Source: Rathayibacter sp. Leaf185
Lineage (GTDB): Bacteria > Actinomycetota > Actinomycetes > Actinomycetales > Microbacteriaceae
Assembly: GCF_001423885.1 (NCBI RefSeq)
Contig: NZ_LMPP01000003.1
Span: forward strand, 248,001-312,000
Reading direction: 5' to 3'
DNA: 64,000 bases
The notes below the pieces were generated by a model. It did no database searches. It was given only the letters and a program-made list of their open reading frames with translations, and was not told the origin of the DNA. Positions 1 through 64,000 of this stretch are shown piece by piece; position 1 is the first letter of the stretch, and the number at the start of each line of letters is the position of its first letter. The translations under genes were made by a program, and so were the position numbers.

Positions 1-493
1 CGAGCCGGAGGCGGGTCTGCACCTCGCCGCTCGGGCACCCGGTCGTGCCGATCAGCCCCTCGGAGTGCTCCGCGAGGATCTCGCGGTCCATCCGGGGCTT
101 GAAGTAGTAGCCCTCGATCGACGCCCGCGACGAGAGGCGGAACAGGTTGTGCATTCCCGTCGTCGTCGAGCTCAGCAGGGTCATGTGCGTGTAGGCGCCC
201 GAACCCGAGACGTCGTCCTGCCCGCCGTCGCCCCAGCGGATCCTCGTCTTGTCGGAGCGGTGGGTGCCGGGGGTGAGGTAGGCCTCGGTGCCGATGATCG
301 GCTTGATCCCCGCGGCCGTCGCCGTGCGCCAGAAGTCGAAGGCGCCGAAGACGTTGCCGTGGTCGGTGACGGCGATCGCCGGCATGCCCTCCTCCACCGC
401 CGCGTCGATCAGCGGCTTCACGCGCGCAGCACCGTCGAGCATCGAGTACTCGCTGTGCACGTGCAGGTGAACGAAGGAATCGTTACTCGGCAA
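1..493 (-). CDS. dnaE: DNA polymerase III alpha subunit, N-terminal part (truncated by window edge)
   Basis: This encodes the first ~164 residues of the replicative polymerase alpha subunit; the rest lies beyond base 1. The N-terminus carries the PHP domain signature [15 protein letters not shown] at residues ~9-23 and VTDHGN near residue 43, as in DnaE1-type enzymes. The start is chosen as TTG at 493, because a GGAGG stands 8 nt upstream and the conserved [11 protein letters not shown] block begins only a few residues later; no ATG or GTG fits. It lies 144 bp downstream of the pseudouridine synthase on the same strand and closes the dcw-linked minus-strand run. The family assignment is strong. 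Whether it is DnaE1 or DnaE2 cannot be proven from this fragment, though the context (lspA-rluD-dnaE) favours DnaE1. Confidence 0.93.
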
Positions 494-637
494 GGATGCG
501 CCTCCGACGGACTGCGGGCGGGGGGACCGGGGACCTGGAGGAGGTCGCGACCGGGGCGGCAGAAAGTCTAACCGCGCCGGGGGAGGCATCGGCCGGGAGC
601 GCGGGATCCGCTCTCGACGGCGCACCGGGCAGGGGCA

Positions 638-1561
638 TCACTCGCCGCGGAGGACCTCGAGGGCGTGGGCCAGATCGTCGGGATAGGACGCCTCGAACGA
701 CACCCACTCCCCCGATCCCGGATGGGTGAAACCGAGCCGGACCGCGTCGAGCCACTGCCGGGTGAGACCGAGTCGTCTGGACAGCGTCGGATCGGCCCCG
801 TACATGGCGTCGCCCACGCACGGGTGGCGTTGAGCGGCCATGTGCACGCGGATCTGGTGGGTGCGCCCGGTCTCGAGGTGGATCTCGAGCAGGGAGGCGA
901 ACGGGAACGCCTCGATCGTCTCGTAGTGCGTCACCGACGGCTTCCCATCGGCTCGGACCGCGAACTTCCAGTCGGAGGAGGGGTGCCGGCCGAGCGGCGC
1001 GTCGATCGTGCCCGCGAGCGGATCGGGGTGCCCCTGCACGACCGCGTGGTACACCTTCTCGACGGTGCGGTCGTGGAAGGCGCGCTTGAGATGGGTGTAG
1101 GCCCTCTCCGACTTGGCGACGACCATCAGCCCGCTGGTCCCGGCGTCGAGGCGGTGCACGATGCCCGCTCGCTCCGCCGCTCCGGACGTGGCGATCGTGA
1201 ACCCCGCCGCGGCGAGGGCGCCGAGGACGGTCGGGCCCTCCCAGCCGACGGCGGGATGAGCCGCGACTCCGACGGGCTTGTCGATCACGACGATGTCGTC
1301 GTCGTCGTGCACGATCCCGAGATCGGGGACCGCGATCGGGATGATCCGCGGCTCCTCCCTCGGCGACCACTCGACGCTCAGCCAGGATCCGGCCGAGACC
1401 CGGTCGCTCTTGTCGAGGACGCGTCCGTCCGCCGTCACTCCCCCGGCCTCGGCCACTTCGGCAGCGAAGGTGCGCGAGAAGCCGAGCAGCTTGGCCACAG
1501 CGGCGTCGGCGCGCAACCCCTCGAGCCCGTCGGGGACGGGGAGGGAGCGCGACTGGACCAT
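638..1561 (-). CDS. rluD: RluA/RluD-family 23S rRNA pseudouridine synthase
   Basis: A 307-residue protein predicted to isomerise specific uridines in large-subunit rRNA. An N-terminal S4-like RNA-binding region (about residues 15-80) is followed by the RluA catalytic domain. The hallmark [10 protein letters not shown] motif contains the presumed catalytic Asp, and the [10 protein letters not shown] motif follows near residue 230. The ATG at 1559-1561 overlaps the lspA stop in a TGATG arrangement, implying translational coupling. The position immediately after lspA is conserved in many bacteria. The symbol rluD is by family; exact target uridines are not predictable from sequence. Confidence 0.92.
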
Positions 1562-2151
1562 CAGGCGCCGCCGCGGACGTCGGGGTCGTGCGCGGGCTCC
1601 TCGGCGGCCGGGGCCTCGGGCTCCTCGGCGGTGCGGGAGTCGCGTGTGCCGTCCAGCCCGACCCCGCGCAGACTCAGGATCACGAAGATCGCCATCGCGG
1701 TGCAGATGGAGATGTCGGCGATGTTGTAGATCGCAGGCAGCAGCCACGGAGTGAAGACGAAGTCGACGACATGGCCGAGGCCGAACGACGGCTCGCGGAA
1801 GAGACGGTCGAAGAGGTTGCCCAGAGTGCCGCCGAGCAGCAGTCCGAAGAAGATCGCCCACGCCGTCGAGCGGATGCGTCGCGCGAACCAGAGGACGGCG
1901 ACGACCACGCACGCGGCGATGATCGAGAAGATCCAGGTGGAGCCGCTCGCGAGCGAGAACGCGGCTCCGGGGTTCTTCACGTAGTGGAAGATCAGGACGT
2001 CGCCCAGGATGTGGACGTCCTCGCCGAGGACGAGGTTCGTCGTGACCAGGTACTTCGCGGTCTGGTCGATCGCGAAGACCGCGAGCGCAACGAGGCCGAG
2101 GGTGACCAGCACCCTCGGCCTGACGTTCGCTGCGGCGGAACTACGCCCCAA
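1561..2151 (-). CDS. lspA: Lipoprotein signal peptidase (signal peptidase II)
   Basis: A 196-residue inner-membrane aspartyl protease that removes the signal peptide of diacylglyceryl-modified prolipoproteins. Four hydrophobic segments are visible. The family motifs are present: [21 protein letters not shown] (first catalytic Asp) and VVDFVF with YNIADISI (second catalytic Asp). The C-terminal tail is long, charged and Glu/Ala/Pro-rich. The frame opens with TTG at 2149-2151, which overlaps the wag31 stop by 11 nt. An internal GTG a few codons later (before [11 protein letters not shown]) is an alternative start. It is coupled to the downstream pseudouridine synthase. Confidence 0.93.
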
Positions 2152-2797
2152 AACCGGGGAAGGAGGACGCCTCGGCCGACACCGGCTGGGTGTCGAGGTC
2201 GCGGAGCTGGCCCTCGATGTAGCTCTTCAGCTTCTGGCGGTACTCGCGCTCGAAGGTGCGGAGACCGTCGATGCGCTCCTCGACCGCGGCGCGCTCCTCG
2301 TCGAGCTTGGCGATCTGCGCGCGCTGCTTGGCCTCGGCCTCGGCGACGAGACGGGCGGCCGTGGCACGCCCCTCTGCTACCAGGGCGTCACGCTTCTCTG
2401 CACCCTCGCGGACGTGCTCCTCGTGGAGACGACGAGCGAGCTGCAGGAGTCCGCTGGAGCTCTCGGCCTCGTCGACCGGAGCGGCCTGCGAGGCGACGGG
2501 AGCGACGACCGGTGCGGGAGCCGGCTCGGGCTCGGGTTCCGGCTCGGGCTCCGGAGCGGGAGCCTCGTCGACGACCGGGGCCGGCGCGTCGGCTGCTCCG
2601 CCGTCGCGCTGGAGGTCGGAGATGCGGGAGTCGCCGGCGGAGAGGCGCTGGCGCAGCTCCTCGTTCTCCTGGTTCAGGCGGCGCAGCTCGACGACGACCT
2701 CGTCGAGGAAGTCGTCGACCTCGTCCTGGTCGTATCCCTCACGGAACTTGGTCGGCTGGAACCGCTTATTGACAACATCTTCGGGAGTGAGCGCCAT
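2141..2797 (-). CDS. wag31: DivIVA/Wag31 polar growth scaffold
   Basis: A 218-residue cytoplasmic coiled-coil protein that in Actinobacteria marks the poles and organises apical cell-wall synthesis. The N-terminal DivIVA motif is clear: MALTPEDVVNKRFQPTKFR followed by GYDQDEVDDFLDEV (residues ~1-34), with a first coiled coil to about residue 55. A low-complexity linker made of Glu-Pro and Ala-Pro repeats (~residues 70-100) follows, then a long C-terminal coiled coil. The ATG at 2797 has an AAGGTGG ribosome site. A 244-bp AT-richer gap upstream suggests its own promoter, separate from yggT-sepF. Confidence 0.95.
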   Translation of the reverse strand: MALTPEDVVNKRFQPTKFREGYDQDEVDDFLDEVVVELRRLNQENEELRQRLSAGDSRISDLQRDGGAADAPAPVVDEAPAPEPEPEPEPEPAPAPVVAPVASQAAPVDEAESSSGLLQLARRLHEEHVREGAEKRDALVAEGRATAARLVAEAEAKQRAQIAKLDEERAAVEERIDGLRTFEREYRQKLKSYIEGQLRDLDTQPVSAEASSFPGFGA

Positions 2798-3041
2798 GGC
2801 TTTCCACCTTCGATTTCAAGTAGGTACACGTTGACAAACGTTCGACTAAAGCTAGCAACTTCGAGCCCGAGGCGCAGTGCGAGCACCGCGGGCGACGTCC
2901 GGTCTGCGCCGACGATACGGCGCCGACGATGCAGGGTTCCCCTGCACGACGATCGATCCTACCGGGGCGACAGCGCCGAGGGCGACAGCACACGCACGGC
3001 GGGCACCCGGCCGACGCCACCCGGAGGGCGGCGACCGGGTG
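2798..3041. other. Intergenic region upstream of wag31
   Basis: A 244-bp stretch without a convincing gene. The 80 bp nearest wag31 are noticeably AT-richer than the surroundings. On the minus strand they contain TTGTCA and TTGCTA hexamers that could serve as -35 elements, but no well-spaced -10 could be fixed by eye. The rest is GC-rich with no obvious repeat. It probably holds the wag31 promoter and the end of the yggT transcript. Confidence 0.4.
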
Positions 3042-3347
3042 TCACGCGGCCTGGAGCCAGGTGGCGATGTACATGCCGACGATGACGCAGAGCATGGTGA
3101 GGCTCCAGCCGAAGTCGAGCGCGATCGGTCCGATCGAGACCGGCTTGATCAGCCGGCGGAAGAACGCGATCGGCGGATCCGTGACGGTGTAGACCGTCTC
3201 CGCGGCGACGAGGCCGACCCCGCGTGGACGCCAGTCGCGACGGATCACACGGACCAGGTCGAGGACGAACCGGGCCCACATCGCGAAGAAGTAGAGCAGG
3301 AGGAGGAAGTAGAGGACGCTCCCGAGGAGCGAGACGACGGAGTTCAC
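3042..3347 (-). CDS. yggT: YggT family membrane protein
   Basis: A 101-residue integral membrane protein of the YggT family (homologue of the protein next to sepF in mycobacteria). An N-terminal hydrophobic segment (LLGSVLYFLLLLYFFAMW) and a second near the C-terminus (SLTMLCVIVGMYIATWL) flank an amphipathic region with the family motif TDPPIAFFRRLIKP. Start is GTG at 3345-3347. It sits 21 bp downstream of sepF and belongs to the division cluster. Its molecular role is unresolved; the conserved location suggests membrane-associated support of division. Confidence 0.93.
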   Translation of the reverse strand: MNSVVSLLGSVLYFLLLLYFFAMWARFVLDLVRVIRRDWRPRGVGLVAAETVYTVTDPPIAFFRRLIKPVSIGPIALDFGWSLTMLCVIVGMYIATWLQAA

Positions 3348-3368
3348 CGCGGAACAGGGCTCCCGCGA

Positions 3369-3881
3369 TCAGGACTTCGCGAAGAACGACGCGTCGGCGT
3401 CGCTCTCGGCGGAAGCCGAATCGCCGGCGACCGTGATGTGCGACGGCGAGAGAAGGAAGACCTTGCTCGTCACACGCTCGATCCGGCCGTAGAGGCCCTG
3501 CGAGAGTCCGCTCGCGAAGTCGATGAGACGACGGGCGTCCGCATCGCTCATCTGCGAGAGGTTGATGATCACCGGGATGCCGTCGCGGAAGTTCTCGGCG
3601 ATGACCTGGGCGTCGCGGTACTGCTTGGGGTGGACGGTGAGGATCTCGTTCATCTCGGCGTGTGCCGTCGCCTTCGGGGTCTGGGGGGTGGGCTTGCGGA
3701 GCGGGGTGACCGTCGCGCGGGGCTGCGGGGTCTGCTCGACCGGGGGGACGGGCTGGACCGGGGAGACCGGTGCGCGATGGGCAGTGGCGGGAGCCGCCTC
3801 GACGGTGTCGGCGCGCTCGTACTCGATCTCCTCGTCGGCGAGTCCGAGGTAGACCATCGTCTTCTTCAGCGGGTTGGCCAT
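3369..3881 (-). CDS. sepF: SepF, FtsZ membrane anchor
   Basis: A 170-residue cytoplasmic protein that tethers FtsZ to the membrane in Actinobacteria. The N-terminus [18 protein letters not shown] is the expected membrane-binding amphipathic helix. A Pro/Thr-rich linker (~residues 35-75) precedes the compact SepF domain, recognised by [20 protein letters not shown] and the [16 protein letters not shown] stretch. The ATG at 3881 is chosen over an in-frame upstream ATG near 3941, because GGAGG lies 6 nt before it and homologues begin MANPLKK or MSNPLRK. Upstream lie three 15-bp tandem repeats. Confidence 0.95.
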
Positions 3882-3910
3882 GGGTGTCCTCCGTGTCGTC
3901 GTCACTCCCA

Positions 3911-3955
3911 CGGGTGGATCGTGCGCGGGTGGATCGCGCACAGGTGGGTCGTGAC
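3911..3955. repeat. Three tandem 15-bp repeats upstream of sepF
   Basis: Three consecutive 15-mers read CGGGTGGATCGTGCG, CGGGTGGATCGCGCA and CAGGTGGGTCGTGAC on the plus strand. They fill most of the 78-bp gap between yggS and sepF. No coding role fits the chosen sepF start. They could be protein-binding sites or a replication-slippage product; the function is unknown. Confidence 0.6.
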
Positions 3956-3959
3956 GAGA

Positions 3960-4640
3960 TTACGGGCGAGCGGGCCGATTGCCGGTGATTGCGGAACCGA
4001 TTCGCAGGTGTGTCGCGCCCTCGGCGATCGCCTCCGCGAAGTCGTTCGACATGCCGGCCGAGATGGCGCTCGCCGCCGGATCGACGGCGCGCACGCGCTC
4101 CGAGAGCACGCGCAGGCGGGCGAACGCGGCGCGCGGCTCCTCGCCGAGCGGAGCGACGGCCATCACGCCGCGCAGGACCAGACCGGGAGCCGCGACGAGG
4201 GCGTCCGCGAGCGCGTCGACGTCGACCGGGGCGGCTCCTCCGCGACCCGGATCCCCGCTCAGGTCGACCTGGAGGAACACGTCGAGGGGGTCGCCCTCGG
4301 CGATATCGAGCAGCGGGACCAGGGCGAGTCGGTCGACCGAGTGCACCGCGTCGGCGTAGCGCCGGACCTGCCGCGCCTTCTTGCTCTGCAGCTGCCCGAT
4401 GAAGTGCCACCGGGCCGCCGTGCCCTCGAGGACGGCGGCCTTCTCCTGCGCCTCCTGGTGCCGGTTCTCTCCGAAGTCGACGACCCCCAGCTCGAGGAGG
4501 CCCTGGAGGAGCTCGACGGGGTGGAACTTCGTCACCACGATCGTCGTGAGCTCCGACGGATCACGGCCGACCGAGCGGGCCGCGTCGGCGACCCGCTCGG
4601 AGACGGCGCTCCAGCGCTCGGACAGCCCCGGATCGACCAC
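3960..4640 (-). CDS. yggS: YggS-type PLP homeostasis protein
   Basis: A 226-residue alanine-racemase-fold PLP-binding protein that buffers pyridoxal phosphate and has no known catalytic product. The PLP lysine lies in TIVVTKFHP (K~38). Family blocks FGENRHQEAQEK, WHFIGQLQSKKAR, HSVDR and the C-terminal GMSNDF-AI--G-THLRIGSAITG are all visible. GTG at 4638-4640 lies 5 bp after the ftsZ stop. In many Actinobacteria a pgeF (yfiH) gene separates ftsZ from yggS; here it is absent. Confidence 0.95.
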   Translation of the reverse strand: MVDPGLSERWSAVSERVADAARSVGRDPSELTTIVVTKFHPVELLQGLLELGVVDFGENRHQEAQEKAAVLEGTAARWHFIGQLQSKKARQVRRYADAVHSVDRLALVPLLDIAEGDPLDVFLQVDLSGDPGRGGAAPVDVDALADALVAAPGLVLRGVMAVAPLGEEPRAAFARLRVLSERVRAVDPAASAISAGMSNDFAEAIAEGATHLRIGSAITGNRPARP

Positions 4641-4645
4641 GACGA

Positions 4646-5806
4646 CTACTTGAGGAAGTCGGGGATGTCCAGGTCGCTCTCGTCGTCGTCGAACGACGGG
4701 TCGGCGACCGGGGCGGGGGCGGCGACCGGCGTGCTCGACCAGATCGAGCCGGCGGCCGGCGTGGCGACCGGAGCGGGAGCGGGCTCCGCGGCGCTCTCGG
4801 CGGGAGCGCTCTGCTGCGCGCGCGGCTGAGCGAGCTGGGCAGGCGCCTGAGCACCGGGCTCTCCGCCGTCGAAGCCCGCCGCGATGACCGTGACGCGCAC
4901 CTCGTCACCGAGGGTGTCGTCGATGACCGCACCGAAGATGATGTTCGCCTCGGGGTGCACCGCCTCCTGGACCAGCCGGGCGGCGTCGTTGATCTCGAAG
5001 ATGCCGAGGTTCGACCCGCCCTGGATCGAGAGGAGCACGCCGTGCGCGCCGTCGATGCTGGCCTCGAGCAGCGGTGAGGCGACCGCCAGCTCGGCGGCCT
5101 TGATCGCCCGATCGGCTCCGCGGGAGGAGCCGATGCCCATCAGCGCCGAACCCGCGCCCTGCATGACCGACTTCACGTCGGCGAAGTCGAGGTTGATGAG
5201 ACCCGGGGTCGTGATGAGGTCGGTGATGCCCTGGACACCGGCGAGGAGCACCTGGTCGGCGGTCGCGAACGCCTCCAGCATCGAGATGCCGCGGTCGCTG
5301 ATCTCGAGGAGGCGGTCGTTGGGGACGACGATGAGGGTGTCGACCTCGTTCTTCAGGGTCGCGACACCCGCCTCGGCCTGAGTCTGACGGCGACGGCCCT
5401 CGAAGCCGAACGGCTTCGTGACCACACCGATGGTGAGAGCGCCGATCGACTTCGCGATGCGCGCGACGACGGGGGCACCGCCGGTGCCCGTTCCGCCGCC
5501 CTCGCCCGCGGTGACGAAGACCATGTCGGCACCCGCGAGCACCTCCTCGATCTCCTCCGCGTGGTCCTCGGCGGCGCGACGGCCGACCTCGGGGTCGGCG
5601 CCGGCGCCGAGTCCGCGGGTGAGCTCGCGTCCGACGTCGAGCTTGACGTCGGCGTCACTGAGCAGGAGCGCCTGTGCGTCGGTGTTGATGGCGATGAATT
5701 CGACGCCGCGCAGGCCGAGTTCGATCATGCGGTTGACGGCGTTGACGCCGCCACCGCCGATGCCGACGACCTTGATCACGGCGAGATAGTTCTGGTTTGA
5801 CGTCAC
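4646..5806 (-). CDS. ftsZ: Cell division protein FtsZ
   Basis: A 386-residue tubulin-like GTPase that polymerises into the division ring. The GTP-binding signature GGGTGTG is at residues ~103-109, the nucleotide loop GIGGGG at 15-20, and the T7 synergy-loop region [11 protein letters not shown] follows near 205. A variable Ala/Pro-rich linker ends in the conserved tail DLDIPDFLK, which contacts SepF and other partners. The GTG start at 5804-5806 is preceded by GGAGG about 8 nt upstream. A 151-bp leader separates it from ftsQ and contains a palindrome over a -10-like hexamer, so ftsZ likely has its own promoter. Confidence 0.98.
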
Positions 5807-5825
5807 GTCTCCGGCCTCCGGGCTG

Positions 5826-5859
5826 AACCTTAAACCTGTAGTTGAGGCTTAAAGTTATA
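5826..5859 (-). promoter_or_regulatory. ftsZ promoter -10 with overlapping palindrome
   Basis: On the plus strand AACCTTAAACCT (5826-5837) and AGGCTTAAAGTT (5845-5856) form an inverted repeat, 10 of 12 positions matching, around a 7-bp centre. On the minus strand a -10-like TATAAC lies at 5854-5859 and overlaps the outer arm. Transcription from it would start inside the palindrome. It could be an operator, for example for the FtsR homologue at 40424-41128, or an mRNA hairpin. The -35 is weak. Regulator identity is inference. Confidence 0.5.
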
Positions 5860-5957
5860 CTGAGTATGCATGTGGGGTTCGTCTGACGGTAGGCGGAGTG
5901 CGTCGCTGCCCCCAGCAGACACGCCCGCATTCGGCAAAGAGCCGACCGGATCCGCTC

Positions 5958-6935
5958 TCATCGGGGCGCGGTGACCGCGGCCTGCGGTGATGAGACGTCA
6001 TAGGTCCTGACAGTGGCCGGATCCGCGGCGGCCATCAGCTTCTCGAGCACGACAGCCTTCAGCGCCGACTGGTCGGACCCGCCCCACATCACGACGGAGC
6101 CGTTCGAGAGCGTCAGCGCGACGTCGTCGCCCGTGGTCGCCGCAACGGCAGTCACCTGACCGGCCAGGCTGGCGGGGACGGTGCGAAGCACCTGTGCGAT
6201 CACCCGGAAGGCGGCTCCGGAGGCGCCCCCCGTCGGCGTCGTGACGATCGGGTAGCCCGGCTGAGCGGCGTCCGCCGTCTCGATGACGACTCCTGCCGCA
6301 TCGACGAGGTCGAAGCGCCCCGCGTTCGCGAAGACGGCGATCGGGGTGCGCTCGACCACGGTGACGACGAGGGTGCTCGGCGGGCGGGTCTGCACCGAGT
6401 AGCTCTGCACGAGCGGATACGCGCCGAGCACGGCTCCCACCTCCGATCGGTCGACGAGAGTGAGCGGTACGCCGATCTGATCCGACAGCGACGCCTGGAT
6501 CTCGCCGGCACTGACGCGCTGCGTCCCCGAGATCTCGATCGTCCTGACCGCCATGAGTGGCGAGTACGCGGCGATCGCCACGATGAGCGCGAGGACCGCG
6601 AGGGATCCGGCGGTGACCAGCGCGATGGTGCGCCGGCGACGGGCGCGCTTGGTGAAGCGCCGGACCTCGCCTCGCTCGAACCGTCGCCGCTCCTTCGCCG
6701 CTCGGGCGACGTCGCGGCGCTCTCCGCCCGGCAGCCGGACGCTGCCGAGCCGTGCTCCGACCCGTGCCCCCGCCGACGGACGAGCAGGCGCTTCGGGCGT
6801 CGGAGCCGGCGCCTTCTTCACCGTGAGCGGCGAGACGATGCGGATCGGCTCCGTGGGTTCTCCGCTCGACGCGGTCTCCGCCGGTTCGACGCGGCCCGGC
6901 GGCCGAGCCGGTCGGACGCCGTCGGGGCGCTTCAT
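5958..6935 (-). CDS. ftsQ: Cell division protein FtsQ (POTRA domain)
   Basis: A 325-residue bitopic membrane protein of the divisome. A long basic, Pro-rich cytoplasmic segment (residues ~1-108) ends in a hydrophobic anchor (TIALVTAGSLAVLALIVAIA). The extracytoplasmic POTRA domain follows (AVRTIEISGTQRVSAGEIQ) and then the FtsQ/DivIB domain with ERTPIAVF and FDLVDAAGVV. ATG at 6935 has an AGGAG site. It follows murC with 28 bp between them. The cytoplasmic extension resembles that of other Actinobacteria. Confidence 0.93.
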   Translation of the reverse strand: MKRPDGVRPARPPGRVEPAETASSGEPTEPIRIVSPLTVKKAPAPTPEAPARPSAGARVGARLGSVRLPGGERRDVARAAKERRRFERGEVRRFTKRARRRRTIALVTAGSLAVLALIVAIAAYSPLMAVRTIEISGTQRVSAGEIQASLSDQIGVPLTLVDRSEVGAVLGAYPLVQSYSVQTRPPSTLVVTVVERTPIAVFANAGRFDLVDAAGVVIETADAAQPGYPIVTTPTGGASGAAFRVIAQVLRTVPASLAGQVTAVAATTGDDVALTLSNGSVVMWGGSDQSALKAVVLEKLMAAADPATVRTYDVSSPQAAVTAPR

Positions 6936-6963
6936 GCGCTGCTCCTGGAGACCTGGCCCCGGG

Positions 6964-8376
6964 TCATCGAGCGACCGGAGCGCCCTCGCTCGCTCCGAGC
7001 GATTCGAGCAGCTGCGGGATGATCCGGTACACGTCGCCGCAGCCGAGGGTGATCACGAAGTCGCCCTCTCGCGCGATCTCGGCGGTGCGGCGGGCCGCCT
7101 CCTCCCAGTCGGCGAGGAACGTCACGTGCGACGGGTCGGCGAACTTCCCGCTGACGAGGGCGCCGGTGACGCCGGGCTCCGGATCCTCTCGCGCGCCGTA
7201 GACGTCGAGGACGACGGTCTCGTCGGCGTAGAGCTCGAGCGCCTCGGCGAACTCCCGGGCGAAGAGCCTCGTGCGGCTGTAGAGGTGGGGCTGGTGGACG
7301 GCGATGATGCGCCCCTCCCCTACGACGGTGCGCGCGGCGGAGAGCGCGGCCGCCACCTCGGTGGGGTGGTGCGCGTAGTCGTCGTAGACGCTGACACCGC
7401 GGACCGAGCCGTGCAGCTCGAAGCGGCGCTCCGTGCCTCCGAAGGCCGCGATCGCCTCGAGCGACGCGGCGGGCTCGAAGCCGAGGCCGACCAGGACCGC
7501 GAAGGCGCCGGCAGCGTTGACGGCGTTGTGGCGACCGGGGATGCGCAGGCGTGCGGAGTAGCGGCGGCCCTCGTACTCGAGGGAGAAGCCGACCGGGCCG
7601 ACGAGCTCCAGGTCGACGACACGGACGTCGGCGCCCTCCGCCTCGCCGAAGGTGAGGACCCGCTTCCCCGAGAGCTTCTCGGACACGCGGACGGCACCGG
7701 GATCGTCGGAGGAGACGACCACGAGCTCGCCGGCGTTCGACGCGAAGGTGACGAACGCCTCCTCGAACGCCTCGAGCGAGCCGTAGTGGTCGAGGTGGTC
7801 GGGATCGACGTTGGTGATCAGCGTCACCGCCGCGTCGTAGAGGAGGAAGCTGCCGTCGGACTCGTCGGCCTCGACGACGAAGACCTCGCCCGACCCCGCG
7901 GCGGAGGAGGTGCCGAGGCTCTCGATGATGCCGCCGTTGACGAAGCTGGGGTCGGCATCGACGCCGAGGAGCCCGGTGACGATCATGCCGGTGGAGGTCG
8001 TCTTGCCGTGCGCGCCGGCGACGGCGACGAGCCGGTGCCCGCGGACCAGCCAGGCGAGCGCCTGCGACCGGTGCAGCACGGGGAGGCCGCGCTCCTTGGC
8101 GAGCAGGTACTCCGGATTGTCCTGCCAGAGCGCGGAGGTGACGACGACCGCCTCCGCGTCGCCGAGGTGGGCCGCGTCGTGCCCGATGGCGACTGGGATG
8201 CCGAGCTCGCGGAGCTGCTCGATCGGGTGCGACTCGCGCACGTCGGAGCCCGTGACGCGGTGACCGGCGTGGTGGAAAAGGCGCGCTATGCCGCTCATCC
8301 CCGACCCGCCGATGCCGATGAAGTGGACCGAGCCGAGCTCGTCGGGGACGGTGATGCCGAGGTCGGGCTTGATCAC
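6964..8376 (-). CDS. murC: UDP-N-acetylmuramate--L-alanine ligase
   Basis: A 470-residue cytoplasmic ATP-dependent ligase that adds the first peptide-stem residue to UDP-MurNAc. The N-terminal Rossmann motif [15 protein letters not shown] (residues ~19-33) and the ATP loop GAHGKTTS (~121-128) are intact. FNGG-like and [10 protein letters not shown] motifs, the latter in the C-terminal domain, complete the Mur ligase signature. Start is GTG at 8374-8376. The 110-bp gap to murG is the largest break within the mur stretch and shows no clear promoter. Confidence 0.97.
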
Positions 8377-8486
8377 GGTGCTCTCGCTTTCGGATGGTCG
8401 ACAGGGCGCGAGAGGTGCCGCGCGCCCCGCGCCGGATCAGTGTAGACGGTGACCGGGAGGGGTTCTCCGAGCCGCGCGGACGGGCG

Positions 8487-9566
8487 TCATCGACGCGACT
8501 GCAGCGCGAGCTCGACCAGGTCGACGAGCCGCTCGGAGCCGTCGCGGACGCCGACCGACGCGGCCTTCCGGCCCATCTCGTCGCGGCGGGAGGCGTCCTG
8601 GAGCAGGGGGACGAGGGAGTCGTCGACCCACCCGGGCAGGAACGCGGCGTCCTCGACGAGCACCGCTCCCCCGGCGTCGACCACTCCCCGCGCGTTGAAG
8701 CGCTGCTCGCCGTTGCCGACCGGGTACGGGATGTAGACCGCCGGCAGGCCGAGGGCGCTCAGCTCGCTGACCGTCGCGGCGCCGGCGCGGGAGACGGCGA
8801 GGTCGGCGGCCGAAAGGGCGAGGTCCATCCGGTCGCAGTAGGACAGGAGGTGGTAGCCGGCGATGCCGGGATCGGTGATCTCGGCGCGGTCGCCCGTGAT
8901 GTGCAGGATCTGGAAACCGGTCGCCAGGACGGCCGACGCGGAGGCGTGCACCGTCGCGTTGATCCGCCGGGCGCCGAGCGACCCGCCGGTGACGAGCAGG
9001 GTGGGGCGCGCGGGGTCGAGGCCGAACTCGCGCACCGCCTCCTCGCGCCGCGCCGCGCGGTCGAGGTCCGCGATCTCGCGCCGGAGCGGCATGCCGACGG
9101 TCCGTGCGTGCGGCAGCGGGGTGCCGTCGAACGCGACGCCGACCCACGGCGTCCCGCGGGCTCCGAGTCTGTTGGCGAGGCCCGGGCGGGCGTTCGCCTC
9201 GTGCACGACGAAAGGGACGCGGGCGCGGCGGGCCGCGAGGTAGGCGGGAGCGGCGGCGTACCCACCGAAGCCGACGACGGCGTCGATCCGGCGCTCCCGG
9301 ATCGTGCGGACGATGCCGTCGACCGTGGCGCGGAACGCGGCGGGGAAGCGCAGCGCGGCGGGGTTCGGCCGGCGCGGGAACGGCAGGCGCGGGATCACCG
9401 AGAGCTCGTAGCCGCGGAGCGGGACGAGTCGCGCCTCGAGCCCCTCGGCCGTGCCGAGCACGAGCACCTCGTCGTCGGATCGGCGCGCGCGGATCTCGTC
9501 GGCGGTCGCGAGCAGAGGATTGACATGGCCGGCGGTCCCGCCGCCGGCCAGCAGGAAGCGGGTCAC
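8487..9566 (-). CDS. murG: UDP-GlcNAc:lipid I GlcNAc transferase
   Basis: A 359-residue peripheral membrane GT28 glycosyltransferase converting lipid I to lipid II. The glycine-rich motif LLAGGGTAGHVNPLLA is at the N-terminus, VGFGGYAAAPAYLAA follows, and the donor-binding region contains TGGSLGARRIN and the SRAGAATVSEL block with PYP--NGEQ. The GTG start at 9564-9566 overlaps the ftsW stop by 4 bp (GTGA), and the GGCGGG context favours coupling. The same frame remains open far upstream through ftsW, but homology begins at VTRFLLAGGG. Confidence 0.96.
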   Translation of the reverse strand: MTRFLLAGGGTAGHVNPLLATADEIRARRSDDEVLVLGTAEGLEARLVPLRGYELSVIPRLPFPRRPNPAALRFPAAFRATVDGIVRTIRERRIDAVVGFGGYAAAPAYLAARRARVPFVVHEANARPGLANRLGARGTPWVGVAFDGTPLPHARTVGMPLRREIADLDRAARREEAVREFGLDPARPTLLVTGGSLGARRINATVHASASAVLATGFQILHITGDRAEITDPGIAGYHLLSYCDRMDLALSAADLAVSRAGAATVSELSALGLPAVYIPYPVGNGEQRFNARGVVDAGGAVLVEDAAFLPGWVDDSLVPLLQDASRRDEMGRKAASVGVRDGSERLVDLVELALQSRR

Positions 9567-10843
9567 TTCCCGCTCACCTCGTCGTGGCGGCGGCCGGCGC
9601 CGAGCACGGGCAGCGGCGCCGTCTGCGTGCGCGCGAACGAGAGGACGACTCCGATCGCGATCAGCGAGCTGACCAGCGCCGTGCCTCCGGAGGAGATGAG
9701 CGGCAAGGGGACCCCGAGCACCGGGAGCACCCCCAGCACCACGCCGATGTTGACGAACGCCTGGCCGATGAGCCAGACCATCACGGCGCCCGTGGCGATG
9801 CGGACGAAGGGATCGGTCGAGGAGTGGATCACTCGGAAGAAGGCGACGGCGAGCACCACGAAGAGGGCGAGGACCACGATCGCGCCGATCAGGCCGAGCT
9901 CCTCGCCGATGATGGCGAAGATGTAGTCGTTGTCGGCGGCCGGGAGCCACGACCACTTCGCCTTCGAGTTCCCGAGGCCGACTCCGAAGATCCCGCCGGA
10001 GGCCATCGCCCAGGTGCCGTGGACGGGCTGCCAGCACGAGTTCTGGTACTCCTCGCTGTTCGAGCAGTCGCCGAGGAACGACATGATCCGGGTGAGCCGG
10101 TTCTCGCTCGAGACTGCGAAGAGAACGGCTCCGACGGCGCCGACGACCACGATGGGGATGATCACCCGCATCCGCATGTTCGCGTAGAAGAGCGCCGCGA
10201 GCACGATGCCCGCCATGATCACGACGGTGCCGAGGTCGCCGCCGAGGAGGACGAGCCCGATCGACCCGCCCGCGACGATGCCGACCGGGATCAGCGCGTC
10301 CTTCCAATCCTCCGGACCGCGGTAGCGACGGGCGAGGAGGAGTCCGAGCCAGAGTGCGAGACCGAGCTTGATGAGCTCGGACGGCTGCATGGTGAACCCG
10401 CCGAAACGGAGCCAGTTGGTGTTGCCGCCGACCGACCAGCCCAGAGGAGTGAAGACGACCAGCACCTGCAGGAAGCATCCGATGCCGAGTATCGCCGGCG
10501 TCGCCTTCTTCCAGAAGACGAGCGGCAGCCGCGAGACGACCAGCATCAGCGGAACGCCGAGCAGCGCGAAGCCGCCCTGGCGGTAGAAGCCGCCGAACGA
10601 GTCGTCGCTGCTGATGTAGGACGTGACCGAGGAGGAGGACAGCACCATCGTCAGCCCGAAGAGCACGAGGAAGAGCGTCGTGCCGAAGAGCAGGTAGAAG
10701 TTGGGCGACTCCGACGCGAAGACCCGAGAGAGCACGATCCGCGCGGTGCGCGCACCGCCCTTCCTGGCTCCGGCGCCCTTCGCGGAGCCGGCCTTCTCAG
10801 TCCGGGAGCGACCCGGGAGTCTGCTCGTCGTCGGAGCGGTCAT
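9563..10843 (-). CDS. ftsW: FtsW, SEDS peptidoglycan glycosyltransferase
   Basis: A 426-residue polytopic membrane protein that polymerises septal peptidoglycan with FtsI. About ten hydrophobic segments follow a basic cytoplasmic N-terminus. SEDS motifs seen include QPSELIKLGLALWLG, GGDLGTVVIM (with the conserved acidic residue), and the C-terminal GVLPVLGVPLPLISSGGTAL. ATG at 10841-10843 overlaps the 3' end of murD by 47 bp. The neighbouring partner is ftsI five genes upstream. Confidence 0.96.
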   Translation of the reverse strand: MTAPTTSRLPGRSRTEKAGSAKGAGARKGGARTARIVLSRVFASESPNFYLLFGTTLFLVLFGLTMVLSSSSVTSYISSDDSFGGFYRQGGFALLGVPLMLVVSRLPLVFWKKATPAILGIGCFLQVLVVFTPLGWSVGGNTNWLRFGGFTMQPSELIKLGLALWLGLLLARRYRGPEDWKDALIPVGIVAGGSIGLVLLGGDLGTVVIMAGIVLAALFYANMRMRVIIPIVVVGAVGAVLFAVSSENRLTRIMSFLGDCSNSEEYQNSCWQPVHGTWAMASGGIFGVGLGNSKAKWSWLPAADNDYIFAIIGEELGLIGAIVVLALFVVLAVAFFRVIHSSTDPFVRIATGAVMVWLIGQAFVNIGVVLGVLPVLGVPLPLISSGGTALVSSLIAIGVVLSFARTQTAPLPVLGAGRRHDEVSGK

Positions 10844-12341
10844 CGGCCCCTCCTCCCAGATACGTCGTCACCGCGGCCGCGAACGAGCGGCCTCGAGCCG
10901 CGTAGTCGCGGAACTGGTCCATCGACGCCGCAGCGGGCGCGAGCAGAACGACGTCGCCCGGAAGGGCCAGCATCGCCGCGGCCTCGACGGCCGCCTGCAT
11001 CACGGCCCCAGTCTCATCCGCCGCCACCTCGGTGACGGGGAGTTCGGGCGCGTGTCGCTGGAATGCCTCGAGGACCGCCGCGCGGTCGACTCCGATGATC
11101 ACCGCGCCCCGGAGCCTGCCGACGTGAGCGGCAACGAGGGAGCCGACGTCGACGCCCTTCAGCAGGCCGCCGACCAGCCAGACCACCGAGGGATACGCAC
11201 GGAGGGAGGCGTCGGCCGCGTGCGGATTCGTCGCCTTGGAGTCGTCGACCCACGTCACCCCTGCGCTCTCGGCCACCACCTGGATACGGTGCGCGTCGAG
11301 CTCGAACGTCGACAGCGCGCGACGGATCGCGCCGGGCTCGATACCGCACGCCCGCGAGAGCGCGGCGGCGGCGAGGATGTTCTGCACGATGTGGGGTGCT
11401 GCGAGGTGGCGCGCGGCCAGCTCGTCGACCGTGGCGATCTCGAGGGCGTTCGTCCGGCGGTCCTCGAGGAACGCGCGGTCGCAGAGGATCCCGTCGACGA
11501 TGCCGAAGTCGCTCGGGCCGGGGACGCCGAGCCCGAAGCCGATGGCGCGCGCACCCTCGACCACCTCGGCGTCGAGGACCATCTGCTCGGTCGCCGCGTC
11601 GGAGCGGTTGTAGACGCAGGCGACCCGGGTGTTCGCGTAGACCTTGGCCTTCGCCGCGCGGTACTCCTCGAACGACCCGTGCCAGTCGAGGTGGTCCTCG
11701 GCGATGTTGAGGCAGGCGCTCGCGATCGGCTCTATCGCGCCGAGGTAGTGCAGCTGGTAGCTCGAGAGCTCGACGACGAGCACGTCGAAGCCCTGCGGAT
11801 CGCGCACGGCGTCGAGCACCGGGATGCCGATGTTGCCGCACGGGGCGGCGCGGAGCCCGCCGGCCACGAGCATGCTCGCCGTCAGCTGCACCGTCGTGGT
11901 CTTGCCGTTCGTGCCCGTGACGGCGATCCACTCCGCGGGGGCGCCGTCCGGGCCCGTCACCTTGTCGCGCACGCGCCAGGCCAGCTCGACGTCCCCCCAC
12001 AGGGCGATTCCGGACGAGACGGCCCATTCGACGATCGGATGCGTCGGGCGGAAGCCGGGCGAGACGATCACGAGCTCCGGGTCGAAGGCGGTGAGCTGCT
12101 CCGGCACGGCGTCGAGGCGCTCCGCGCGGTGCAGACGCGCGCCGATCACCTCGAGGAGGCGCTCGCGCTGCTCGTCGGCGCGATCGGCGAGGACGAGGAC
12201 GTCGGAGCCGAGCTCGGTCAGCGTATCGGCGACCGAGAAACCGGTCACTCCGAGTCCGAGCACGGCGACGCGCAGACCGCGCCAGTCGGAGTGCCAGCTG
12301 CGGAGCGCATCGAGGCGGGCGACGAGAGCGGGATCGGTCAT
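10797..12341 (-). CDS. murD: UDP-MurNAc-L-alanine--D-glutamate ligase
   Basis: A 514-residue cytoplasmic ligase adding D-Glu to the peptide stem. N-terminal Rossmann segment [15 protein letters not shown] (~25-39), ATP loop [10 protein letters not shown] (~141-150), [18 protein letters not shown] and [11 protein letters not shown] are all present. It is longer than typical (~450 residues), mainly from insertions in the central and C-terminal domains. The ATG at 12339-12341 overlaps the mraY stop (ATGA); a longer frame-through into mraY is rejected because [10 protein letters not shown] starts the homologous region. Confidence 0.96.
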
Positions 12342-13432
12342 GCCAGGGAGAGCCATTCGAGGTAGAAGAGCCCGACGCCTGCGGCGACGAGGATGCCGGC
12401 GATGATCCAGAAGCGGACCACCACCGTGATCTCGGCCCAGCCCTTGAGCTCGAAGTGGTGGTGGAGCGGGCTCATCAGGAAGATGCGCTTGCCCCGGGTG
12501 ATCTTGAAGTAGATCCGCTGCAGGATGACCGAGCCGGTGACGATCACGAAGAGGCCGCCGATCAGGATGACGAGCAGCTCGGTGCGGGTCAGGATGGCGA
12601 GGGCCGCGAGGGCGCCGCCGAGGCCGAGCGACCCGGTGTCGCCCATGAAGATCTGTGCCGGCGAGGTGTTCCACCAGAGGAATCCGACGAGCGCGCCCGA
12701 GATGGCCGCGGCGATGATCGCGAGGTCGAAGGGGTCGCTGACCTGATAGCACTTGTCGGCCACTTCGGGGTTCAGCTGCGCGTCGAAGCACCACTGGTTC
12801 GACTGCCAGAAGCCGATGATCACGTAGGAGCCGATGGCCAGGATCGACGAGCCGGTCGCGAGGCCGTCCAGTCCGTCGGCCACGTTCACGCCGTTCGACG
12901 TGCTCGTCACGATCACGCAGATCCACAGCACGAAGAGCCCGATGCCGATCCAGCCGAGCGAGGCGAAGTCGAGCGGCAGATCGCGGATGAACGAGATCGA
13001 GGTGGAGGCCGGTGTCAGGCCGTTGGAGTCGCGCACCATGATCGCGATCACGGCGAAGGCCGCCGCGACGATCACCTGACCCGCGATCTTGGCCCAACCG
13101 CCGAGCCCGAGACTGCGCTGATTGCGGGTCTTGAGGAAGTCGTCGAGGAAGCCGACGAGGCCGAGCCCGACCATCATGAAGAGCACGAGCAGTGCCGACG
13201 GAGCGATCGCCCGGTTGCCGAACAGCATCGCGAGGAAGTATCCCGCGACGGTGGCGAAGATGATGACGATGCCGCCCATCGTCGCCGTGCCGTGCTTGAC
13301 GTGGTGCGACTTCGGTCCGTCCTCGCGGATGAACTGACCCCACTTGAGCCTGTGGAAGAGGCGGATGAACAGCGGCGTCAGCAGCAGCGTGAAGGCGCCG
13401 GAGAAGGCTCCGGCCAGGAGGAGTGCTCTCAT
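12338..13432 (-). CDS. mraY: Phospho-MurNAc-pentapeptide transferase
   Basis: A 364-residue, roughly ten-TM enzyme that transfers phospho-MurNAc-pentapeptide to undecaprenyl phosphate to make lipid I. Signature motifs: [16 protein letters not shown] near residue 45, FLDDFLK with the paired catalytic aspartates, [35 protein letters not shown]-type block ([17 protein letters not shown]), and the C-terminal [13 protein letters not shown]. The ATG at 13430-13432 overlaps the murF stop by 4 bp. Confidence 0.98.
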
Positions 13433-14853
13433 CGGTGGCGCTCCCCCAGTCGGTCGCCGAGGAATCGCAGGCCGGCGGAGTTCGACGACTTCACCAGCAC
13501 GGTGTCTCCGCTCTGCAGGTAGCCGTCGAGGACGTCGAACGCCTCGTCGGCGGTCTCGACGAAGACGGACTCGCCGCTCCAGGAGCCCTCGCGCTCGGCC
13601 GCCACGTGGATGCGGCGCGCTCCGGCGCCGACCACGACGATCTGCGCGATGTTGAGGCGGACGGCGAGCAGGCCGATCCGGTCGTGCTCCTCGTCGGCCC
13701 ACTCCCCGAGCTCGCTCATCTCGCCGAGGACCGCGACGGTGCGGCCCTCCGGCTTCCTGATCTGGGCGAGGGTCCGCAGTGCGGCGGCGGTGGAGTCGGG
13801 GGACGCGTTGTACGCGTCGTTGACGACGGTCACGTCCGGGCCGCCGAGGACCTGCATCCGCCAGCGCTCGGCGAGCGTGACGGTGGAGAGTGCCTCGACC
13901 ACGGCGTCGAGCGGCACGCCGACCGAGAGCGCGGCGGCCGTCGCGGCGAGGGCGTTCATGACGTGGTGCTCGCCGAGCACCCGGAGGAACAGCTCGGCGC
14001 TGCCCGGCTCCCGACCCTCGCCCGCGGTCACCTGGATCGTGAAGCGGGTGCCCTCAGCCGAGGACTCGACGTCGACGGCCCGCACGTCGGCGCCCTCGCC
14101 TCTGCCGAACCAGAGCACGCGGGCGGCGGTGCGGTGCGCCATCGAGGCGACACGGCCGTCGTCGATGTTGAGGACCGCGACGTCGTCGGCGGTGAGGTCG
14201 GCGACCATCTCGGTCTTCGCCTCGAGGGTGCGCTCGATCCCGCCGAACTCGCCGGCGTGCGCCAGCCCCACGGCGAGGACGACGCCCACGTCGGGCTTGG
14301 CCATCCGCACGAGGCGGCGGATCTCGCCCACGGCGCTGGCACCCATCTCGGCGACGAGGAACCGCGTCGACTCCGAGACCTGGAGCATCGTGATCGGAGC
14401 GCCGACCTCGTTGTTGAACGAGCCGCGGGGAGCGACGGTCTCTCCGACCCGCTCGAGCACGGTGCGCAGCAGGTTCTTCGTGGTCGTCTTGCCGTTCGAG
14501 CCGGTCACGCCGATGACGGTGAGACCGCCGAGCGCGCGCACCCGGCGGACGACCTCGGTCGCCAGGGCGCCCAGAGCCTCGACGGAGTCGTCGACGAGCA
14601 CCTGGGGCACGTCGAGGTCGAGCGGTCGCTCGACGATGAGGAGCGCGGCGCCGTTCTCGACGGCGACCGGCGCGAAGAGGTGGCCGTCGGTGTGCTCGCC
14701 GCGCTTGGCGACGAAGACGCCGCCCGGCACGATCTCGCGCGAGTCGGTCTCGGTCGGGCCGTCGATGACGGTCGAGGCGTTCGAGGACGCGCCGGCGAGG
14801 TGCAGGCGACCGGAGACGGCCGCGGCGATCTCGGTGAGGGTCAGGGCGATCAT
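13429..14853 (-). CDS. murF: UDP-MurNAc-tripeptide--D-Ala-D-Ala ligase
   Basis: A 474-residue cytoplasmic ligase adding D-Ala-D-Ala to the nucleotide tripeptide. ATP loop [12 protein letters not shown] lies at ~117-126, with [11 protein letters not shown] and [10 protein letters not shown] characteristic of MurF rather than MurE. Start is ATG at 14853, immediately next to the murE stop. No ddl gene is seen in the cluster, so the D-Ala-D-Ala ligase must be encoded elsewhere. Confidence 0.97.
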
Positions 14854-16476
14854 CTAGAGCCAGCCCGCCTCGCGCAGGGCCTGACGGACGTCGTCTCGGG
14901 CCGAATACGGCATGTGCACTCCTGCGATCTCCTGGTAGTCCTCGTGGCCCGGTCCGGCGTAGAGGATCGAATCGCCCTCGCGCGCGAGCGCGACGGCGGC
15001 GCGCACGGCGGCACGCGGGTCGGGGATCTCGTGGATCTCCCGGTCGGGGACGGCTGAGGCCGCCGACTGGACGAGAACCGCGCGGATGGCCGCCGGATCC
15101 TCCCAGCGCGGGTGGAAGTCGGTCACGACGACGACGTCGGAGAGACGAGCGGCGATCGCGCCCATCTCGGCGCGCTTGGTCGTGTCGCGGTCGCCGTCGG
15201 CTCCGAACACCATGATCAAGCGGCCGGGCGTGAGGGCGCGCAGGGCCTCGAGGGCGTTGGCGAAGGCGTCGGGAGTGTGCCCGTAGTCGACGTAGACGCT
15301 GGGTCCGCGATCCCCCGAGACGCGCTCGGCGCGACCCGGGATGTACACGTCGAGCCGGCTCTCCTCGAGCGCGTGCGCGATCGCCTCGAGGTCGAAGCCG
15401 GACTCGACGAGCATCACGATCGCCAGGGCCGCGTTCGCCGCCATGTACCAGCCGATCAGCGGGATGGTCACCTCGACCGAGCGGTTCTCGGGCCCGTCGA
15501 GGCGGAAGGTCGTGCCCTCGGACGTGCCGGCGACGACGGTCATCGACCAGTCGGCCTCGTGCGCGGGCGCGACGCCGACGACCGGCGAGCTCGCGAGGGT
15601 GGTCACGGGGATCCGGCTGCGCTCGGCGAGCTGCCTCCCCCAGACGCTGTCGACGGTGACGACCCCTCGGCGCGCCCGCTCCGGCTGGAACAGGTCGGCC
15701 TTCGCCTCGAAGTAGTGCTCCATGTCGGCGTAGTCGTCGAGGTGGTCGTGGCTGAGGTTGGTGAAGCCGACGACGTCGAAGACGAGGCCGTCGATCCGGT
15801 GACGCGTCAGCGCCTGCGCCGACACTTCGATGGAGACGGCCCGCACGGCCGACTCCCGCATCCGGGCGAGCAGGCCGTGCAGCTCGCTGGCCTCGGGAGT
15901 CGTCAGAGCGCTCACCACGGCGACATCGCCGATGCGCCGCTCGGCGGTCGAGCTGAGGCCCGACACGACACCGAGGCGGCGGAGGAGGGCGTCGAGCAGG
16001 TACACGACGCTGGTCTTGCCGTTCGTCCCGGTGACGCCGAAGAGCGTGGGGACGTCCTCGCGCGTGCGGTGGATCCACGCCGCGACGTCACCGAGGGCGG
16101 CTCGCGGGTCCGGCGTCACGAGCACGGGAAGTCCGGAGGACGCGGCGAGGGCCGCCCCCTCGGGATCGGTCAGGACGGCGACCGCACCCGACGCTGCTGC
16201 GTCGGCCGAGAACGCGGCGCCGTGCGCGCGACGTCCGGCGACACCGACGTACAGGTCGCCCGACTCGACCTGGCGCGAATCGAGCGTGACGCCGCTGACC
16301 TCCACGCCCTCGACGCCGCGGACGGGGCCGAGCGAGAACTCCGTCACCAGCTGCGACAGCGAACGGGGCACGGGGTGCTCCGGACGGAGGGAGGTCTGCG
16401 GGCGAGTGTCGTGCAATGCCCGCTCTTTCTCTCGATCTGGTGCTTCTGGTCTGTGCAGTTCTGGCGCGATCACCAC
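14854..16476 (-). CDS. murE: UDP-MurNAc-dipeptide ligase MurE with atypical substrate motif
   Basis: A cytoplasmic ligase (540 residues as drawn) adding the third stem residue. The ATP loop [15 protein letters not shown] and FTNLSHDHLDDY are intact. The motif read as DNPR in meso-diaminopimelate enzymes appears here as FHPR (TDFHPRWEDP, bases 15094-15120). That fits a family known for non-DAP B-type peptidoglycan with diaminobutyrate, ornithine, lysine or homoserine, but the actual residue cannot be read from sequence. The start is uncertain. GTG at 16474-16476 overlaps ftsI; a TTG at 16414-16416 (upstream of the conserved LRPEHP) and a GTG at 16369-16371 with GGAG 7 nt upstream are alternatives. 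Confidence 0.93.
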   Translation of the reverse strand: MVIAPELHRPEAPDREKERALHDTRPQTSLRPEHPVPRSLSQLVTEFSLGPVRGVEGVEVSGVTLDSRQVESGDLYVGVAGRRAHGAAFSADAAASGAVAVLTDPEGAALAASSGLPVLVTPDPRAALGDVAAWIHRTREDVPTLFGVTGTNGKTSVVYLLDALLRRLGVVSGLSSTAERRIGDVAVVSALTTPEASELHGLLARMRESAVRAVSIEVSAQALTRHRIDGLVFDVVGFTNLSHDHLDDYADMEHYFEAKADLFQPERARRGVVTVDSVWGRQLAERSRIPVTTLASSPVVGVAPAHEADWSMTVVAGTSEGTTFRLDGPENRSVEVTIPLIGWYMAANAALAIVMLVESGFDLEAIAHALEESRLDVYIPGRAERVSGDRGPSVYVDYGHTPDAFANALEALRALTPGRLIMVFGADGDRDTTKRAEMGAIAARLSDVVVVTDFHPRWEDPAAIRAVLVQSAASAVPDREIHEIPDPRAAVRAAVALAREGDSILYAGPGHEDYQEIAGVHMPYSARDDVRQALREAGWL

Positions 16477-18242
16477 GTGGTGGGGTACTGCACCGGCGGC
16501 ACCGTCGACGGCTCCACCCTGTTCGTCTTCAGGACCTGCGTCATGACCTGCTGGAACACGGGGGCGGTCGCCTGGGACGTGTTCATCTTAACCGGATCGG
16601 CGATGGTGACCGTCACGACGTACTCCGGGTCCTCCGCCGGCGCGAGGCCGGCGAGCGAGACGGTGTAGCTCGACGAGTAGCCGCCGTTGCCGTCCGGCTG
16701 CTGCGCGGTTCCGGTCTTCGTGGCGATGTTGTAGCCGTCGACGTGGATGTAGTCGGCGAGCCATCCCTCGTTGTAATGGGTCTGCAGCATGTCGACGACG
16801 TCCTTCGCGGCCGACGGTGAGACGACCTGGGTACCGGTGGAGTCGGGCACGTCGATCACCGAGCCGTCGGCCGTCGTGCAGCCGGCGACGAGCTGTGCCG
16901 GAAGGCGCACTCCGCCGTTGCCGAGCGTCTGGTAGATCCCCGCGACCTGGACGGCGGTCGCCGAGACGCCCTGCCCGAACATGGTCGTGTAGTTCGTCTG
17001 GTTGTCCCAGTCCTGGTAGTCGGCGAGCTGGCCACCGGACTCACCGGGGAAGTCCACGGCGGTCGAGGCGCCGAGCCCGAACTTCGTCATGTAGTCGTAG
17101 CGCTTCTCTGCCGAGAGCTTCGAGCCGAGCGTCGCGATGCCCACGTTCGACGAGTCCTTGAGGATGCCCGTGAGCGTGTAGTTGGTCGGAGTGTGCGCGA
17201 AGTCGTCGCTGAACGACGCACCGTCCTTCTCGAACGTGTCGGGAATCACCGCCTGGGTGGTCGGCGTGGCGAGTCCCTGGTCGATGAGCATCGCCGCGGT
17301 CATCGGCTTGAACGTCGATCCGGGCTCGAACGGGCTCTGGAACGCGCGCGAGCCGCGATCGGCCGCCGCGCTCGCGGAGACGTTGTTGGGGTCGACCGTC
17401 GGCGTCTCGGCGACGGTCAGCAGCTTGCCGGTCTTGACCTCCTGCACGACGACGATGCCGTAGCTGCCGCCGACCTCCGCCACGCGCGCCGAGAGCACCT
17501 GCTGCGCGTAGTACTGCAGATCGGAGTCGATCGTCAGCTGCAGCTGCCCGCCGTCGACGGCGGGCGTCTCCGAGACCGTGCTGCCCGGGATCCGCACGTA
17601 GTCGGCGCTGCGCTCGTAGCTCTCGGAGCCGTTCGCGCCGGCGAGACAGGCGTTGTCGGCGTACTCCACACCCTCCTGAGCCGCACCGTCGGCGCCGACG
17701 TAGCCGACCAGGTTGCCCGCGACCGCGCCGTTGGGGTACGTGCGGCCCTGCTGCGTCTCGAAGTACGTCCACGGGATGTCGAGCGCGATGAGCTTCTGGT
17801 AGGCCTCGAGGTCGAGCCCCTCCGAGAGGATCAGGTAGTTCGCCTTCGGGTCCTGGGCGAGCGCTCCGCTCACGGCCGCGGTGATCTGCTCGACCGACTG
17901 CCCGGTGATCGCGCCGATCTCCGATGCGGCCTGCTCCACGCTGACCACGACCTCCTGGCCGTCGGGCATCTCGCGGAGGAACTCGGCCACGTTCTTGGGC
18001 GACGTCGTGAGCCGGTAGCGGGTCGTCGTGTCCGCGAGGACGGTGCCGGAGCGATCGACGATCGTGCCGCGGGTGCCGTAGGTGACGACACTGTTCGACT
18101 GGTTCTGCGCCGCCTCGTCGGTCAGCTCGTTCGCCCGGACGATCTGGATGTCGACCAGCTTTCCGATGAAGAGTCCGACGATCGCGATGATGATGACGAA
18201 GGTGACGGCGGTGCGCCTCCTGCTTGACCGGTGGTGTCTCAC
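16470..18242 (-). CDS. ftsI: Septal penicillin-binding protein FtsI/PBP3 (class B)
   Basis: A 590-residue bitopic transpeptidase cross-linking septal peptidoglycan with FtsW. A short basic N-terminus and one TM anchor (VTFVIIIAIVGLFIGKLV) precede the pedestal domain (RGTIVDRSGTVLA). The transpeptidase motifs are complete: STFK (active Ser), SSN, and KTGTA. There is no PASTA domain. Start is GTG at 18240-18242, 76 bp after ftsL. Length is normal for actinobacterial PbpB. Confidence 0.96.
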   Translation of the reverse strand: MRHHRSSRRRTAVTFVIIIAIVGLFIGKLVDIQIVRANELTDEAAQNQSNSVVTYGTRGTIVDRSGTVLADTTTRYRLTTSPKNVAEFLREMPDGQEVVVSVEQAASEIGAITGQSVEQITAAVSGALAQDPKANYLILSEGLDLEAYQKLIALDIPWTYFETQQGRTYPNGAVAGNLVGYVGADGAAQEGVEYADNACLAGANGSESYERSADYVRIPGSTVSETPAVDGGQLQLTIDSDLQYYAQQVLSARVAEVGGSYGIVVVQEVKTGKLLTVAETPTVDPNNVSASAAADRGSRAFQSPFEPGSTFKPMTAAMLIDQGLATPTTQAVIPDTFEKDGASFSDDFAHTPTNYTLTGILKDSSNVGIATLGSKLSAEKRYDYMTKFGLGASTAVDFPGESGGQLADYQDWDNQTNYTTMFGQGVSATAVQVAGIYQTLGNGGVRLPAQLVAGCTTADGSVIDVPDSTGTQVVSPSAAKDVVDMLQTHYNEGWLADYIHVDGYNIATKTGTAQQPDGNGGYSSSYTVSLAGLAPAEDPEYVVTVTIADPVKMNTSQATAPVFQQVMTQVLKTNRVEPSTVPPVQYPTTW

Positions 18243-18318
18243 TGCGGAGCTGTCCTTCTTCCTCCGGGCGGCAGCGCCGTCCTTCGTCGTGGCCGTCGCG
18301 GCAGGTGTGGCGTGCGGG

Positions 18319-18891
18319 TCAGTGCGTGATGGGAGCCGGGAGCTCGCCCTGCAACGGTACGGCCGAGGTCGCCGAGGCCGCGGAGGACGCGCTCGCGTCG
18401 GCGGACGCGGCGGGGGGCTGGATCAGGGCGTTCGGGACGAGCGTCGAGGCGGTGGCGGCGGTGCCGACCTCGCTCGCGGCGGCCGAGGCCGGGTCACCCA
18501 GCACGGCGCCGTCCGACAGGCGGAGGTAGACCGGAGCGGTGTTCGCCACCATCCCGAGGCCCTGCGCCGCCGTCGCGAGGTTCTGCGGCGAGCTGAGCGT
18601 GTCGACCGCGTCCTGCTTCTCGGCATTGCTGCGGGTGAGCGTCTTCTGCTCGGTCTGCAGCGCCGAGATCTGGTACGCGCCCTGCGAGAGCCCGACGCTC
18701 ACGAGCAGCTGCACGACGATGATCGCGAACAGGCCCGCGACGGCGACGATCCCGTAGACGAGCTTGGGGCGCGGGCTCTTCGCCGCGTCGGGGACCGCCT
18801 CGATGCGGGGCCGCTCGGTCGGGGCACCGGGCCGGGCCGGCCGTGCCTGCTCGATGGCGATGACGGGTTCGATGACTGCGGTGGCGCTCAT
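18319..18891 (-). CDS. ftsL: FtsL-like divisome protein
   Basis: A 190-residue bitopic protein between rsmH and ftsI, the normal site of ftsL. A cytoplasmic Pro/Arg-rich segment (~60 residues) is followed by one TM helix ([21 protein letters not shown]), then a short coiled-coil stretch ([20 protein letters not shown]) and an Ala/Ser-rich tail. Sequence similarity within FtsL is low, so the name rests on topology and position. ATG at 18889-18891 overlaps the rsmH stop (ATGA). Confidence 0.85.
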
Positions 18892-19889
18892 GCGGTCCTC
18901 CTGATCCTCTCGGCCGCGCGCAGGCGCACGGGTGTTGCTCGGGGGTTGTGGGCCTTCTCGTCGTCGGACGCGAGCTCGGCGCCGCGGATGACGAGCCGGA
19001 ACTCGGGTCGGTGCTCGGGGAGCTCCATCGGGAGCCCCTCGGGTGCGGTGGAGGAGGAGGCGGCCTGCAGCGCCCGCTTGACGATGCGATCCTCGAGCGA
19101 CTGGTACGCCTCGACGACGATGCGTCCGCCGACCGCCACGCGGCCCAGGGCCGCGGGGATCGCCCGCTCGAGCACCGACAGCTCCTGGTTGACCTCGATG
19201 CGCAGGGCCTGGAACACCCGCTTCGCCGGGTGGCCGTTGCGCTGGATCGCGACCGGGGTCGCCGCCTGGATGATCTCGACGAGCCGGCCGGAGCGCTCGA
19301 TCGGGGCGGTCGCCCGCGCCTCCACGATCCGCTTCGCATAGCGGGCGGCGAGCCGCTCCTCGCCGTACTCGTGGAAGATCCGGCGGAGGGAGATCTCGTC
19401 GTAGTCGGCGAGGATGCTCGCCGCCGTCAGCGGGGCGGTGGCATCCATCCGCATGTCGAGCGGCGCGTCCTTGGAGTAGGAGAAGCCGCGCTCGGTCTCG
19501 TCCAGCTGGAGGGAGGAGACGCCGAGGTCGAAGAGCGCGCCGTCGATCTCGTCGATGCCGAGCTCGTCGAGCACCTCGGGCAGCTCGTCGTAGACGGCGT
19601 GGACGAGGTCGATCCGCGACGCGTGCGCCGACAGACGGTCCCCCGCGAGCTCCAGCGCCTCGGGGTCGCGGTCGAGCCCGACGAGGTGCAGTCGCGGGAA
19701 GCGCTCGAGCAGGGCGAGCGAGTGGCCGCCCATGCCGAGGGTGGCGTCGACGAGGACGGCCCCGTCGCGCTCGAGGGCGGGAGCGAGCAGTTCGATGCAG
19801 CGCTCGAGCAGCACGGGGATGTGGCGCTCCTCGGTGGGGCGTGCGCCGTTCTTCTGGGAGCGTTCGGGCTTCTCGGAGGCATCGGTCAT
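18888..19889 (-). CDS. rsmH: 16S rRNA (cytosine-1402-N4) methyltransferase
   Basis: A 333-residue SAM-dependent methyltransferase acting on 16S rRNA C1402. The N-terminal [13 protein letters not shown] and SAM-binding [10 protein letters not shown] are diagnostic, with [25 protein letters not shown] and [17 protein letters not shown] further on. I chose ATG at 19887-19889 (MTDASEK), giving a family-typical length. In-frame GTG at 19937 and ATG at 19928 are alternative starts. It is the second gene of the mraZ operon. Confidence 0.96.
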
Positions 19890-19997
19890 GGTGGTCCCGT
19901 CGTCCTGTTCCTGCCGCCCGATCCCCATCCAGCTCACGACCGGACACCGGGGAAGGTGCGTCCGGGCGCCGAGTGGCTGGGAGTCGCGCGGCAGGAG

Positions 19998-20429
19998 CTA
20001 GAACAGGCCGGGGATCACCTCCTCCTGGGTGTCGGAGAATACGGACTCCTGCTCCTGCAGGTAGGTCTCCCAGGCGCCCTGCGCCCAGATCTCGGCGCGA
20101 TTGCCCGCACCGATGACGGTGAGATCACGATCGAGACCCGCGTAGGCCCGCAGCGGGGCCGGCAGGGTCACGCGGTTCTGCTTGTCGGGAGTCTCGGCGC
20201 TCGCGCCCGACAGGAAGACGCGGAGGAAGTCGCGAGCCTGCTTGCTGGTGACGGGCGCCTGGCGGATCTTCTCGTGCATCACCTCGAACTCGCTCTGGCT
20301 GAACACGTAGAGGCACCGCTCCTGGCCGCGCGTGACGACGACTCCGGAGGAGAGCTCGTCGCGGAACTTGGCGGGGAGGATCACGCGGCCCTTCTCGTCG
20401 AGCTTGGGGGAATAGGTGCCGAGGAACAC
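19998..20429 (-). CDS. mraZ: Transcriptional regulator MraZ
   Basis: A 143-residue AbrB-like DNA-binding protein that autoregulates the dcw operon. Two SpoVT/AbrB-type repeats are visible, beginning [22 protein letters not shown] and later [20 protein letters not shown] at 20427-20429 is chosen because homologues start M(F/L)LGTY and a GGGGGG tract lies 7 nt upstream; the frame is open further up but without homology. Three MraZ boxes lie 40-65 bp upstream of its start. Confidence 0.97.
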
Positions 20430-20468
20430 TGACTGCCCCCCATTTCTTCCGGCCAAGGACGGTGTGTG

Positions 20469-20500
20469 CCCCACAGTACTCCACTTCCCCCCACTCTCAA
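20469..20500 (-). promoter_or_regulatory. MraZ-box operator with overlapping promoter of the dcw operon
   Basis: Read on the minus strand, GTGGGG, GTGGAG and GTGGGG (plus positions 20489-20494, 20479-20484, 20469-20474) are spaced exactly 10 bp start to start, the layout of known MraZ operators (TGGG-type repeats with 5-bp spacers). A possible -35 TTGAGA (20495-20500) and -10 TACTGT with a 16-bp spacer would place the boxes inside the promoter, so binding would repress. Box detection is direct; the promoter assignment is inference. Confidence 0.75.
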
Positions 20501-20615
20501 CCCCGCCGCACGCGGCGGCGCGCCGGAGAGACCCCCGTCATCCGCAGAATTCCGCGGCGCGGGAGCGGTGGAGCGGAGTGGAGGGGGAAGTGCTCACCGG
20601 GGAGCATCCAGGCGC

Positions 20616-20647
20616 AAAAAAAGGGCCGATCCGTGAGGATCGACCCT
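20616..20647 (-). terminator. Rho-independent terminator after the DUF3040 gene
   Basis: On the minus strand an 11-bp stem (AGGGTCGATCC / GGATCGGCCCT, one G-U pair) with a 4-nt TCAC loop is followed directly by seven T residues. It lies 20 bp past the stop of the DUF3040 gene and insulates it from the dcw operon. Confidence 0.88.
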
Positions 20648-20666
20648 GTGGTGGTGCGGAGTGGTG

Positions 20667-21059
20667 CTAGCTGCGGCCGTCGCCCCGGTTGTCCCACCGC
20701 TCGTTCAGACGGTCCATGAAGCCGGAGCCCTGGCGGCCGCTCGAGGAGCGGGGCTTGCTCGCCCGGCCGACGGTCGGCAGACCAGACTCGGCGGAGCCTC
20801 CCGCAGCGGGGCGCATCGCGACGACGACGCCCGCGAGCATCAGCGCGAAGCCTCCGACGCCGACGAGGGGCTGACGGATCGCGACTCCGGTGACGAGGAC
20901 CGCGAGGCCGACGATCGCCAGGAGGATCCCGAGCACGAGTGCCCGGTAGTTGGTTCCACCGCGTCCCTTGCTGACCGCCGCGACGAAATCCGCGTCGTTC
21001 TGATAGAGATTGCGCTCCATCTCGTCGAGGAGCCGTTGCTCGTGTTCCGAAAGCGGCAT
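20667..21059 (-). CDS. DUF3040 family membrane protein
   Basis: A 130-residue protein starting MPLSEHEQRLLDEMERNLYQ, the hallmark of DUF3040, followed by two adjacent TM helices (ALVLGILLAIVGLAVLVTGVA and VGVGGFALMLAGVVVAM) and a charged, Ser/Gly/Arg-rich cytoplasmic tail. An equivalent small membrane protein stands beside mraZ in mycobacteria (Rv2169c region, from memory). The function is unknown. It has an AGGGG ribosome site, and a possible -10 TACACT on the minus strand near 21159-21164 would drive it divergently from the polyprenyl synthetase. Confidence 0.9.
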   Translation of the reverse strand: MPLSEHEQRLLDEMERNLYQNDADFVAAVSKGRGGTNYRALVLGILLAIVGLAVLVTGVAIRQPLVGVGGFALMLAGVVVAMRPAAGGSAESGLPTVGRASKPRSSSGRQGSGFMDRLNERWDNRGDGRS

Positions 21060-21214
21060 CGGGACCCCTTCAGGGTGTGGCGTCGGCGGGTGTAGTCGGC
21101 GCGGGCGGCGGTGCCGGGGTGGGCGGCACGGTGTGGACGACCGCGCGGGTAGCGCTTCAGTGTAGACCGGGCCACGCGCGGGCCGCTAGGAGCCGCCCGT
21201 ACGACGTCCGGTCG

Positions 21215-21231
21215 TGCATAGTCTGGTCGGG
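21215..21231 (+). promoter_or_regulatory. Putative -10 for leaderless polyprenyl synthetase mRNA
   Basis: CATAGT at 21217-21222 ends 8 nt before the GTG start at 21231, leaving no room for a ribosome site, and none is seen. This suggests a leaderless transcript. Confidence 0.4.
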
Positions 21232-22331
21232 TGAACCACAGCACTCGTCTGGTCGATCGCGTCCAGTTCCGAATCGAAGACTTCCTCGCCGGGCGCACGC
21301 CAATTCTGCGCTCCCTCGGAGAGGACGTCCGGGCCGTCGGCGACCTTTCGCGGGACTTTCTCAGCGGGGGGAAGCGGTTCCGCGCGCGCTTCTGCGAGGC
21401 GGGCTGGACCGCCGTCTCGGCGGTGCCGAGCGAGGAGCACCCGAGCGGCTCCGACCCGATCGCCCGGGTCGGCGCGAGCCTCGAGCTCTTCCACGCCGCC
21501 GCGCTCGTCCACGACGACGTCATCGACAATTCCGACACCCGTCGCGGTGCGCCGTCGGCGCACCGCCGATTCGCCGCACTGCACGACACGAGCGGCTGGA
21601 CGGGCTCCGCGGAGGAGTTCGGGCGCTCCTCCGCGATCCTGCTGGGCGACCTGCTGCTGGTCTGGTCCGACGAGGTCTTCGCGGAGGCGGAGTGGTCGCT
21701 GGAGGACCGCTGCAGCGCCGAGCGCGCCCGGGCCGAGTTCAACCTGATGCGCACCGAGGTGACCCTCGGCCAGTACCTCGACATCCTCGAGGAGAACGCC
21801 TGGGTCCGGCATCCCGAGCACGAGCACCTCGATCGGGCCGAGCGGGTGGTCGTCTACAAGAGCGCGAAGTACAGCATCGAGGCGCCGCTCGCGATCGGCG
21901 GCTCCCTCGGCGGAGGCGACGACGCCCAGCTCGACGCGCTCCGCCGCTTCGGCCTGCCCCTCGGCATCGCCTTCCAGCTCCGGGACGACGTGCTCGGTGT
22001 CTTCGGCGACCCGGCCGTGACCGGCAAGCCGGCCGGCGACGACCTGCGCGAGGGCAAGCGCACCATGCTCCTCGGACTGGCCCGGGCGGCGGCGGCGGAG
22101 GCGGACCGGGCCGAGCTCGACGCCGTCGTCGGGCGCAGCGACGCCTCGGACGCCGACATCGCCCGTGCCCAGGAGATCGTGGCGGCGAGTGGTGCGCTCG
22201 ACCGGCTCGAGGAGCGGATCCTCCGCGAGGTCGACAGCGCGCTCGCCGTGCTGCCCGAGGCTCCGCTCCGCGCGGAGGGCATGGCCGAGCTGCGCGAGCT
22301 CGCCGAGCGCGTCAGCGTGCGCGCGGCCTGA
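21231..22331 (+). CDS. idsA: Polyprenyl diphosphate synthase (IdsA-type)
   Basis: A 366-residue all-alpha trans-prenyltransferase condensing isopentenyl diphosphate onto allylic diphosphates, probably giving C20 or longer products. First Asp-rich motif HDDVIDNSDTRRG (~100-112) and second RDDVLGVFGD (~245) are present, with GKRFRARF near residue 47 for the IPP-binding region. GTG at 21231 has no Shine-Dalgarno. Product chain length is not predictable by eye. The neighbour Rv2175c-like gene is convergent with a 60-bp gap. Confidence 0.92.
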   Translation: MNHSTRLVDRVQFRIEDFLAGRTPILRSLGEDVRAVGDLSRDFLSGGKRFRARFCEAGWTAVSAVPSEEHPSGSDPIARVGASLELFHAAALVHDDVIDNSDTRRGAPSAHRRFAALHDTSGWTGSAEEFGRSSAILLGDLLLVWSDEVFAEAEWSLEDRCSAERARAEFNLMRTEVTLGQYLDILEENAWVRHPEHEHLDRAERVVVYKSAKYSIEAPLAIGGSLGGGDDAQLDALRRFGLPLGIAFQLRDDVLGVFGDPAVTGKPAGDDLREGKRTMLLGLARAAAAEADRAELDAVVGRSDASDADIARAQEIVAASGALDRLEERILREVDSALAVLPEAPLRAEGMAELRELAERVSVRAA

Positions 22332-22391
22332 GAGTCGGGCGCGGCTGATGACGCCGCGGCTGTTCAGCAGCGACGGACCAGAGGCGACGGG

Positions 22392-22757
22392 TCAGGCCAG
22401 GGCCTGAGCGACCCGGCGCACCTCGGCCTTGCGGCCGGCGCGCAGAGCCAGCACCGGGCTGGTGCCGAGGCTCTCCTCCTCCGACAGGAGCCAGTCGACC
22501 GCCTCGTCGTCGGAGAAGCCGGAGTCGGCCAGCAGGATCGCGGTCCCGCGGATCTCGCTCATCGGCTCCGCGTCGCGGAGGAACAGGGACGGCACCTTGA
22601 GGACGCCGTCGCGCCGGGTGCCGATCAGGTGTCGCTCCTCGAGCAGCCGGCGGACGCGGCTCACGTTCAACCCGGTCAGCTCGACGAGATCGGGGATCGT
22701 CAGCCACTCGGTGTCGGAGAGGGACGAGGAGGCTGCGGAAGCGGACGAGTCGGTCAC
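22392..22757 (-). CDS. Rv2175c family DNA-binding protein
   Basis: A 121-residue protein with an N-terminal winged-helix/HTH (WLTIPDLVELTGLNVSRVRRLLEERHLIG, residues ~18-46) and a C-terminal domain including FSDDEAVDWLLSEEESLG. It matches the family of M. tuberculosis Rv2175c, a DNA-binding substrate of kinase PknL encoded next to it. Here too it is divergent from the kinase gene (112-bp gap). The Ser/Thr-rich N-terminus (TDSSASAASSSLSDTE) is the plausible phosphorylation region. GTG start at 22757. Confidence 0.88.
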   Translation of the reverse strand: MTDSSASAASSSLSDTEWLTIPDLVELTGLNVSRVRRLLEERHLIGTRRDGVLKVPSLFLRDAEPMSEIRGTAILLADSGFSDDEAVDWLLSEEESLGTSPVLALRAGRKAEVRRVAQALA

Positions 22758-22856
22758 CCGCCAAGACTGCCACGCCCTCTCGACCCGTCCAACCCGCCGA
22801 GCCGCCTGTGCGGGCGCTCACCCGCGTTGCTCACGGGTTCGCGGAAGGCTCTTGCC

Positions 22857-22868
22857 TAGACTCATCGC
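22857..22868 (+). promoter_or_regulatory. Putative -10 for leaderless pknL mRNA
   Basis: TAGACT at 22857-22862 is followed by 6 nt and then the GTG start of the kinase. The same TAGACT-N6-start arrangement recurs at 49970-49981. Confidence 0.5.
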
Positions 22869-24821
22869 GTGACCACCAGCCAGCTCGACCCCCTCCTCGG
22901 CCGTCTCGTCGACGGCCGCTACGAGGTGCGCTCGAGGATCGCCCGCGGCGGCATGGCGACGGTCTACCTCGCGAACGACCTGCGCCTCGATCGCCGCGTC
23001 GCGATCAAGGTCATGCACGGGCATCTCTCCGACGACCAGGTCTTCAAGAACCGGTTCGTGCAGGAGGCGCGCTCGGCCGCGCGGCTGGCGCACCCCAATG
23101 TCGTGAGCGTCTTCGACCAGGGCCAGGACTCCGACATGGCCTACCTGGTCATGGAGTACCTGCCCGGCATCACGCTCCGCGACCTGCTCAAGGAGCGCGG
23201 CCGGCTGACCGCCCAGCAGGTGGTCGACATCATGCACTCGGTGCTGTCCGGACTCGCGGCCGCCCACCGGGCGGGGATCCTGCACCGCGATCTCAAGCCC
23301 GAGAACGTGCTGCTCGCCGACGACGGCCGCATCAAGATCGGCGACTTCGGCCTCGCGCGCGCCGCCTCCGCGAACACCGCCTCCGGCCAGGCCCTGCTGG
23401 GCACGATCGCCTACCTCTCCCCCGAGCTGGTCACCCGAGGCACCGCTGACACGCGCAGCGACATCTACGCCATCGGCATCATGATCTACGAGATGCTCAC
23501 CGGCGAGCAGCCCTTCACGGGCGAGCAGCCGATGCAGATCGCCTACCAGCATGCGAACGACTCGGTGCCCTACCCGAGCGCGAAGGTGCCCTCCGTGCCG
23601 ACCTCGCTGGACGAGCTCGTGCTGTGGGCGACCGAGCGCGATCCCGACATGCGGCCGCGCGACGCGGGAGTGATGCTCTCCCAGCTGCTCGAGGCCGAGC
23701 GGCTGATGGGCATCACTCCGACCGATCGGCGCGGAGACACTCAGGCCGTCACTCCGCTCCCGTCGCCGCCCGACTCCGCGCCGGCGACCGCCGCGCTGTT
23801 CGACGCCGCGACACCCGGGCAGACGACCGTGCTCGCCGAACCTGTGGAGGAGGCCGTCGACGACGACGCGGTCGCGCGCCTCGCCGCCCGGCGGCGCGTA
23901 CGACGACGTCGAGGCGTCCTGCTCACTGTGATCGTCCTGCTGCTGGCGCTGCTCGGCGGAGGCACCGCCTGGTGGTTCGGCGAGGGTCCCGGCGCGATCG
24001 TGTCGATCCCCGACGTCGTCAGCAAGACGCAGGACGAGGCCGTGGCGGAGCTGCAGGCGCAGGGCTTCGAGGTGACACCGCAGCAGGTCCCCGACCTCAC
24101 TGTCCCCGCCGGCACGGTCATGAGCTCCGACCCCTCCGGCGGCCAGGGCGTGCACAAGGGCTCGCTCATCACACTCGTCGTCTCCAGCGGTCCACGGCAG
24201 CTGGAGGTGCCGCCACTCGTCGGCCTGACCCAGGACGAGGCGACGGCCGCCATCACCAACGGCTCGTTCACTCCGGGAGAGGTGACGAAGGTCTTCGACG
24301 CCGACGTCGCAGCCGGTGTCGTCATCTCGGCATCGCTGCCCGACGGCTCCGCACTGCCCGCGACGATGTCCGAGACCAGCACCATCGCGATGGTGGTCAG
24401 CCTCGGGACGATCCCGAACGTCGTCGGCCTCTCGCTCGAGGCCGCCACCGATGCCGCCGAGCAGGCGGGGCTCGCTCTCGACAGCAGCGGCGAGGACTGG
24501 AGCGACACCGTCGCCGTCGGCATCGTGCTGACCCAGGCCAACCCCGAGGCTCCGGCGACGACCGGTGACACCATCTCGGTCGTGGTGTCCAAGGGACCGG
24601 AGCCGGTCGCCGTTCCGAACGTGGTCGGGATGACCCGCGAGCAGGCCAAGGCCGCGCTCGACGCGGTCGACCTGAAGTGGAGCTACTCGCTCTCGACGCT
24701 CGGTCCGCTGATCGACGCCGCCCCCGACGAGCTGACCAAGGTCACCAACCAGTCCAACAAGGCCGGCGACCCCGTCCAGCGCGGCACCACCATCCAGCTG
24801 TCGATCACCATCACGACCTAG
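22869..24821 (+). CDS. pknL: PknL-type Ser/Thr protein kinase with four PASTA domains
   Basis: A 650-residue bitopic receptor kinase. The Hanks-type kinase domain (~17-275) has the glycine loop ARGGMATVYLA, Lys47, HRDLKPEN (139-146) and DFG (159-161). After a Thr/Pro-rich juxtamembrane region a basic RRRVRRRRG precedes one TM helix (350-370). Four PASTA repeats follow (~378-650), starting IPDVVSKTQDEAVAEL and ending VPNVVGMTREQAKAAL, expected to sense muropeptides or lipid II. Neighbours (idsA, Rv2175c-like, aroG, plsC) match the mycobacterial pknL locus, where PknL lacks PASTA, so the fuller form is notable. Confidence 0.93.
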   Translation: MTTSQLDPLLGRLVDGRYEVRSRIARGGMATVYLANDLRLDRRVAIKVMHGHLSDDQVFKNRFVQEARSAARLAHPNVVSVFDQGQDSDMAYLVMEYLPGITLRDLLKERGRLTAQQVVDIMHSVLSGLAAAHRAGILHRDLKPENVLLADDGRIKIGDFGLARAASANTASGQALLGTIAYLSPELVTRGTADTRSDIYAIGIMIYEMLTGEQPFTGEQPMQIAYQHANDSVPYPSAKVPSVPTSLDELVLWATERDPDMRPRDAGVMLSQLLEAERLMGITPTDRRGDTQAVTPLPSPPDSAPATAALFDAATPGQTTVLAEPVEEAVDDDAVARLAARRRVRRRRGVLLTVIVLLLALLGGGTAWWFGEGPGAIVSIPDVVSKTQDEAVAELQAQGFEVTPQQVPDLTVPAGTVMSSDPSGGQGVHKGSLITLVVSSGPRQLEVPPLVGLTQDEATAAITNGSFTPGEVTKVFDADVAAGVVISASLPDGSALPATMSETSTIAMVVSLGTIPNVVGLSLEAATDAAEQAGLALDSSGEDWSDTVAVGIVLTQANPEAPATTGDTISVVVSKGPEPVAVPNVVGMTREQAKAALDAVDLKWSYSLSTLGPLIDAAPDELTKVTNQSNKAGDPVQRGTTIQLSITITT

Positions 24822-24873
24822 CCGTTTGGTGGTGGGAGCGCGAGCGCTCCCGCCACCGCGGTCGGCAGACGAA

Positions 24874-24945
24874 GTGGTTGCGCTCCGAGGAGCGTCTCGC
24901 GTCCGGCTAGGGCGAATCGCTGACACGCGATTCACCCGTTCGCCT
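24874..24945 (+). repeat. Left 72-bp arm of element 1
   Basis: Begins GTGGTTGCGCTCCGAGGAGC and ends CACCCGTTCGCCT. Its inverse partner is 25386-25457, about 62 of 72 positions matching by eye, with the innermost 21 bases identical. Confidence 0.8.
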
Positions 24946-25004
24946 CGGAGGGAGCGGGTGGTCTGCAGGCGCACCGCCGGTGCGTCGACACCGCCCAGCC
25001 TGTT

Positions 25005-25039
25005 GATCGAGTAGCCCGCGGAGCGGGCGTATCGAGATC
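25005..25039. repeat. Core palindrome copy A
   Basis: GATCGAGTAGCCCGC-GGAGC-GGGCGTATCGAGATC type palindrome. The outer CGAGTA/TATCGAG half-sites are shared with copies B, C and the single core of element 2. It is in opposite orientation to copies B and C. Confidence 0.75.
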
Positions 25040-25090
25040 CACCAGCGTCAGAAGACTAGGTCAGAAGCCCGATCTGCTGGCGGACAGCGG

Positions 25091-25124
25091 TCTCGATACG
25101 CCCCTCCGGAGCTACTCGACCAGC
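25091..25124. repeat. Core palindrome copy B
   Basis: Starts TCTCGATACGCCCC and ends GAGCTACTCGACCAGC around a TCCG centre. It has the same orientation as copy C, 93 bp further on. Confidence 0.75.
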
Positions 25125-25183
25125 GTGCTGGCGCGCGAACGCCTCTTTTCCCTCACCACCGCGACGCGAACCGACTTCGCCGC

Positions 25184-25214
25184 TCGATACGCCGCCTGCG
25201 GGGCTACTCGACCC
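25184..25214. repeat. Core palindrome copy C
   Basis: Starts CTCGATACGCCGCC and ends GGGGCTACTCGACC. A more degenerate derivative with CACCC-N6-GGGTG follows near 25283-25298, next to the 12-mer CGGAGTGGCATC (25302-25313), which recurs at 51503. Confidence 0.75.
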
Positions 25215-25385
25215 GCGTGCTGGTGGGAACGTGTCGCTTCTTCCCTCACCACCGAGACGCGCCGCGCCTTCGCCGCGCGATACACCCCTCCGAGGGTGCG
25301 ACGGAGTGGCATCCGTACCGGGAGGCTCAGCGTCGGACGCCACGACGCCCGGACATCCCGTCACCGGACCAGCCAGCCACCTCTT

Positions 25386-25457
25386 AGGCGAACGGGTGAA
25401 TCGCGTTCCAGCGATTCGACCTAGCCGAACGCGGGACGCTCTCGGGGACGCAACCAC
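25386..25457 (-). repeat. Right 72-bp arm of element 1
   Basis: Inverse of 24874-24945, beginning AGGCGAACGGGTGAATCGCG on the plus strand and ending GACGCAACCAC. Both arms are the same length, so mismatches are substitutions rather than indels. Confidence 0.8.
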
Positions 25458-25557
25458 GCTGGAAAGCCGACCGCGGTGAGGGGCGCGCTCGCGCTCCCCT
25501 CACCAGATGGCGCCCTCGTCGCGGAGGAATTGCGGCCGCGCCGAGCGGCTGCGCCGC

Positions 25558-26931
25558 TCAACGCTGCCGCAATTCCTCCGCGACGAGGAACGCGAGCTCC
25601 AGCGACTGCATGTGGTTGAGGCGGGGGTCGCAGACGGACTCGTAACGGGTGGCGAGGTCGGCCTCGTCGATCTGCTCGGAACCGCCGAGGCACTCGGTGA
25701 CGTCGTCTCCGGTGAGCTCGACGTGGATGCCGCCGGGGTGCGTGCCGACGGCTCGGTGCGCCTCGAAGAAGCCCTTGACCTCGTCGACCACGTCGTCGAA
25801 GCGGCGCGTCTTGTACCCGGTCGGAGTCGTGAGCCCGTTGCCGTGCATCGGGTCGGTCACCCAGAGCGGCAGGGCGTCGCTCCGCTTGACGGCCTCGAGC
25901 AGCGGCGGGAGGGCGTCGCGGATCCTCCCGGCGCCCATCCGCGTGATGAAGGTCAGGCGGCCGGGCTCACGGTCGGGGTCGAGCTTCTCGATCAACTCGA
26001 GCATCGTCTCGGGCGTCGTCGAGGGGCCGAGCTTCACGCCGATCGGGTTGCGGACGCGCGACAGGAAGTCGACGTGCGCGCCGTCGAGCTCGCGGGTCCG
26101 CTCGCCGATCCAGATGAAGTGGCTCGAGGTGTTGTACGGCGTGCCGGTGCGCGAGTCGATGCGCGTCATCGGGCGCTCGTAGTCCATCAGCAGGCCCTCG
26201 TGGCCGGTGTAGAACTCGGTGCGCTTCATGCCCTCGAAGTCGGCTCCGCACGCAACCATGAACTTCACGGCGCGGTCGATCTCGCGGGCGAGCTGCTCGT
26301 AGCGCTGGTTCTGAGGGTTCTCGGTGAAGCCCTTGTTCCAGTAGTGCACGAGGCGCAGGTCGGCGAACCCGCCCTGCGTGAACGCGCGAATGAGGTTCAG
26401 CGTGGAGGCGGCCGTGTGGTACCCCTGCACGATGCGCCGCGGGTCGGCCGTGCGCGACTCCGGAGTGAACTCGTAGCCGTTGACGATGTCGCCGCGGTAG
26501 GCGGGCAGCGTCACGTCGCCGCGCGTCTCGAGATCGCTCGAGCGCGGCTTGGCGAACTGACCGGCCATCCGGCCCATCTTGATGACGGGCATGCTCGCGC
26601 CGTAGGTGAGGACGACCGCCATCTGCAGCACCGTCTTGACGCGGTTGCGGATCTGGTCGGCCGTGGCGCCCGCGAAGGTCTCGGCGCAGTCGCCGCCCTG
26701 CAGGAGGAACGCCTCGCCGCGGGCCGCGTTGCCGAGCCGCTCGCGCAGCTGATCGACCTCGCCCGCGAACACCAGCGGAGGCAGCCCCGCGATCTCGGCG
26801 GAGGCGGCGCTCACCGCGTCCGCGTCGGGCCAGTTCGGCTGCTGCTTGATCTCGAGCTCGCGCCAATAGTCCAGGCCGGCGACCACGGAGGGGGCGGCTT
26901 GGACGTACGGTTCGTTCGGATCGATGACCAC
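25558..26931 (-). CDS. aroG: Class II 3-deoxy-D-arabino-heptulosonate 7-phosphate synthase
   Basis: A 457-residue cytoplasmic enzyme condensing PEP and erythrose 4-phosphate, the first step of the shikimate pathway. It is the plant/mycobacterial (type II) form: FLQGGDCAETF with the metal-binding Cys, RMAGQFAKPRS, PAYRGD-VNG, RTEFYTGHEGLLMDYE, MGAGRIRD and WVTDPMHGN are all present. GTG at 26929-26931 lacks a strong ribosome site, so leaderless or weak initiation is possible. It is convergent with pknL across repeat element 1. Confidence 0.97.
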   Translation of the reverse strand: MVIDPNEPYVQAAPSVVAGLDYWRELEIKQQPNWPDADAVSAASAEIAGLPPLVFAGEVDQLRERLGNAARGEAFLLQGGDCAETFAGATADQIRNRVKTVLQMAVVLTYGASMPVIKMGRMAGQFAKPRSSDLETRGDVTLPAYRGDIVNGYEFTPESRTADPRRIVQGYHTAASTLNLIRAFTQGGFADLRLVHYWNKGFTENPQNQRYEQLAREIDRAVKFMVACGADFEGMKRTEFYTGHEGLLMDYERPMTRIDSRTGTPYNTSSHFIWIGERTRELDGAHVDFLSRVRNPIGVKLGPSTTPETMLELIEKLDPDREPGRLTFITRMGAGRIRDALPPLLEAVKRSDALPLWVTDPMHGNGLTTPTGYKTRRFDDVVDEVKGFFEAHRAVGTHPGGIHVELTGDDVTECLGGSEQIDEADLATRYESVCDPRLNHMQSLELAFLVAEELRQR

Positions 26932-27060
26932 GAGGGAGTCCTGGTTCTGACGGGCGCGCGGGGCGCGGGAGCCGACCGTCCGGACGGACGGCAGCGGTTG
27001 ACGAGCCTATCGCCTCGGGAGGGGCTCCCCCGGGCCGGTGGCGGAGCGCTCGGCGCGCAC

Positions 27061-27750
27061 TCAGCGGGTGAGCGCGGCGCGCTTCTCCTTGACCGACGTG
27101 GCGTACACGTCGAGGTACTCCTGGCCGCTCAGGGCCAGGAGCTCGTACATGATCTCGTCGGTGATCGAGCGCAGGATGAACCGGTCGCCCTCCATGCCCT
27201 CGAAGCGGCTGAAGTCGAGCGGCTCGCCGAAGACGATGCCGATGCGCCCGAGCTTGGGCAGACGGCTCCCGATCGGCATGATCCGCGCGGTGTCGATCAT
27301 CGCGACGGGGATCACGGGCACGCGCGCCTCGAGGACCATGCGCGCGACTCCGGTGCGGCCGCGGTACATGCGCCCGTCGGGGCTGCGGGTGCCCTCCGGA
27401 TAGATGCCGAGCGCCTCGCCGCCGGCGAGGACCCGCAGGCCCGTGTTGAGGGACGCCTCAGACGCCTTGCCGCCCGAGCGGTCGATCGGCAGCATCCCGG
27501 TGGCCGTGAAGAACATCTTCGTCGCCCAGCCCTTGAGGCCCTTGCCGGTGAAGTAGTCGCTCTTGGCGAGGAACACCATGTTGCGCTCGATCACCAGCGG
27601 CAGGAACACGGAGTCGATGAACGACAGGTGGTTGCTCGCGAGGATTACGCCGCCCGTCGCCGGGACGCGGTCGGCGCCGACCACCCACGGGCGGAAGATC
27701 GTCTTCAGGAGGGGACCCGCGACGATGTGCTTCATGAACCAGTAGAACAA
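27061..27750 (-). CDS. plsC: 1-acylglycerol-3-phosphate O-acyltransferase (PlsC family)
   Basis: A 229-residue membrane-associated acyltransferase, probably making phosphatidic acid from lysophosphatidic acid. The acyltransferase signature NHLSFID (HX4D, ~residues 40-46), GMLPIDR, YPEGTRSPDG and PVIPVAM are in order. The N-terminus has an amphipathic or TM-like segment. TTG at 27748-27750 is supported by GAGGAG 7 nt upstream; no ATG lies close. It is 47 bp downstream of the ROK gene on the same strand and may share its transcript. Confidence 0.92.
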   Translation of the reverse strand: MFYWFMKHIVAGPLLKTIFRPWVVGADRVPATGGVILASNHLSFIDSVFLPLVIERNMVFLAKSDYFTGKGLKGWATKMFFTATGMLPIDRSGGKASEASLNTGLRVLAGGEALGIYPEGTRSPDGRMYRGRTGVARMVLEARVPVIPVAMIDTARIMPIGSRLPKLGRIGIVFGEPLDFSRFEGMEGDRFILRSITDEIMYELLALSGQEYLDVYATSVKEKRAALTR

Positions 27751-27797
27751 CGGTCGACTCCTCAGCGAATCTGTCGGGTCAGCATCTCGAGCGGCAC

Positions 27798-28757
27798 TCA
27801 GAGGGTGCTGGCGTGGAGGCGGGCCAGGTCGGCCGCTCCCACGACTCCTGCGTCGTTCACCAGCTCCGCGATGCGGAACTCGGGCTCGGGGTGGTAGCCC
27901 CGCGCGGGCAGGTTGTCGAGATAGGCCTGACGGATCGGGTCGAGCAGGAGATCACCCGCCTGCGCGACTCCGCCTCCGATCACGAACATCTGGGGGTCGA
28001 GAACGGCGCTCAGGCTCGCCGCGGCCTCACCGAGCCAGTGGCCGAGCTGCCGCAGGGCAGCGAGGGCCCCGAGGTCGCCGCTCGTGATGAGCTCCGAGAT
28101 GACGCGGCCGTCGAGCGTCCCGCCGTTGCGGGCGCGTGCGTCGGCGATGCCCTGGCCGATCCCGCCTGCATCGGCCAGCTCGCCGGCGAAGCGCTGCAGA
28201 GCCCGGCCCGAGCCGTACTGCTCGATGCATCCGCGGGCGCCGCACCCGCACGGCAGTCCTCCGGGGACGACGCGCATGTGACCGATCTCGGCGGCGGCTC
28301 CGAAGCCTCCGCGGAGGAGGCGGTCGTTGATGACGATCGCGCCGCCGACGCCCGTGCCGATCGTCAGCATCAGCATGTCGCTGACGAGGCGGCCCGAGCC
28401 GTAGCGGAACTCGGCCCAGCCGGCCGCGTTCGCGTCGTTCTCGATGATGATCGGCAGGTCGATCCGGGCCGAGAGCTTCTCGCGGAACGGCTCGTTGCGC
28501 CAGTTGATGTTGGGGGCGTAGTAGACGATCGACTGCGACGCGTCGATGAAGCCGGCGGCGGCGACTCCGACCGCGGCGACGTCGCCTGCCGGCAGGCCCT
28601 CGCGCAGCCGCCCGACCATCTCGACGACCACGTCCACGATCAGCTCGGGGTGACCGGCGGGGGTGGGCTGGCGATCCTCGCGGAGGATCCCGCCGAACTC
28701 GTCGACGAGCGCTCCCGCGATCTTCGTGCCGCCGATGTCGATACCGATCGCGTGCAC
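27798..28757 (-). CDS. glk: ROK-family sugar kinase, probable glucokinase
   Basis: A 319-residue cytoplasmic ROK kinase. IGIDIGGTKIAGALVD is the ATP phosphate loop, ENDANAAGWAE holds the catalytic Asp, and the zinc-binding CGCGARGCIEQYGSG block with upstream EIGH is intact. DNA-binding N-terminal helices are missing, so it is an enzyme rather than a ROK repressor. Glucose is the likeliest substrate by actinobacterial analogy, but specificity is inferred. GTG at 28755-28757; divergent from fadD. Confidence 0.88.
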   Translation of the reverse strand: MHAIGIDIGGTKIAGALVDEFGGILREDRQPTPAGHPELIVDVVVEMVGRLREGLPAGDVAAVGVAAAGFIDASQSIVYYAPNINWRNEPFREKLSARIDLPIIIENDANAAGWAEFRYGSGRLVSDMLMLTIGTGVGGAIVINDRLLRGGFGAAAEIGHMRVVPGGLPCGCGARGCIEQYGSGRALQRFAGELADAGGIGQGIADARARNGGTLDGRVISELITSGDLGALAALRQLGHWLGEAAASLSAVLDPQMFVIGGGVAQAGDLLLDPIRQAYLDNLPARGYHPEPEFRIAELVNDAGVVGAADLARLHASTL

Positions 28758-28991
28758 GCGAACCGCCCTTCCCTCGCCGTCGACGCCGAGGCGCCGTCGA
28801 TCCGCCTCGTTCGGCGACCAGGACGAGTGTAGTGACCGGGTGGGTCGGCGGAGGGGGCGGGCGATCGTGTCGCAGGCGCAGCCGTCTCGGTCGATCGCCT
28901 TCTGCGTGTGAATCGAGTCTGAGTGGATCTACAGCTTCGGCTCCGCCGGTAGGCTGGACGCGACGTTCGTTCAGGTTACGAAGGAGTTTCC
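28758..28991. promoter_or_regulatory. Divergent ROK kinase / fadD promoter region
   Basis: A 234-bp intergenic stretch. For fadD a possible -35 TCTACA (28928-28933) and -10 TAGGCT (28950-28955) with a 16-bp spacer precede an AAGGAG ribosome site (28980-28985). No clear repeat or small gene is seen. Promoter hexamers are by eye only. Confidence 0.35.
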
Positions 28992-30815
28992 GTGGAACAG
29001 TTCGATTCGCCCCTCGTGGTGGCCGCAGACCCGCAGGCGAACACGACGGCCCTGCTGCTCGACCGCGTGCGCGAGACTCCGGACCGCCCCCTCTTCGCCC
29101 TCCCCGACGGCGACGGCTGGCGCGATGTCACCGCGCAGCAGTTCCTCGACCAGGTGGTCGCTCTCGCCAAGGGCCTCGTCGCCTCGGGCATCGAACCCGG
29201 CGAGAAGATCGGGCTGATCTGCAAGACGCGCTACGAGTGGACGCTGATCGACTTCGCGGTCTGGTTCGCCGGCGGCGTGCTCGTCCCCGTCTACGAGACC
29301 TCCTCCCCCGCGCAGGTGCAGTGGAACCTGGCCGACTCCGGTGCCCACGCGGTCATCGTCGAGACGGCCGATCACTTCGCCCGCTTCGACGAGGTCCGCG
29401 CCGACCTGCCCGACGTGCGGACGGCGTGGCAGATCGGGCTCGGCGACCTCGACAAGCTCGCCGAGCGCGGAGTCGACGTCCCCGACGCCGAGATCGAGCG
29501 CCGCCGCTCGCTGGCCACCGGCTCCGACATCGCGACGATCATCTACACCTCCGGTTCGACCGGTCGCCCCAAGGGCTGCATCATCCGCCACTCGAACTTC
29601 GTCGAGCTCAGCCGCAACTCGGCCGTCGCGCTGACCGAGCTGATCCACCAGCCCGGAGCGTCGACGCTCCTCTTCATCACGACCGCCCACGTCTTCGCGC
29701 GCTTCATCGCGATCCTCTGCGTCCACGGCGGAGTGAAGGTCGGGCACCAGGCCGATACCAAGCAGCTGCTGCCCTCGCTCGGGTCGTTCAAGCCGACCTT
29801 CCTCCTGGCCGTGCCGCGCGTGTTCGAGAAGGTCTACAACTCGGCCGAGCAGAAGGCCGAAGCGGGCGGCAAGGGCAAGATCTTCCGCAGAGCCGCCGAC
29901 GTCGCCGTCGCCCACTCCATCGCCGTGGAGGCCGGATCCGTCCCGTTCGCGCTCAAGCTGCAGTTCCTGCTCTTCGACCGCCTCGTCTACTCGAAGCTGC
30001 GGACCGCGATGGGCGGCAACGTGCGCTTCGCCGTGTCTGGGTCCGCCCCGCTGGGCGACCGGCTCGGCCACTTCTTCCACAGCCTCGGCATCAAGATCCT
30101 CGAGGGCTACGGGCTGACCGAGACGACCGCGCCCGCGAGCGTGAACCGGACCGAGCGCTTCAAGATCGGCACCGTCGGGCCGGCGATGCCCGGAGTGTCG
30201 ATCCGCATCGCGGACGACGGCGAGATCCAGGTGCGCGGCATCGACGTGTTCGGCGGGTACTGGAACAACGAGACCGCGACAGCCGAGGCCTTCGACGGCG
30301 AGTGGTTCCGCACCGGCGACCTCGGGACGCTCGACGAGGACGGCTACCTCCGCGTCACCGGCCGCAAGAAGGAGATCATCGTCACGGCCGGCGGCAAGAA
30401 CGTCGCACCGGCCGCGCTCGAGGACCCGATCCGCGCGAACCCGCTCGTCGGCCAGGTCGTCGTGGTCGGCGACCAGCGCCCGTTCATCGCCGCGCTGGTC
30501 ACCCTCGACCCCGAGATGCTGCCGACCTGGCTCGGCAACAACGGCCAGAGCGCCGGGCTCTCGCTCGAGGAGGCGGCCGTGAACCCGGCCGTCCTCGCCG
30601 AAGTGCAGCGCGCCGTCGACGCCGCGAACGCGACCGTCTCGCGCGCCGAGTCCATCCGCAAGTTCGTGATCCTGCCCACCGAGTTCACGGAGGCGAGCGG
30701 TCACCTCACCCCGAAGATGAGCATCAAGCGCACCGTGATCCTCGCCGACTACGCGGACACCATCGGGGCTGTGTATTCGGCGGCGCCGGCTACTGAAGGC
30801 ATCTCACTTCGGTAG
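28992..30815 (+). CDS. fadD: Long-chain fatty acid--CoA ligase (FadD15-like)
   Basis: A 607-residue AMP-forming synthetase that activates long-chain fatty acids to acyl-CoA. The adenylation motifs are complete: IIYTSGSTGRPKGC (P-loop, ~residue 183), YGLTETTAP, GEWFRTGDLGTLDEDGYL and GRKKEIIVTAGGKNVAP. GTG at 28992 has AAGGAG 6 nt upstream. Convergent with the peptide deformylase operon across repeat element 2. A FadD15 gene also lies near plsC in mycobacteria, supporting local synteny (recalled). Confidence 0.94.
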   Translation: MEQFDSPLVVAADPQANTTALLLDRVRETPDRPLFALPDGDGWRDVTAQQFLDQVVALAKGLVASGIEPGEKIGLICKTRYEWTLIDFAVWFAGGVLVPVYETSSPAQVQWNLADSGAHAVIVETADHFARFDEVRADLPDVRTAWQIGLGDLDKLAERGVDVPDAEIERRRSLATGSDIATIIYTSGSTGRPKGCIIRHSNFVELSRNSAVALTELIHQPGASTLLFITTAHVFARFIAILCVHGGVKVGHQADTKQLLPSLGSFKPTFLLAVPRVFEKVYNSAEQKAEAGGKGKIFRRAADVAVAHSIAVEAGSVPFALKLQFLLFDRLVYSKLRTAMGGNVRFAVSGSAPLGDRLGHFFHSLGIKILEGYGLTETTAPASVNRTERFKIGTVGPAMPGVSIRIADDGEIQVRGIDVFGGYWNNETATAEAFDGEWFRTGDLGTLDEDGYLRVTGRKKEIIVTAGGKNVAPAALEDPIRANPLVGQVVVVGDQRPFIAALVTLDPEMLPTWLGNNGQSAGLSLEEAAVNPAVLAEVQRAVDAANATVSRAESIRKFVILPTEFTEASGHLTPKMSIKRTVILADYADTIGAVYSAAPATEGISLR

Positions 30816-30854
30816 GTGCGGCGTCGGATCCCCTCGTCCGAAGACGGCGCCGCT

Positions 30855-31256
30855 CTGGGCCGGTCCCTGCCCGGCCCAGCGCAGTCGGCTCTGATAGATG
30901 GCCGGGTCGGGGGGAGCGTCCTGCGTCCGCCGACGGGAAAGCGCTCCGACGCGCTCTCCCGGATACGGCTCGGAGGGGTCGGCGATCTGCAAGCGCGCCC
31001 GCAAGGCGAAGCCGCAGGCCGCATGTTCTGGAGCTGGTGGATCTCGATGCGCCCGCTGCGCGGGCTATTCGATCAGCATGGCTGCGGAGACCCGGGATAC
31101 GCCCCACCGACGGCGAGCCTGCAGATTGTCGGAACCTCGGAGCCGTACCCGGGAAAGCGCGTCACAGCGCTTTCACGTCGGCGAACGCTCGACGCTCTCT
31201 GGAGTGGAACCACCTCGGGCAGCCGACCGCGCTGAGCCGCGCGGGGAGCGGCTCAG
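30855..31256. repeat. Composite inverted-repeat element 2 between convergent fadD and def
   Basis: The 448-bp gap carries no credible gene. Outer hairpins CTGGGCCGG/CCGGCCCAG (30855-30863, 30871-30879) and CTGAGCCGC/GCGGCTCAG (31232-31240, 31248-31256) flank GTCGGC-type boxes. Inside are 62-bp inverted arms (30928-30989 and 31122-31183), about 52 of 62 positions matching by eye. A single palindrome sits almost exactly midway (31040-31077). The layout and part of the arm sequence (AGAGCGTC, GCGTTCG, GAA-CGCTG, ACGCG-TT) match element 1. The outer hairpins probably terminate fadD and def transcripts. Confidence 0.78.
31040..31077. repeat. Core palindrome of element 2
   Basis: Starts GATCTCGATGCGCCCGC and ends GCGGGCTATTCGATCAGC around a TGC centre. 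It is a degenerate relative of the cores at 25005, 25091 and 25184. Confidence 0.7.
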
Positions 31257-31263
31257 AGACAGT

Positions 31264-31755
31264 TCAGAACCAGGGCTGCGCCCTGACGGACTTCATCGCG
31301 CTCCGGCGGTCGTCCTTGGAGAGGCGGTCGAGGTAGAGGCGGCCGTCGAGGTGGTCGCACTCGTGCTGGAGGGCCTGGGCCATCAGACCGTCGCCCTCGA
31401 GGACGACCTCGTTGCCGTCGAGATCGGTGCCGCGCACCTTCGCGTGCGGGTAGCGGATCGCGGGGTACCAGAGGTTCGGGACCGAGAGGCAGCCCTCGTC
31501 CACCGGCTGCGGTTCTCCGCTGAGCTCGACGATCTCGGGGTTGAGGACATAGCCGATGACACCGTCGACGTTGTAGCTGAAGGCGCGGAGGTTCACGCCG
31601 ATCTGCGGAGCGGCGACGCCCGCGCGGCCGTCGGGCCGGACGCTGTCGACGAGGTCTTCGACCAGGCCGCGGATGCCGTCGTCGATCGCGCCGATCGGGT
31701 CGGACACGGTCTTGAGGACCGGGTCCCCGAAGAGTCGGATCTGGCGTTCGGTCAT
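31264..31755 (-). CDS. def: Peptide deformylase
   Basis: A 163-residue metalloenzyme removing the N-formyl group from nascent proteins. The three PDF motifs are intact: GVAAPQIG (residues ~46-53), EGCLSVP (metal Cys) and QHECDHLDG (metal His pair and catalytic Glu). The ATG at 31753-31755 overlaps the stop of the mycothione reductase gene (ATGA), so it is the last gene of a three-gene minus-strand operon. Its stop lies just beyond a hairpin of repeat element 2. Confidence 0.96.
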
Positions 31756-33218
31756 GTGGTGCGCTCCCTCAGGGCCTCCTCCGCCGACAGGAGGGCGTTC
31801 TCGATGACTTCGCTCGCCGCAGGGTGCGGCCAGTACTGGCTGCGGGCGAGGCCGCGGATGCCGACTCCGGCGCTGGCGGCCTGGACGAGCGGCTGAATGA
31901 GAATACTCGCCTGCGGCCCCATCAGGTGGGCGCCGAGCAGTCCGCCGTCGAGTCCGACGACCAGGGTGCAGACGCTCGAGTCGTCCTCGAGGGCCCAGCC
32001 GTAGGCGGTGGAGCCGTACTCCTGGGTGACCGAGACGGCCTCGATGGCGGCGTCCGCCGCCTCGGCCGCCGTCATGCCGAAGTAGGCGACCTGCGGATGG
32101 GCGAAGATCGCGGACGGCACCGGCGCGAGGGTGTTCGACAGCAGCTCGGTGGGGTGCAACAGGTTGTGCGCGACGATACGGGCCTCGTGGTTCGCGACGT
32201 GCTTGAGCTGCCACTCGGAGGAGATGTCGCCGAGCGCGAAGAGCCCGGGCACCGGCCGGCCGCCCGAGAGCACGCGCTGCTCGGTGTCCACGGCGACGCG
32301 GCCGTCGTCGTGCAGGTCGATGCCGACCGAGGCCGCGGCGACGGTGTCGCTGTTGGGCTCGCGGCCGAGCGCCACTAGCACGACGTCGGTCTCGATGCTC
32401 GAGCCGTCGTCGAACCCGACGACGAGGGAGTCCCCCTCCGCGTCGATGCCGGACGCGGAGACTCCGGTGCGCACCTCCCAGCGCTCGCGTGCCAGGGCGG
32501 TGAAGCGCCGAGCGATGTCCTCGTCGAGCGCTCGCAGGAGTCTGTCGCTCCGGACAGCGATGGTGACCGCGGTGCCGAACGCCGCGAAGACGTGGGCGAA
32601 CTCCACGGCGACGGCGCCGCCTCCGAGGATCACCATCCGCCCGGGCAGCTCGTCGATCCGCATGATCGACGAGGAGTCGTGGATCCGGGGATCGGGCTCG
32701 TACGCGGCGAGGAGCGGACGAGGACGTGATCCCGCCGCGATCACGACGGTCGGCGCGCTGATGCGCACTCCACTCGCGCTCGCCAGCACGTGGGGCCGGC
32801 CGCTGCCTCCCAGCGACTCGAAGCCGAAGCTCTCGCGGTACAGGGTGAGGTTCTCGGAGCGGTTCGCGCGGTAGTCGAGCCCGCCCTCGCTGATCGAGTC
32901 GGTGCGGCCGAAGACGCGGTCGCGGACCTCGGGCCAGCTCGGGCGCGCGACCGAGGCGTGCAGGCCGATCGGGTCGGCCTGATCGGCGTCGGTGACCACA
33001 TCGGCGACGTGCACGAACATCTTGGTCGGGATGCAGCCCGCATTGAGGCAGGTGCCGCCGAACCACTCGCCGTCGTCGAGCAGAGCGACCCGCTGCCCCG
33101 CGAACTCGGGGCCGATGATCGAATTGCCGGACCCGGCGCCGATGATGATCAGGTCGAAGGCCACTGGAGCGTCGAGCACCGCGGTGTCCGCCTGGCCGGT
33201 GTCGACGGCCTCAGGCAC
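31752..33218 (-). CDS. mtr: Mycothione reductase
   Basis: A 488-residue FAD-dependent pyridine-nucleotide disulfide oxidoreductase. The FAD motif [12 protein letters not shown], the redox-active [14 protein letters not shown] (CxxxxC), the NAD(P)H motif [20 protein letters not shown] and the C-terminal [16 protein letters not shown] are seen. The last block is characteristic of mycothione reductase rather than lipoamide or glutathione reductases, and implies a mycothiol-based redox buffer. GTG at 33216-33218 overlaps the MinD-like gene by 8 bp. A divergent use as mercuric or generic disulfide reductase is less likely. Confidence 0.87.
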
Positions 33219-34614
33219 GACGGACCGGCATGCCCTCGACGACGAGCGCGGCGAGGCGGCGCGCCGCGTCCTTCGTCGCCGGGCGCAGCTGCTGCCACTT
33301 CACCACGGAGCCCGCGGCGAGCACCGGGTCGTAGGGGATGCGGACGATGTCGCGCACCCGCGACCGGAAGTGCGACTCGATCTCCTCGAGCTTCACGAGA
33401 CTCGCGCTGTCGGTCGCCGTGTTGAGCGCGACGACGGCATTCTTCACGAGGTCGCCGTGGCCGTTCGCATCGAGCCACGTCAGCGTCTCGGAGGCGAGGC
33501 GCGCCTCGTCGATGCTGCCTCCGGACACGATCACCACGGTGTCCGCGCGCTGGAGCGTCGGACGCATCACCGAGTGCACGATGCCCGTGCCGCAGTCGGT
33601 GAGCATGATCGAGTAGAAGCGCTCGACCAGATCGGCGACGACGTTGTAGTCGTCCTCGTCGAAGGCCTCCGACAGCTGCGGGTCGGTGTCGGAGGCGAGC
33701 ACGTCGAGGCGCGTCTCATCACGCGAGACCATGGTCGAGAAATCGGTGAACCCGGTCACTCCGGAGGCGCGGTTGACGACGTCGCGGACGGTCGAGCGGG
33801 TCTGCTTCGGCACGCGCTCGGCCAGCGTTCCGCGGTCGGGGTTGGCGTCGACCGCGATGATGCGGTCCTCGCGCGCATCGGCGAGGGCCATGCCGAGGAG
33901 GGTCGTGACGGTGGTCTTGCCGACCCCGCCCTTGCGCGTCATCACGGGGACGAAGCGGGTGCCGCCCTCGAACTGGCGGCCGATCCGCTCGTCGAGCGCC
34001 TTCCAGGCCTGCACCTTCGCGGAGTCGCCGAGGTTGACGGCGTGGAAGGTGAGGCCGTAGACGAATCGGTTCCAGCCCCCGGTCGGCGCCGGGCGGGTCT
34101 TGCGGTTGACCTCGAGCAGGCGGTCGGGCGTGAGCATCGACGACGATTCGGGAGCCCCCGTCCCCGGACCACCGTGCTCGGCGCGGAGTCGGTCGCGCCG
34201 GGTCTCGGCTCGGGCGGCCTCGGCGTCGGAGTGCTCGGACTCGCGGCTCTCGCCGCGGCCCCGCGGGCGTTCCCCGTCGTCCTCGGGGAGGACCGAGACG
34301 TCGTCGCGCGAGGGGTAGCCCGCGGACACGGGCCGGATCGCACCGGGGACGTCGGCGGGAGCCGAGGGGAGGTCGACGGGGCGCGTCGACGGGATGCCGA
34401 GGGTGCCGATGTCGACCGACTCGTCCTCGATCGGCGCAGGGGCGCTCGAGCGCCGCCTCGGCGGGGGGTCGAGCAGGATCCCGTCCGGGATGCGCGTCGG
34501 AGCGGTGTCGCTCGCCCGCGGCACGTACTGCTCCGAGTCCCTGGCCGCGTCGAGGGCGGTCCGGGGCGTGGGGCCGGTGTCGGTGTCGGGCTGTTCGTCG
34601 TTGCGCTCATCCAT
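33211..34614 (-). CDS. MinD/ParA-like ATPase with disordered N-terminal extension
   Basis: A 467-residue protein. The first ~180 residues are Pro/Asp/Arg-rich, low-complexity and probably disordered. The C-terminal part is a SIMIBI ATPase with deviant Walker A RKGGVGKTT (228-235), followed by VDANPDRGTL (switch region) and TDCGTGIVHSVM. It resembles MinD-like proteins associated with actinobacterial secretion and cell-envelope loci (EspI-like), not a plasmid ParA. No ParB or centromere is nearby. It is the first gene of the operon with mtr and def; the biological link is unclear. Confidence 0.8.
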   Translation of the reverse strand: MDERNDEQPDTDTGPTPRTALDAARDSEQYVPRASDTAPTRIPDGILLDPPPRRRSSAPAPIEDESVDIGTLGIPSTRPVDLPSAPADVPGAIRPVSAGYPSRDDVSVLPEDDGERPRGRGESRESEHSDAEAARAETRRDRLRAEHGGPGTGAPESSSMLTPDRLLEVNRKTRPAPTGGWNRFVYGLTFHAVNLGDSAKVQAWKALDERIGRQFEGGTRFVPVMTRKGGVGKTTVTTLLGMALADAREDRIIAVDANPDRGTLAERVPKQTRSTVRDVVNRASGVTGFTDFSTMVSRDETRLDVLASDTDPQLSEAFDEDDYNVVADLVERFYSIMLTDCGTGIVHSVMRPTLQRADTVVIVSGGSIDEARLASETLTWLDANGHGDLVKNAVVALNTATDSASLVKLEEIESHFRSRVRDIVRIPYDPVLAAGSVVKWQQLRPATKDAARRLAALVVEGMPVRRA

Positions 34615-34700
34615 GCGAACGAGCCTCCTTCCGCTTGCGGGTCAGTCTACCGAGGGCCTGCGGGCGGCCCCCTGGGCTGGAGGCGGGCCGAGGAGTCCTG

Positions 34701-37700
34701 CTAGGACGGCTCGACGACCACGAGCAGGTCTCCCGCGTCGACCTGCTGCGTGACCGGCACGGCGAGACGGCGCACGACCCCGGCGACGGAGCAGGTGATC
34801 GCCGCCTCCATCTTCATCGCCTCGATCGTCGCGACCGCGGCGCCCGCCTCGATCCGATCACCGACCGCCACCTTGAGCGTCACGACTCCGGCGAACGGCG
34901 CCGCGACCTGCGACGGGTCGGCGCGATCGGCGCGCTCGGCGCTCACCGTGTCGACGGTGATGGTCGCGTCGCGGACGAAGACGGGGCGCAGCTGCCCGTT
35001 GAGGGTGGTCATCACGGTGCGCATGCCCCGGTCGTCGGCGTCGCCGATGGCCTCCAGGCCGACGAAGAGGCGGACGCCCCGTGCGATCTCGACGACGTGC
35101 TCCTCGCCCTGACGGAGCCCGTAGAGGTAGTCGGCCGTGTCGAGCGCCGAGACGTCTCCGTAGGTCTCCCGCACCTGGTCGAACTGCTTCGCCGGGCCAG
35201 GGAAGAGCAGACGGTTCAGCGTCGCACGACGGGCGGCCGAGTCGTCGCCCGCGAGAACCGCGCCGTCCTCGGCCGACACCTCTGCGACGCCGATGCGGAC
35301 GTCGCGCCCCTCGAGCACCCTCGAGCGGAACGGCTCGGGCCAGCCGCCGGGCAGCTCGCCGAGCTCGCCCGCCATGAAGCCGACGACGGAGTCGGGGATG
35401 TCGTAGTTCTGCGGGTTCTCGGCGAAGTCGGCCGGGTCGGCGTCGACCGCAGCGAGGTGCAGCGCCAGGTCTCCCACGACCTTCGACGACGGAGTGACCT
35501 TCGGGACGCGCCCCAGGATCCGGTCGGCCGCGGCGTAGAGGTCCTCGACGACCTCGAAGCGGTCGGCCAGGCCCAGCGCGATCGCCTGCTGACGGAGGTT
35601 CGAGAGCTGGCCGCCCGGGATCTCGTGCCGGTACACGCGCCCGGTCGGCCCGGGCAGCCCGGACTCGAACGGCCGGTAGAGCGCGCGGACCGCCTCCCAG
35701 TAGGGCTCGAGATCCGAGACGGAGGAGAGACTCAGGCCTGTGTCGCGCGGGGTGTGCGCGAGGGCGGCGACGAGGGCCGACAGCGACGGCTGGCTGGTGG
35801 TGCCCGCCATCGGAGCGGACGCGGCGTCGACCGCGTCGGCCCCCGCCTCCGCTGCGGCGAGGAGGGTCGCCAGCTGGCCGCCGGGGGTGTCGTGGGTGTG
35901 CACGTGCACCGGCAGGTCGAACCGCTCGCGCAGCGCTGACACGAGCCTCGACGCGGCGTACGGGCGCAGGAGCCCAGCCATGTCCTTGACGGCGAGGACG
36001 TGCGCGCCGGCGTCGACGATCTGCTCGGCGAGGCGCAGGTAGTAGTCGAGCGTGTAGAGGTCCTCGCCGGGGTCGAGCAGGTCGCCGGTGTAGCAGAGCG
36101 CGACCTCGGCGACCGTGCTGCCCGTCGCGAGGACGGCGTCGATGGCGGGCCGCATCTGCGACACGTCGTTCAGAGCGTCGAAGATCCGGAAGACGTCGAC
36201 TCCGGTCGCCGCGGCCTCGCGCACGAAGGCGTCGGTCACCTCCGTGGGGTACGGCGTGTAGCCGACCGTGTTGCGGCCGCGCAGCAGCATCTGGATCGCG
36301 ATGTTCGGCAGGGCCTCGCGGAGGGACGCCAGACGCTCCCAGGGGTCCTCGCCGAGGAAGCGCAGAGCGACGTCGTAGGTCGCCCCGCCCCATGCCTCGA
36401 CCGAGAGCAGGCCCGGCGTCAGGCGCGCCACCGAGGGAGCGACCGCGATCAGATCGCGCGAGCGCACCCGCGTCGCGAGGAGCGACTGGTGCGCATCGCG
36501 GAAGGTCGTGTCGGTCACCGCGAGGGCCGTCTGCGCGCGGAGGGCCGCGGCGAAACCGCGCGGACCGAGCTCGAGCAGGCGCTGGCGCGATCCCTCTGGA
36601 GCGGGCACCGCGGTGTCGACGACCGGCAGCTTCTCGACGGGAGGCAGGCCGGGCGGGCGCTCGCCGTGCGGCTGGTTGACGGTCACCTCGGCGAGCCAGG
36701 CGAGCAGCTTCGTCCCGCGGTCGCGCGACTCGCGGCCGGCGAGGAGCTGGGGGCGCTCGTCGATGAAGGAGGTGCTGAGGTCGCCCGCCGCGAACGCCGG
36801 ATCGTCGAGCACCGCCTGCAGGAACGGGATGTTGGTCGAGACGCCGCGGATGCGGAACTCGGCCAGCGCGCGCTTGGCACGGCCGACCGCGGCCGGGAAG
36901 TCACGGCCCCGGCAGGTCAGCTTGGCCAGCATCGAGTCGAAGTGCGGGCTGATCTGCGCGCCGGGGTTGATCGTGCCGCCGTCGAGGCGGATCCCGCCGC
37001 CGCCCGGCGAGCGGTAGGTGGTGATCTTGCCGGTGTCGGGGCGGAAGCCGGCGGCCGGATCCTCGGTCGTGATGCGGCACTGGAGCGCGGCTCCGTGCAG
37101 GCGCAGCTCGCTCTGGGTGAGACCCAGCTCGGCGAGCGTCTGACCCGCCGCGATGCGCATCTGGCTCGCGACGAGATCGACGTCGGTCACCTCCTCCGTC
37201 ACCGTGTGCTCGACCTGGATGCGCGGATTCATCTCGATGAAGACGTGCTCGCCCGCCCGCTCCCCCGCCGTGTCGAGGAGGAACTCCACGGTTCCGGCGT
37301 TCACGTAGCCGATCGACCGCGCGAAGGCGATCGCGTCGCGGTACATCGCCCGGCGGGTGGCCTCGTCGAGGTTCGGGGCCGGAGCGATCTCGACGACCTT
37401 CTGGTGCCGGCGCTGCACCGAGCAGTCGCGCTCGAAGAGGTGCACGGTCTCGCCCGTGGCGTCGGCCAGGATCTGCACCTCGATGTGGCGGGGGCGGACC
37501 ACCGCCTGCTCGAGGAACATCGTCGGATCGCCGAACGCGCTGTCGGCCTCGCGCATGGCCGCCTCGAGCGCGGGACGCAGCTCCTCCGGAGTGCCGACCC
37601 TCCGCATGCCTCGGCCACCGCCGCCCGCGACGGCCTTCGCGAAGATCGGGAAGCCGATCGCCTCGGCGCCCGCGATCAGCTCGTCGAGATCCCGCGAGGC

Positions 37701-38108
37701 CGGAGTCGAGCGGAGGACGGGGACCCCGGCCGCTGTGGCGTGCTCCTTGGCGGTGACCTTGTTGCCGGCCATCTCGAGCACCCGCGCAGGCGGACCGATG
37801 AAGGCGATGCCGGCGTCGGCCGCGGCACGCGCGAGATCGGGGTTCTCGGAGAGGAAGCCGTAGCCCGGGTAGATCGCATCGGCTCCGCTCTCGCGGGCGA
37901 CCCGGATGATCTCGCCCACATCGAGGTAGGCGCGCACGGGATGGCCCCGCTCGCCGATCTGGTACGCCTCGTCGGCCTTCAGCCGGTGCATCGAGTTGCG
38001 GTCCTCGTACGGGTACACCGCGACAGTGCGCGCCCCCAGCTCGTACGCGGCGCGGAACGCCCGGATCGCGATCTCGCCGCGGTTGGCCACAAGGATCTTC
38101 GAGAACAT
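34701..38108 (-). CDS. pyc: Pyruvate carboxylase
   Basis: A 1135-residue biotin-dependent enzyme making oxaloacetate from pyruvate and bicarbonate (anaplerosis). The biotin carboxylase domain (~1-450) begins FSKILVANRGEIAIRAFRAA and contains KAVAGGGGRGMR and FIEMNPRIQVEHTVTEEVT. The carboxyltransferase domain follows (TDTTFRDAHQSLLATRVR, VEAWGGATYDVALRFL, VLAVKDMAGLLRP). The C-terminal biotinyl domain has the EAMKMEA lysine. ATG at 38106-38108 is chosen for its AAGGA site; an open frame continues upstream without homology. Confidence 0.98.
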   Translation of the reverse strand: MFSKILVANRGEIAIRAFRAAYELGARTVAVYPYEDRNSMHRLKADEAYQIGERGHPVRAYLDVGEIIRVARESGADAIYPGYGFLSENPDLARAAADAGIAFIGPPARVLEMAGNKVTAKEHATAAGVPVLRSTPASRDLDELIAGAEAIGFPIFAKAVAGGGGRGMRRVGTPEELRPALEAAMREADSAFGDPTMFLEQAVVRPRHIEVQILADATGETVHLFERDCSVQRRHQKVVEIAPAPNLDEATRRAMYRDAIAFARSIGYVNAGTVEFLLDTAGERAGEHVFIEMNPRIQVEHTVTEEVTDVDLVASQMRIAAGQTLAELGLTQSELRLHGAALQCRITTEDPAAGFRPDTGKITTYRSPGGGGIRLDGGTINPGAQISPHFDSMLAKLTCRGRDFPAAVGRAKRALAEFRIRGVSTNIPFLQAVLDDPAFAAGDLSTSFIDERPQLLAGRESRDRGTKLLAWLAEVTVNQPHGERPPGLPPVEKLPVVDTAVPAPEGSRQRLLELGPRGFAAALRAQTALAVTDTTFRDAHQSLLATRVRSRDLIAVAPSVARLTPGLLSVEAWGGATYDVALRFLGEDPWERLASLREALPNIAIQMLLRGRNTVGYTPYPTEVTDAFVREAAATGVDVFRIFDALNDVSQMRPAIDAVLATGSTVAEVALCYTGDLLDPGEDLYTLDYYLRLAEQIVDAGAHVLAVKDMAGLLRPYAASRLVSALRERFDLPVHVHTHDTPGGQLATLLAAAEAGADAVDAASAPMAGTTSQPSLSALVAALAHTPRDTGLSLSSVSDLEPYWEAVRALYRPFESGLPGPTGRVYRHEIPGGQLSNLRQQAIALGLADRFEVVEDLYAAADRILGRVPKVTPSSKVVGDLALHLAAVDADPADFAENPQNYDIPDSVVGFMAGELGELPGGWPEPFRSRVLEGRDVRIGVAEVSAEDGAVLAGDDSAARRATLNRLLFPGPAKQFDQVRETYGDVSALDTADYLYGLRQGEEHVVEIARGVRLFVGLEAIGDADDRGMRTVMTTLNGQLRPVFVRDATITVDTVSAERADRADPSQVAAPFAGVVTLKVAVGDRIEAGAAVATIEAMKMEAAITCSVAGVVRRLAVPVTQQVDAGDLLVVVEPS

Positions 38109-38236
38109 GGGAGTCCTTCGGGTCGGTCCTCCGGTGGCGACGAGGGAGCCGGAGTCGCGACGGTGCGATCCCCGCTTCAGCATCCCGGGCCGGGCAGGCA
38201 CGCAGGGAACGGTTAGGTTCTCCACCCTAGTGAACG

Positions 38237-38250
38237 TAAAGTAGTCAGCC
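38237..38250 (+). promoter_or_regulatory. Putative -10 for leaderless parA-like mRNA
   Basis: TAAAGT at 38237-38242 lies 8 nt before the ATG at 38251, with no Shine-Dalgarno between. The 142-bp gap is shared with the divergent pyc gene. Confidence 0.4.
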
Positions 38251-39060
38251 ATGCATGTACTCAGCGTGAGCTCCCTCAAGGGCGGCGTCGGCAAGACGAC
38301 GGTGACCCTCGGCCTCGCCTCCGCGGCGTTCTCGAAGGGACTGCGAACGCTGGTCGTCGACCTCGATCCGCAGTCCGATGTCTCGACCGGAATGGACATC
38401 AACGTCGCCGGCCACTTGAACATCGCGGATGTGCTGACCTCGCCCAAGGAGAAGATCGTCCGCTCGGCGATCGCCCCCTCCGGCTGGACGAAGGAGCACC
38501 ACGGCACGATCGACGTACTGATCGGCAGCCCGTCGGCGATCAACTTCGACGGCCCGCACCCCAGCATCCGCGACATCTGGAAGCTCGAGGAGGCGCTCGC
38601 CAGCGTCGAGGCCGACTACGATCTCGTCCTCATCGACTGCGCGCCGTCGCTCAACGCGCTCACGCGCACCGCGTGGGCGGCCAGTGACCGGGTGGCCGTC
38701 GTGACGGAGCCGGGACTCTTCTCGGTCGCCGCCGCCGACCGCGCCCTGCGCGCGATCGAGGAGATCCGCCGCGGGCTCAGCCCGCGCCTCCAGCCGCTCG
38801 GCATCATCGTCAACCGCGCCCGCGTGCAGTCGCTCGAGCACCAGTTCAGGATCAAGGAGCTGCGCGACATGTTCGGGCCGCTCGTCCTCAGCCCGCAGCT
38901 GCCGGAGCGCACGTCGCTGCAGCAGGCGCAGGGCGCCGCGAAGCCGGTGCACGTCTGGCCCGGCGAGAGCGCGCAGGAGATGGCGCACAACTTCGACCTG
39001 CTGCTCGACCGCGTCATCCGCACCGGCCGGATCGGCGAGCAGGTCACGGCGGCGAAGTAG
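38251..39060 (+). CDS. ParA/Soj-like ATPase (orphan)
   Basis: A 269-residue ParA-family ATPase. The deviant Walker A SLKGGVGKTTVT (~residues 8-19), VVDLDPQSDVSTGMD (Walker A') and LVLIDCAPSLNALTRTAW (Walker B) are intact. It has no N-terminal HTH and no ParB or parS-like cluster beside it, so it is probably a chromosomal orphan ParA used for positioning or envelope functions rather than the genome-partition ParA, which usually sits near oriC. Function inferred only from family. Confidence 0.87.
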   Translation: MHVLSVSSLKGGVGKTTVTLGLASAAFSKGLRTLVVDLDPQSDVSTGMDINVAGHLNIADVLTSPKEKIVRSAIAPSGWTKEHHGTIDVLIGSPSAINFDGPHPSIRDIWKLEEALASVEADYDLVLIDCAPSLNALTRTAWAASDRVAVVTEPGLFSVAAADRALRAIEEIRRGLSPRLQPLGIIVNRARVQSLEHQFRIKELRDMFGPLVLSPQLPERTSLQQAQGAAKPVHVWPGESAQEMAHNFDLLLDRVIRTGRIGEQVTAAK

Positions 39061-39143
39061 ACGCCGGGCCGAGCGCGCACGGAGAGCAGGGCAGTCGCGG
39101 AGATCCATGGACGCCGTCGTCGGCAGCTCGTCGAGATGAGCGG

Positions 39144-39563
39144 ATGATCGCTCGCGCCCCGTCACCACGAGTGCTCGGAGTGATCCGCCTCATGTGGGTG
39201 CTCGGCTTCCTCATCGGGACAACGACTCACACGGCGGATCTGATCATCGGCGGGCCGAACGCCTACAGCGCCTTCCCCCTCGGCGTCCGGCTGTTCTGGA
39301 TGACGCTGACGATCCTGGATCCGATCACCGCTGCGCTGATCGTCTTCAGGCGGCGCTCCGGCATCGTGCTCGGAATCGTCGTGATCACCGCCGACATCGC
39401 GGTGAACTGGACCGTCTTCGCCACCGTCGGCGGGCTCTCATCCTTCGGGGTCATCAGTCAGAGCCTGTTCGCGGTGCTCCTCGTCGTCACGGTCCGCCGT
39501 CTCTGGGTCTGGTTCGGGCGCTCGTCTGCAGGAGGAAGCAGCTCCGTGAGCGAAGCGGCCTGA
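39144..39563 (+). CDS. Small four-TM membrane protein, uncharacterised
   Basis: A 139-residue protein with about four TM helices (VLGVIRLMWVLGFLIGTTTH, FWMTLTILDPITAALIVF, IVLGIVVITADIAVNWTVF, GVISQSLFAVLLVVTV) and a Ser/Gly-rich tail. ATG at 39144. No family recognised. It follows parA by 83 bp and is convergent with the MerR gene at 39727. Confidence 0.65.
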   Translation: MIARAPSPRVLGVIRLMWVLGFLIGTTTHTADLIIGGPNAYSAFPLGVRLFWMTLTILDPITAALIVFRRRSGIVLGIVVITADIAVNWTVFATVGGLSSFGVISQSLFAVLLVVTVRRLWVWFGRSSAGGSSSVSEAA

Positions 39564-39726
39564 CCACCCACGACGGCCGAGCGGGCCGGGCGCTGATGCA
39601 CCGAGCCTGTGGATGACTCCACTCGGACAGGGCGGCGACGAGCGTCGTCGAAGCGGCAGCTGCAGGGCCCGTCACCAGCAGGGACGGCGGGCGACCACCC
39701 GGCCGCTTCGCGCGCCGGAGGAGCGG

Positions 39727-40272
39727 TCAGCCGACCTTGCGGGAGGCGCGGCGCTGGGCCAGCTCGTCCATCGGGTCGAGGGTCTGGTGGTCGAGGTCGA
39801 CGAGGCTGGACTCGACCTCGCGGAGGACCTTGCCGACGGCGATGCCGAAGACGCCCTGGCCACGGCTGAGGAGGTCGATGACCTCGTCGTTCGACGTGCA
39901 GAGGTAGACGCTCGCCCCATCGCTCATGAGGGTGGTCTGCGCGAGGTCGTCGACGCCGGACTCGCGGAGCTGGTTGACCGCGGTGCGGATCTGCTGGAGC
40001 GAGATACCCGTGTCGAGCAGGCGCTTCACGAGCTTGAGGACGAGGATGTCGCGGAAACCGTAGAGCCGCTGCGTCCCGGACCCGGAGGCCTCCCGGACGG
40101 TGGGGGCGACGAGCTCTGTGCGGGCCCAGTAGTCGAGCTGGCGGTAGGTGATACCGGCGGCGCGAGCCGCGACGGCTCCGCGGTAGCCGGCGTGGGCGTC
40201 GAGGTCGGGCAGACCATCGGTGAACAGGACGAGGTCGCGCTCGCCGCGTGCGTCGCGGCTGACTTCTCTCAT
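39727..40272 (-). CDS. MerR-family transcriptional regulator (Rv1830-like)
   Basis: A 181-residue protein with an N-terminal MerR winged helix (AGITYRQLDYWARTELVAPTVREASGSGTQRLYGFRD, ~residues 39-75), a linker helix (LLDTGISLQQIRTAVNQL) and a C-terminal domain with FGIAVGKVLREVESSLVDL. It resembles the second MerR protein of the actinobacterial garA locus. The DUF151 nuclease gene that lies between the two merR genes in mycobacteria is absent here. ATG at 40272 preceded by AGAGG; a longer open frame exists upstream. The target is unknown. Confidence 0.85.
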   Translation of the reverse strand: MREVSRDARGERDLVLFTDGLPDLDAHAGYRGAVAARAAGITYRQLDYWARTELVAPTVREASGSGTQRLYGFRDILVLKLVKRLLDTGISLQQIRTAVNQLRESGVDDLAQTTLMSDGASVYLCTSNDEVIDLLSRGQGVFGIAVGKVLREVESSLVDLDHQTLDPMDELAQRRASRKVG

Positions 40273-40423
40273 TCCGTTGCCTCTCGGTTCCGATCGCCGG
40301 ATCCTCCGAACGCGCTCCCTACGGTACTCACCGGCGGGTGCCGAGTAAACGACATCCGGGCGACGAAGGTGGCGTGTCGCGACCTCCGCGCGGATCCGGC
40401 GCTCGTCGGACGCGCGCCGCACG

Positions 40424-41128
40424 TCACGAGCGCGACAGCCGGGAGAGGGCGCTGCGCACCATGGCGCCGCGGATCGTGCCGAGCTGAGTCGCGAGCGCCA
40501 TCGCGTTCTCGGCGGCGCCGACCGCTCCCGAGGCGTCCTGACGCCGGGCGCTCGAGGCGACGACGCTCTCGATCAGGGACATCTCGCGCTCGACCGCGAC
40601 GCGCAGCGGGCGGAGGTGCCTCGGCTCGACCCCCGAGCGCCCGAGCTCGACGAGTGCCTTGAGCGTGGTGACCGCCTCCTCGCCGAAGAACTCACCGCCG
40701 CGCACGAGGCCGACGGCGATCGCCTCCTGCACGAGAGCGAGGCTCGCGCCCGACTCGCTCGCGAGCCGATCACGGGTGAGCCGCGTGGCGGGCGCGAGCA
40801 GCGACGCGGGCGCGCCTCCGACCCCGGCGGGCAGAGAGGGCTCGCGACCGGCGTCGACGTCGTCGAGGTAGCCGCGGATCACCTTGAGCGGCAGGTAGTG
40901 GTCGCGCTGGAGCGCGAGGATCATCCGCAGCCGCTCGACGTCACCCGAGGAGAACTTGCGGTACCCCGAGTCGGTGCGCGCGGGTGAGACGAGACCCTGC
41001 TCCTCGAGGAACCGGAGCTTGGATGGAGTCACATCCGGGAACTCGGTGGTCAGCCGGGCCAGGACCTGGCCGATGCCGAGCAGGGCTGTCGAGCCGGACG
41101 GGAGGGCCCGAGCGGTGGAACGACCCAC
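40424..41128 (-). CDS. ftsR: MerR-family regulator FtsR-like (Rv1828-type)
   Basis: A 234-residue protein with an N-terminal winged HTH (LTTEFPDVTPSKLRFLEEQGLVSPARTDSGYRKFSSGDVERL, residues ~26-67), then an Ala/Leu-rich effector or dimerisation domain. It matches the regulator directly downstream of garA in Actinobacteria; the C. glutamicum member FtsR activates ftsZ. It could therefore act on the palindrome upstream of ftsZ at 5826-5859. The GTG start is 3 bp downstream of the garA stop, so the pair is cotranscribed. The regulatory target is inference. Confidence 0.85.
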   Translation of the reverse strand: MGRSTARALPSGSTALLGIGQVLARLTTEFPDVTPSKLRFLEEQGLVSPARTDSGYRKFSSGDVERLRMILALQRDHYLPLKVIRGYLDDVDAGREPSLPAGVGGAPASLLAPATRLTRDRLASESGASLALVQEAIAVGLVRGGEFFGEEAVTTLKALVELGRSGVEPRHLRPLRVAVEREMSLIESVVASSARRQDASGAVGAAENAMALATQLGTIRGAMVRSALSRLSRS

Positions 41129-41131
41129 GGT

Positions 41132-41623
41132 CTACGCGTCCGGAGCGGCGACGAGGTCGGCGCGGGACGCGTAGAAGGTGAGGCGGAACTTGCCGACCTG
41201 GACCTCGGAGCCGTCGGTGAGGATCGCGGACTCGATCCGGACACCGTCGAAGTAGGTGCCGTTGAGGGAGCCGAGGTCGCGCACCTCGAACGAGGTGCCG
41301 CGGCGGACGAACTCGGCGTGACGGCGCGAGACGGTGACGTCGTCGAGGAAGATGCCCGCCTCGGGATGCCGGCCGACGGTCGTCGAGTCGGTATCGAGGA
41401 GGAATCGCGCGCCGGTGTTCGGTCCGCGTCGGACGACCAGCAGGGCCGATCCAGCAGGAAGGGCTCCGACCGCCTCCGCCTCCTCACGGGACGCGCGGTT
41501 GTCGAGCGCAGCGAGCTGCGCGCCGATGTCGTCGGTGAACGTGAGCGTCGTGTCGGTCGAAAGCTCGACGGACTCGGACTTCAGCGGTTCGGCGGATGAT
41601 GCTCCACGCACGGGCTCGACCAA
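41132..41623 (-). CDS. garA: GarA-like FHA-domain regulator
   Basis: A 163-residue cytoplasmic FHA protein. The N-terminal phospho-acceptor region reads STDTTLTFTDDIGAQLAAL, corresponding to the ETT motif phosphorylated by Ser/Thr kinases in mycobacterial GarA. The FHA domain (~78-160) has GARFLLDTDSTTVGRHPEAGIFLDDVTVSRRHAEF and SLNGTYFDG with the phosphopeptide-binding residues. GarA/OdhI proteins inhibit 2-oxoglutarate dehydrogenase when unphosphorylated. TTG at 41621-41623 is chosen because AGGAGG lies 6 nt upstream; an in-frame start at 41683 would overlap the pgsA-type gene. Confidence 0.92.
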   Translation of the reverse strand: MVEPVRGASSAEPLKSESVELSTDTTLTFTDDIGAQLAALDNRASREEAEAVGALPAGSALLVVRRGPNTGARFLLDTDSTTVGRHPEAGIFLDDVTVSRRHAEFVRRGTSFEVRDLGSLNGTYFDGVRIESAILTDGSEVQVGKFRLTFYASRADLVAAPDA

Positions 41624-41633
41624 GACGTACCTC

Positions 41634-42254
41634 CTACCTGTCCAGCGTATCCGAATCGGAGGGGCCGCCGGACGCCGGAACACCCCCGCTGACGCCCCGG
41701 ACCAGATCCCGGGTCTGCACCGCGTAGACGATGCCCGCCCACCAGTAGAGGAAGGCCCCCCACAGCGCGAAGGCCCAGGCGATCGGCATCGACGCGGGCG
41801 CGATCGCGGGGAAGGCCTGTCCCAGCATGATCAGAGGCAGAGCATAGAAGAGGCAGAACGTCGCGAACTTGCCGAGGTGGTGCACCGGCAGGGGGCCGTA
41901 GCCGTGGTTCGCGAGGATGACGGCGAGCACGACCAGGAGCAGATCGCGCGCCACGAGCACCGCGACGAGCCACCAGGGGACGAGGTCGCGGAATGCCAGG
42001 CCGATGACGGTGGCGAAGATGTAGAGCCGGTCGGCGGCGGGATCGAGGATGCTGCCCAGGCGCGTCATCTGGTCGAAGCGGCGTGCGATCCAGCCGTCGA
42101 GGTAGTCGGTGAGGCTCGAGACGACGAGCGTCACCAGGGCCAGCGCGTCCTCGCCCTGGACGACGAGCACGAGGAACACCGGAACGAGGGCGAGTCGCAC
42201 CATGCTCAGGATGTTCGGGACCGTCCAGAGACGGTCCTCACCGGTACGCACCAT
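41634..42254 (-). CDS. pgsA: CDP-alcohol phosphatidyltransferase (PgsA-like)
   Basis: A 206-residue, about six-TM phospholipid synthase. The CDP-alcohol motif is intact: DGWIARRFDQMTRLGSILDPAADR (DGX2AR...GX3DX3D), covering the metal and substrate sites. Likely product is phosphatidylglycerol phosphate or cardiolipin, as for the pgsA homologue beside garA in mycobacteria; substrate specificity is inferred. ATG at 42252-42254. It is 14 bp downstream of zwf and 10 bp upstream of garA, so a transcription unit with both is likely. Confidence 0.88.
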   Translation of the reverse strand: MVRTGEDRLWTVPNILSMVRLALVPVFLVLVVQGEDALALVTLVVSSLTDYLDGWIARRFDQMTRLGSILDPAADRLYIFATVIGLAFRDLVPWWLVAVLVARDLLLVVLAVILANHGYGPLPVHHLGKFATFCLFYALPLIMLGQAFPAIAPASMPIAWAFALWGAFLYWWAGIVYAVQTRDLVRGVSGGVPASGGPSDSDTLDR

Positions 42255-42268
42255 GCCGTCGGCCCCGG

Positions 42269-43738
42269 TCAGCGCTTGTCGCGCCAGACGCGCTCGAACG
42301 GGAGTCGCCAGGCGTGCGGGGCGATCAGCTGGTGGATGGCGTTCGGGCCCCAGGAGCCGGGGGCGTAGAGGCGCACGGGCGGCGGGTCCTGGAGCAGCGG
42401 CGCCGACACCTCCCACAGGCGCTCGATGCCCTCGGCGGTGGTGAACAGGGTGTGGTCGCCGCGCATCGCGTCGAGGATGAGCCGCTCGTACGCCTCGAGG
42501 GCGTCGCCGGCCCGATCGGTCTCCTGCAGCGCGAACTGCATGCTGAGCTTGTCCAGGCGCATGCCGGGGCCCGGGCGCTTGCCGTAGAACGAGAGCGAGA
42601 CCTTGGAGGCGTCGGCCAGGTCGAACGTGAGGTGGTCGGGCCCGTGGGCGCCGACTCCGGAGCCCTGGGGGAACATGCTCTTCGGAGGCTCGCGGAAGGC
42701 GATCGAGATGATGCGCTGCCCCTCCGCCATGCGCTTGCCCGTGCGGAGGTAGAACGGCACGCCCGCCCAGCGCCAGTTGTCGATCTCGCACTTGAGGGCG
42801 ACGAAGGTGTCGGTCTCGGAGTCGGGGGCGACGCCCGGCTCCTCGCGGTAGCCGATGTACTGCCCGCGCACGACGTTCTCGGGGTTGAGCAGCCGCATCG
42901 ATCGGAAGACCTTGTTCTTCTCCTCGCTGATCGCCTTCGGCTCCAGCGCGGTCGGCGGCTCCATCGCCATGAACGCGAGCACCTGGAAGAGGTGGGTGAC
43001 GACCATGTCCTTGTAGGCGCCGGTCGACTCGTAGAACTCGGCACGGCGGTCGAGGGTGAGCTTCTCGGGGATGTCGATCTGGACGTGGTCGATGAAGTTG
43101 CGGTTCCAGATCGGCTCGAACAGGCCGTTGGCGAAGCGGAACGCGAGGATGTTCTGCGCCGGCTCCTTGCCGAGGAAGTGGTCGATCCGGAAGATCTGCT
43201 GCTCGTCGAAGGTCTCGTGCAGCTCGGCGTTGAGGATCACCGCGCTCTCGAGATCGACGCCGAAGGGCTTCTCCATGATGATCCGCGAGCGCTCGACGAG
43301 GCCGGCCTCGGCGAGCATCCGCACCACGGAGAGCGCTGCCTTGGGCGGCACGCTGAGGTAGTGCAGGCGGCTGACGTCGGGGCCGAGCACCTTCTCGGCG
43401 TCGGTGACCGCCTCCGCCAGCGCCGCCGGGCCCGCCGACTGCGGGACGTAGCGGAGCTTGGAGGCGAACTCGTCCCACTGCGCCGGGGTGAGCGAGCGGC
43501 TGCCGAACTCGTCGTAGGCGAGCTTGGCGAACGCACGGAACGACTCGTCGTCGTGCTCCTCGAGCGAGGTGCCGACGATCTGCAGATCGGGCGCGAGCGA
43601 GGAGAGCGCGAGGTGCGCCATGCCCGGGATCAGCTTGCGCCGGGCCAGGTCGCCGACCGCACCGAACAGCACGACCACGTGGGGCGCGGCCTGCTCGGTC
43701 TGGACGGCGGGTGCGGGGGGTGCAGGAGTCACGGTCAC
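42269..43738 (-). CDS. zwf: Glucose-6-phosphate dehydrogenase
   Basis: A 489-residue NADP-linked enzyme making 6-phosphogluconolactone (oxidative pentose phosphate entry). The substrate-site RIDHFLGKE (~residue 175), EKPFG and the dinucleotide loop near residue 27 are present. The loop reads GAVGDLARRKL instead of the usual GASGDLA/T, a small departure. GTG at 43736-43738; divergent from PEP carboxylase with 107 bp between. Cofactor specificity (NADP or F420 alternative) cannot be excluded, but zwf homology is clear. Confidence 0.95.
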   Translation of the reverse strand: MTVTPAPPAPAVQTEQAAPHVVVLFGAVGDLARRKLIPGMAHLALSSLAPDLQIVGTSLEEHDDESFRAFAKLAYDEFGSRSLTPAQWDEFASKLRYVPQSAGPAALAEAVTDAEKVLGPDVSRLHYLSVPPKAALSVVRMLAEAGLVERSRIIMEKPFGVDLESAVILNAELHETFDEQQIFRIDHFLGKEPAQNILAFRFANGLFEPIWNRNFIDHVQIDIPEKLTLDRRAEFYESTGAYKDMVVTHLFQVLAFMAMEPPTALEPKAISEEKNKVFRSMRLLNPENVVRGQYIGYREEPGVAPDSETDTFVALKCEIDNWRWAGVPFYLRTGKRMAEGQRIISIAFREPPKSMFPQGSGVGAHGPDHLTFDLADASKVSLSFYGKRPGPGMRLDKLSMQFALQETDRAGDALEAYERLILDAMRGDHTLFTTAEGIERLWEVSAPLLQDPPPVRLYAPGSWGPNAIHQLIAPHAWRLPFERVWRDKR

Positions 43739-43832
43739 CCCTCGATCATTCCAGGTCCGCCCGCCGCGGGGGCGGGGTGGGCCGATGGACGTTCGGTGAC
43801 GGCCGTGTCATCCGCCCGATACACGGGATCGC

Positions 43833-43845
43833 TAAAGTCTGTCGG
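43833..43845 (+). promoter_or_regulatory. Putative -10 for leaderless ppc mRNA
   Basis: TAAAGT at 43833-43838 lies 7 nt before the chosen GTG at 43846, with no Shine-Dalgarno. A convincing -35 was not found. Confidence 0.45.
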
Positions 43846-46518
<2,673 letters not shown>

Positions 46519-46532
46519 TCGACGCCCCTCGA

Positions 46533-46579
46533 ACGACGGAACCCCCGGCGGCCTGTGCGGCTGCCGGGGGTTCCGTCGT
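46533..46579. terminator. Bidirectional hairpin terminator between ppc and thioredoxin
   Basis: A perfect 17-bp inverted repeat, ACGACGGAACCCCCGGC at 46533-46549 and its inverse at 46563-46579, with a 13-nt loop. It fills the 73-bp convergent gap. There is no long T run, as common in GC-rich Actinobacteria. Confidence 0.85.
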
Positions 46580-46591
46580 GTCGGTGGAGCG

Positions 46592-46999
46592 TCAGATCTG
46601 GGCGCCGTGGTCGAACGTCTGGGGCGCGCCCGACTCCTGCGCGGCCTTCGCCTCGTCGTACTGCTTGCGCACCTCGACCATGTCGAGACCGCGGACCTGC
46701 TCGATCAGGCTGTCGAGCGCCGGGGCGGGCAGGGCGCCGGGCTGGGCCATCAGCGGGATGCCGTCGCGGTAGACGACGAGGGTCGGGATCGACGAGATGC
46801 CGTAGCTCGCGGCGAGCTGCTGCTGATCCTCCGTGTCGACCTTCGCGAAGGTGACGTCGGCGTTCTTGTCGCTCGACGCCTCGAAGACGGGGGCGAACTG
46901 ACGGCACGGACCGCACCAGGCGGCCCAGAAGTCGATCAGGACGATGCCGTCGGAGACGGTCTGGTCGTGGGTGTCGAGAGTCATCGTGGTCGTGGCCAT
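46592..46999 (-). CDS. trxA: Thioredoxin
   Basis: A 135-residue thioredoxin with active site WAAWCGPCRQF (~residues 24-34), the conserved cis-Pro in GISSIPTLVVYRDG, and a C-terminal extension of about 25 residues rich in Glu, Ala and Gln not typical of TrxA. ATG at 46999; an internal ATG six codons later (MTLDTHDQ) is a plausible alternative. It follows the Nudix-fusion gene by 28 bp and may be cotranscribed. Probably a general disulfide reductant. Confidence 0.92.
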   Translation of the reverse strand: MATTTMTLDTHDQTVSDGIVLIDFWAAWCGPCRQFAPVFEASSDKNADVTFAKVDTEDQQQLAASYGISSIPTLVVYRDGIPLMAQPGALPAPALDSLIEQVRGLDMVEVRKQYDEAKAAQESGAPQTFDHGAQI

Positions 47000-47027
47000 G
47001 GAGGATGCAACCGGGCCGCGACGCGCG

Positions 47028-47954
47028 CTATTCCCCGCGCTCGAGCAGGTCGAGCAGCGTGCGCGGGCCGACGGCCGAGGCGCCGAGGGCCTGGATGCGG
47101 GAGATCAGTCCGCGGTCGGCGGTGACGACCCTCGCGAGCGGGCCGAGGGTCGAGACGACGCCGACGATCGCGTCGTCTCCGGAGGCCGCGGCGGTCTCGA
47201 CGACGAACCGGCCCTGCGGGGCGGAGGCGAGTACGTCCGCCGTGTCGGCCGCGCGGGCCTCGCCCTCGAGGACCACGACGATGCGCGGCCAGACGGTGTG
47301 CACCTCGAGTCCGACGACGTCTCCGGGGAGACCGACGGCGGCGAGGCGACCGAGGCTCTCGACGAGCCGACGGGCGGCTCCTGCACGATCCCGCCACCAG
47401 CCGTCGGGCCTGGACCCGACGACGTTCGCCGCATCGACGACGAGCACGGGCATCGCGGAGTCGAGGGAGCGCAGGCCCGACCAGGACGCGCCGAAGCCCG
47501 GGTGCAGCGGGAGCTCCTCGACCTCGTCGGGCGCGACCCAGCGCAGCTCGCTGCTCTCGGCGTCCATGATCCGCGGCTCGAAGTGCTCGACGGCCGAGGC
47601 GACGACGGTGCTGTAGCTCCACGGTCCGATCGTGACGACGCTGGACAGGACGGGGAGGACCAGCTCGGGCGGGACCCCCGCCTCCTCACCCGACTCGCGC
47701 AGGGCCGCCTCGAAGGCGGTCTCGTCGGGGTGCCGGGCGCCGCCCGGGAGACCCCAGGTGTCGCCGAAGTGGCTCCAGCTGACGCGGTGCTGAAGAAGGA
47801 TGCGGCCGTCGGGATCGCGCAGCAGCAGGCCCGCCGCGCCGAAGCGGCCCCAGAAGCGCCGCCCGTCGCCGATCTCGACCCAGCCGTCGCCGAGGGCGGG
47901 GTCGAAGTGCGGGCGCGGAGGCACGGAAGCGCCGCCTGAGTCCTCGCCCGTCAT
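47028..47954 (-). CDS. Nudix hydrolase fused to a NYN/PIN-like domain
   Basis: A 308-residue two-domain protein. Residues ~25-150 form a Nudix domain with box GGARHPDETAFEAALRESGEEAG, matching GX5EX7REUXEEXG. Residues ~165-305 begin MPVLVVDAANVVGSRPDGWWRD, the acidic entry motif of NYN/PIN ribonuclease-like folds, and end with GDDAIVGVV and VVTADRGLISRIQALGA, the further acidic positions. A single polypeptide could couple nucleotide sanitation with RNA or nucleotide cleavage. Substrates are unknown. ATG at 47954. Confidence 0.8.
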   Translation of the reverse strand: MTGEDSGGASVPPRPHFDPALGDGWVEIGDGRRFWGRFGAAGLLLRDPDGRILLQHRVSWSHFGDTWGLPGGARHPDETAFEAALRESGEEAGVPPELVLPVLSSVVTIGPWSYSTVVASAVEHFEPRIMDAESSELRWVAPDEVEELPLHPGFGASWSGLRSLDSAMPVLVVDAANVVGSRPDGWWRDRAGAARRLVESLGRLAAVGLPGDVVGLEVHTVWPRIVVVLEGEARAADTADVLASAPQGRFVVETAAASGDDAIVGVVSTLGPLARVVTADRGLISRIQALGASAVGPRTLLDLLERGE

Positions 47955-48014
47955 GCCCTCCAGCCTCCCACATCGTGCGGAGCGCGCCCGACGGCCGGCG
48001 CCCTCACCGGATGG

Positions 48015-48026
48015 CAGAATCGGACG
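48015..48026 (+). promoter_or_regulatory. Putative -10 for leaderless vanZ mRNA
   Basis: CAGAAT at 48015-48020 lies 6 nt before the ATG at 48027. Confidence 0.35.
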
Positions 48027-48470
48027 ATGCGCCGCTCGAGAGTCCTCCTCCTCGCGACGCTCGCCCGGCTCGGGGTGATCGCTCTGATCACGCTGACGCC
48101 GAACCCGCGGCCACCGGGCGAGTCCTCCGACCTGGTGCGCGCGATCATCGCGTTCCTCGGCTCCACCCCGCTGACCGCGTGGTTCGACTACGACGTCGCC
48201 GAGTTCACCGCCAACGTGCTGATGTTCGTGCCGCTCGGCGCGCTCGTGGCCGCGCAGCTTCCTCCGCGGCGTCGCCTGCTGGCCGCCCTGGTCGGGCTCG
48301 GCGTCTCGGTGCTGGTCGAGACGGCCCAGCTGCTCTGGCTGCCGTCGAGAGTCGCGGACGTGCGTGACCTCGTCTCGAACGGCACCGGCTCCCTCCTCGG
48401 GTCACTGCTGATCGTGGTCCTCCTCCCCCGCCGCCCCCTCCGGAAGGACCGCACCGCCCATGCCCGCTGA
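48027..48470 (+). CDS. VanZ-family membrane protein
   Basis: A 147-residue membrane protein with about four hydrophobic segments. VanZ features are FTANVLMFVPLGALVA and VETAQLLWLPSRVADVRDLVSNGTGSLLG, the latter containing the family RxxDxxDxxxNxxGxxxG-like block. VanZ proteins are linked to glycopeptide resistance in some bacteria, but most homologues have no known role. The 3' end overlaps the next gene by 11 bp. Confidence 0.82.
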   Translation: MRRSRVLLLATLARLGVIALITLTPNPRPPGESSDLVRAIIAFLGSTPLTAWFDYDVAEFTANVLMFVPLGALVAAQLPPRRRLLAALVGLGVSVLVETAQLLWLPSRVADVRDLVSNGTGSLLGSLLIVVLLPRRPLRKDRTAHAR

Positions 48471-49335
48471 GACCCTCGTCCGCCTCGCCCGCCCCTCGCT
48501 CGAGACCGAGGGGCACGGCGGCGGGCCCGCCGTGGATCCGACCGGGACCGGCGGCGTCGACGCGACCGACCTCGGCTTCACCCGGGGCGACGGGGTGTTC
48601 GAGACGATCAACCTCGTCGACGGGCGGCTGCAGGCGCTCGAGGCGCACCTCGACCGGTTCGCACGGTCGGCGCGGATGCTCGAGCTGCCGGCTCCGTACC
48701 GCGACGCCTGGGTCGAGGCGATCGCCCTGGCCGTGGCCGAGCATCCCCGAGTGCCGGAGGCAATGGTCAAGACGATCCTGACCCGCGGCGTCGAGGGCGA
48801 CGGCCGCCCTACCGGGCTGGTGTTCATTCAGACCAGCCCCGACTTCGCGCCGGCGCGGAGCGACGGCGTGCGGGTGGTGCTGCTCGACAGGGGACTGCGC
48901 TCGGACGTGCAGGAGACGTCGCCGTGGCTGCTGGCGGGGGCGAAGACGCTCTCGTACGCGGTCAATCGCGCGGCGTCTCGGGAGGCGGTGCGGCGCGGAG
49001 CCGACGACGCGCTGTTCGTCTCGAGCGACGGATTCCTCCTGGAGGGGCCGACGTCGAACCTGGTGCTGCTCGACACGGGGACGCTGGTGACGCCTCCGCC
49101 GACCCTCGGACTGCTGCCGGGGACGACGCAGGCCGACCTGTTCGCGCTCGCGGACGGACTCGGCCTGGAGAGCGCCTACCGCGCGCTGCGGGTCGACGAC
49201 CTGGAGCGGGCGGACGCCGCCTGGCTGGTGTCGAGCGCGCGGAACGCCGCTCCGATCCGAGCGGTCGACGGGCGGGAGCGCCGCGTCGACGCCGAGCTCT
49301 CGGCCCGGATCAACGCGGCGCTGCTCGCCCGCTGA
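48460..49335 (+). CDS. pabC: Class IV aminotransferase (aminodeoxychorismate lyase-like)
   Basis: A 291-residue PLP enzyme of fold type IV. FTRGDGVFETINLVDGRLQALEAHLDRF at the N-terminus, PLP lysine in AGAKTLSYAVNRAASREAV and EGPTSNLVLL match the ADC-lyase / branched-chain and D-amino-acid aminotransferase family. Aminodeoxychorismate lyase (folate synthesis) is the usual assignment for single-copy actinobacterial members, but D-amino-acid or BCAA transamination is possible. Starts inside the vanZ 3' end. Confidence 0.78.
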   Translation: MPAETLVRLARPSLETEGHGGGPAVDPTGTGGVDATDLGFTRGDGVFETINLVDGRLQALEAHLDRFARSARMLELPAPYRDAWVEAIALAVAEHPRVPEAMVKTILTRGVEGDGRPTGLVFIQTSPDFAPARSDGVRVVLLDRGLRSDVQETSPWLLAGAKTLSYAVNRAASREAVRRGADDALFVSSDGFLLEGPTSNLVLLDTGTLVTPPPTLGLLPGTTQADLFALADGLGLESAYRALRVDDLERADAAWLVSSARNAAPIRAVDGRERRVDAELSARINAALLAR

Positions 49336-49345
49336 GGGAGTCCGG

Positions 49346-49885
49346 TCAGGACAGACCGGTCAGATCGGCGGGACCGCGGCTGATGAGGCCGCCGCGGACG
49401 TGGTCCACGGTGGGGTCGGGGCGGACCGGGTCGCGCTGGTCGGCGGCCTCGTCGTTGATGACGGCCGAGACGATGCCCCGCCAGTCGGTGCCCTCGGCGA
49501 CGGCGTCCTCGGAACCGACGCGACGGGTGACGAAGACGGCCTCGGACTCCTCGCCCGCGTGCGAGATGACGGCGAGCAGGCCGACGGTGCGGCCCTCGGG
49601 GTGCTCGATCCGCCATTCCTCGTGACCGGAGGGCACGAGCGAGTACTCGCGCCCGGCGTGCTCGAAGGGCGTGTCGTGGAGCTCGGCCGGGATTCCGCTG
49701 TGCGCGGGTGCGCCGCGGGTCGGGACGCCGGGGGTGCCGTCGGCACTGGTCCCGCTGGCGCGGCTCATCCCGACGTCGCCGCGGGTGCCGCCCGCGGCGT
49801 CCCCCGTGCCGTTCGCCGCGAGCATCCGCTCCTCGTCGTCGGCACCGGTGTAGGAGCTGCCGCTGGTGATGTCGTCTGTGGTCAT
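49346..49885 (-). CDS. Uncharacterised protein with disordered N-terminus
   Basis: A 179-residue protein. The first ~80 residues are Gly/Thr/Asp-rich and probably disordered; the remainder (AGREYSLVPSGHEEWRIEHPEGRTVGLLAVISHAGEESEAVFV onwards) looks folded. ATG at 49883-49885 has an unusually strong AAGGAGG site 8 nt upstream. No known family recognised. Divergent from the S4 gene; the start is well supported. Confidence 0.6.
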   Translation of the reverse strand: MTTDDITSGSSYTGADDEERMLAANGTGDAAGGTRGDVGMSRASGTSADGTPGVPTRGAPAHSGIPAELHDTPFEHAGREYSLVPSGHEEWRIEHPEGRTVGLLAVISHAGEESEAVFVTRRVGSEDAVAEGTDWRGIVSAVINDEAADQRDPVRPDPTVDHVRGGLISRGPADLTGLS

Positions 49886-49969
49886 GGGATGGACCTCCTT
49901 GTCGGCGGCCAGTGTAGGACCGCGTGGTGTAGGGCTCCCGGGGTGCTGCACCGCCGGGAGAGGGCTTCG

Positions 49970-49981
49970 TAGACTGATCGG
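49970..49981 (+). promoter_or_regulatory. Putative -10 for leaderless S4-domain gene mRNA
   Basis: TAGACT at 49970-49975 lies 6 nt before the ATG at 49982, identical in sequence and spacing to the pknL site. Confidence 0.5.
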
Positions 49982-50359
49982 ATGCAGATCCCGACGACAG
50001 GCTCGGTGCGGGTCGACGCGTGGCTCTGGGCGGTCCGCGTGTACAAGACCCGCTCGGCCGCGACGACCGCCGCCCGCGCCGGGCACATCCGGGTGAACGG
50101 CGAGCGGGCGAAGGCCGCGCAGACCGTGCGCGTCGGCGACGAGGTGCGCGCCCGCATCGGCGGCTTCGACCGCGAGCTCATCGTCCGCGGACTGATCGTC
50201 AAGCGCGTGGGGGCTCCGGTGGCCGCCCAGTGCGTCGAGGACCGCACTCCCCCGCCGCCACCCCGCGAGGCGGCTCCGGGTGTGCTGGTGCGCGACCGCG
50301 GCGCGGGCCGCCCGACGAAGCGCGATCGGCGCGACATCGAGCGGCTGCGCGGCTTCTGA
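49982..50359 (+). CDS. S4-domain RNA-binding protein (Hsp15-like)
   Basis: A 125-residue basic protein with an S4 domain (VDAWLWAVRVYKTRSAATTAARAGHIRVNGERAKAAQTVRVGDEV, ~residues 11-55), as in Hsp15 that recycles stalled 50S subunits carrying tRNA. A Pro-rich, Arg-rich tail (RDRGAGRPTKRDRRDIERLRG) follows. ATG at 49982 directly downstream of a -10-like element. The RNA target is inferred. Confidence 0.85.
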   Translation: MQIPTTGSVRVDAWLWAVRVYKTRSAATTAARAGHIRVNGERAKAAQTVRVGDEVRARIGGFDRELIVRGLIVKRVGAPVAAQCVEDRTPPPPPREAAPGVLVRDRGAGRPTKRDRRDIERLRGF

Positions 50360-50369
50360 CCGCACCGGT

Positions 50370-51350
50370 TCAGGGGGCGAGGGCGCGCAGGCGCTCGAGG
50401 AGACCCTCCGCCGCCTCGTCGAGGAAGCGCTGCTGCAGGGCGTCGCCGACCTGCACGAGGGCGATGTCGGTGTAGCCGGCCTCGATGTAGGGCACGACGC
50501 TCTCGGCCAGCTCGTCGAGGTCGGGACCGCACGCGATGGTCTCGGCGACGTCCTCCGGCCGCACGAACTGGCTCGCTCCCGCGAAGCCCGCCGTCGTGGG
50601 CAGATCGGCGTTGACCGACCAGCCGCCCGCGAACCAGCGGAACTGCTCGTGCGCGAGGGCGACGCCCTGCTCCTTGTCGGGCGCCCAGCAGATAGGGATC
50701 TGGCCGATGCTGCGCGACGGCGCGGCGTCGGCGCCGCGGGCCGCGGTCCACTGCGTGATGAGGTCGGCCTCGGGCTCGGTGGAGATCAGGTGGTCGCCGA
50801 GCGGGGCGAAGCGCTCGATCGACTTCTCGCCACTCACGGCGAGTCCGATCTGCAGAGGCTTCTCCGGCAGGTCCCACAGGCGCGCGGAGTCGACCCGGTA
50901 GTACTCGCCCTCCCAGGTGACGAGCTCACCCGAGTGCAGGGCGCGGATGATGTGCACCGCCTCCTCGAGCATGTCCTGGCGCGCGGCGACGGCCGGCCAG
51001 CCCTCGCCGACGACGTGCTCGTTGAGGTTCTCGCCCGAGCCGAGGCCGAGCAGGAACCGGTCGTCAGAGAGGATCGCCAGTGTTGCCGCCTTCTGCGCGA
51101 CGACGGCCGGGTGGTAGCGGATGGTCGGCGCCGTGACGTAGGTGGCGAGGTCGATGGTCGAGGTCGCCTGCGCGACCGCGCCGAGCATCGTCCAGGCGTA
51201 GGAGGCGTGGCCCTGCTCTGTCAGCCAGGGCGAGTAGTGGTCGCTCGAGACCGCGAACTCGAAGCCGAGCCTCTCGGCATCGACCGCGTAGCCGACCAGC
51301 TGCTTGGGTCCGCTCTGCTCGGTCATCAGGGTGTATCCGAATCGCACCAT
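50370..51350 (-). CDS. LLM-class oxidoreductase, probable F420-dependent (G6PDH-like family)
   Basis: A 326-residue luciferase-like TIM-barrel oxidoreductase. FGYTLMTEQSGPKQLVGYAVDAERLGFEFAVSSDHYSPW at the N-terminus, RFLLGLGSGENLNEHVVGEGWP, and WAPDKEQGVALAHEQFRWFAGGW match the F420-dependent glucose-6-phosphate-dehydrogenase-like subfamily of LLM proteins. Substrate unknown. F420 biosynthesis genes are not in the window, so F420 use is inference. Convergent with the S4 gene (10-bp gap). Confidence 0.78.
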   Translation of the reverse strand: MVRFGYTLMTEQSGPKQLVGYAVDAERLGFEFAVSSDHYSPWLTEQGHASYAWTMLGAVAQATSTIDLATYVTAPTIRYHPAVVAQKAATLAILSDDRFLLGLGSGENLNEHVVGEGWPAVAARQDMLEEAVHIIRALHSGELVTWEGEYYRVDSARLWDLPEKPLQIGLAVSGEKSIERFAPLGDHLISTEPEADLITQWTAARGADAAPSRSIGQIPICWAPDKEQGVALAHEQFRWFAGGWSVNADLPTTAGFAGASQFVRPEDVAETIACGPDLDELAESVVPYIEAGYTDIALVQVGDALQQRFLDEAAEGLLERLRALAP

Positions 51351-51457
51351 CGTTCCGTCCTCGTTCCGCTCGTCGTGGGGGTACGTGCTCCATCGTGAGC
51401 GAGCCGGGGTGGGGCGGGTAGCCCCTTGCCCGCCGTGCGGGGGCGGGCTAGCGGGCT

Positions 51458-51520
51458 CCGCGAGATGCCTCTTCGGTACGCCTCCTCCGGCGTGTCGCGT
51501 TCCGGAGTGGCATCTCGCGG
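51458..51520. repeat. Nested palindrome (long hairpin) between oxidoreductase and J-domain genes
   Basis: Outer perfect arms CCGCGAGATGCC (51458-51469) and its inverse (51509-51520), then CTTCGG/CCGGAG with one mismatch, and inner ACGCC-tcctcc-GGCGT (51478-51493). The right side contains CGGAGTGGCATC, also present in element 1 at 25302-25313, so it belongs to a related dispersed repeat family. It sits between two genes on the minus strand and could also act as a terminator. Confidence 0.75.
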
Positions 51521-51536
51521 GAGGGACCGGGAGAGG

Positions 51537-52457
51537 TCAGACGAAGCGGACGCGGCTCTGGACGCGGGTGCGGACCTCGAAGGACTCGCCGTAGCCGCCG
51601 AGGCGCGGGTCGTCGGTGCCGGAGCGCAGCAGCTGCGGCAGGAGGGAGCGGCGGATCACGACCGCGCCCTGGTGCCGGCCGCGCTCGACCTGCTCGAAGG
51701 GCTGCTCGAGGGCGTCGTCGGGGACGACCACGACGCTCGCCGAGAAGCGGACGCCGAGCTCTCGGCCCAGTCGGCGCGCCGCCTTCGACAGGGAGGCGAA
51801 CGGCTTCTCGTCCTCGGCGATGCCGGCGCCCTCGAGCTCGCCCTTGCGCAGGCGCACCGGCTCACCCCAGTCGGCGGAGGTGAGCGCGAGGAGTCCGGAC
51901 GGGCCGAGCACGAGGTGGTCGATCTTCAGACCGCCGTCGCCCACGGCGACGTCGTTCCAGATCGTGTACGCGATTCCGAGGGCACCGACGAGGGCGGCGG
52001 TGGCCTCCTCGGCCTGGGCCTTCGCGAGCCACGCGCGCACCTCCCGGGGCGCCGAGCGCACCAGGGCGGGGTCGAACGGATCGTCGATCTCGACTCCGCG
52101 GCCGACCCACTCGCGGACGAGCCGCAGGTAGTACTCGCGGGCGGCGCCTCCGGGGTGCCCGTAGGAGCGGGCGCGGACGGCGGAGGCGCTCTGCGAGCGG
52201 GCCGAGCCGGTATAGGGCTGCTGCGGCGAGGAGTACCCGGAGGCCGGCGCCCCCCGGTCGTAATCGCTGCGCGCCGAGGTGCTGCCGATGCGCTCCCATG
52301 CCAGCTGGACGGCGTGGAACGACGCGGCGTCGCCTCCGGTATCGGGATGGGTCTCGCGCAGGAGGCGCCGGTACGCCCGGCGGAGCTCGTCGTCGGAGGC
52401 GGAGGGGGCGACGCCCAGCACCTCGTAGGGGGTGCGGGCGGCGTGGCTGTCGGGCAT
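51537..52457 (-). CDS. J-domain protein fused to NERD-like domain
   Basis: A 306-residue protein. Residues ~10-70 form a J domain: PYEVLGVAPSASDDELRRAYRRLLRETHPDTGG, with the HPD tripeptide needed to stimulate Hsp70. A Ser/Gly/Gln-rich linker leads to a C-terminal region (~150-290) with DHLVLGPSGLLALTSADWGEPVRL, resembling nuclease-related (NERD) domains. Catalytic residues of NERD were not confirmed. ATG at 52455-52457 is chosen because PYEVLG is near the N-terminus of J proteins; upstream frame is not conserved in appearance. Function unclear. Confidence 0.72.
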   Translation of the reverse strand: MPDSHAARTPYEVLGVAPSASDDELRRAYRRLLRETHPDTGGDAASFHAVQLAWERIGSTSARSDYDRGAPASGYSSPQQPYTGSARSQSASAVRARSYGHPGGAAREYYLRLVREWVGRGVEIDDPFDPALVRSAPREVRAWLAKAQAEEATAALVGALGIAYTIWNDVAVGDGGLKIDHLVLGPSGLLALTSADWGEPVRLRKGELEGAGIAEDEKPFASLSKAARRLGRELGVRFSASVVVVPDDALEQPFEQVERGRHQGAVVIRRSLLPQLLRSGTDDPRLGGYGESFEVRTRVQSRVRFV

Positions 52458-52597
52458 GGTCTTCCGGAGGGTCGAGGGCGGTGCGGACACCTGGCCGTCG
52501 AGCATATCGGCGCGCGCCGGGCGCCCGATGGGAGCGGGCACGACGGACGCTCGGAACGCGCCGGGAGCCGCGCCCCGCCGGACGCGGCTCCGGCGGC

Positions 52598-53641
52598 TCA
52601 GCGCGCGGCGAGCAGCTCGCGCACCCGCGGGACGACCTGCGTGCCGTAGAGCTCGATGTTGTGCATGATCGCCGGGTGCGGCAGCGTGCCGGCGCTGTAC
52701 TTGAGGTCGAAGCGGTCGATGCCGAGCGCTCCGACCGTGCTCGCGATTTTCTGCGCGACGGTCTCGGGCGAGCCGAGGTGGATGGCGCCGTCGGGGCCGG
52801 CCTCCTCCTCGAAGCGGTCGCGGGTCATCGGCGACCAGCCGCGCTCGCGGCCGATGGCGTCCATCATCGCCTTGTGGTGCGGGTAATAGAGCTCCCGCGC
52901 CTCCTCGTCGGTGTCGGCGATGAAGCCGGGCGAGTGCACGGCGACCGGGAGGCGGGGCTGCTCGAGCTGGTCGAGGGCGCGGCCGAAGAGGTCGACATAG
53001 GGGCGGAACCGGGCGGGCGAGCCCCCGATGATCGCGAGGACCAGCGGGAAGCCGAAGCGGGCGGCGCGGACGACCGACTCGGGGCTGCCGCCGACGCCGA
53101 TCCAGGTGCGGAGCGGGCCGTTCTCGACCGTGGGGTAGACGCTCTGCTCGGTCAGGGCCGGGCGCGTCTTCCCCTGCCAGGTGACCGGACCGCCCTGGAC
53201 GAGGGCGTGGAAGAGCTCGAGCTTCTCCTCGAACAGGAGCTCGTACTGCGCGAGGTCGTAGCCGAAGAGGGGGAAAGACTCGGTGAAGGAGCCGCGGCCG
53301 AGGATGACCTCCGCGCGGCCGTTCGAGATGCCGTCGAGCGTGGCGAAGCGCTGGTAGACGCGCACCGGGTCGTCGGAGGACAGGACGGTGACGGCCGAGC
53401 CGAGGTGGATCCGCTCGGTCCGCGCGGCGATGGCGGCGAGCACCACGTCGGGCGCGCTGACGGCGAAGTCGGCGCGGTGGTGCTCCCCCACGCCGAAGAA
53501 ATCGAGGCCCACTTGGTCGGCGAGCACCCCCTCCTCGACCACGTCGCGCAGGACCTGGCCGTGCGGGAGCGGGGAGCCGTCGGGCCCCGCCGTCACGTCT
53601 CCGAAGGTGTCGACACCGAACTTGACTTCATGCGTACTCAT
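52598..53641 (-). CDS. LLM-class flavin-dependent monooxygenase
   Basis: A 347-residue bacterial luciferase-like FMN oxidoreductase. FGVDTFGD near the N-terminus, FFGVGEHHRADFAVSAPDVVLAAIAART (typical EHH motif), HLGSAVTVLSSDDPVRVYQRFATLD, ILGRGSFTESFPLFG and the C-terminal GSPETVAQKIAST-GAL-IDRFDLKY block are present. ATG at 53639-53641 is preferred over TTG at 53653. Substrate unknown. Confidence 0.85.
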   Translation of the reverse strand: MSTHEVKFGVDTFGDVTAGPDGSPLPHGQVLRDVVEEGVLADQVGLDFFGVGEHHRADFAVSAPDVVLAAIAARTERIHLGSAVTVLSSDDPVRVYQRFATLDGISNGRAEVILGRGSFTESFPLFGYDLAQYELLFEEKLELFHALVQGGPVTWQGKTRPALTEQSVYPTVENGPLRTWIGVGGSPESVVRAARFGFPLVLAIIGGSPARFRPYVDLFGRALDQLEQPRLPVAVHSPGFIADTDEEARELYYPHHKAMMDAIGRERGWSPMTRDRFEEEAGPDGAIHLGSPETVAQKIASTVGALGIDRFDLKYSAGTLPHPAIMHNIELYGTQVVPRVRELLAAR

Positions 53642-53670
53642 GGACTTCTGCAACCTCGATCGTCGGCGGA

Positions 53671-54243
53671 CTATTCCTGGCGCACGATGCCGGCGGCCAC
53701 GGCGGGCTCGCGGTAGGCGCGGGCGAGCGACTCGACGGTGTCGTGGGCGTTGAGGCCGCTGGGATTCGGGAGCACCCAGAGCGGGACGCCGGCGATCGGC
53801 TCCTCCTGCCGGCCCTGTTGCGCCCTGCCGCGGCCGAACGCGGCGCGGTAGGCGGTGATGCCGACCATCGCGACGACGCGCGGGCGGACGCGCTCGACGG
53901 TGCTGACGAGGCGGACAGCGCCGGCGCGCAGCTCATCGGGAGTGAGCTCGTCGGCCCGCGCGGTCGCCCGGGAGGCCAGGTTCGTGATGCCGACCCCGCG
54001 GTCGACCAGCGTCCGGCGGTCGGCGTCGGTCATCCCCTCTGACACGCGCAGCGGCCGCTCGAGGATGCCCGCGGCCGCGAGCGCGGGGTAGAAGCGGTTG
54101 CCGGGGTGCGCGAAGTGCGCACCGGTGGCCGCCGTCCAGAGGCCCGGATTGATGCCGACGAACAGGAGGCGGACGTCGTCGCCGAGGAGGTCCTCGACGG
54201 TGCGGTCGCGGTACGAGTCGAGCTCGGCGCGGGTGAAGGGCAT
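53671..54243 (-). CDS. mug: G/T-U mismatch-specific DNA glycosylase (Mug/TDG)
   Basis: A 190-residue uracil-DNA-glycosylase-fold protein. The GINPGLWTAATGAHFAHPGNRFYPAL block with catalytic-loop Asn and the C-terminal PNPSGLNAHDTVESLARAYR motif match Mug/TDG. It removes uracil, thymine or ethenocytosine from mismatches. ATG at 54241-54243; open frame upstream is not homologous. In a minus-strand run with the monooxygenase gene, 29 bp apart. Confidence 0.9.
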   Translation of the reverse strand: MPFTRAELDSYRDRTVEDLLGDDVRLLFVGINPGLWTAATGAHFAHPGNRFYPALAAAGILERPLRVSEGMTDADRRTLVDRGVGITNLASRATARADELTPDELRAGAVRLVSTVERVRPRVVAMVGITAYRAAFGRGRAQQGRQEEPIAGVPLWVLPNPSGLNAHDTVESLARAYREPAVAAGIVRQE

Positions 54244-54301
54244 TACTCCATCCTGCCCGCAAGGTCTCTCGGGTGCCGCGCGGGAGTGTGAGCATGGGGG
54301 C

Positions 54302-54559
54302 ATGACGAACGCATCCCAGGACCACCCGATCCAGAACGGCAGCGACGACGCGGTGCTCGACGAGAAGCTGCGCGGCGTGCTGCTGCAGGTCGCCGGCGAC
54401 TCGCAGCTGCGCCCCGAGGAGGACGTCGAGGCGCTGCTGCGCCAGCGCCTGCGCGACACGCGCATCGAGATCCCGGAGGCGAGCATCCCGGGGCTCGCGA
54501 AGCGCATCCCGGGGCTGACGCAGCGCGGCGGCGGGGATCTGAGCCCCGGGGCGCACTGA
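54302..54559 (+). CDS. Small uncharacterised acidic protein
   Basis: An 85-residue protein starting MTNASQDHPIQNGSDDAV with helical segments LDEKLRGVLLQVAGDSQLRPEEDVEALLRQRLRDT. A GGGGGC tract precedes ATG 54302. No family recognised. It reads convergently with the following YdeI-like gene. Confidence 0.55.
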   Translation: MTNASQDHPIQNGSDDAVLDEKLRGVLLQVAGDSQLRPEEDVEALLRQRLRDTRIEIPEASIPGLAKRIPGLTQRGGGDLSPGAH

Positions 54560-54581
54560 GTGCTCGCTCTACCGGGCCGAG

Positions 54582-55187
54582 TCAGGAACGCTGCTTCGGC
54601 GTCCACTGCGCGGCGCGCTGATCGCTCTCCGCGAGCCGCGCGGTCTCGCGCACGCGGCGCTCCCGGGTCTCCGGCCTCGTCGCCTGGACGATCCACTCGA
54701 GGATCCCGCGACGCGCCGAGCGGGTGAACGCGTTCCAGTTCCGCTCGGCGTTCTCGTACTCGGCGAAGGCGTCCGCCAGGTCCGGAGGGACCACGAGGTC
54801 GACGTCGTCCAGGAGCGTCCAGGCGCCGGTGGCGATCGCCGCGGCGATCACTTCTTCGCCGGCCGGTAGCATCGCTCCCTCGCTCCGGAGCCGGTCGACG
54901 CGCAGCTTGTTCGGTCGTGACCAGGCGCTCGTCGGCTTCCGCGGGGTGAAGTAGAGCATCGTCCGCTCGTCGTCGAGCGTGCGCGGCCGGCTGTCGACCC
55001 AGCCGACGGCGAGCGCCTCGGAGACCGCGTCGTCGTAGGTCACCGCGGGGCGGCCGGTCGCCTTCTTCCACGACACCAGCCACACCGCCCGCTCCGATCG
55101 ATGGTTCTCGACCAGCCAGCGGCGCCAGTCCTCCCGGGTCTCCACGTGCACCTGAGGCGCCTGATGCGGCCCTGACGGGATGCACAC
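54582..55187 (-). CDS. YdeI/OmpD-associated family protein
   Basis: A 201-residue cytoplasmic protein. VWLVSWKKATGRPAVTYDDAVSEALAVGWVDSRPRTLDDERTMLYFTPRKPTSAWSRPNK matches the YdeI/OmpD-associated (bacteriocin-protection) family, and the C-terminal Arg-rich helix (ARRGILEWIVQATRPETRERRVRET) is also typical. Role unknown; E. coli YdeI affects peptide antimicrobial resistance. GTG at 55185-55187. Confidence 0.82.
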   Translation of the reverse strand: MCIPSGPHQAPQVHVETREDWRRWLVENHRSERAVWLVSWKKATGRPAVTYDDAVSEALAVGWVDSRPRTLDDERTMLYFTPRKPTSAWSRPNKLRVDRLRSEGAMLPAGEEVIAAAIATGAWTLLDDVDLVVPPDLADAFAEYENAERNWNAFTRSARRGILEWIVQATRPETRERRVRETARLAESDQRAAQWTPKQRS

Positions 55188-55220
55188 GGCGAATCGGCGG
55201 ATCCGCTCACCCCCGCCGAG

Positions 55221-55433
55221 TCAGTCGCTCTCTCCGTTCGCGGTCGCCTCGATCCAGTCGGTGGCGTCGTCGCGAAGAGCGCTCTCGTCGTCCTGCTGCT
55301 CTGCGATGTCCGTGCCGCCACCGGCGGAGCGGATCTCGTCCGCGATGCCCTCGGGCAGGACGTCTCCGTTGTTCGCGACGAGCCAGTCCCGGGTGGCGGC
55401 GCTCAGTCGCGGCCACCAGTGCGTGATGTCCAT
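55221..55433 (-). CDS. Small uncharacterised protein
   Basis: A 70-residue acidic protein, MDITHWWPRLSAATRDWLVANNGD onwards, with a Trp-rich helix and acidic C-terminus. The opening resembles short conserved Microbacteriaceae proteins of unknown function. ATG at 55433. Confidence 0.6.
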   Translation of the reverse strand: MDITHWWPRLSAATRDWLVANNGDVLPEGIADEIRSAGGGTDIAEQQDDESALRDDATDWIEATANGESD

Positions 55434-55636
55434 GAACCGATGCTCCTCCGCCGCGGCGTCGGTGTCGAGGTCGCCTGCGGCGCTGTTCGGAGGACGTCAG
55501 GGTTCGGGTGTCCGCCGCTCGGTCTCCGTGACGAGGGGGCGGGTCGAGGGACAGCAGGGATCCCGGGCGCCCTGCGGAGTCGGTCCTCACGGATCCGAAC
55601 CCGGACGGACGTCGGAGGCGCCGGTGGTGACCCCGC

Positions 55637-56371
55637 TCAGACGACGCCCGTCGTGCCCAGCAGCGACCCGAGGGCGAAGGTCGCCGCGAGGGCCAGTGCG
55701 CCGCCCACCACGACGCGCACCGTGGGGCGCAGCGGCGGGCTGCTCCCGATGCGGGCGCCGAGGTATCCGGTGAGGGCGAGCGCGAGGAGCACGACGGCGA
55801 AGGTGATCGGGACGCGCCATTCCGCCGGCGGAAGGAGGATCGCCAGGAGCGGGAGCAGCGCGCCGATCGTGAAGGCGAGCGCGGACGCTGCGGCGGCCTG
55901 GAGCGGGCTGGCGACGGTCTCCTCGGAGAGGCCGAGCTCGGTCTCGAGATGCGCGGCGAGGGGGTCGTGCTCGGTCAGCTCTGCCGCCACCTGCCGTGCC
56001 GTCGCGGGGCTGAGGCCCTTGGTCTCGTAGAGCCCGGCGAGCTCCAGGAGCTCGGTGACCGGATCCTCCTCGAGCTCGCGGCGCTCCTTTGCGATCAGGG
56101 CGCGCTGGCTGTCGCTCTGACTGCTCACGGAGACGTACTCGCCGAGCCCCATGGAGATCGCGCCGCCGACGAGTCCGGCGACTCCGGCCGTCAGGAGAAC
56201 CGGGGTCTGCGTGGTCGCTCCTGCGACTCCGACGACCAGCGCTGCGACCGACACGATGCCGTCGTTCGCCCCTAGCACGCCGGCGCGGAGCCAGTTCAGT
56301 CGCCCCTGGATCGCGCCGTCGTGCGGCTCGTCGCGGTGCGAACCGGGAGGGGGATCAGTGCGAGCGGTCAT
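55637..56371 (-). CDS. VIT/CCC1-family metal transporter
   Basis: A 244-residue membrane protein with about five TM helices. LNWLRAGVLGANDGIVSVAALVVGVAGATT and GGAISMGLGEYVSVSSQSDSQRALIAKERRELE match VIT1/CCC1 Fe2+/Mn2+ transporters that sequester iron or manganese. A Glu/Asp-rich cytoplasmic loop follows as in the family. ATG at 56369-56371 is adjacent to AGGGG. Its promoter is divergent from doxX and shares the region with the DosR-type box at 56407. Confidence 0.88.
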   Translation of the reverse strand: MTARTDPPPGSHRDEPHDGAIQGRLNWLRAGVLGANDGIVSVAALVVGVAGATTQTPVLLTAGVAGLVGGAISMGLGEYVSVSSQSDSQRALIAKERRELEEDPVTELLELAGLYETKGLSPATARQVAAELTEHDPLAAHLETELGLSEETVASPLQAAAASALAFTIGALLPLLAILLPPAEWRVPITFAVVLLALALTGYLGARIGSSPPLRPTVRVVVGGALALAATFALGSLLGTTGVV

Positions 56372-56406
56372 CCCCTGAGACAAGCATTCCGGAGGCACTC
56401 CCGCCA

Positions 56407-56421
56407 GGGACCTTCGACTCT
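56407..56421 (+). promoter_or_regulatory. Candidate DosR-type box upstream of doxX
   Basis: GGGACCTTCGACTCT, ending 72 bp before the doxX ATG. It has the GGGAC half-site and the C-T-C-T end. It matches the better sites at 58604, 58641 and 62329 with one degenerate half. Confidence 0.45.
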
Positions 56422-56493
56422 GTCCGGAGCGGGAGCGCTGCCGGAGTCTGACCGTGAGGCCGCACACCGCGGTCGCGAACCGGAGGAGCTCCC

Positions 56494-57069
56494 ATGACCG
56501 CACCCACCGTCCTCGACCACCGCGCGACCACCGTCGGCGGCGCCGATCCGCTGCCCGCCGGGGTGACGGGCCGCCTGGGACGACGAGTCCTGGCCGTGCT
56601 CCGCCTGGCGACGGGCTTCATCTTCCTCTGGGCTTTCCTCGACAAGACCTTCGGCCTCGGCTTCTCCACACCGGCCGAGCGCGCCTGGGTGGCCGGCGGC
56701 ACACCGAGCCAGGGCTTCCTCCTGGGTGACGGAGTCGTCGGGCCGTTGAAGCCGTTCTTCACGGCGATCGCGAGCCCCGCGACCGACGTGCTCCTCCAGC
56801 TGGGCATGCTCGGCATCGGAGTCGCGATGATGCTCGGCATCGGCCTGCGCGTCAGCGCTGTGGTGGGGAGCTTCGTGATGGTGCTGATGTACCTCGCCGA
56901 GTGGCCCTTCGGCGCGAACGCGGCGTCGACGGACCCGCTGGTCGACTACCACATCGTTTACGCGCTCGCCCTGATCGTGGTCGCCGTGCTCTCGGCGGGC
57001 GACACCTGGGGGCTCGGGGACCGCTGGAAGCAGCTTCCCCTCGTTCAGCGCCTCCCCTGGCTCGTCTGA
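56494..57069 (+). CDS. DoxX-family membrane protein
   Basis: A 191-residue four-TM protein of the DoxX family. Hydrophobic segments start VLAVLRLATGFIFLWAFLDKTF, LLQLGMLGIGVAMMLGIGLRVSAVVGSFVMVLMYLAEWP, IVYALALIVVAVLSA. DoxX members act in membrane redox complexes, and some are in the DosR-type hypoxia response. RBS GGAGG 7 nt before ATG 56494. A 15-bp perfect hairpin follows at 57102-57136. Confidence 0.85.
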   Translation: MTAPTVLDHRATTVGGADPLPAGVTGRLGRRVLAVLRLATGFIFLWAFLDKTFGLGFSTPAERAWVAGGTPSQGFLLGDGVVGPLKPFFTAIASPATDVLLQLGMLGIGVAMMLGIGLRVSAVVGSFVMVLMYLAEWPFGANAASTDPLVDYHIVYALALIVVAVLSAGDTWGLGDRWKQLPLVQRLPWLV

Positions 57070-57101
57070 CGGGCCGCCCGGCTCCCCCGGCCGGGACAGA
57101 G

Positions 57102-57136
57102 CGAAGGCCCCCTCCGTCAGCCGGAGGGGGCCTTCG
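57102..57136. terminator. Bidirectional hairpin terminator between doxX and PNPOx-like gene
   Basis: A perfect 15-bp inverted repeat CGAAGGCCCCCTCCG (57102-57116) with 5-nt loop and its inverse (57122-57136) in the 77-bp convergent gap. No T run is present. Confidence 0.88.
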
Positions 57137-57146
57137 ACTCGTGCCG

Positions 57147-57662
57147 CTACTCCGCGGTGCTCAGGCTGGTCGGTGACGGGCGCCGTGCGCGCATCGCGCG
57201 GAGAGCCCGGCGGAGGCGGTAGACGGGCCAGCGGAAGAAGGACCGGCCGGTGATCGACTCGACGTCGATGCGGACGAAGTTGTTCTTGTCGTCGTCGTGG
57301 AACGCTTCGAGCTGCTGGATGCCGGATTTCTCGATGTCGATGTCGGAGTTCAGCCGATGGGCGTCGCCGTGCAGGACGACGCTCCAGTAGCGCCGGCCCC
57401 GGTGCCCGTCGAACTCGAAGGCGACGCGCGAGTGCTGGGTGAGGTCCATCATCTTGCTGCCCGGACCGCTGCGGAAGTAGACCGCTCCGTCGTGGACGAG
57501 GAAGTTGACGGGCACGATCGCGGCGCTCGGACCGCGGGTGGAGGGGCGGTGATCGATGACCGCCAGGCGGCCGACGTCGGTCGAACGCGCCAGTCGCCAG
57601 CACTCCTCGGTCGACATCTCCTGAAGGGTCGTGTTCTCGCGGATCGTGCGGGCGGCGATCAT
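57147..57662 (-). CDS. Pyridoxamine 5'-phosphate oxidase-family FMN-binding protein
   Basis: A 171-residue split-barrel protein of the PNPOx-like FMN or F420-binding family. STDVGRLAVIDHRPST, PVNFLVHDGAVYFRSGPGSKMMDL and VAFEFDGHRGRRYWSVVLHGDAHRL match the family used in hypoxia and redox regulons (Rv2074/Rv3129-like proteins). The catalytic PNPOx-specific residues for pyridoxine are not evident. ATG at 57660-57662 overlaps the usp1 stop (ATGA), so it is cotranscribed with usp1. Confidence 0.83.
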   Translation of the reverse strand: MIAARTIRENTTLQEMSTEECWRLARSTDVGRLAVIDHRPSTRGPSAAIVPVNFLVHDGAVYFRSGPGSKMMDLTQHSRVAFEFDGHRGRRYWSVVLHGDAHRLNSDIDIEKSGIQQLEAFHDDDKNNFVRIDVESITGRSFFRWPVYRLRRALRAMRARRPSPTSLSTAE

Positions 57663-58522
57663 GCGGACACGGCGGGGTCCGGGACGACGATCACGGGGCG
57701 GGAGGCGCCTCGGAGAGTGTCGTGCGCGACGGAGCCGAGCAGGAGGCGCTGGATGCCGTGCCGGGCGGTGGCCCCCACGACGATCTCGAGGGCGTCCTTC
57801 CCCAGGCGGCGGAGGACGGTCGCGGGGTCACCGGTCTCGGAGGCGGTGCGCACCGTGAGATCGGGGAACTGCTCTCGGACGGCGGTGACCTCGAGAGCGA
57901 GCATGTCGAGGCTGGCCGTTCGGAGCAGGTCGTAGAAGCCCTGGTCGGGCACGAAGCCGGGAACCCAGGCCTGCAGCGGCGTCCAGACGTGGACGAGCGT
58001 GAGCGGCTCGTCGAGCTCGGAGGCGTCGCGGGCGGCGAACAGGACGGCCGCGCGCGCGGCGGGCGATCCGTCGATGCCGACGAGGATGCCGCCGTGATGC
58101 CCTGACTCGGGGATCGGGATGACGGCGACCGGGGCGGTGGAGCGGGCGGCGAGATCCACCGCGGGCGAGTGCCGGGTGCTGCTCTCGGAGCCGTCGTGAT
58201 CGTCATGGGTGCCGACGACGATCATCCGGGCGCCGCGGGCGTCCTCGGTGAGCATGTCGACGGGGCGACCGCGACGCAGCGCGGTGGTGACCGCGATGTC
58301 CGGCGCCTTCGAGGCGGAGCCGAACGCATCGCGGGCGAGGACGACCTCGCCGTGGGCGGCCTGGATGGTGGCGGCACCGGGGTGCCCGGCGGCGGCATCC
58401 GTATCGGAGACGAAGACGGCCAGCACCGGGGTGCCGGAGAGCCTCGCGCGGTGCAGCGCCCAGTCGAGGGCGGCGCGGCTGTGGGAGGAGTCGGAGAGTC
58501 CGACGACGATGGGCGCGTTCAT
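57659..58522 (-). CDS. Tandem universal stress protein 1
   Basis: A 287-residue protein with two USP domains (~residues 3-140 and 150-287). NAPIVVGLSDSSHSRAALDWAL and GILVGIDGSPAARAAVLFAARDA begin each domain. The ATP-binding GxxGx9GS motif is only partly kept (GTHDDHDGSESS and GATARHGIQRLLLGSVA), so nucleotide binding may differ between domains. DosR regulons carry several tandem USPs. ATG at 58522; a DosR-type box lies 81 bp upstream (58604-58618). Confidence 0.92.
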   Translation of the reverse strand: MNAPIVVGLSDSSHSRAALDWALHRARLSGTPVLAVFVSDTDAAAGHPGAATIQAAHGEVVLARDAFGSASKAPDIAVTTALRRGRPVDMLTEDARGARMIVVGTHDDHDGSESSTRHSPAVDLAARSTAPVAVIPIPESGHHGGILVGIDGSPAARAAVLFAARDASELDEPLTLVHVWTPLQAWVPGFVPDQGFYDLLRTASLDMLALEVTAVREQFPDLTVRTASETGDPATVLRRLGKDALEIVVGATARHGIQRLLLGSVAHDTLRGASRPVIVVPDPAVSA

Positions 58523-58603
58523 GACGCTCGATTCCGCCCCGGTGCCGCGCGGTGCGGCGATGGGGTCCTGCGTCGAGTGTCCGCGGGTGCGCGAGAGACG
58601 GGT

Positions 58604-58618
58604 AGAGGCGAACGTCCC
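58604..58618 (-). promoter_or_regulatory. Candidate DosR-type box upstream of usp1
   Basis: Read on the minus strand it is GGGACGTTCGCCTCT, ending 81 bp before the usp1 ATG. It matches the usp2 box at 13 of 15 positions (GGGACGTTCG identical). Confidence 0.55.
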
Positions 58619-58640
58619 GCCTCCGCGCCGTCGATGGTCA

Positions 58641-58655
58641 GGGACCAACGGCCCT
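58641..58655 (+). promoter_or_regulatory. Candidate DosR-type box upstream of the zinc alcohol dehydrogenase
   Basis: GGGACCAACGGCCCT, 78 bp before the ATG at 58734. A possible -10 TAGCGT lies at 58678-58683, so the site would be just upstream of the -35, the position of NarL-family activators. It resembles the mycobacterial DosR consensus (GGGACT-N-AGTCCC-like). Confidence 0.55.
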
Positions 58656-58733
58656 GGAGCCGCGCACGGGCGGTGCCTAGCGTCGGAAGCAGCCGATCGG
58701 CTCCGCCCTGTCACGACTCGAATCGAGAACCCC

Positions 58734-59807
58734 ATGAAAGCCGCACGCTTCCACGGCCCGCACGACATCCGCATCGACGACATCGCCGAGCCCGAGCTGC
58801 GCCCGGGAGCCGTCGCCATCGCCGTCGCCTGGTGCGGCATCTGCGGGACCGACCTGCACGAGTATCTCGAGGGCCCGATCTTCATCCCGCCCGCCGGACA
58901 CCCCCACCCGCTGACGCGCGAGCAGGTGCCGGTCACGATGGGGCACGAGTTCAGCGGCACCGTCACCGCCCTCGGCGACGGAGTCACCGACCTCGAGGTC
59001 GGCGCGAACGTCGTCGTCGAGCCCTACTCCGTCTGCGGGCACTGCGCTCCGTGCCTCGCCGGGCACTACAACCTCTGCACGAGCATGGGCTTCATCGGGC
59101 TCGCGGGAGGCGGGGGCGGGCTCAGCGAGAAGGTCGTCGTGGACCGGCGCTGGGTTCATCCGATCGGCGACATCCCGCTCGACCAGGCGGCACTGATCGA
59201 GCCGCTCGCCGTCGGCCACCACGCCTTCACCCGCAGCGGCGCCCAGCGAGGCGACACCGCGCTCATCGGAGGAGCAGGGCCGATCGGACTCCTGCTCGCC
59301 GCGGTCCTCGCGGCGGAAGGCGTCCGGGTCATCATCTCCGAGCCCGGCGCGGCGCGGCAGGCGATGGCACGGGACACCGGAGTCGCCGACGTCGTCATCG
59401 ATCCGATGACCGAGGACGTCCTGGCGCGCGTGCGCGAGCTGACCGACGGGAACGGCGTGGACGTCGCGTTCGAGTGCACGAGCGTCAACGCCGTCCTCGA
59501 CCAGCTCATCGACGCCGTGAAGCCCGCCGGTGTGATCGTCAACGTCTCGATCTGGGGCACCCGGGCGAGCATCGACATGCAGAAGCTGGTGCTCAAGGAG
59601 ATCGACCTCCGCGGCACCATCGCCTACGTCGACGACCACCCCGCGACGATCGCCCTCGTCCAGTCGGGCAAGGTCGACCTCGAGCCCTTCATCACCGCGC
59701 GCATCCCGCTGGACCGACTGATCGACGGCGGCTTCGACACTCTCATCGACCACAAGGAGACCGCCGTGAAGATCCTGGTGCGGCCTCGGACGGGTGATGC
59801 AGCGTGA
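58734..59807 (+). CDS. Zinc-dependent alcohol / 2,3-butanediol dehydrogenase
   Basis: A 357-residue medium-chain dehydrogenase. Catalytic zinc ligands are in CGICGTDLHEY (~34-44) and GHEFSGTV; structural zinc motif CGHCAPCLAGHYNLC follows. NAD motif is GGAGPIGLLLAAVLAAEG. The LEGP-FIP-P-HP sequence after the HEY block and overall length best match (R,R)-butanediol dehydrogenases, but other diols or alcohols are possible. Such enzymes often serve to balance redox at low oxygen. ATG at 58734; downstream gene (RR) is convergent. Confidence 0.88.
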   Translation: MKAARFHGPHDIRIDDIAEPELRPGAVAIAVAWCGICGTDLHEYLEGPIFIPPAGHPHPLTREQVPVTMGHEFSGTVTALGDGVTDLEVGANVVVEPYSVCGHCAPCLAGHYNLCTSMGFIGLAGGGGGLSEKVVVDRRWVHPIGDIPLDQAALIEPLAVGHHAFTRSGAQRGDTALIGGAGPIGLLLAAVLAAEGVRVIISEPGAARQAMARDTGVADVVIDPMTEDVLARVRELTDGNGVDVAFECTSVNAVLDQLIDAVKPAGVIVNVSIWGTRASIDMQKLVLKEIDLRGTIAYVDDHPATIALVQSGKVDLEPFITARIPLDRLIDGGFDTLIDHKETAVKILVRPRTGDAA

Positions 59808-59910
59808 CAGCCCTCCTCTCGCGCCGAGAAGGCGGTCGATCCCTCGCGTCCGGCTCGTGCCTGCGCAGGGGAAGGGCCGGTGACGCATCGCTCGTCTCGA
59901 GGGGCTCGGC

Positions 59911-60552
59911 CTAGCGGGACGCGGGCGGGCGCAGCTCCGTCTGCAGCACGGCGGCCTGGGTGCGCCGCTCGAGTCCGAGCTTGGCGAGGATGCTCGAGAC
60001 GTAGTTCTTGATGGTCTTCTCGGCGAGGGAGAGCTCGACTCCGATCTGCCGGTTCGTCAGGCCGTCGGCGATCAGGGCGAGGATCTGCCGTTCGCGCTCG
60101 CTGAGACCGGCGAGGCGCGGATCGACCGTGTGCTCGCCGCGCAGGCGCGAAGTGACAGCGGCGACGACCGCCGGATCGAGGAGGACGTCGCCGGCGGCGG
60201 CCGCGCGGACGGCGTCGAGGAGGCCCTTGCCGCGGATGTCCTTGAGCACGTAGCCGGAGGCGCCCGCGATGACGGCGGCGTAGAGGGCCTTGTCGTCGTC
60301 GTACGCGGTGAGGATCAGGCAGCGGATGCTCGGATCGCGAGAGCGCACGTCGCGGCACACGTCGATCCCGCTGCCGTCGGGAAGCCGAACATCGAGGACG
60401 GCGACGTCGGGCCGGAGCGCGAGGATCTCGCGGAGTCCCGACGCGGCGGCACCGCTCTGACCGACGATCTCGAGATCGGGCTCGGAGCCGAGGAGCTCCG
60501 CCAGACCGCGGCGCACGATCTCGTGGTCGTCGAGGAGGAAGACCCGGGTCAC
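59911..60552 (-). CDS. DosR/DevR-like LuxR-family response regulator
   Basis: A 213-residue response regulator. Receiver domain (1-125) has Asp8/9 (VFLLDDHEIVRRGL), phospho-acceptor D54 (VAVLDVRLPDGSG) and conserved KD near 104. The C-terminal LuxR HTH (~147-205) ends EKTIKNYVSSILAKLGLERRTQAAVLQTEL, close to the DosR/DevR DNA-binding helices of mycobacteria. The GTG start at 60552 overlaps the kinase stop. It probably recognises the GGGAC-type boxes around it (inference). Confidence 0.9.
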   Translation of the reverse strand: MTRVFLLDDHEIVRRGLAELLGSEPDLEIVGQSGAAASGLREILALRPDVAVLDVRLPDGSGIDVCRDVRSRDPSIRCLILTAYDDDKALYAAVIAGASGYVLKDIRGKGLLDAVRAAAAGDVLLDPAVVAAVTSRLRGEHTVDPRLAGLSERERQILALIADGLTNRQIGVELSLAEKTIKNYVSSILAKLGLERRTQAAVLQTELRPPASR

Positions 60553-62219
60553 GGGGTCTCCACGGCGGCGCGGAAGGGGAAGGGGACGCTCCAGCGCACG
60601 CGGGTGTCGCCGGGGACGCTCGTGATCGTGAAGGTGCCGCCGCGCGCCTCCGCTCGCCGCTGCAGGTTCGCGAGGCCGCTGCGCCGACCGACGTCGGTGA
60701 AGCCGCGGCCGTCGTCGCTGATCTCGAGGACGATCACGCCGTCTGCGGCGGTCAGGTGCAGCGTGATGATGTTCGCCTCGGCGTGCCGAGCGATGTTGGT
60801 GAGTGCCTCGCGAGCCACCGCGACCACGTCGTCCGCGAGCTCGCCCGTGACGAGCAGGTCGACGGCGCCCGCGAAGCTGATGTTGGGAGTGCGCACGAGG
60901 ACGGAGGAGAGCTCGTTGGCCAGGTCGAGGATCCGGTGCCGGACGGTCTCGGCGTCATCGTTGTTCGCGTTCAGGGCGAAGATGACCGTCCGGATGTGGG
61001 AGATGCTCTCGTCCAGGCTCGCGACGGCGCGCTCGATCCGCGTCGCCGCGCGACCCGGGGGCAGCGCTCCGGCGGCCTGGTGCAGGTCGAGTCCGGTGGC
61101 GAAGAGCTCCTGGATGACGTGGTCGTGCAGGTCACGGGCGATGCGACCGCGGTCCTCGAGCAGCGCCATCCGCTGCTGATCGGCGCGCGCCGACGAGAGC
61201 TCCATCGCGACGCTGATGTAGGAGGCGAAGTCGGACACCATCTCGAGGTCCGCCGGCGTGAAGACGGGCCGGCCGGTGCGCCGGGTGACGACGAGCACGC
61301 CGAGCGAACGGGAGGCGGCGATCAGGGGTACCGCGAGCACGGGACCGCCGGAGGTCGGCGTCCCTCCGCTCGTGGACGTCGGCAGGTGGTCGAGCACCCG
61401 CGGCTGGCCACCCGTGAAGACGCTGCCCGAGACGGAGGAGCGCGCCGGGAGCAGCCGGCCCTGGAACGCCTCCGCCCCGTCGCCGCGGGCCACCCCGACG
61501 CGCAGCTGCTCGGGATCCTCCGTGGGGAACACGACTCCGACGAGATCGGCGTCGGAGAGGTCGAGGATACGGGCGGCGACGAGACCGATGACGTCGTCGC
61601 CGTCGGCGGCGAGGATCGCCGCGGTCATCTCGGCGGCGGCCTGGGCCCAGCGCTGGCGCCTCCGCGTCTCGGCGAAGAGGCGGGCGTTGTCGATCGCGAC
61701 TCCGGCCGTCGCGGCGAGCGCGATGACGAGGTGCTCGTCGTTCGAGGTGAACGCGCCGGAGCGGGCGTCGGTGAGGTAGAGGTTGCCGAACACCTGGTCG
61801 CGCACGCGGATGGGGACGCCGAGGAAGGAGCGCATCGGGGGGTGCGCGGCCGGGAAACCATGGGCGCGCGCGTCGTCGCCGAGGTCGGCGACGCGGATCG
61901 GGTGCGGGTCGCTGATGACCGCGCCGAGGAGGCCGTGGCCCTCCGGCAGGTGCCCGATCGCCTCCACCCGCTCGGGATCCATGCCGACGTGGATGAACTC
62001 GTCGAGCGAGCCGTCACTCCCGATCACTCCGATCGCTCCGTACCGGGCATCGACGAGCTCGACGGCGGCGTCGACGATCCGGCGCAGGACCGCGGGGAGG
62101 TCGATGTCCTCGACGACGGCGCGGTTCGCGCGGAGGAGGGCACGGAGTCGGCCGGAGGTGCCGTCGGCCCAGGGGATGCCGTCCGGCCCGGTGACAGGCG
62201 AGGGGTCGAGATGGGGCAC
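60549..62219 (-). CDS. Double-GAF sensor histidine kinase, DosS/DosT-like
   Basis: A 556-residue soluble kinase. GAF-A (~40-180) contains GFPAAHPPMRSFLGVPIRV, whose His126 aligns with the heme-ligand His149 of M. tuberculosis DosS in my recalled alignment. GAF-B follows (~200-340). The HisKA_3 dimerisation domain has IARDLHDHVIQELF with phospho-acceptor H365, and the ATPase domain has NIARHAEAN and ISDDGRGF. No TM segment is seen, as for DosS/DosT. It is likely a heme-based O2/NO/CO or redox sensor paired with the downstream regulator. GTG at 62217-62219. Confidence 0.93.
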   Translation of the reverse strand: MPHLDPSPVTGPDGIPWADGTSGRLRALLRANRAVVEDIDLPAVLRRIVDAAVELVDARYGAIGVIGSDGSLDEFIHVGMDPERVEAIGHLPEGHGLLGAVISDPHPIRVADLGDDARAHGFPAAHPPMRSFLGVPIRVRDQVFGNLYLTDARSGAFTSNDEHLVIALAATAGVAIDNARLFAETRRRQRWAQAAAEMTAAILAADGDDVIGLVAARILDLSDADLVGVVFPTEDPEQLRVGVARGDGAEAFQGRLLPARSSVSGSVFTGGQPRVLDHLPTSTSGGTPTSGGPVLAVPLIAASRSLGVLVVTRRTGRPVFTPADLEMVSDFASYISVAMELSSARADQQRMALLEDRGRIARDLHDHVIQELFATGLDLHQAAGALPPGRAATRIERAVASLDESISHIRTVIFALNANNDDAETVRHRILDLANELSSVLVRTPNISFAGAVDLLVTGELADDVVAVAREALTNIARHAEANIITLHLTAADGVIVLEISDDGRGFTDVGRRSGLANLQRRAEARGGTFTITSVPGDTRVRWSVPFPFRAAVETP

Positions 62220-62328
62220 GACTGCTCCGCTCCGCCATCGGTCGGCTGACCTGACTGCGCCCTACCTTCCTCGACTCGGGCGCGATCTGCTAACCGGAGT
62301 GGCACATCCGCCGACGATCGGCATCGGC

Positions 62329-62343
62329 GGGACGTTCGGCCCT
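62329..62343 (+). promoter_or_regulatory. Candidate DosR-type box upstream of usp2
   Basis: GGGACGTTCGGCCCT, 47 bp before the usp2 ATG. It shares GGGACGTTCG with the usp1 box and GGCCCT with the dehydrogenase box. Confidence 0.6.
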
Positions 62344-62390
62344 GGGCTTCGTGATCGGTCGCGATCAGGCTCGGACGAGGAGGTGAGGCG

Positions 62391-63179
62391 ATGCCAGACA
62401 CAGTCCTCGTCGGGATCGACGGGTCAGGTCCGAGCGACGCGGCGACGCACTGGGCGATCGAGCGGGCGTCCCGCCTCGGTCTCGCCATGGTCCTGATGCA
62501 GGTGACCCAGGGGGTCGAGGGACCCGGAGAAGTGTCCCGCTTCCTCCTCGACCGTGCCGTGATGACCGCCCGATCGCACCCCGGCGTCGGGACGGTCCGC
62601 GGAGTCGCGGCCGACGGCGACGCGATGGAGCGCCTCGTCGGTGCCTCCGCCGACGCCGCGATCGTCGTCGTCGGCAGCCACAAGACCGGGTTCCTCCGCG
62701 GACGCGTGTTCGGCTCGCAGAGCCTGCGCCTCGTCGCCGGTGCGCTCTGCCCGGTCGCCATCATCCCCGAGCCGTCCGGCCGGGCGAGGCGCGGGGTCGC
62801 CGTCGGTGTCGCCGATACTCCGGCGGGCGACCGCGCCGTGCGGTTCGCCGCTGCCGAGGCCGCGGCACTCGGAGAGGAGTTGACTCTGATCCACGGCGAC
62901 GCGGGCCTCCCTGTCGGCGGCCTCGACGTCGACCTCGCTACTGCACCCGACCATCTGCTCGCGGCGGCACGGGCGTCGGCGATCGCAACGGCTCCGGAGC
63001 TGAAGGTGCGGGTGAGGTCGCTGCGGCGCCCGGCGGCCGTAGCGCTCGCCGACGCGGCTCCCACCAGCCTCCTGCTCGTCCTCGCGGCGTCGAGCGGGCA
63101 GGGCACCGGCTCACTGGGGAGGACGACGCACGACGTCCTGATGAACCTGGCCGGGCCGACGGTGGTCGTTCCTGCGTAG
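62391..63179 (+). CDS. Tandem universal stress protein 2
   Basis: A 262-residue protein with two USP domains. MPDTVLVGIDGSGPSDAATHWAIERA and GVAVGVADTPAGDRAVRFAAAEA begin the halves. Domain 1 keeps GSHKTGFLRGRVFGSQSLRL (GxxGx9GS-like). The second domain is shorter and lacks the ATP motif. ATG at 62391 has GAGGAGG 8-9 nt upstream. DosR-type box 47 bp upstream. Divergent from the histidine kinase gene. Confidence 0.9.
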   Translation: MPDTVLVGIDGSGPSDAATHWAIERASRLGLAMVLMQVTQGVEGPGEVSRFLLDRAVMTARSHPGVGTVRGVAADGDAMERLVGASADAAIVVVGSHKTGFLRGRVFGSQSLRLVAGALCPVAIIPEPSGRARRGVAVGVADTPAGDRAVRFAAAEAAALGEELTLIHGDAGLPVGGLDVDLATAPDHLLAAARASAIATAPELKVRVRSLRRPAAVALADAAPTSLLLVLAASSGQGTGSLGRTTHDVLMNLAGPTVVVPA

Positions 63180-63244
63180 CGATCGACAGCGCGGAGGGAC
63201 TCCCGGATCGGCCGGATCGGGAATGTTCCCGCTCCACCGACGCT

Positions 63245-63261
63245 ATACCCCCCGGGGGTAT
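63245..63261 (+). promoter_or_regulatory. Metal-type palindromic operator upstream of the P-type ATPase
   Basis: ATACCCCC-C-GGGGGTAT, a perfect 8+1+8 palindrome 32 bp before the ATPase ATG. The form TACCC-N-GGGTA is that of CsoR/RcnR-family operators, which control copper or nickel export. A second palindrome GGGAA-TG-TTCCC lies upstream near 63219-63230. Confidence 0.55.
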
Positions 63262-63293
63262 CAACACCCTGCAAGACGATCGGGAGGACGACC

Positions 63294-64000
63294 ATGATCC
63301 AGCACGACGTGCAGCACACCCACGAGCACTCGGGCCCTGCGATGAGCGAGCATCATCCAGGCGGGCACGGCGACCACGTCGCGCAGTTCCGGCACCTGTT
63401 CTGGATCATGCTCGCGCTGGCGGTGCCGACGGTCGGGTTCAGCGGGATGTTCGCGATGATCCTGGGCTACTCGCTTCCTTGGGCGTGGACCTCCTGGATC
63501 TCGCCGGTCCTCGGGACCGTGATGTACCTCTGGGGTGGGCGGCCGTTCCTGCAGGGAGCCGTCTCGGAGCTGCGATCGCGGACTCCGGGGATGATGCTGC
63601 TGATCGCCCTCGCGATCACCGTCGCGTTCGCCGCATCGTGGGGCGCGAGCGTGGGACTGCTCGATCACGGGCTCGACTTCTGGTGGGAGCTCGCGCTCCT
63701 GATCGTGATCATGCTGCTCGGGCACTGGATCGAGATGCGCTCCCTCGCGCAGACCTCGTCCGCGCTCGAGTCCCTCGCTGCACTCCTGCCCGACGAGGCG
63801 GAGCGGCTGCGGGACGGCGCGGCGGAGAGCGTGTCTCCCTCGGCTCTCGTTCGCGGAGACATCGTCATCGTCCGTCCGGGTGGACGGATCCCCGCGGACG
63901 GCCGAGTGGTCGAGGGCACCGCCGAGGTGGACGAATCGATGATCACGGGAGAATCGCGCCCCGTGAGTCGCGGCCCGGGCTCCTCCGTCGTCGCAGGCAC
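63294..64000 (+). CDS. copB: Copper-type P1B ATPase, N-terminal part (truncated by window edge)
   Basis: The first 235 residues of a heavy-metal P-type ATPase, open at base 64000. The N-terminus is His-rich (HDVQHTHEHSGPAMSEHHPGGHGDH), as in CopB-type pumps, and has no CxxC metal-binding domain. TM segments (FWIMLALAVPTVGFSGMFAMIL, MMLLIALAITVAFAASWG, FWWELALLIVIMLLGHWIEM) and actuator motif DESMITGES with GDIVIVRPGGRIPADG are seen. ATG at 63294 has GGGAGG 7 nt upstream. The CPx/CPH motif lies beyond the window, so copper specificity is provisional. Confidence 0.88.
   Translation, partial: MIQHDVQHTHEHSGPAMSEHHPGGHGDHVAQFRHLFWIMLALAVPTVGFSGMFAMILGYSLPWAWTSWISPVLGTVMYLWGGRPFLQGAVSELRSRTPGMMLLIALAITVAFAASWGASVGLLDHGLDFWWELALLIVIMLLGHWIEMRSLAQTSSALESLAALLPDEAERLRDGAAESVSPSALVRGDIVIVRPGGRIPADGRVVEGTAEVDESMITGESRPVSRGPGSSVVAG

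Follow-up and report, generated by a model that had tools for sequence, protein, structure and literature searches.

DosR-controlled dormancy has been worked out mostly in mycobacteria, where the genes of the DosR regulon are scattered, together with a case examined in Streptomyces. In S. coelicolor, the OsdK-OsdR pair lies in a compact stress cluster within the SCO0167-SCO0219 region, in which universal stress proteins (USPs) surround a DosR-type regulator and a DosT-like kinase and a zinc-type alcohol dehydrogenase is co-transcribed with USPs (PMC5069765). A published DosR/DevR box core, GGGHCNWWNGNCCC, appears in a legend of PMC2947987, which reports boxes with this core in Rhodococcus equi 103S and a phosphoketolase that is unexpected in an aerobe; the accessible text of that paper does not link the two and gives no island or mobility. 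Two further regions are known from database records alone. Plasmid 1 of Frondihabitans sp. PAMC 28766 (NZ_CP014514) carries, within ~20 kb, VIT, USPs, DosS-DosR, PNPOx, alcohol dehydrogenase and a phosphoketolase-like stretch (75-78%), and pDK1 of Rhodococcus sp. DK17 (NZ_CP118328) carries flavodoxin, USPs and DosRS. In the open-licence literature, including the accessible text of PMC4428469 and PMC5322544, we found no DosR island described for Microbacteriaceae or for plasmids.

Here we analyse 64,000 nt of Rathayibacter sp. Leaf185 (NZ_LMPP01000003.1, positions 248,001-312,000), referred to throughout as the window, whose coordinates we use. We consider it probable (roughly 0.75) that the locus is a genomic island carrying a complete DosR-type regulatory module together with cargo that probably serves survival at low oxygen. 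It shares with S. coelicolor the regulator, the DosT-like kinase, the surrounding USPs, a zinc alcohol dehydrogenase and the type of box: GGGACCTTCGGCCC, which forms the 14-base core at SCO0216 (PMC5069765), precedes the island's four-domain USP at 71246-71259 on the minus strand. The sequence-only reading had suggested that a compact island with iron/manganese storage and butanediol-type reduction would be a distinct version of the response; the compactness is not new, because S. coelicolor has the OsdR cluster (PMC5069765). What does differ from that cluster is that the unit here is an 18.8-kb insertion and that nitrate reductase, nitroreductase and pyruvate phosphate dikinase are all missing from its annotated genes. 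The island itself carries VIT, DoxX-like, phosphoketolase, flavodoxin and DUF1003 genes. The likeness to M. tuberculosis DosS/DosT-DosR covers the regulator, with its phospho-acceptor Asp and DNA-reading Lys and Asn residues, the proximal His and distal Tyr of GAF-A, the box core, the USPs and the PNPOx-like protein. Unlike M. tuberculosis, with its two kinases, this genome gives one DosS-like kinase match at E <= 1e-30; the genes lie in one island, and no alpha-crystallin is found among those annotated there. The Frondihabitans and pDK1 regions have a DosR 56% identical to that of the window, another gene order and other extra genes, and the Frondihabitans stretch has weaker box-matrix matches than the island (best 11.5).

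Regulator, kinase and gene neighbourhood

The sequence-only reading had placed a hypoxia-dormancy island at 55637-63179. Every gene it had named lies within those bounds, and its core idea of a DosR-type system is borne out by the regulator, the kinase and the boxes. The bounds themselves were too short: the island spans ~18.8 kb, from ~54562 to ~73335 in window numbering (13335 of stretch L009), 9.3 kb past the window end. Against G005, G007 and the chromosome of G006, the left match ends at 54559-54566, 19-42 bases are unmatched and the right match starts at 73328-73343. The features inside the window are:

54562..64000, no strand: the window's share of the ~18.8-kb genomic island, from empty-site junctions in G005, G007 and the G006 chromosome
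54582..55187, minus: YdeI/OmdA-type protein, leftmost island gene (PF13376, E 2.1e-18; G003 has a 91-92% copy at its occupied site)
55637..56368, minus: VIT1/CCC1-type metal transporter (PF01988, E 1.6e-67)
56494..57069, plus: DoxX/DoxD-like membrane protein (PF04173 below threshold, E 0.01, scoring 16.2 bits where the cut-off is 22.7)
57147..57662, minus: PNPOx-like flavoprotein (Pyridox_ox_2; PF12900, E 2.8e-22)
57659..58522, minus: tandem USP (PF00582, two stretches), overlapping the PNPOx gene by 4 bases
58719..59807, plus: zinc alcohol dehydrogenase, butanediol-dehydrogenase-like (PF08240, PF00107)
59911..60552, minus: DosR/DevR-type response regulator (3c3w, E 5.3e-73)
60549..62219, minus: DosS/DosT-type GAF sensor kinase (GAF-GAF-HisKA_3-HATPase), overlapping the regulator gene by 4 bases
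62391..63179, plus: second tandem USP (PF00582, E 2.9e-22, two stretches)
63294..64000, plus: start of a P1B-type heavy-metal ATPase, variable cargo (690 aa, ending at 65366 beyond the window)

Sequence comparison identifies the regulator as DosR/DevR-type and the kinase as DosS/DosT-type. The regulator is identical to M. tuberculosis DevR at 117 of 208 residues (56%), and a gap-free alignment to 3c3w shows the phospho-acceptor D54 and K104, K179, K182, N183, T198 and T205 all kept; Lys179, Lys182 and Asn183 we take to be the DNA-contact residues of DosR/DevR. The earlier reading had named clustering with unrelated NarL proteins among the observations that would speak against it. In a 117-row tree, the 15 NarL-type controls fall on one side (100/99) and DevR with the window regulator on the other, a separation that is partly built in because the controls were picked at lower identity, and for which the bootstrap had not settled. 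The assignment of the kinase draws on its domain order, on structure matches of its GAF-A domain (2vzw, E 1.9e-48; 2w3d, E 1.8e-42) and on the heme pocket, where His126 corresponds to the proximal His149 of DosS and Tyr148 to the distal Tyr171 (residue roles from PMC4082495). His365 lies within an RDLHDHV motif.

Among the other genes, the best PDB match of the alcohol dehydrogenase is (R,R)-butanediol dehydrogenase 6ie0 (E 4.7e-89), and its orthologues stand near DosR at 93-94% in G006, G010, G011 and G013. The GTG start at 56503 in the list of open reading frames probably makes VIT1 too long, the gene being 56368-55637 on the minus strand; orthologues occur near the island in G006 and G011 and, at 69%, on the Frondihabitans plasmid. 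A role in iron/manganese storage, as the sequence-only reading had it, overreaches from a bare VIT1/CCC1-type transporter. A membrane-protein gene does lie where DoxX had been called, but that label is weak because the DoxD match is below threshold; relatives of this gene occur in 18 of the 102 DosR-type stretches scanned, that of the window's own genome (G000) included. The ATPase (TIGR01511/TIGR01525 in its first 235 residues, PF00122 and PF00702 in the whole protein) resembles Clavibacter plasmid ATPase genes at ~80% DNA identity, and its block is also at the G003 site. The island further holds phosphoketolase, four-domain USP, flavodoxin, DUF1003 and DUF222 genes.

The lack of a conserved neighbourhood in relatives would also have spoken against the earlier reading; such a neighbourhood is found, and it exceeds chance. 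Of 21 relatives, 15 have USPs within 10 kb of the DosR-type gene, 13 have PNPOx-like genes there and 20 a DosS-like kinase, whereas none of 14 control regulators of NarL type from related genomes has any of the three nearby. Six of these relatives belong to the same genus and are not independent, and without them the counts are 9/15 for USPs and 8/15 for PNPOx. In three of the 21, the kinase alone is near DosR.

Candidate operator boxes

Predicted DosR/OsdR-type boxes stand before several island operons. Inside the window these are:

56406..56421, plus: asymmetric candidate for a DosR box, AGGGACCTTCGACTCT, where the VIT and DoxX promoters diverge (scoring 8.0 with the matrix, 18th in 100 kb)
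58640..58655, plus: predicted DosR/OsdR-type box AGGGACCAACGGCCCT in the gap between USP (minus) and alcohol dehydrogenase (plus) genes (best matrix match in 100 kb, 18.1 bits)
62328..62343, plus: predicted DosR/OsdR-type box CGGGACGTTCGGCCCT in the gap between dosS (minus) and USP (plus) (second-best matrix match, 17.1 bits)

No exact copy of the perfect M. tuberculosis-like box, GGGAC-N4-GTCCC, occurs in the window, and the one-mismatch form of this box is not enriched there (2, against a shuffle mean of 8.4), which counts against the DosR reading. Both one-mismatch sites lie between island genes, however, and for this reason we turned to the Streptomyces form of the box. GGAC-N4-GTCC has no match in L009. 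The loose GGGNC-N4-GNCCC likewise counts against the reading in the window, where it is found 3 times with 5.7 expected, and genome-wide, where its 173 occurrences are fewer than the 228 of the reversed control; it is absent from L010. In L009 it is enriched, with 5 occurrences against 1.8 expected, a count reached by 8 of 200 shuffles.

The independent tests are the published core and the OsdR matrix. The core GGGHCNWWNGNCCC occurs at 16 places in the 4.1-Mb genome, four of them inside the 18.8-kb island, the box at 58640 being one of the 16. With the Streptomyces OsdR matrix, the five best matches in 100 kb are all in the island, taken at provisional bounds of 55187-75140, which 1 of 1000 column-permuted matrices also achieved; four of the five precede island genes. 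Six of the top 10 and nine of the top 20 matches are likewise in the island (5/1000 and 13/1000 permuted matrices, respectively). The match at 59276, among the best five, is inside the alcohol dehydrogenase gene and was discounted as a promoter site. A site at L009 13348 was set aside; it falls within asnC, at the 3' end of that gene. A further pattern, GGGACSNNCGGCCC, has four of its six genomic occurrences in the island, having been picked after the sites were seen.

Across genomes, boxes occur at equivalent promoter positions in G006, G010, G011 and G013 and partly in G008, and CGGGACGTTCGGC within the box at 62328 is invariant in the 5/5 genomes aligned. The box at 56406 is weak because of its score and rank, and a block of that promoter, AGGGACCTTYGMCTCTGTC, is kept in all three genomes aligned (G000, G006, G011). 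Matrix matches scoring >=12 occur at 0.47 per 10 kb over the 102 DosR stretches. This is more than the 0.07 of the 14 controls but less than the maximum among 50 permuted matrices, which reached 0.60 with a mean of 0.23.

Empty and occupied sites

By comparison with its relatives, the stretch is a genomic island: a discrete block whose site is empty in close relatives. Among 15 genomes of the genus, the site is empty in 12 and occupied in three (G000, G003, G011), as judged at protein level in 13 genomes (the 12 empty ones and G003) and by DNA comparison for G011. An integrative element would have an integrase and att sites of its own, and these were not found: the scanned island genes include neither an integrase nor a transposase, the window and L009 contain no tRNA, and the edges show no clear direct repeat, the longest word shared by edge stretches of 200 and 150 bases being 9 bases.

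Comparison of sister species shows that these genes have changed place, between sites in the chromosome and a plasmid-like replicon. Relatives of the island are held elsewhere by four of the 12 empty-site genomes, in one case on a 190-kb plasmid-like contig. Contig C2 of G006, a putative plasmid, matches conjugation genes of Rathayibacter plasmids (at 84.5% over 42% of a 20-kb end) and a ParB region of such plasmids. Its ends do not overlap and so give no evidence of a circle. Transfer may have been by conjugation. In four plasmid records examined (of 30 listed, 502 matching), USPs stand beside a DosS-like gene in two and not in the other two, as far as the incomplete PLSDB gene table goes. 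The island-type phosphoketolase (>=90%) is present in 7/15 genomes and a separate second copy (71-75%) in 12/15. Mobility is a more distinctive feature of this locus than those in the sequence-only reading, from which it was absent.

Alternative readings and a proposed mechanism

It is rather unlikely, though worth weighing, that the locus is a loose collection of stress genes in which the real unit is dosRS, the USPs and a few partners, with VIT, DoxX, ATPase and DUF222 as bystanders. VIT and DUF222 are each found in 4 of the 102 DosR stretches (G000 included) and the ATPase in 8, the ATPase has no strict box match of the 16 in front of it, and the gene order of the island varies between genomes. 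Against this, the block from YdeI to USP2c is missing as one unit from the empty sites, and phosphoketolase, flavodoxin, PNPOx and DoxX-like genes are again found close to DosR in other families, while none of the 14 controls has them. The ATPase and DUF222 are probably bystanders. Less likely still is a DosRS-type pair whose cue is redox or another gas and an island for oxidative or nitrosative stress. The gas versus redox role of DosS is discussed in PMC4082495, flavin proteins and USPs would suit an oxygen or a redox cue alike, and kinase positions 89 (Ile) and 118 (His) are unlike both DosS and DosT. The kinase has Gly at the Glu87 position, however, as does DosT, which forms a stable oxy complex (PMC4082495), and positions 90, 97 and 169 are likewise DosT-like.

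The history of the site could also be read as repeated deletion of an ancestral island that left 12 empty sites, which we regard as improbable. Loss is common, the four empty-site genomes with island relatives elsewhere would be compatible with it, and the grouping of the occupied genomes has moderate support (89/93). But the three do group together, one change in occupancy suffices in 88% of 200 bootstrap trees, and the empty junctions are short: the aligned protein ends are 12-58 bp apart in 11 of the 12 genomes and ~490 bp apart in G004.

We return to the DosR-type island with low-oxygen cargo and suggest the following mechanism. Oxygen on the GAF-A heme would hold the kinase silent; a fall in oxygen, or binding of NO or CO, would lead it to phosphorylate the DosR-like regulator, which would then bind boxes of the GGGAC-N4-GGCCC type. 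The genes activated in this way would be the regulator's operon itself, the USP and PNPOx genes, the alcohol dehydrogenase of butanediol type and the flavodoxin, as well as the four-domain USP and the phosphoketolase that follows it. The cargo would recycle NADH and yield acetyl phosphate and ATP without respiration, and the cell would be held in a survival state. In the simplest case, one insertion in the clade of the window put the unit next to asnC, with a small gene on its other side, and there are relatives of the unit in sister species on a plasmid-like replicon or at other sites. A bolder proposal, which we rate at somewhat under even odds, is that the hypoxia-survival regulon is one transferable module of sensor, regulator, boxes and fermentation/stress package that crosses plasmids and chromosomes of Microbacteriaceae, and that a host, once it has acquired the module, may lose the regulator pair of the module and control the cargo with a resident DosR. 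The occupied site of G003 is without the local regulator pair and keeps the boxes in weakened form, and the DosR of this genome is distant from the island.

The locus offers a close relative of the DosR switch and its boxes in another actinobacterial family, within a genus in which some species have the unit and their sisters do not. Such natural pairs could be used to test the value of the regulon for survival, and the island may be a case of a two-component regulon moving whole and then perhaps being taken over by a resident regulator. If the module is indeed transferable, DosR-type dormancy in Microbacteriaceae would be an exchangeable accessory trait, not an ancestral core programme.

Gene content and extent of the island

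A DosR/DevR-like hypoxia-dormancy island had been proposed at 55637-63179 by the sequence-only reading, and the genes it listed there were all found. Their labels also held, with the exception of the 'DoxX' protein, whose match to DoxD (E 0.01) falls below the curated cut-off. The closest solved structure to the zinc alcohol dehydrogenase (ADH) is the (R,R)-butanediol dehydrogenase 6ie0. The gene order continues past the window end, as read in window numbering from the stretch covering 60001-80000 (L009):

crosses the window end, ends 65366: P1B-ATPase gene
65468-66805: DUF222/HNH gene
69340-66893, minus strand: phosphoketolase (L009 6893-9340; start at 69340 assigned by us)
71178-69391, minus strand: four-domain universal stress protein (USP4; L009 9391-11178), 595 aa, four USP stretches
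71851-71264, minus strand: DUF1003 gene
71842-72390: flavodoxin
72416-73276: tandem USP (USP2c)
73880-73341, minus strand: asnC
74032-75129: alanine dehydrogenase
beyond alanine dehydrogenase: gluconokinase-like kinase gene, labelled by eye only

USP4 has relatives in six other same-genus genomes (61-82% protein identity) and carries G2xG9xG(S/T), which we take to be the USP nucleotide motif, at 250 and 545 only, that is, in the second and fourth of its four domains. Elsewhere in the window, an mraW RNA motif (Rfam RF01746, 56.5 bits) lies at 19899-20002 on the minus strand.

Regulator, sensor kinase and candidate operators

Across 208 residues the response regulator aligns gap-free with DevR/DosR (3c3w; E 5.3e-73), and the 117 identities include positions 54, 104, 179, 182, 183, 198 and 205. 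In a 117-row tree, from which the short row G023 was left out and whose bootstrap had not settled, 14 NarL-type paralogues plus VraR are separated (100/99) from DevR together with the DosR-type rows, a split that is partly built in because the controls were picked at lower identity. The window regulator sits inside a clade of 23 rows (100/98), with 11 Microbacteriaceae rows and 12 rows from the window's own family; this clade and the sequence-only reading are the basis for placing the genome in Microbacteriaceae. The kinase has the domain order GAF, GAF, HisKA_3, HATPase, and its GAF-A matches both 2vzw (E 1.9e-48), a DosT structure, a name that the residues fit, and DevS/DosS 2w3d (E 1.8e-42). 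His149 and Tyr171 are kept, glycine stands at 87 as in DosT, residues 90, 97 and 169 are DosT-like, Val108 is as in DosS, and 89 and 118 carry residues of their own. These GAF-A residues suggest an O2-binding, DosT-like sensor. The numbering was anchored on His149, and the DosS letters at eight other checked positions agree with residues in the excerpt of PMC4082495.

The published DosR/DevR consensus core, GGGHCNWWNGNCCC (from a legend of PMC2947987), matches 16 distinct places in the 4.1-Mb, nine-contig genome, four of them in the 18.8-kb island (window 54562 to about 73335), which makes up 0.46% of the genome; the backwards pattern, used as a control, gives 10-11 genome matches. The four candidate boxes are:

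58641: between USP and ADH
62329: between dosS and USP
71246: before USP4, with the phosphoketolase behind it
71757: before flavodoxin, within the DUF1003 frame

The 12 strict matches outside the island, on contigs C1, C2, C4, C6 and C7 (two on C7), are possible further regulon members. Looser box patterns showed no enrichment. Using a matrix built from 13 S. coelicolor OsdR sites in the excerpt of PMC5069765, we scanned 100 kb, and the top five matches all fell in the island (the four core sites and 59276, inside ADH), a result equalled by 1 of 1000 column-permuted matrices. The island held six of the top 10 (5/1000 permuted) and nine of the top 20 (13/1000), with provisional bounds of 55187-75140 used in this test. 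The 14-base core before USP4 is identical to that of the S. coelicolor SCO0216 site in that excerpt.

Across same-genus genomes, candidate boxes keep a constant distance, in five genomes from USP4 (74-75 bp) and from the tandem USP at 62391-63179, USP2b (55-56 bp), and in four genomes from flavodoxin (78-79 bp). All three are short identity blocks amid otherwise diverged upstream DNA, and the flavodoxin upstream row of G008 has no alignment at the box block. The pattern is poorer at ADH: in G006, G010 and G013 no box directly precedes this gene, and the interval from ADH to dosR holds one instead. Over all 102 DosR-type stretches, hit density was 0.47 per 10 kb versus 0.07 in controls, a value within the permuted-matrix range (50 matrices; mean 0.23, maximum 0.60), and 55/102 stretches versus 2/14 controls had at least one hit. 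The DosR-type stretches of G015 and G021, both from the same family as the window, had no hit scoring at least 9.5.

Conservation and known counterparts

A conserved neighbourhood in relatives was borne out. Counting genes no more than 10 kb from DosR, we found among 21 relatives a DosS-like kinase in 20, USP in 15, PNPOx in 13, DoxX-like and flavodoxin genes in seven each, phosphoketolase and DUF1003 in six each, ADH in five, ATPase in two and VIT in one, versus one ADH and none of the other listed genes near 14 control regulators of NarL type. With the six same-genus genomes removed, USP remains in 9/15 and PNPOx in 8/15. The kinase is the sole island-type gene near DosR in G015, G030 and G043, and among 80 named DosR loci many Streptomyces copies have no such neighbours within the retrieved stretch; the pattern is therefore not universal. 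Compactness, which had been thought distinctive, is not: the excerpt of PMC5069765 already describes a compact cluster in S. coelicolor. A similar gene set is present on Frondihabitans plasmid 1 (VIT 69%, DosR 56%, DosS 48%, phosphoketolase stretch 75-78%) and in the record of Rhodococcus plasmid pDK1; two other plasmids inspected have a DosS-like gene without USPs among their listed genes. The Frondihabitans phosphoketolase-like stretch (L187 24272-25545) matches in two frames among the pieces listed (at most two per query), is absent from the PLSDB gene table, and is perhaps a broken gene. The Arthrobacter sp. U41 plasmid, typed conjugative, encodes a DosS-like kinase and a response regulator without a listed USP nearby, and has a perfect palindrome, AGGGACCATAGTCCCT, at L188 16392-16407, about 100 bp upstream of the response regulator. 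We found no open-licence literature on a DosR island in Microbacteriaceae or on the mobility of such an island.

Occupied and empty sites within the genus

DNA comparison with same-genus genomes delimits the island as a discrete block. In G005 and G007 and on the G006 chromosome the match ends at window 54559-54566 and, after 19-42 unmatched bases, resumes at 73328-73343. By a flank-protein check, a small gene and asnC adjoin in 12 of the 15 genomes (G001, G002, G004-G010, G012-G014), the aligned ends being 12-58 bp apart in 11 of them and about 490 bp apart in G004, versus 14-21 kb in the occupied G000 (the window's genome, where the window spans C3:248001-312000), G003 and G011. These three cluster with moderate support (89/93) in an AsnC plus alanine dehydrogenase tree, a grouping compatible with one insertion. 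Island relatives occur at other places in four of the empty-site genomes: G006, G010 and G013, and partially in G008 (DosR 86-94%). In G006 the relative is carried by C2, which is 190 kb long and one of three contigs in the assembly; at one end, 42% of 20 kb aligns at 84.5% with a region of conjugation genes in Rathayibacter festucae plasmids, and a different part of C2 aligns with a ParB-bearing stretch. No overlap between the C2 ends was found, and we therefore term it only 'plasmid-like'. The start of the P1B-ATPase gene (window 63360-63982) has an 81% DNA match at G000:C7:2949-3574 and ~80% matches on Clavibacter plasmids. Contig C7 (101 kb) may be a plasmid.

The G003 site keeps PNPOx-USP-ADH and ATPase-DUF222-phosphoketolase-USP4 at 86-88% DNA identity, with no DNA match to USP2b-dosS-dosR or DUF1003-flavodoxin-USP2c. 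Diverged DosRS (67% and 56-57%) lie ~0.3 Mb away with USP, PNPOx and flavodoxin relatives of their own. The G003 boxes are weaker, both before USP4 (one base missing; score 11.3 versus 12.2-17.1 in others) and before ADH (9.5 versus 18.1 in G000). Our guess is that G003 either lost the regulator pair or never had it, and, equally as a guess, that its island cargo is controlled in trans.

The island phosphoketolase (at least 90% identity) is found in 7/15 genomes, the six with a close DosR plus G003, and a second phosphoketolase (71-75%) in 12/15, including 6/8 without the island copy. The window's genome has both, at 72% identity: L009 6893-9340 and G000:C1:44858-47218. The latter is likely the housekeeping copy, and the island enzyme may serve as an isoenzyme for low oxygen. 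Acetyl phosphate, a product of phosphoketolase-type enzymes, served as OsdR phosphate donor in vitro in the excerpt of PMC5069765.
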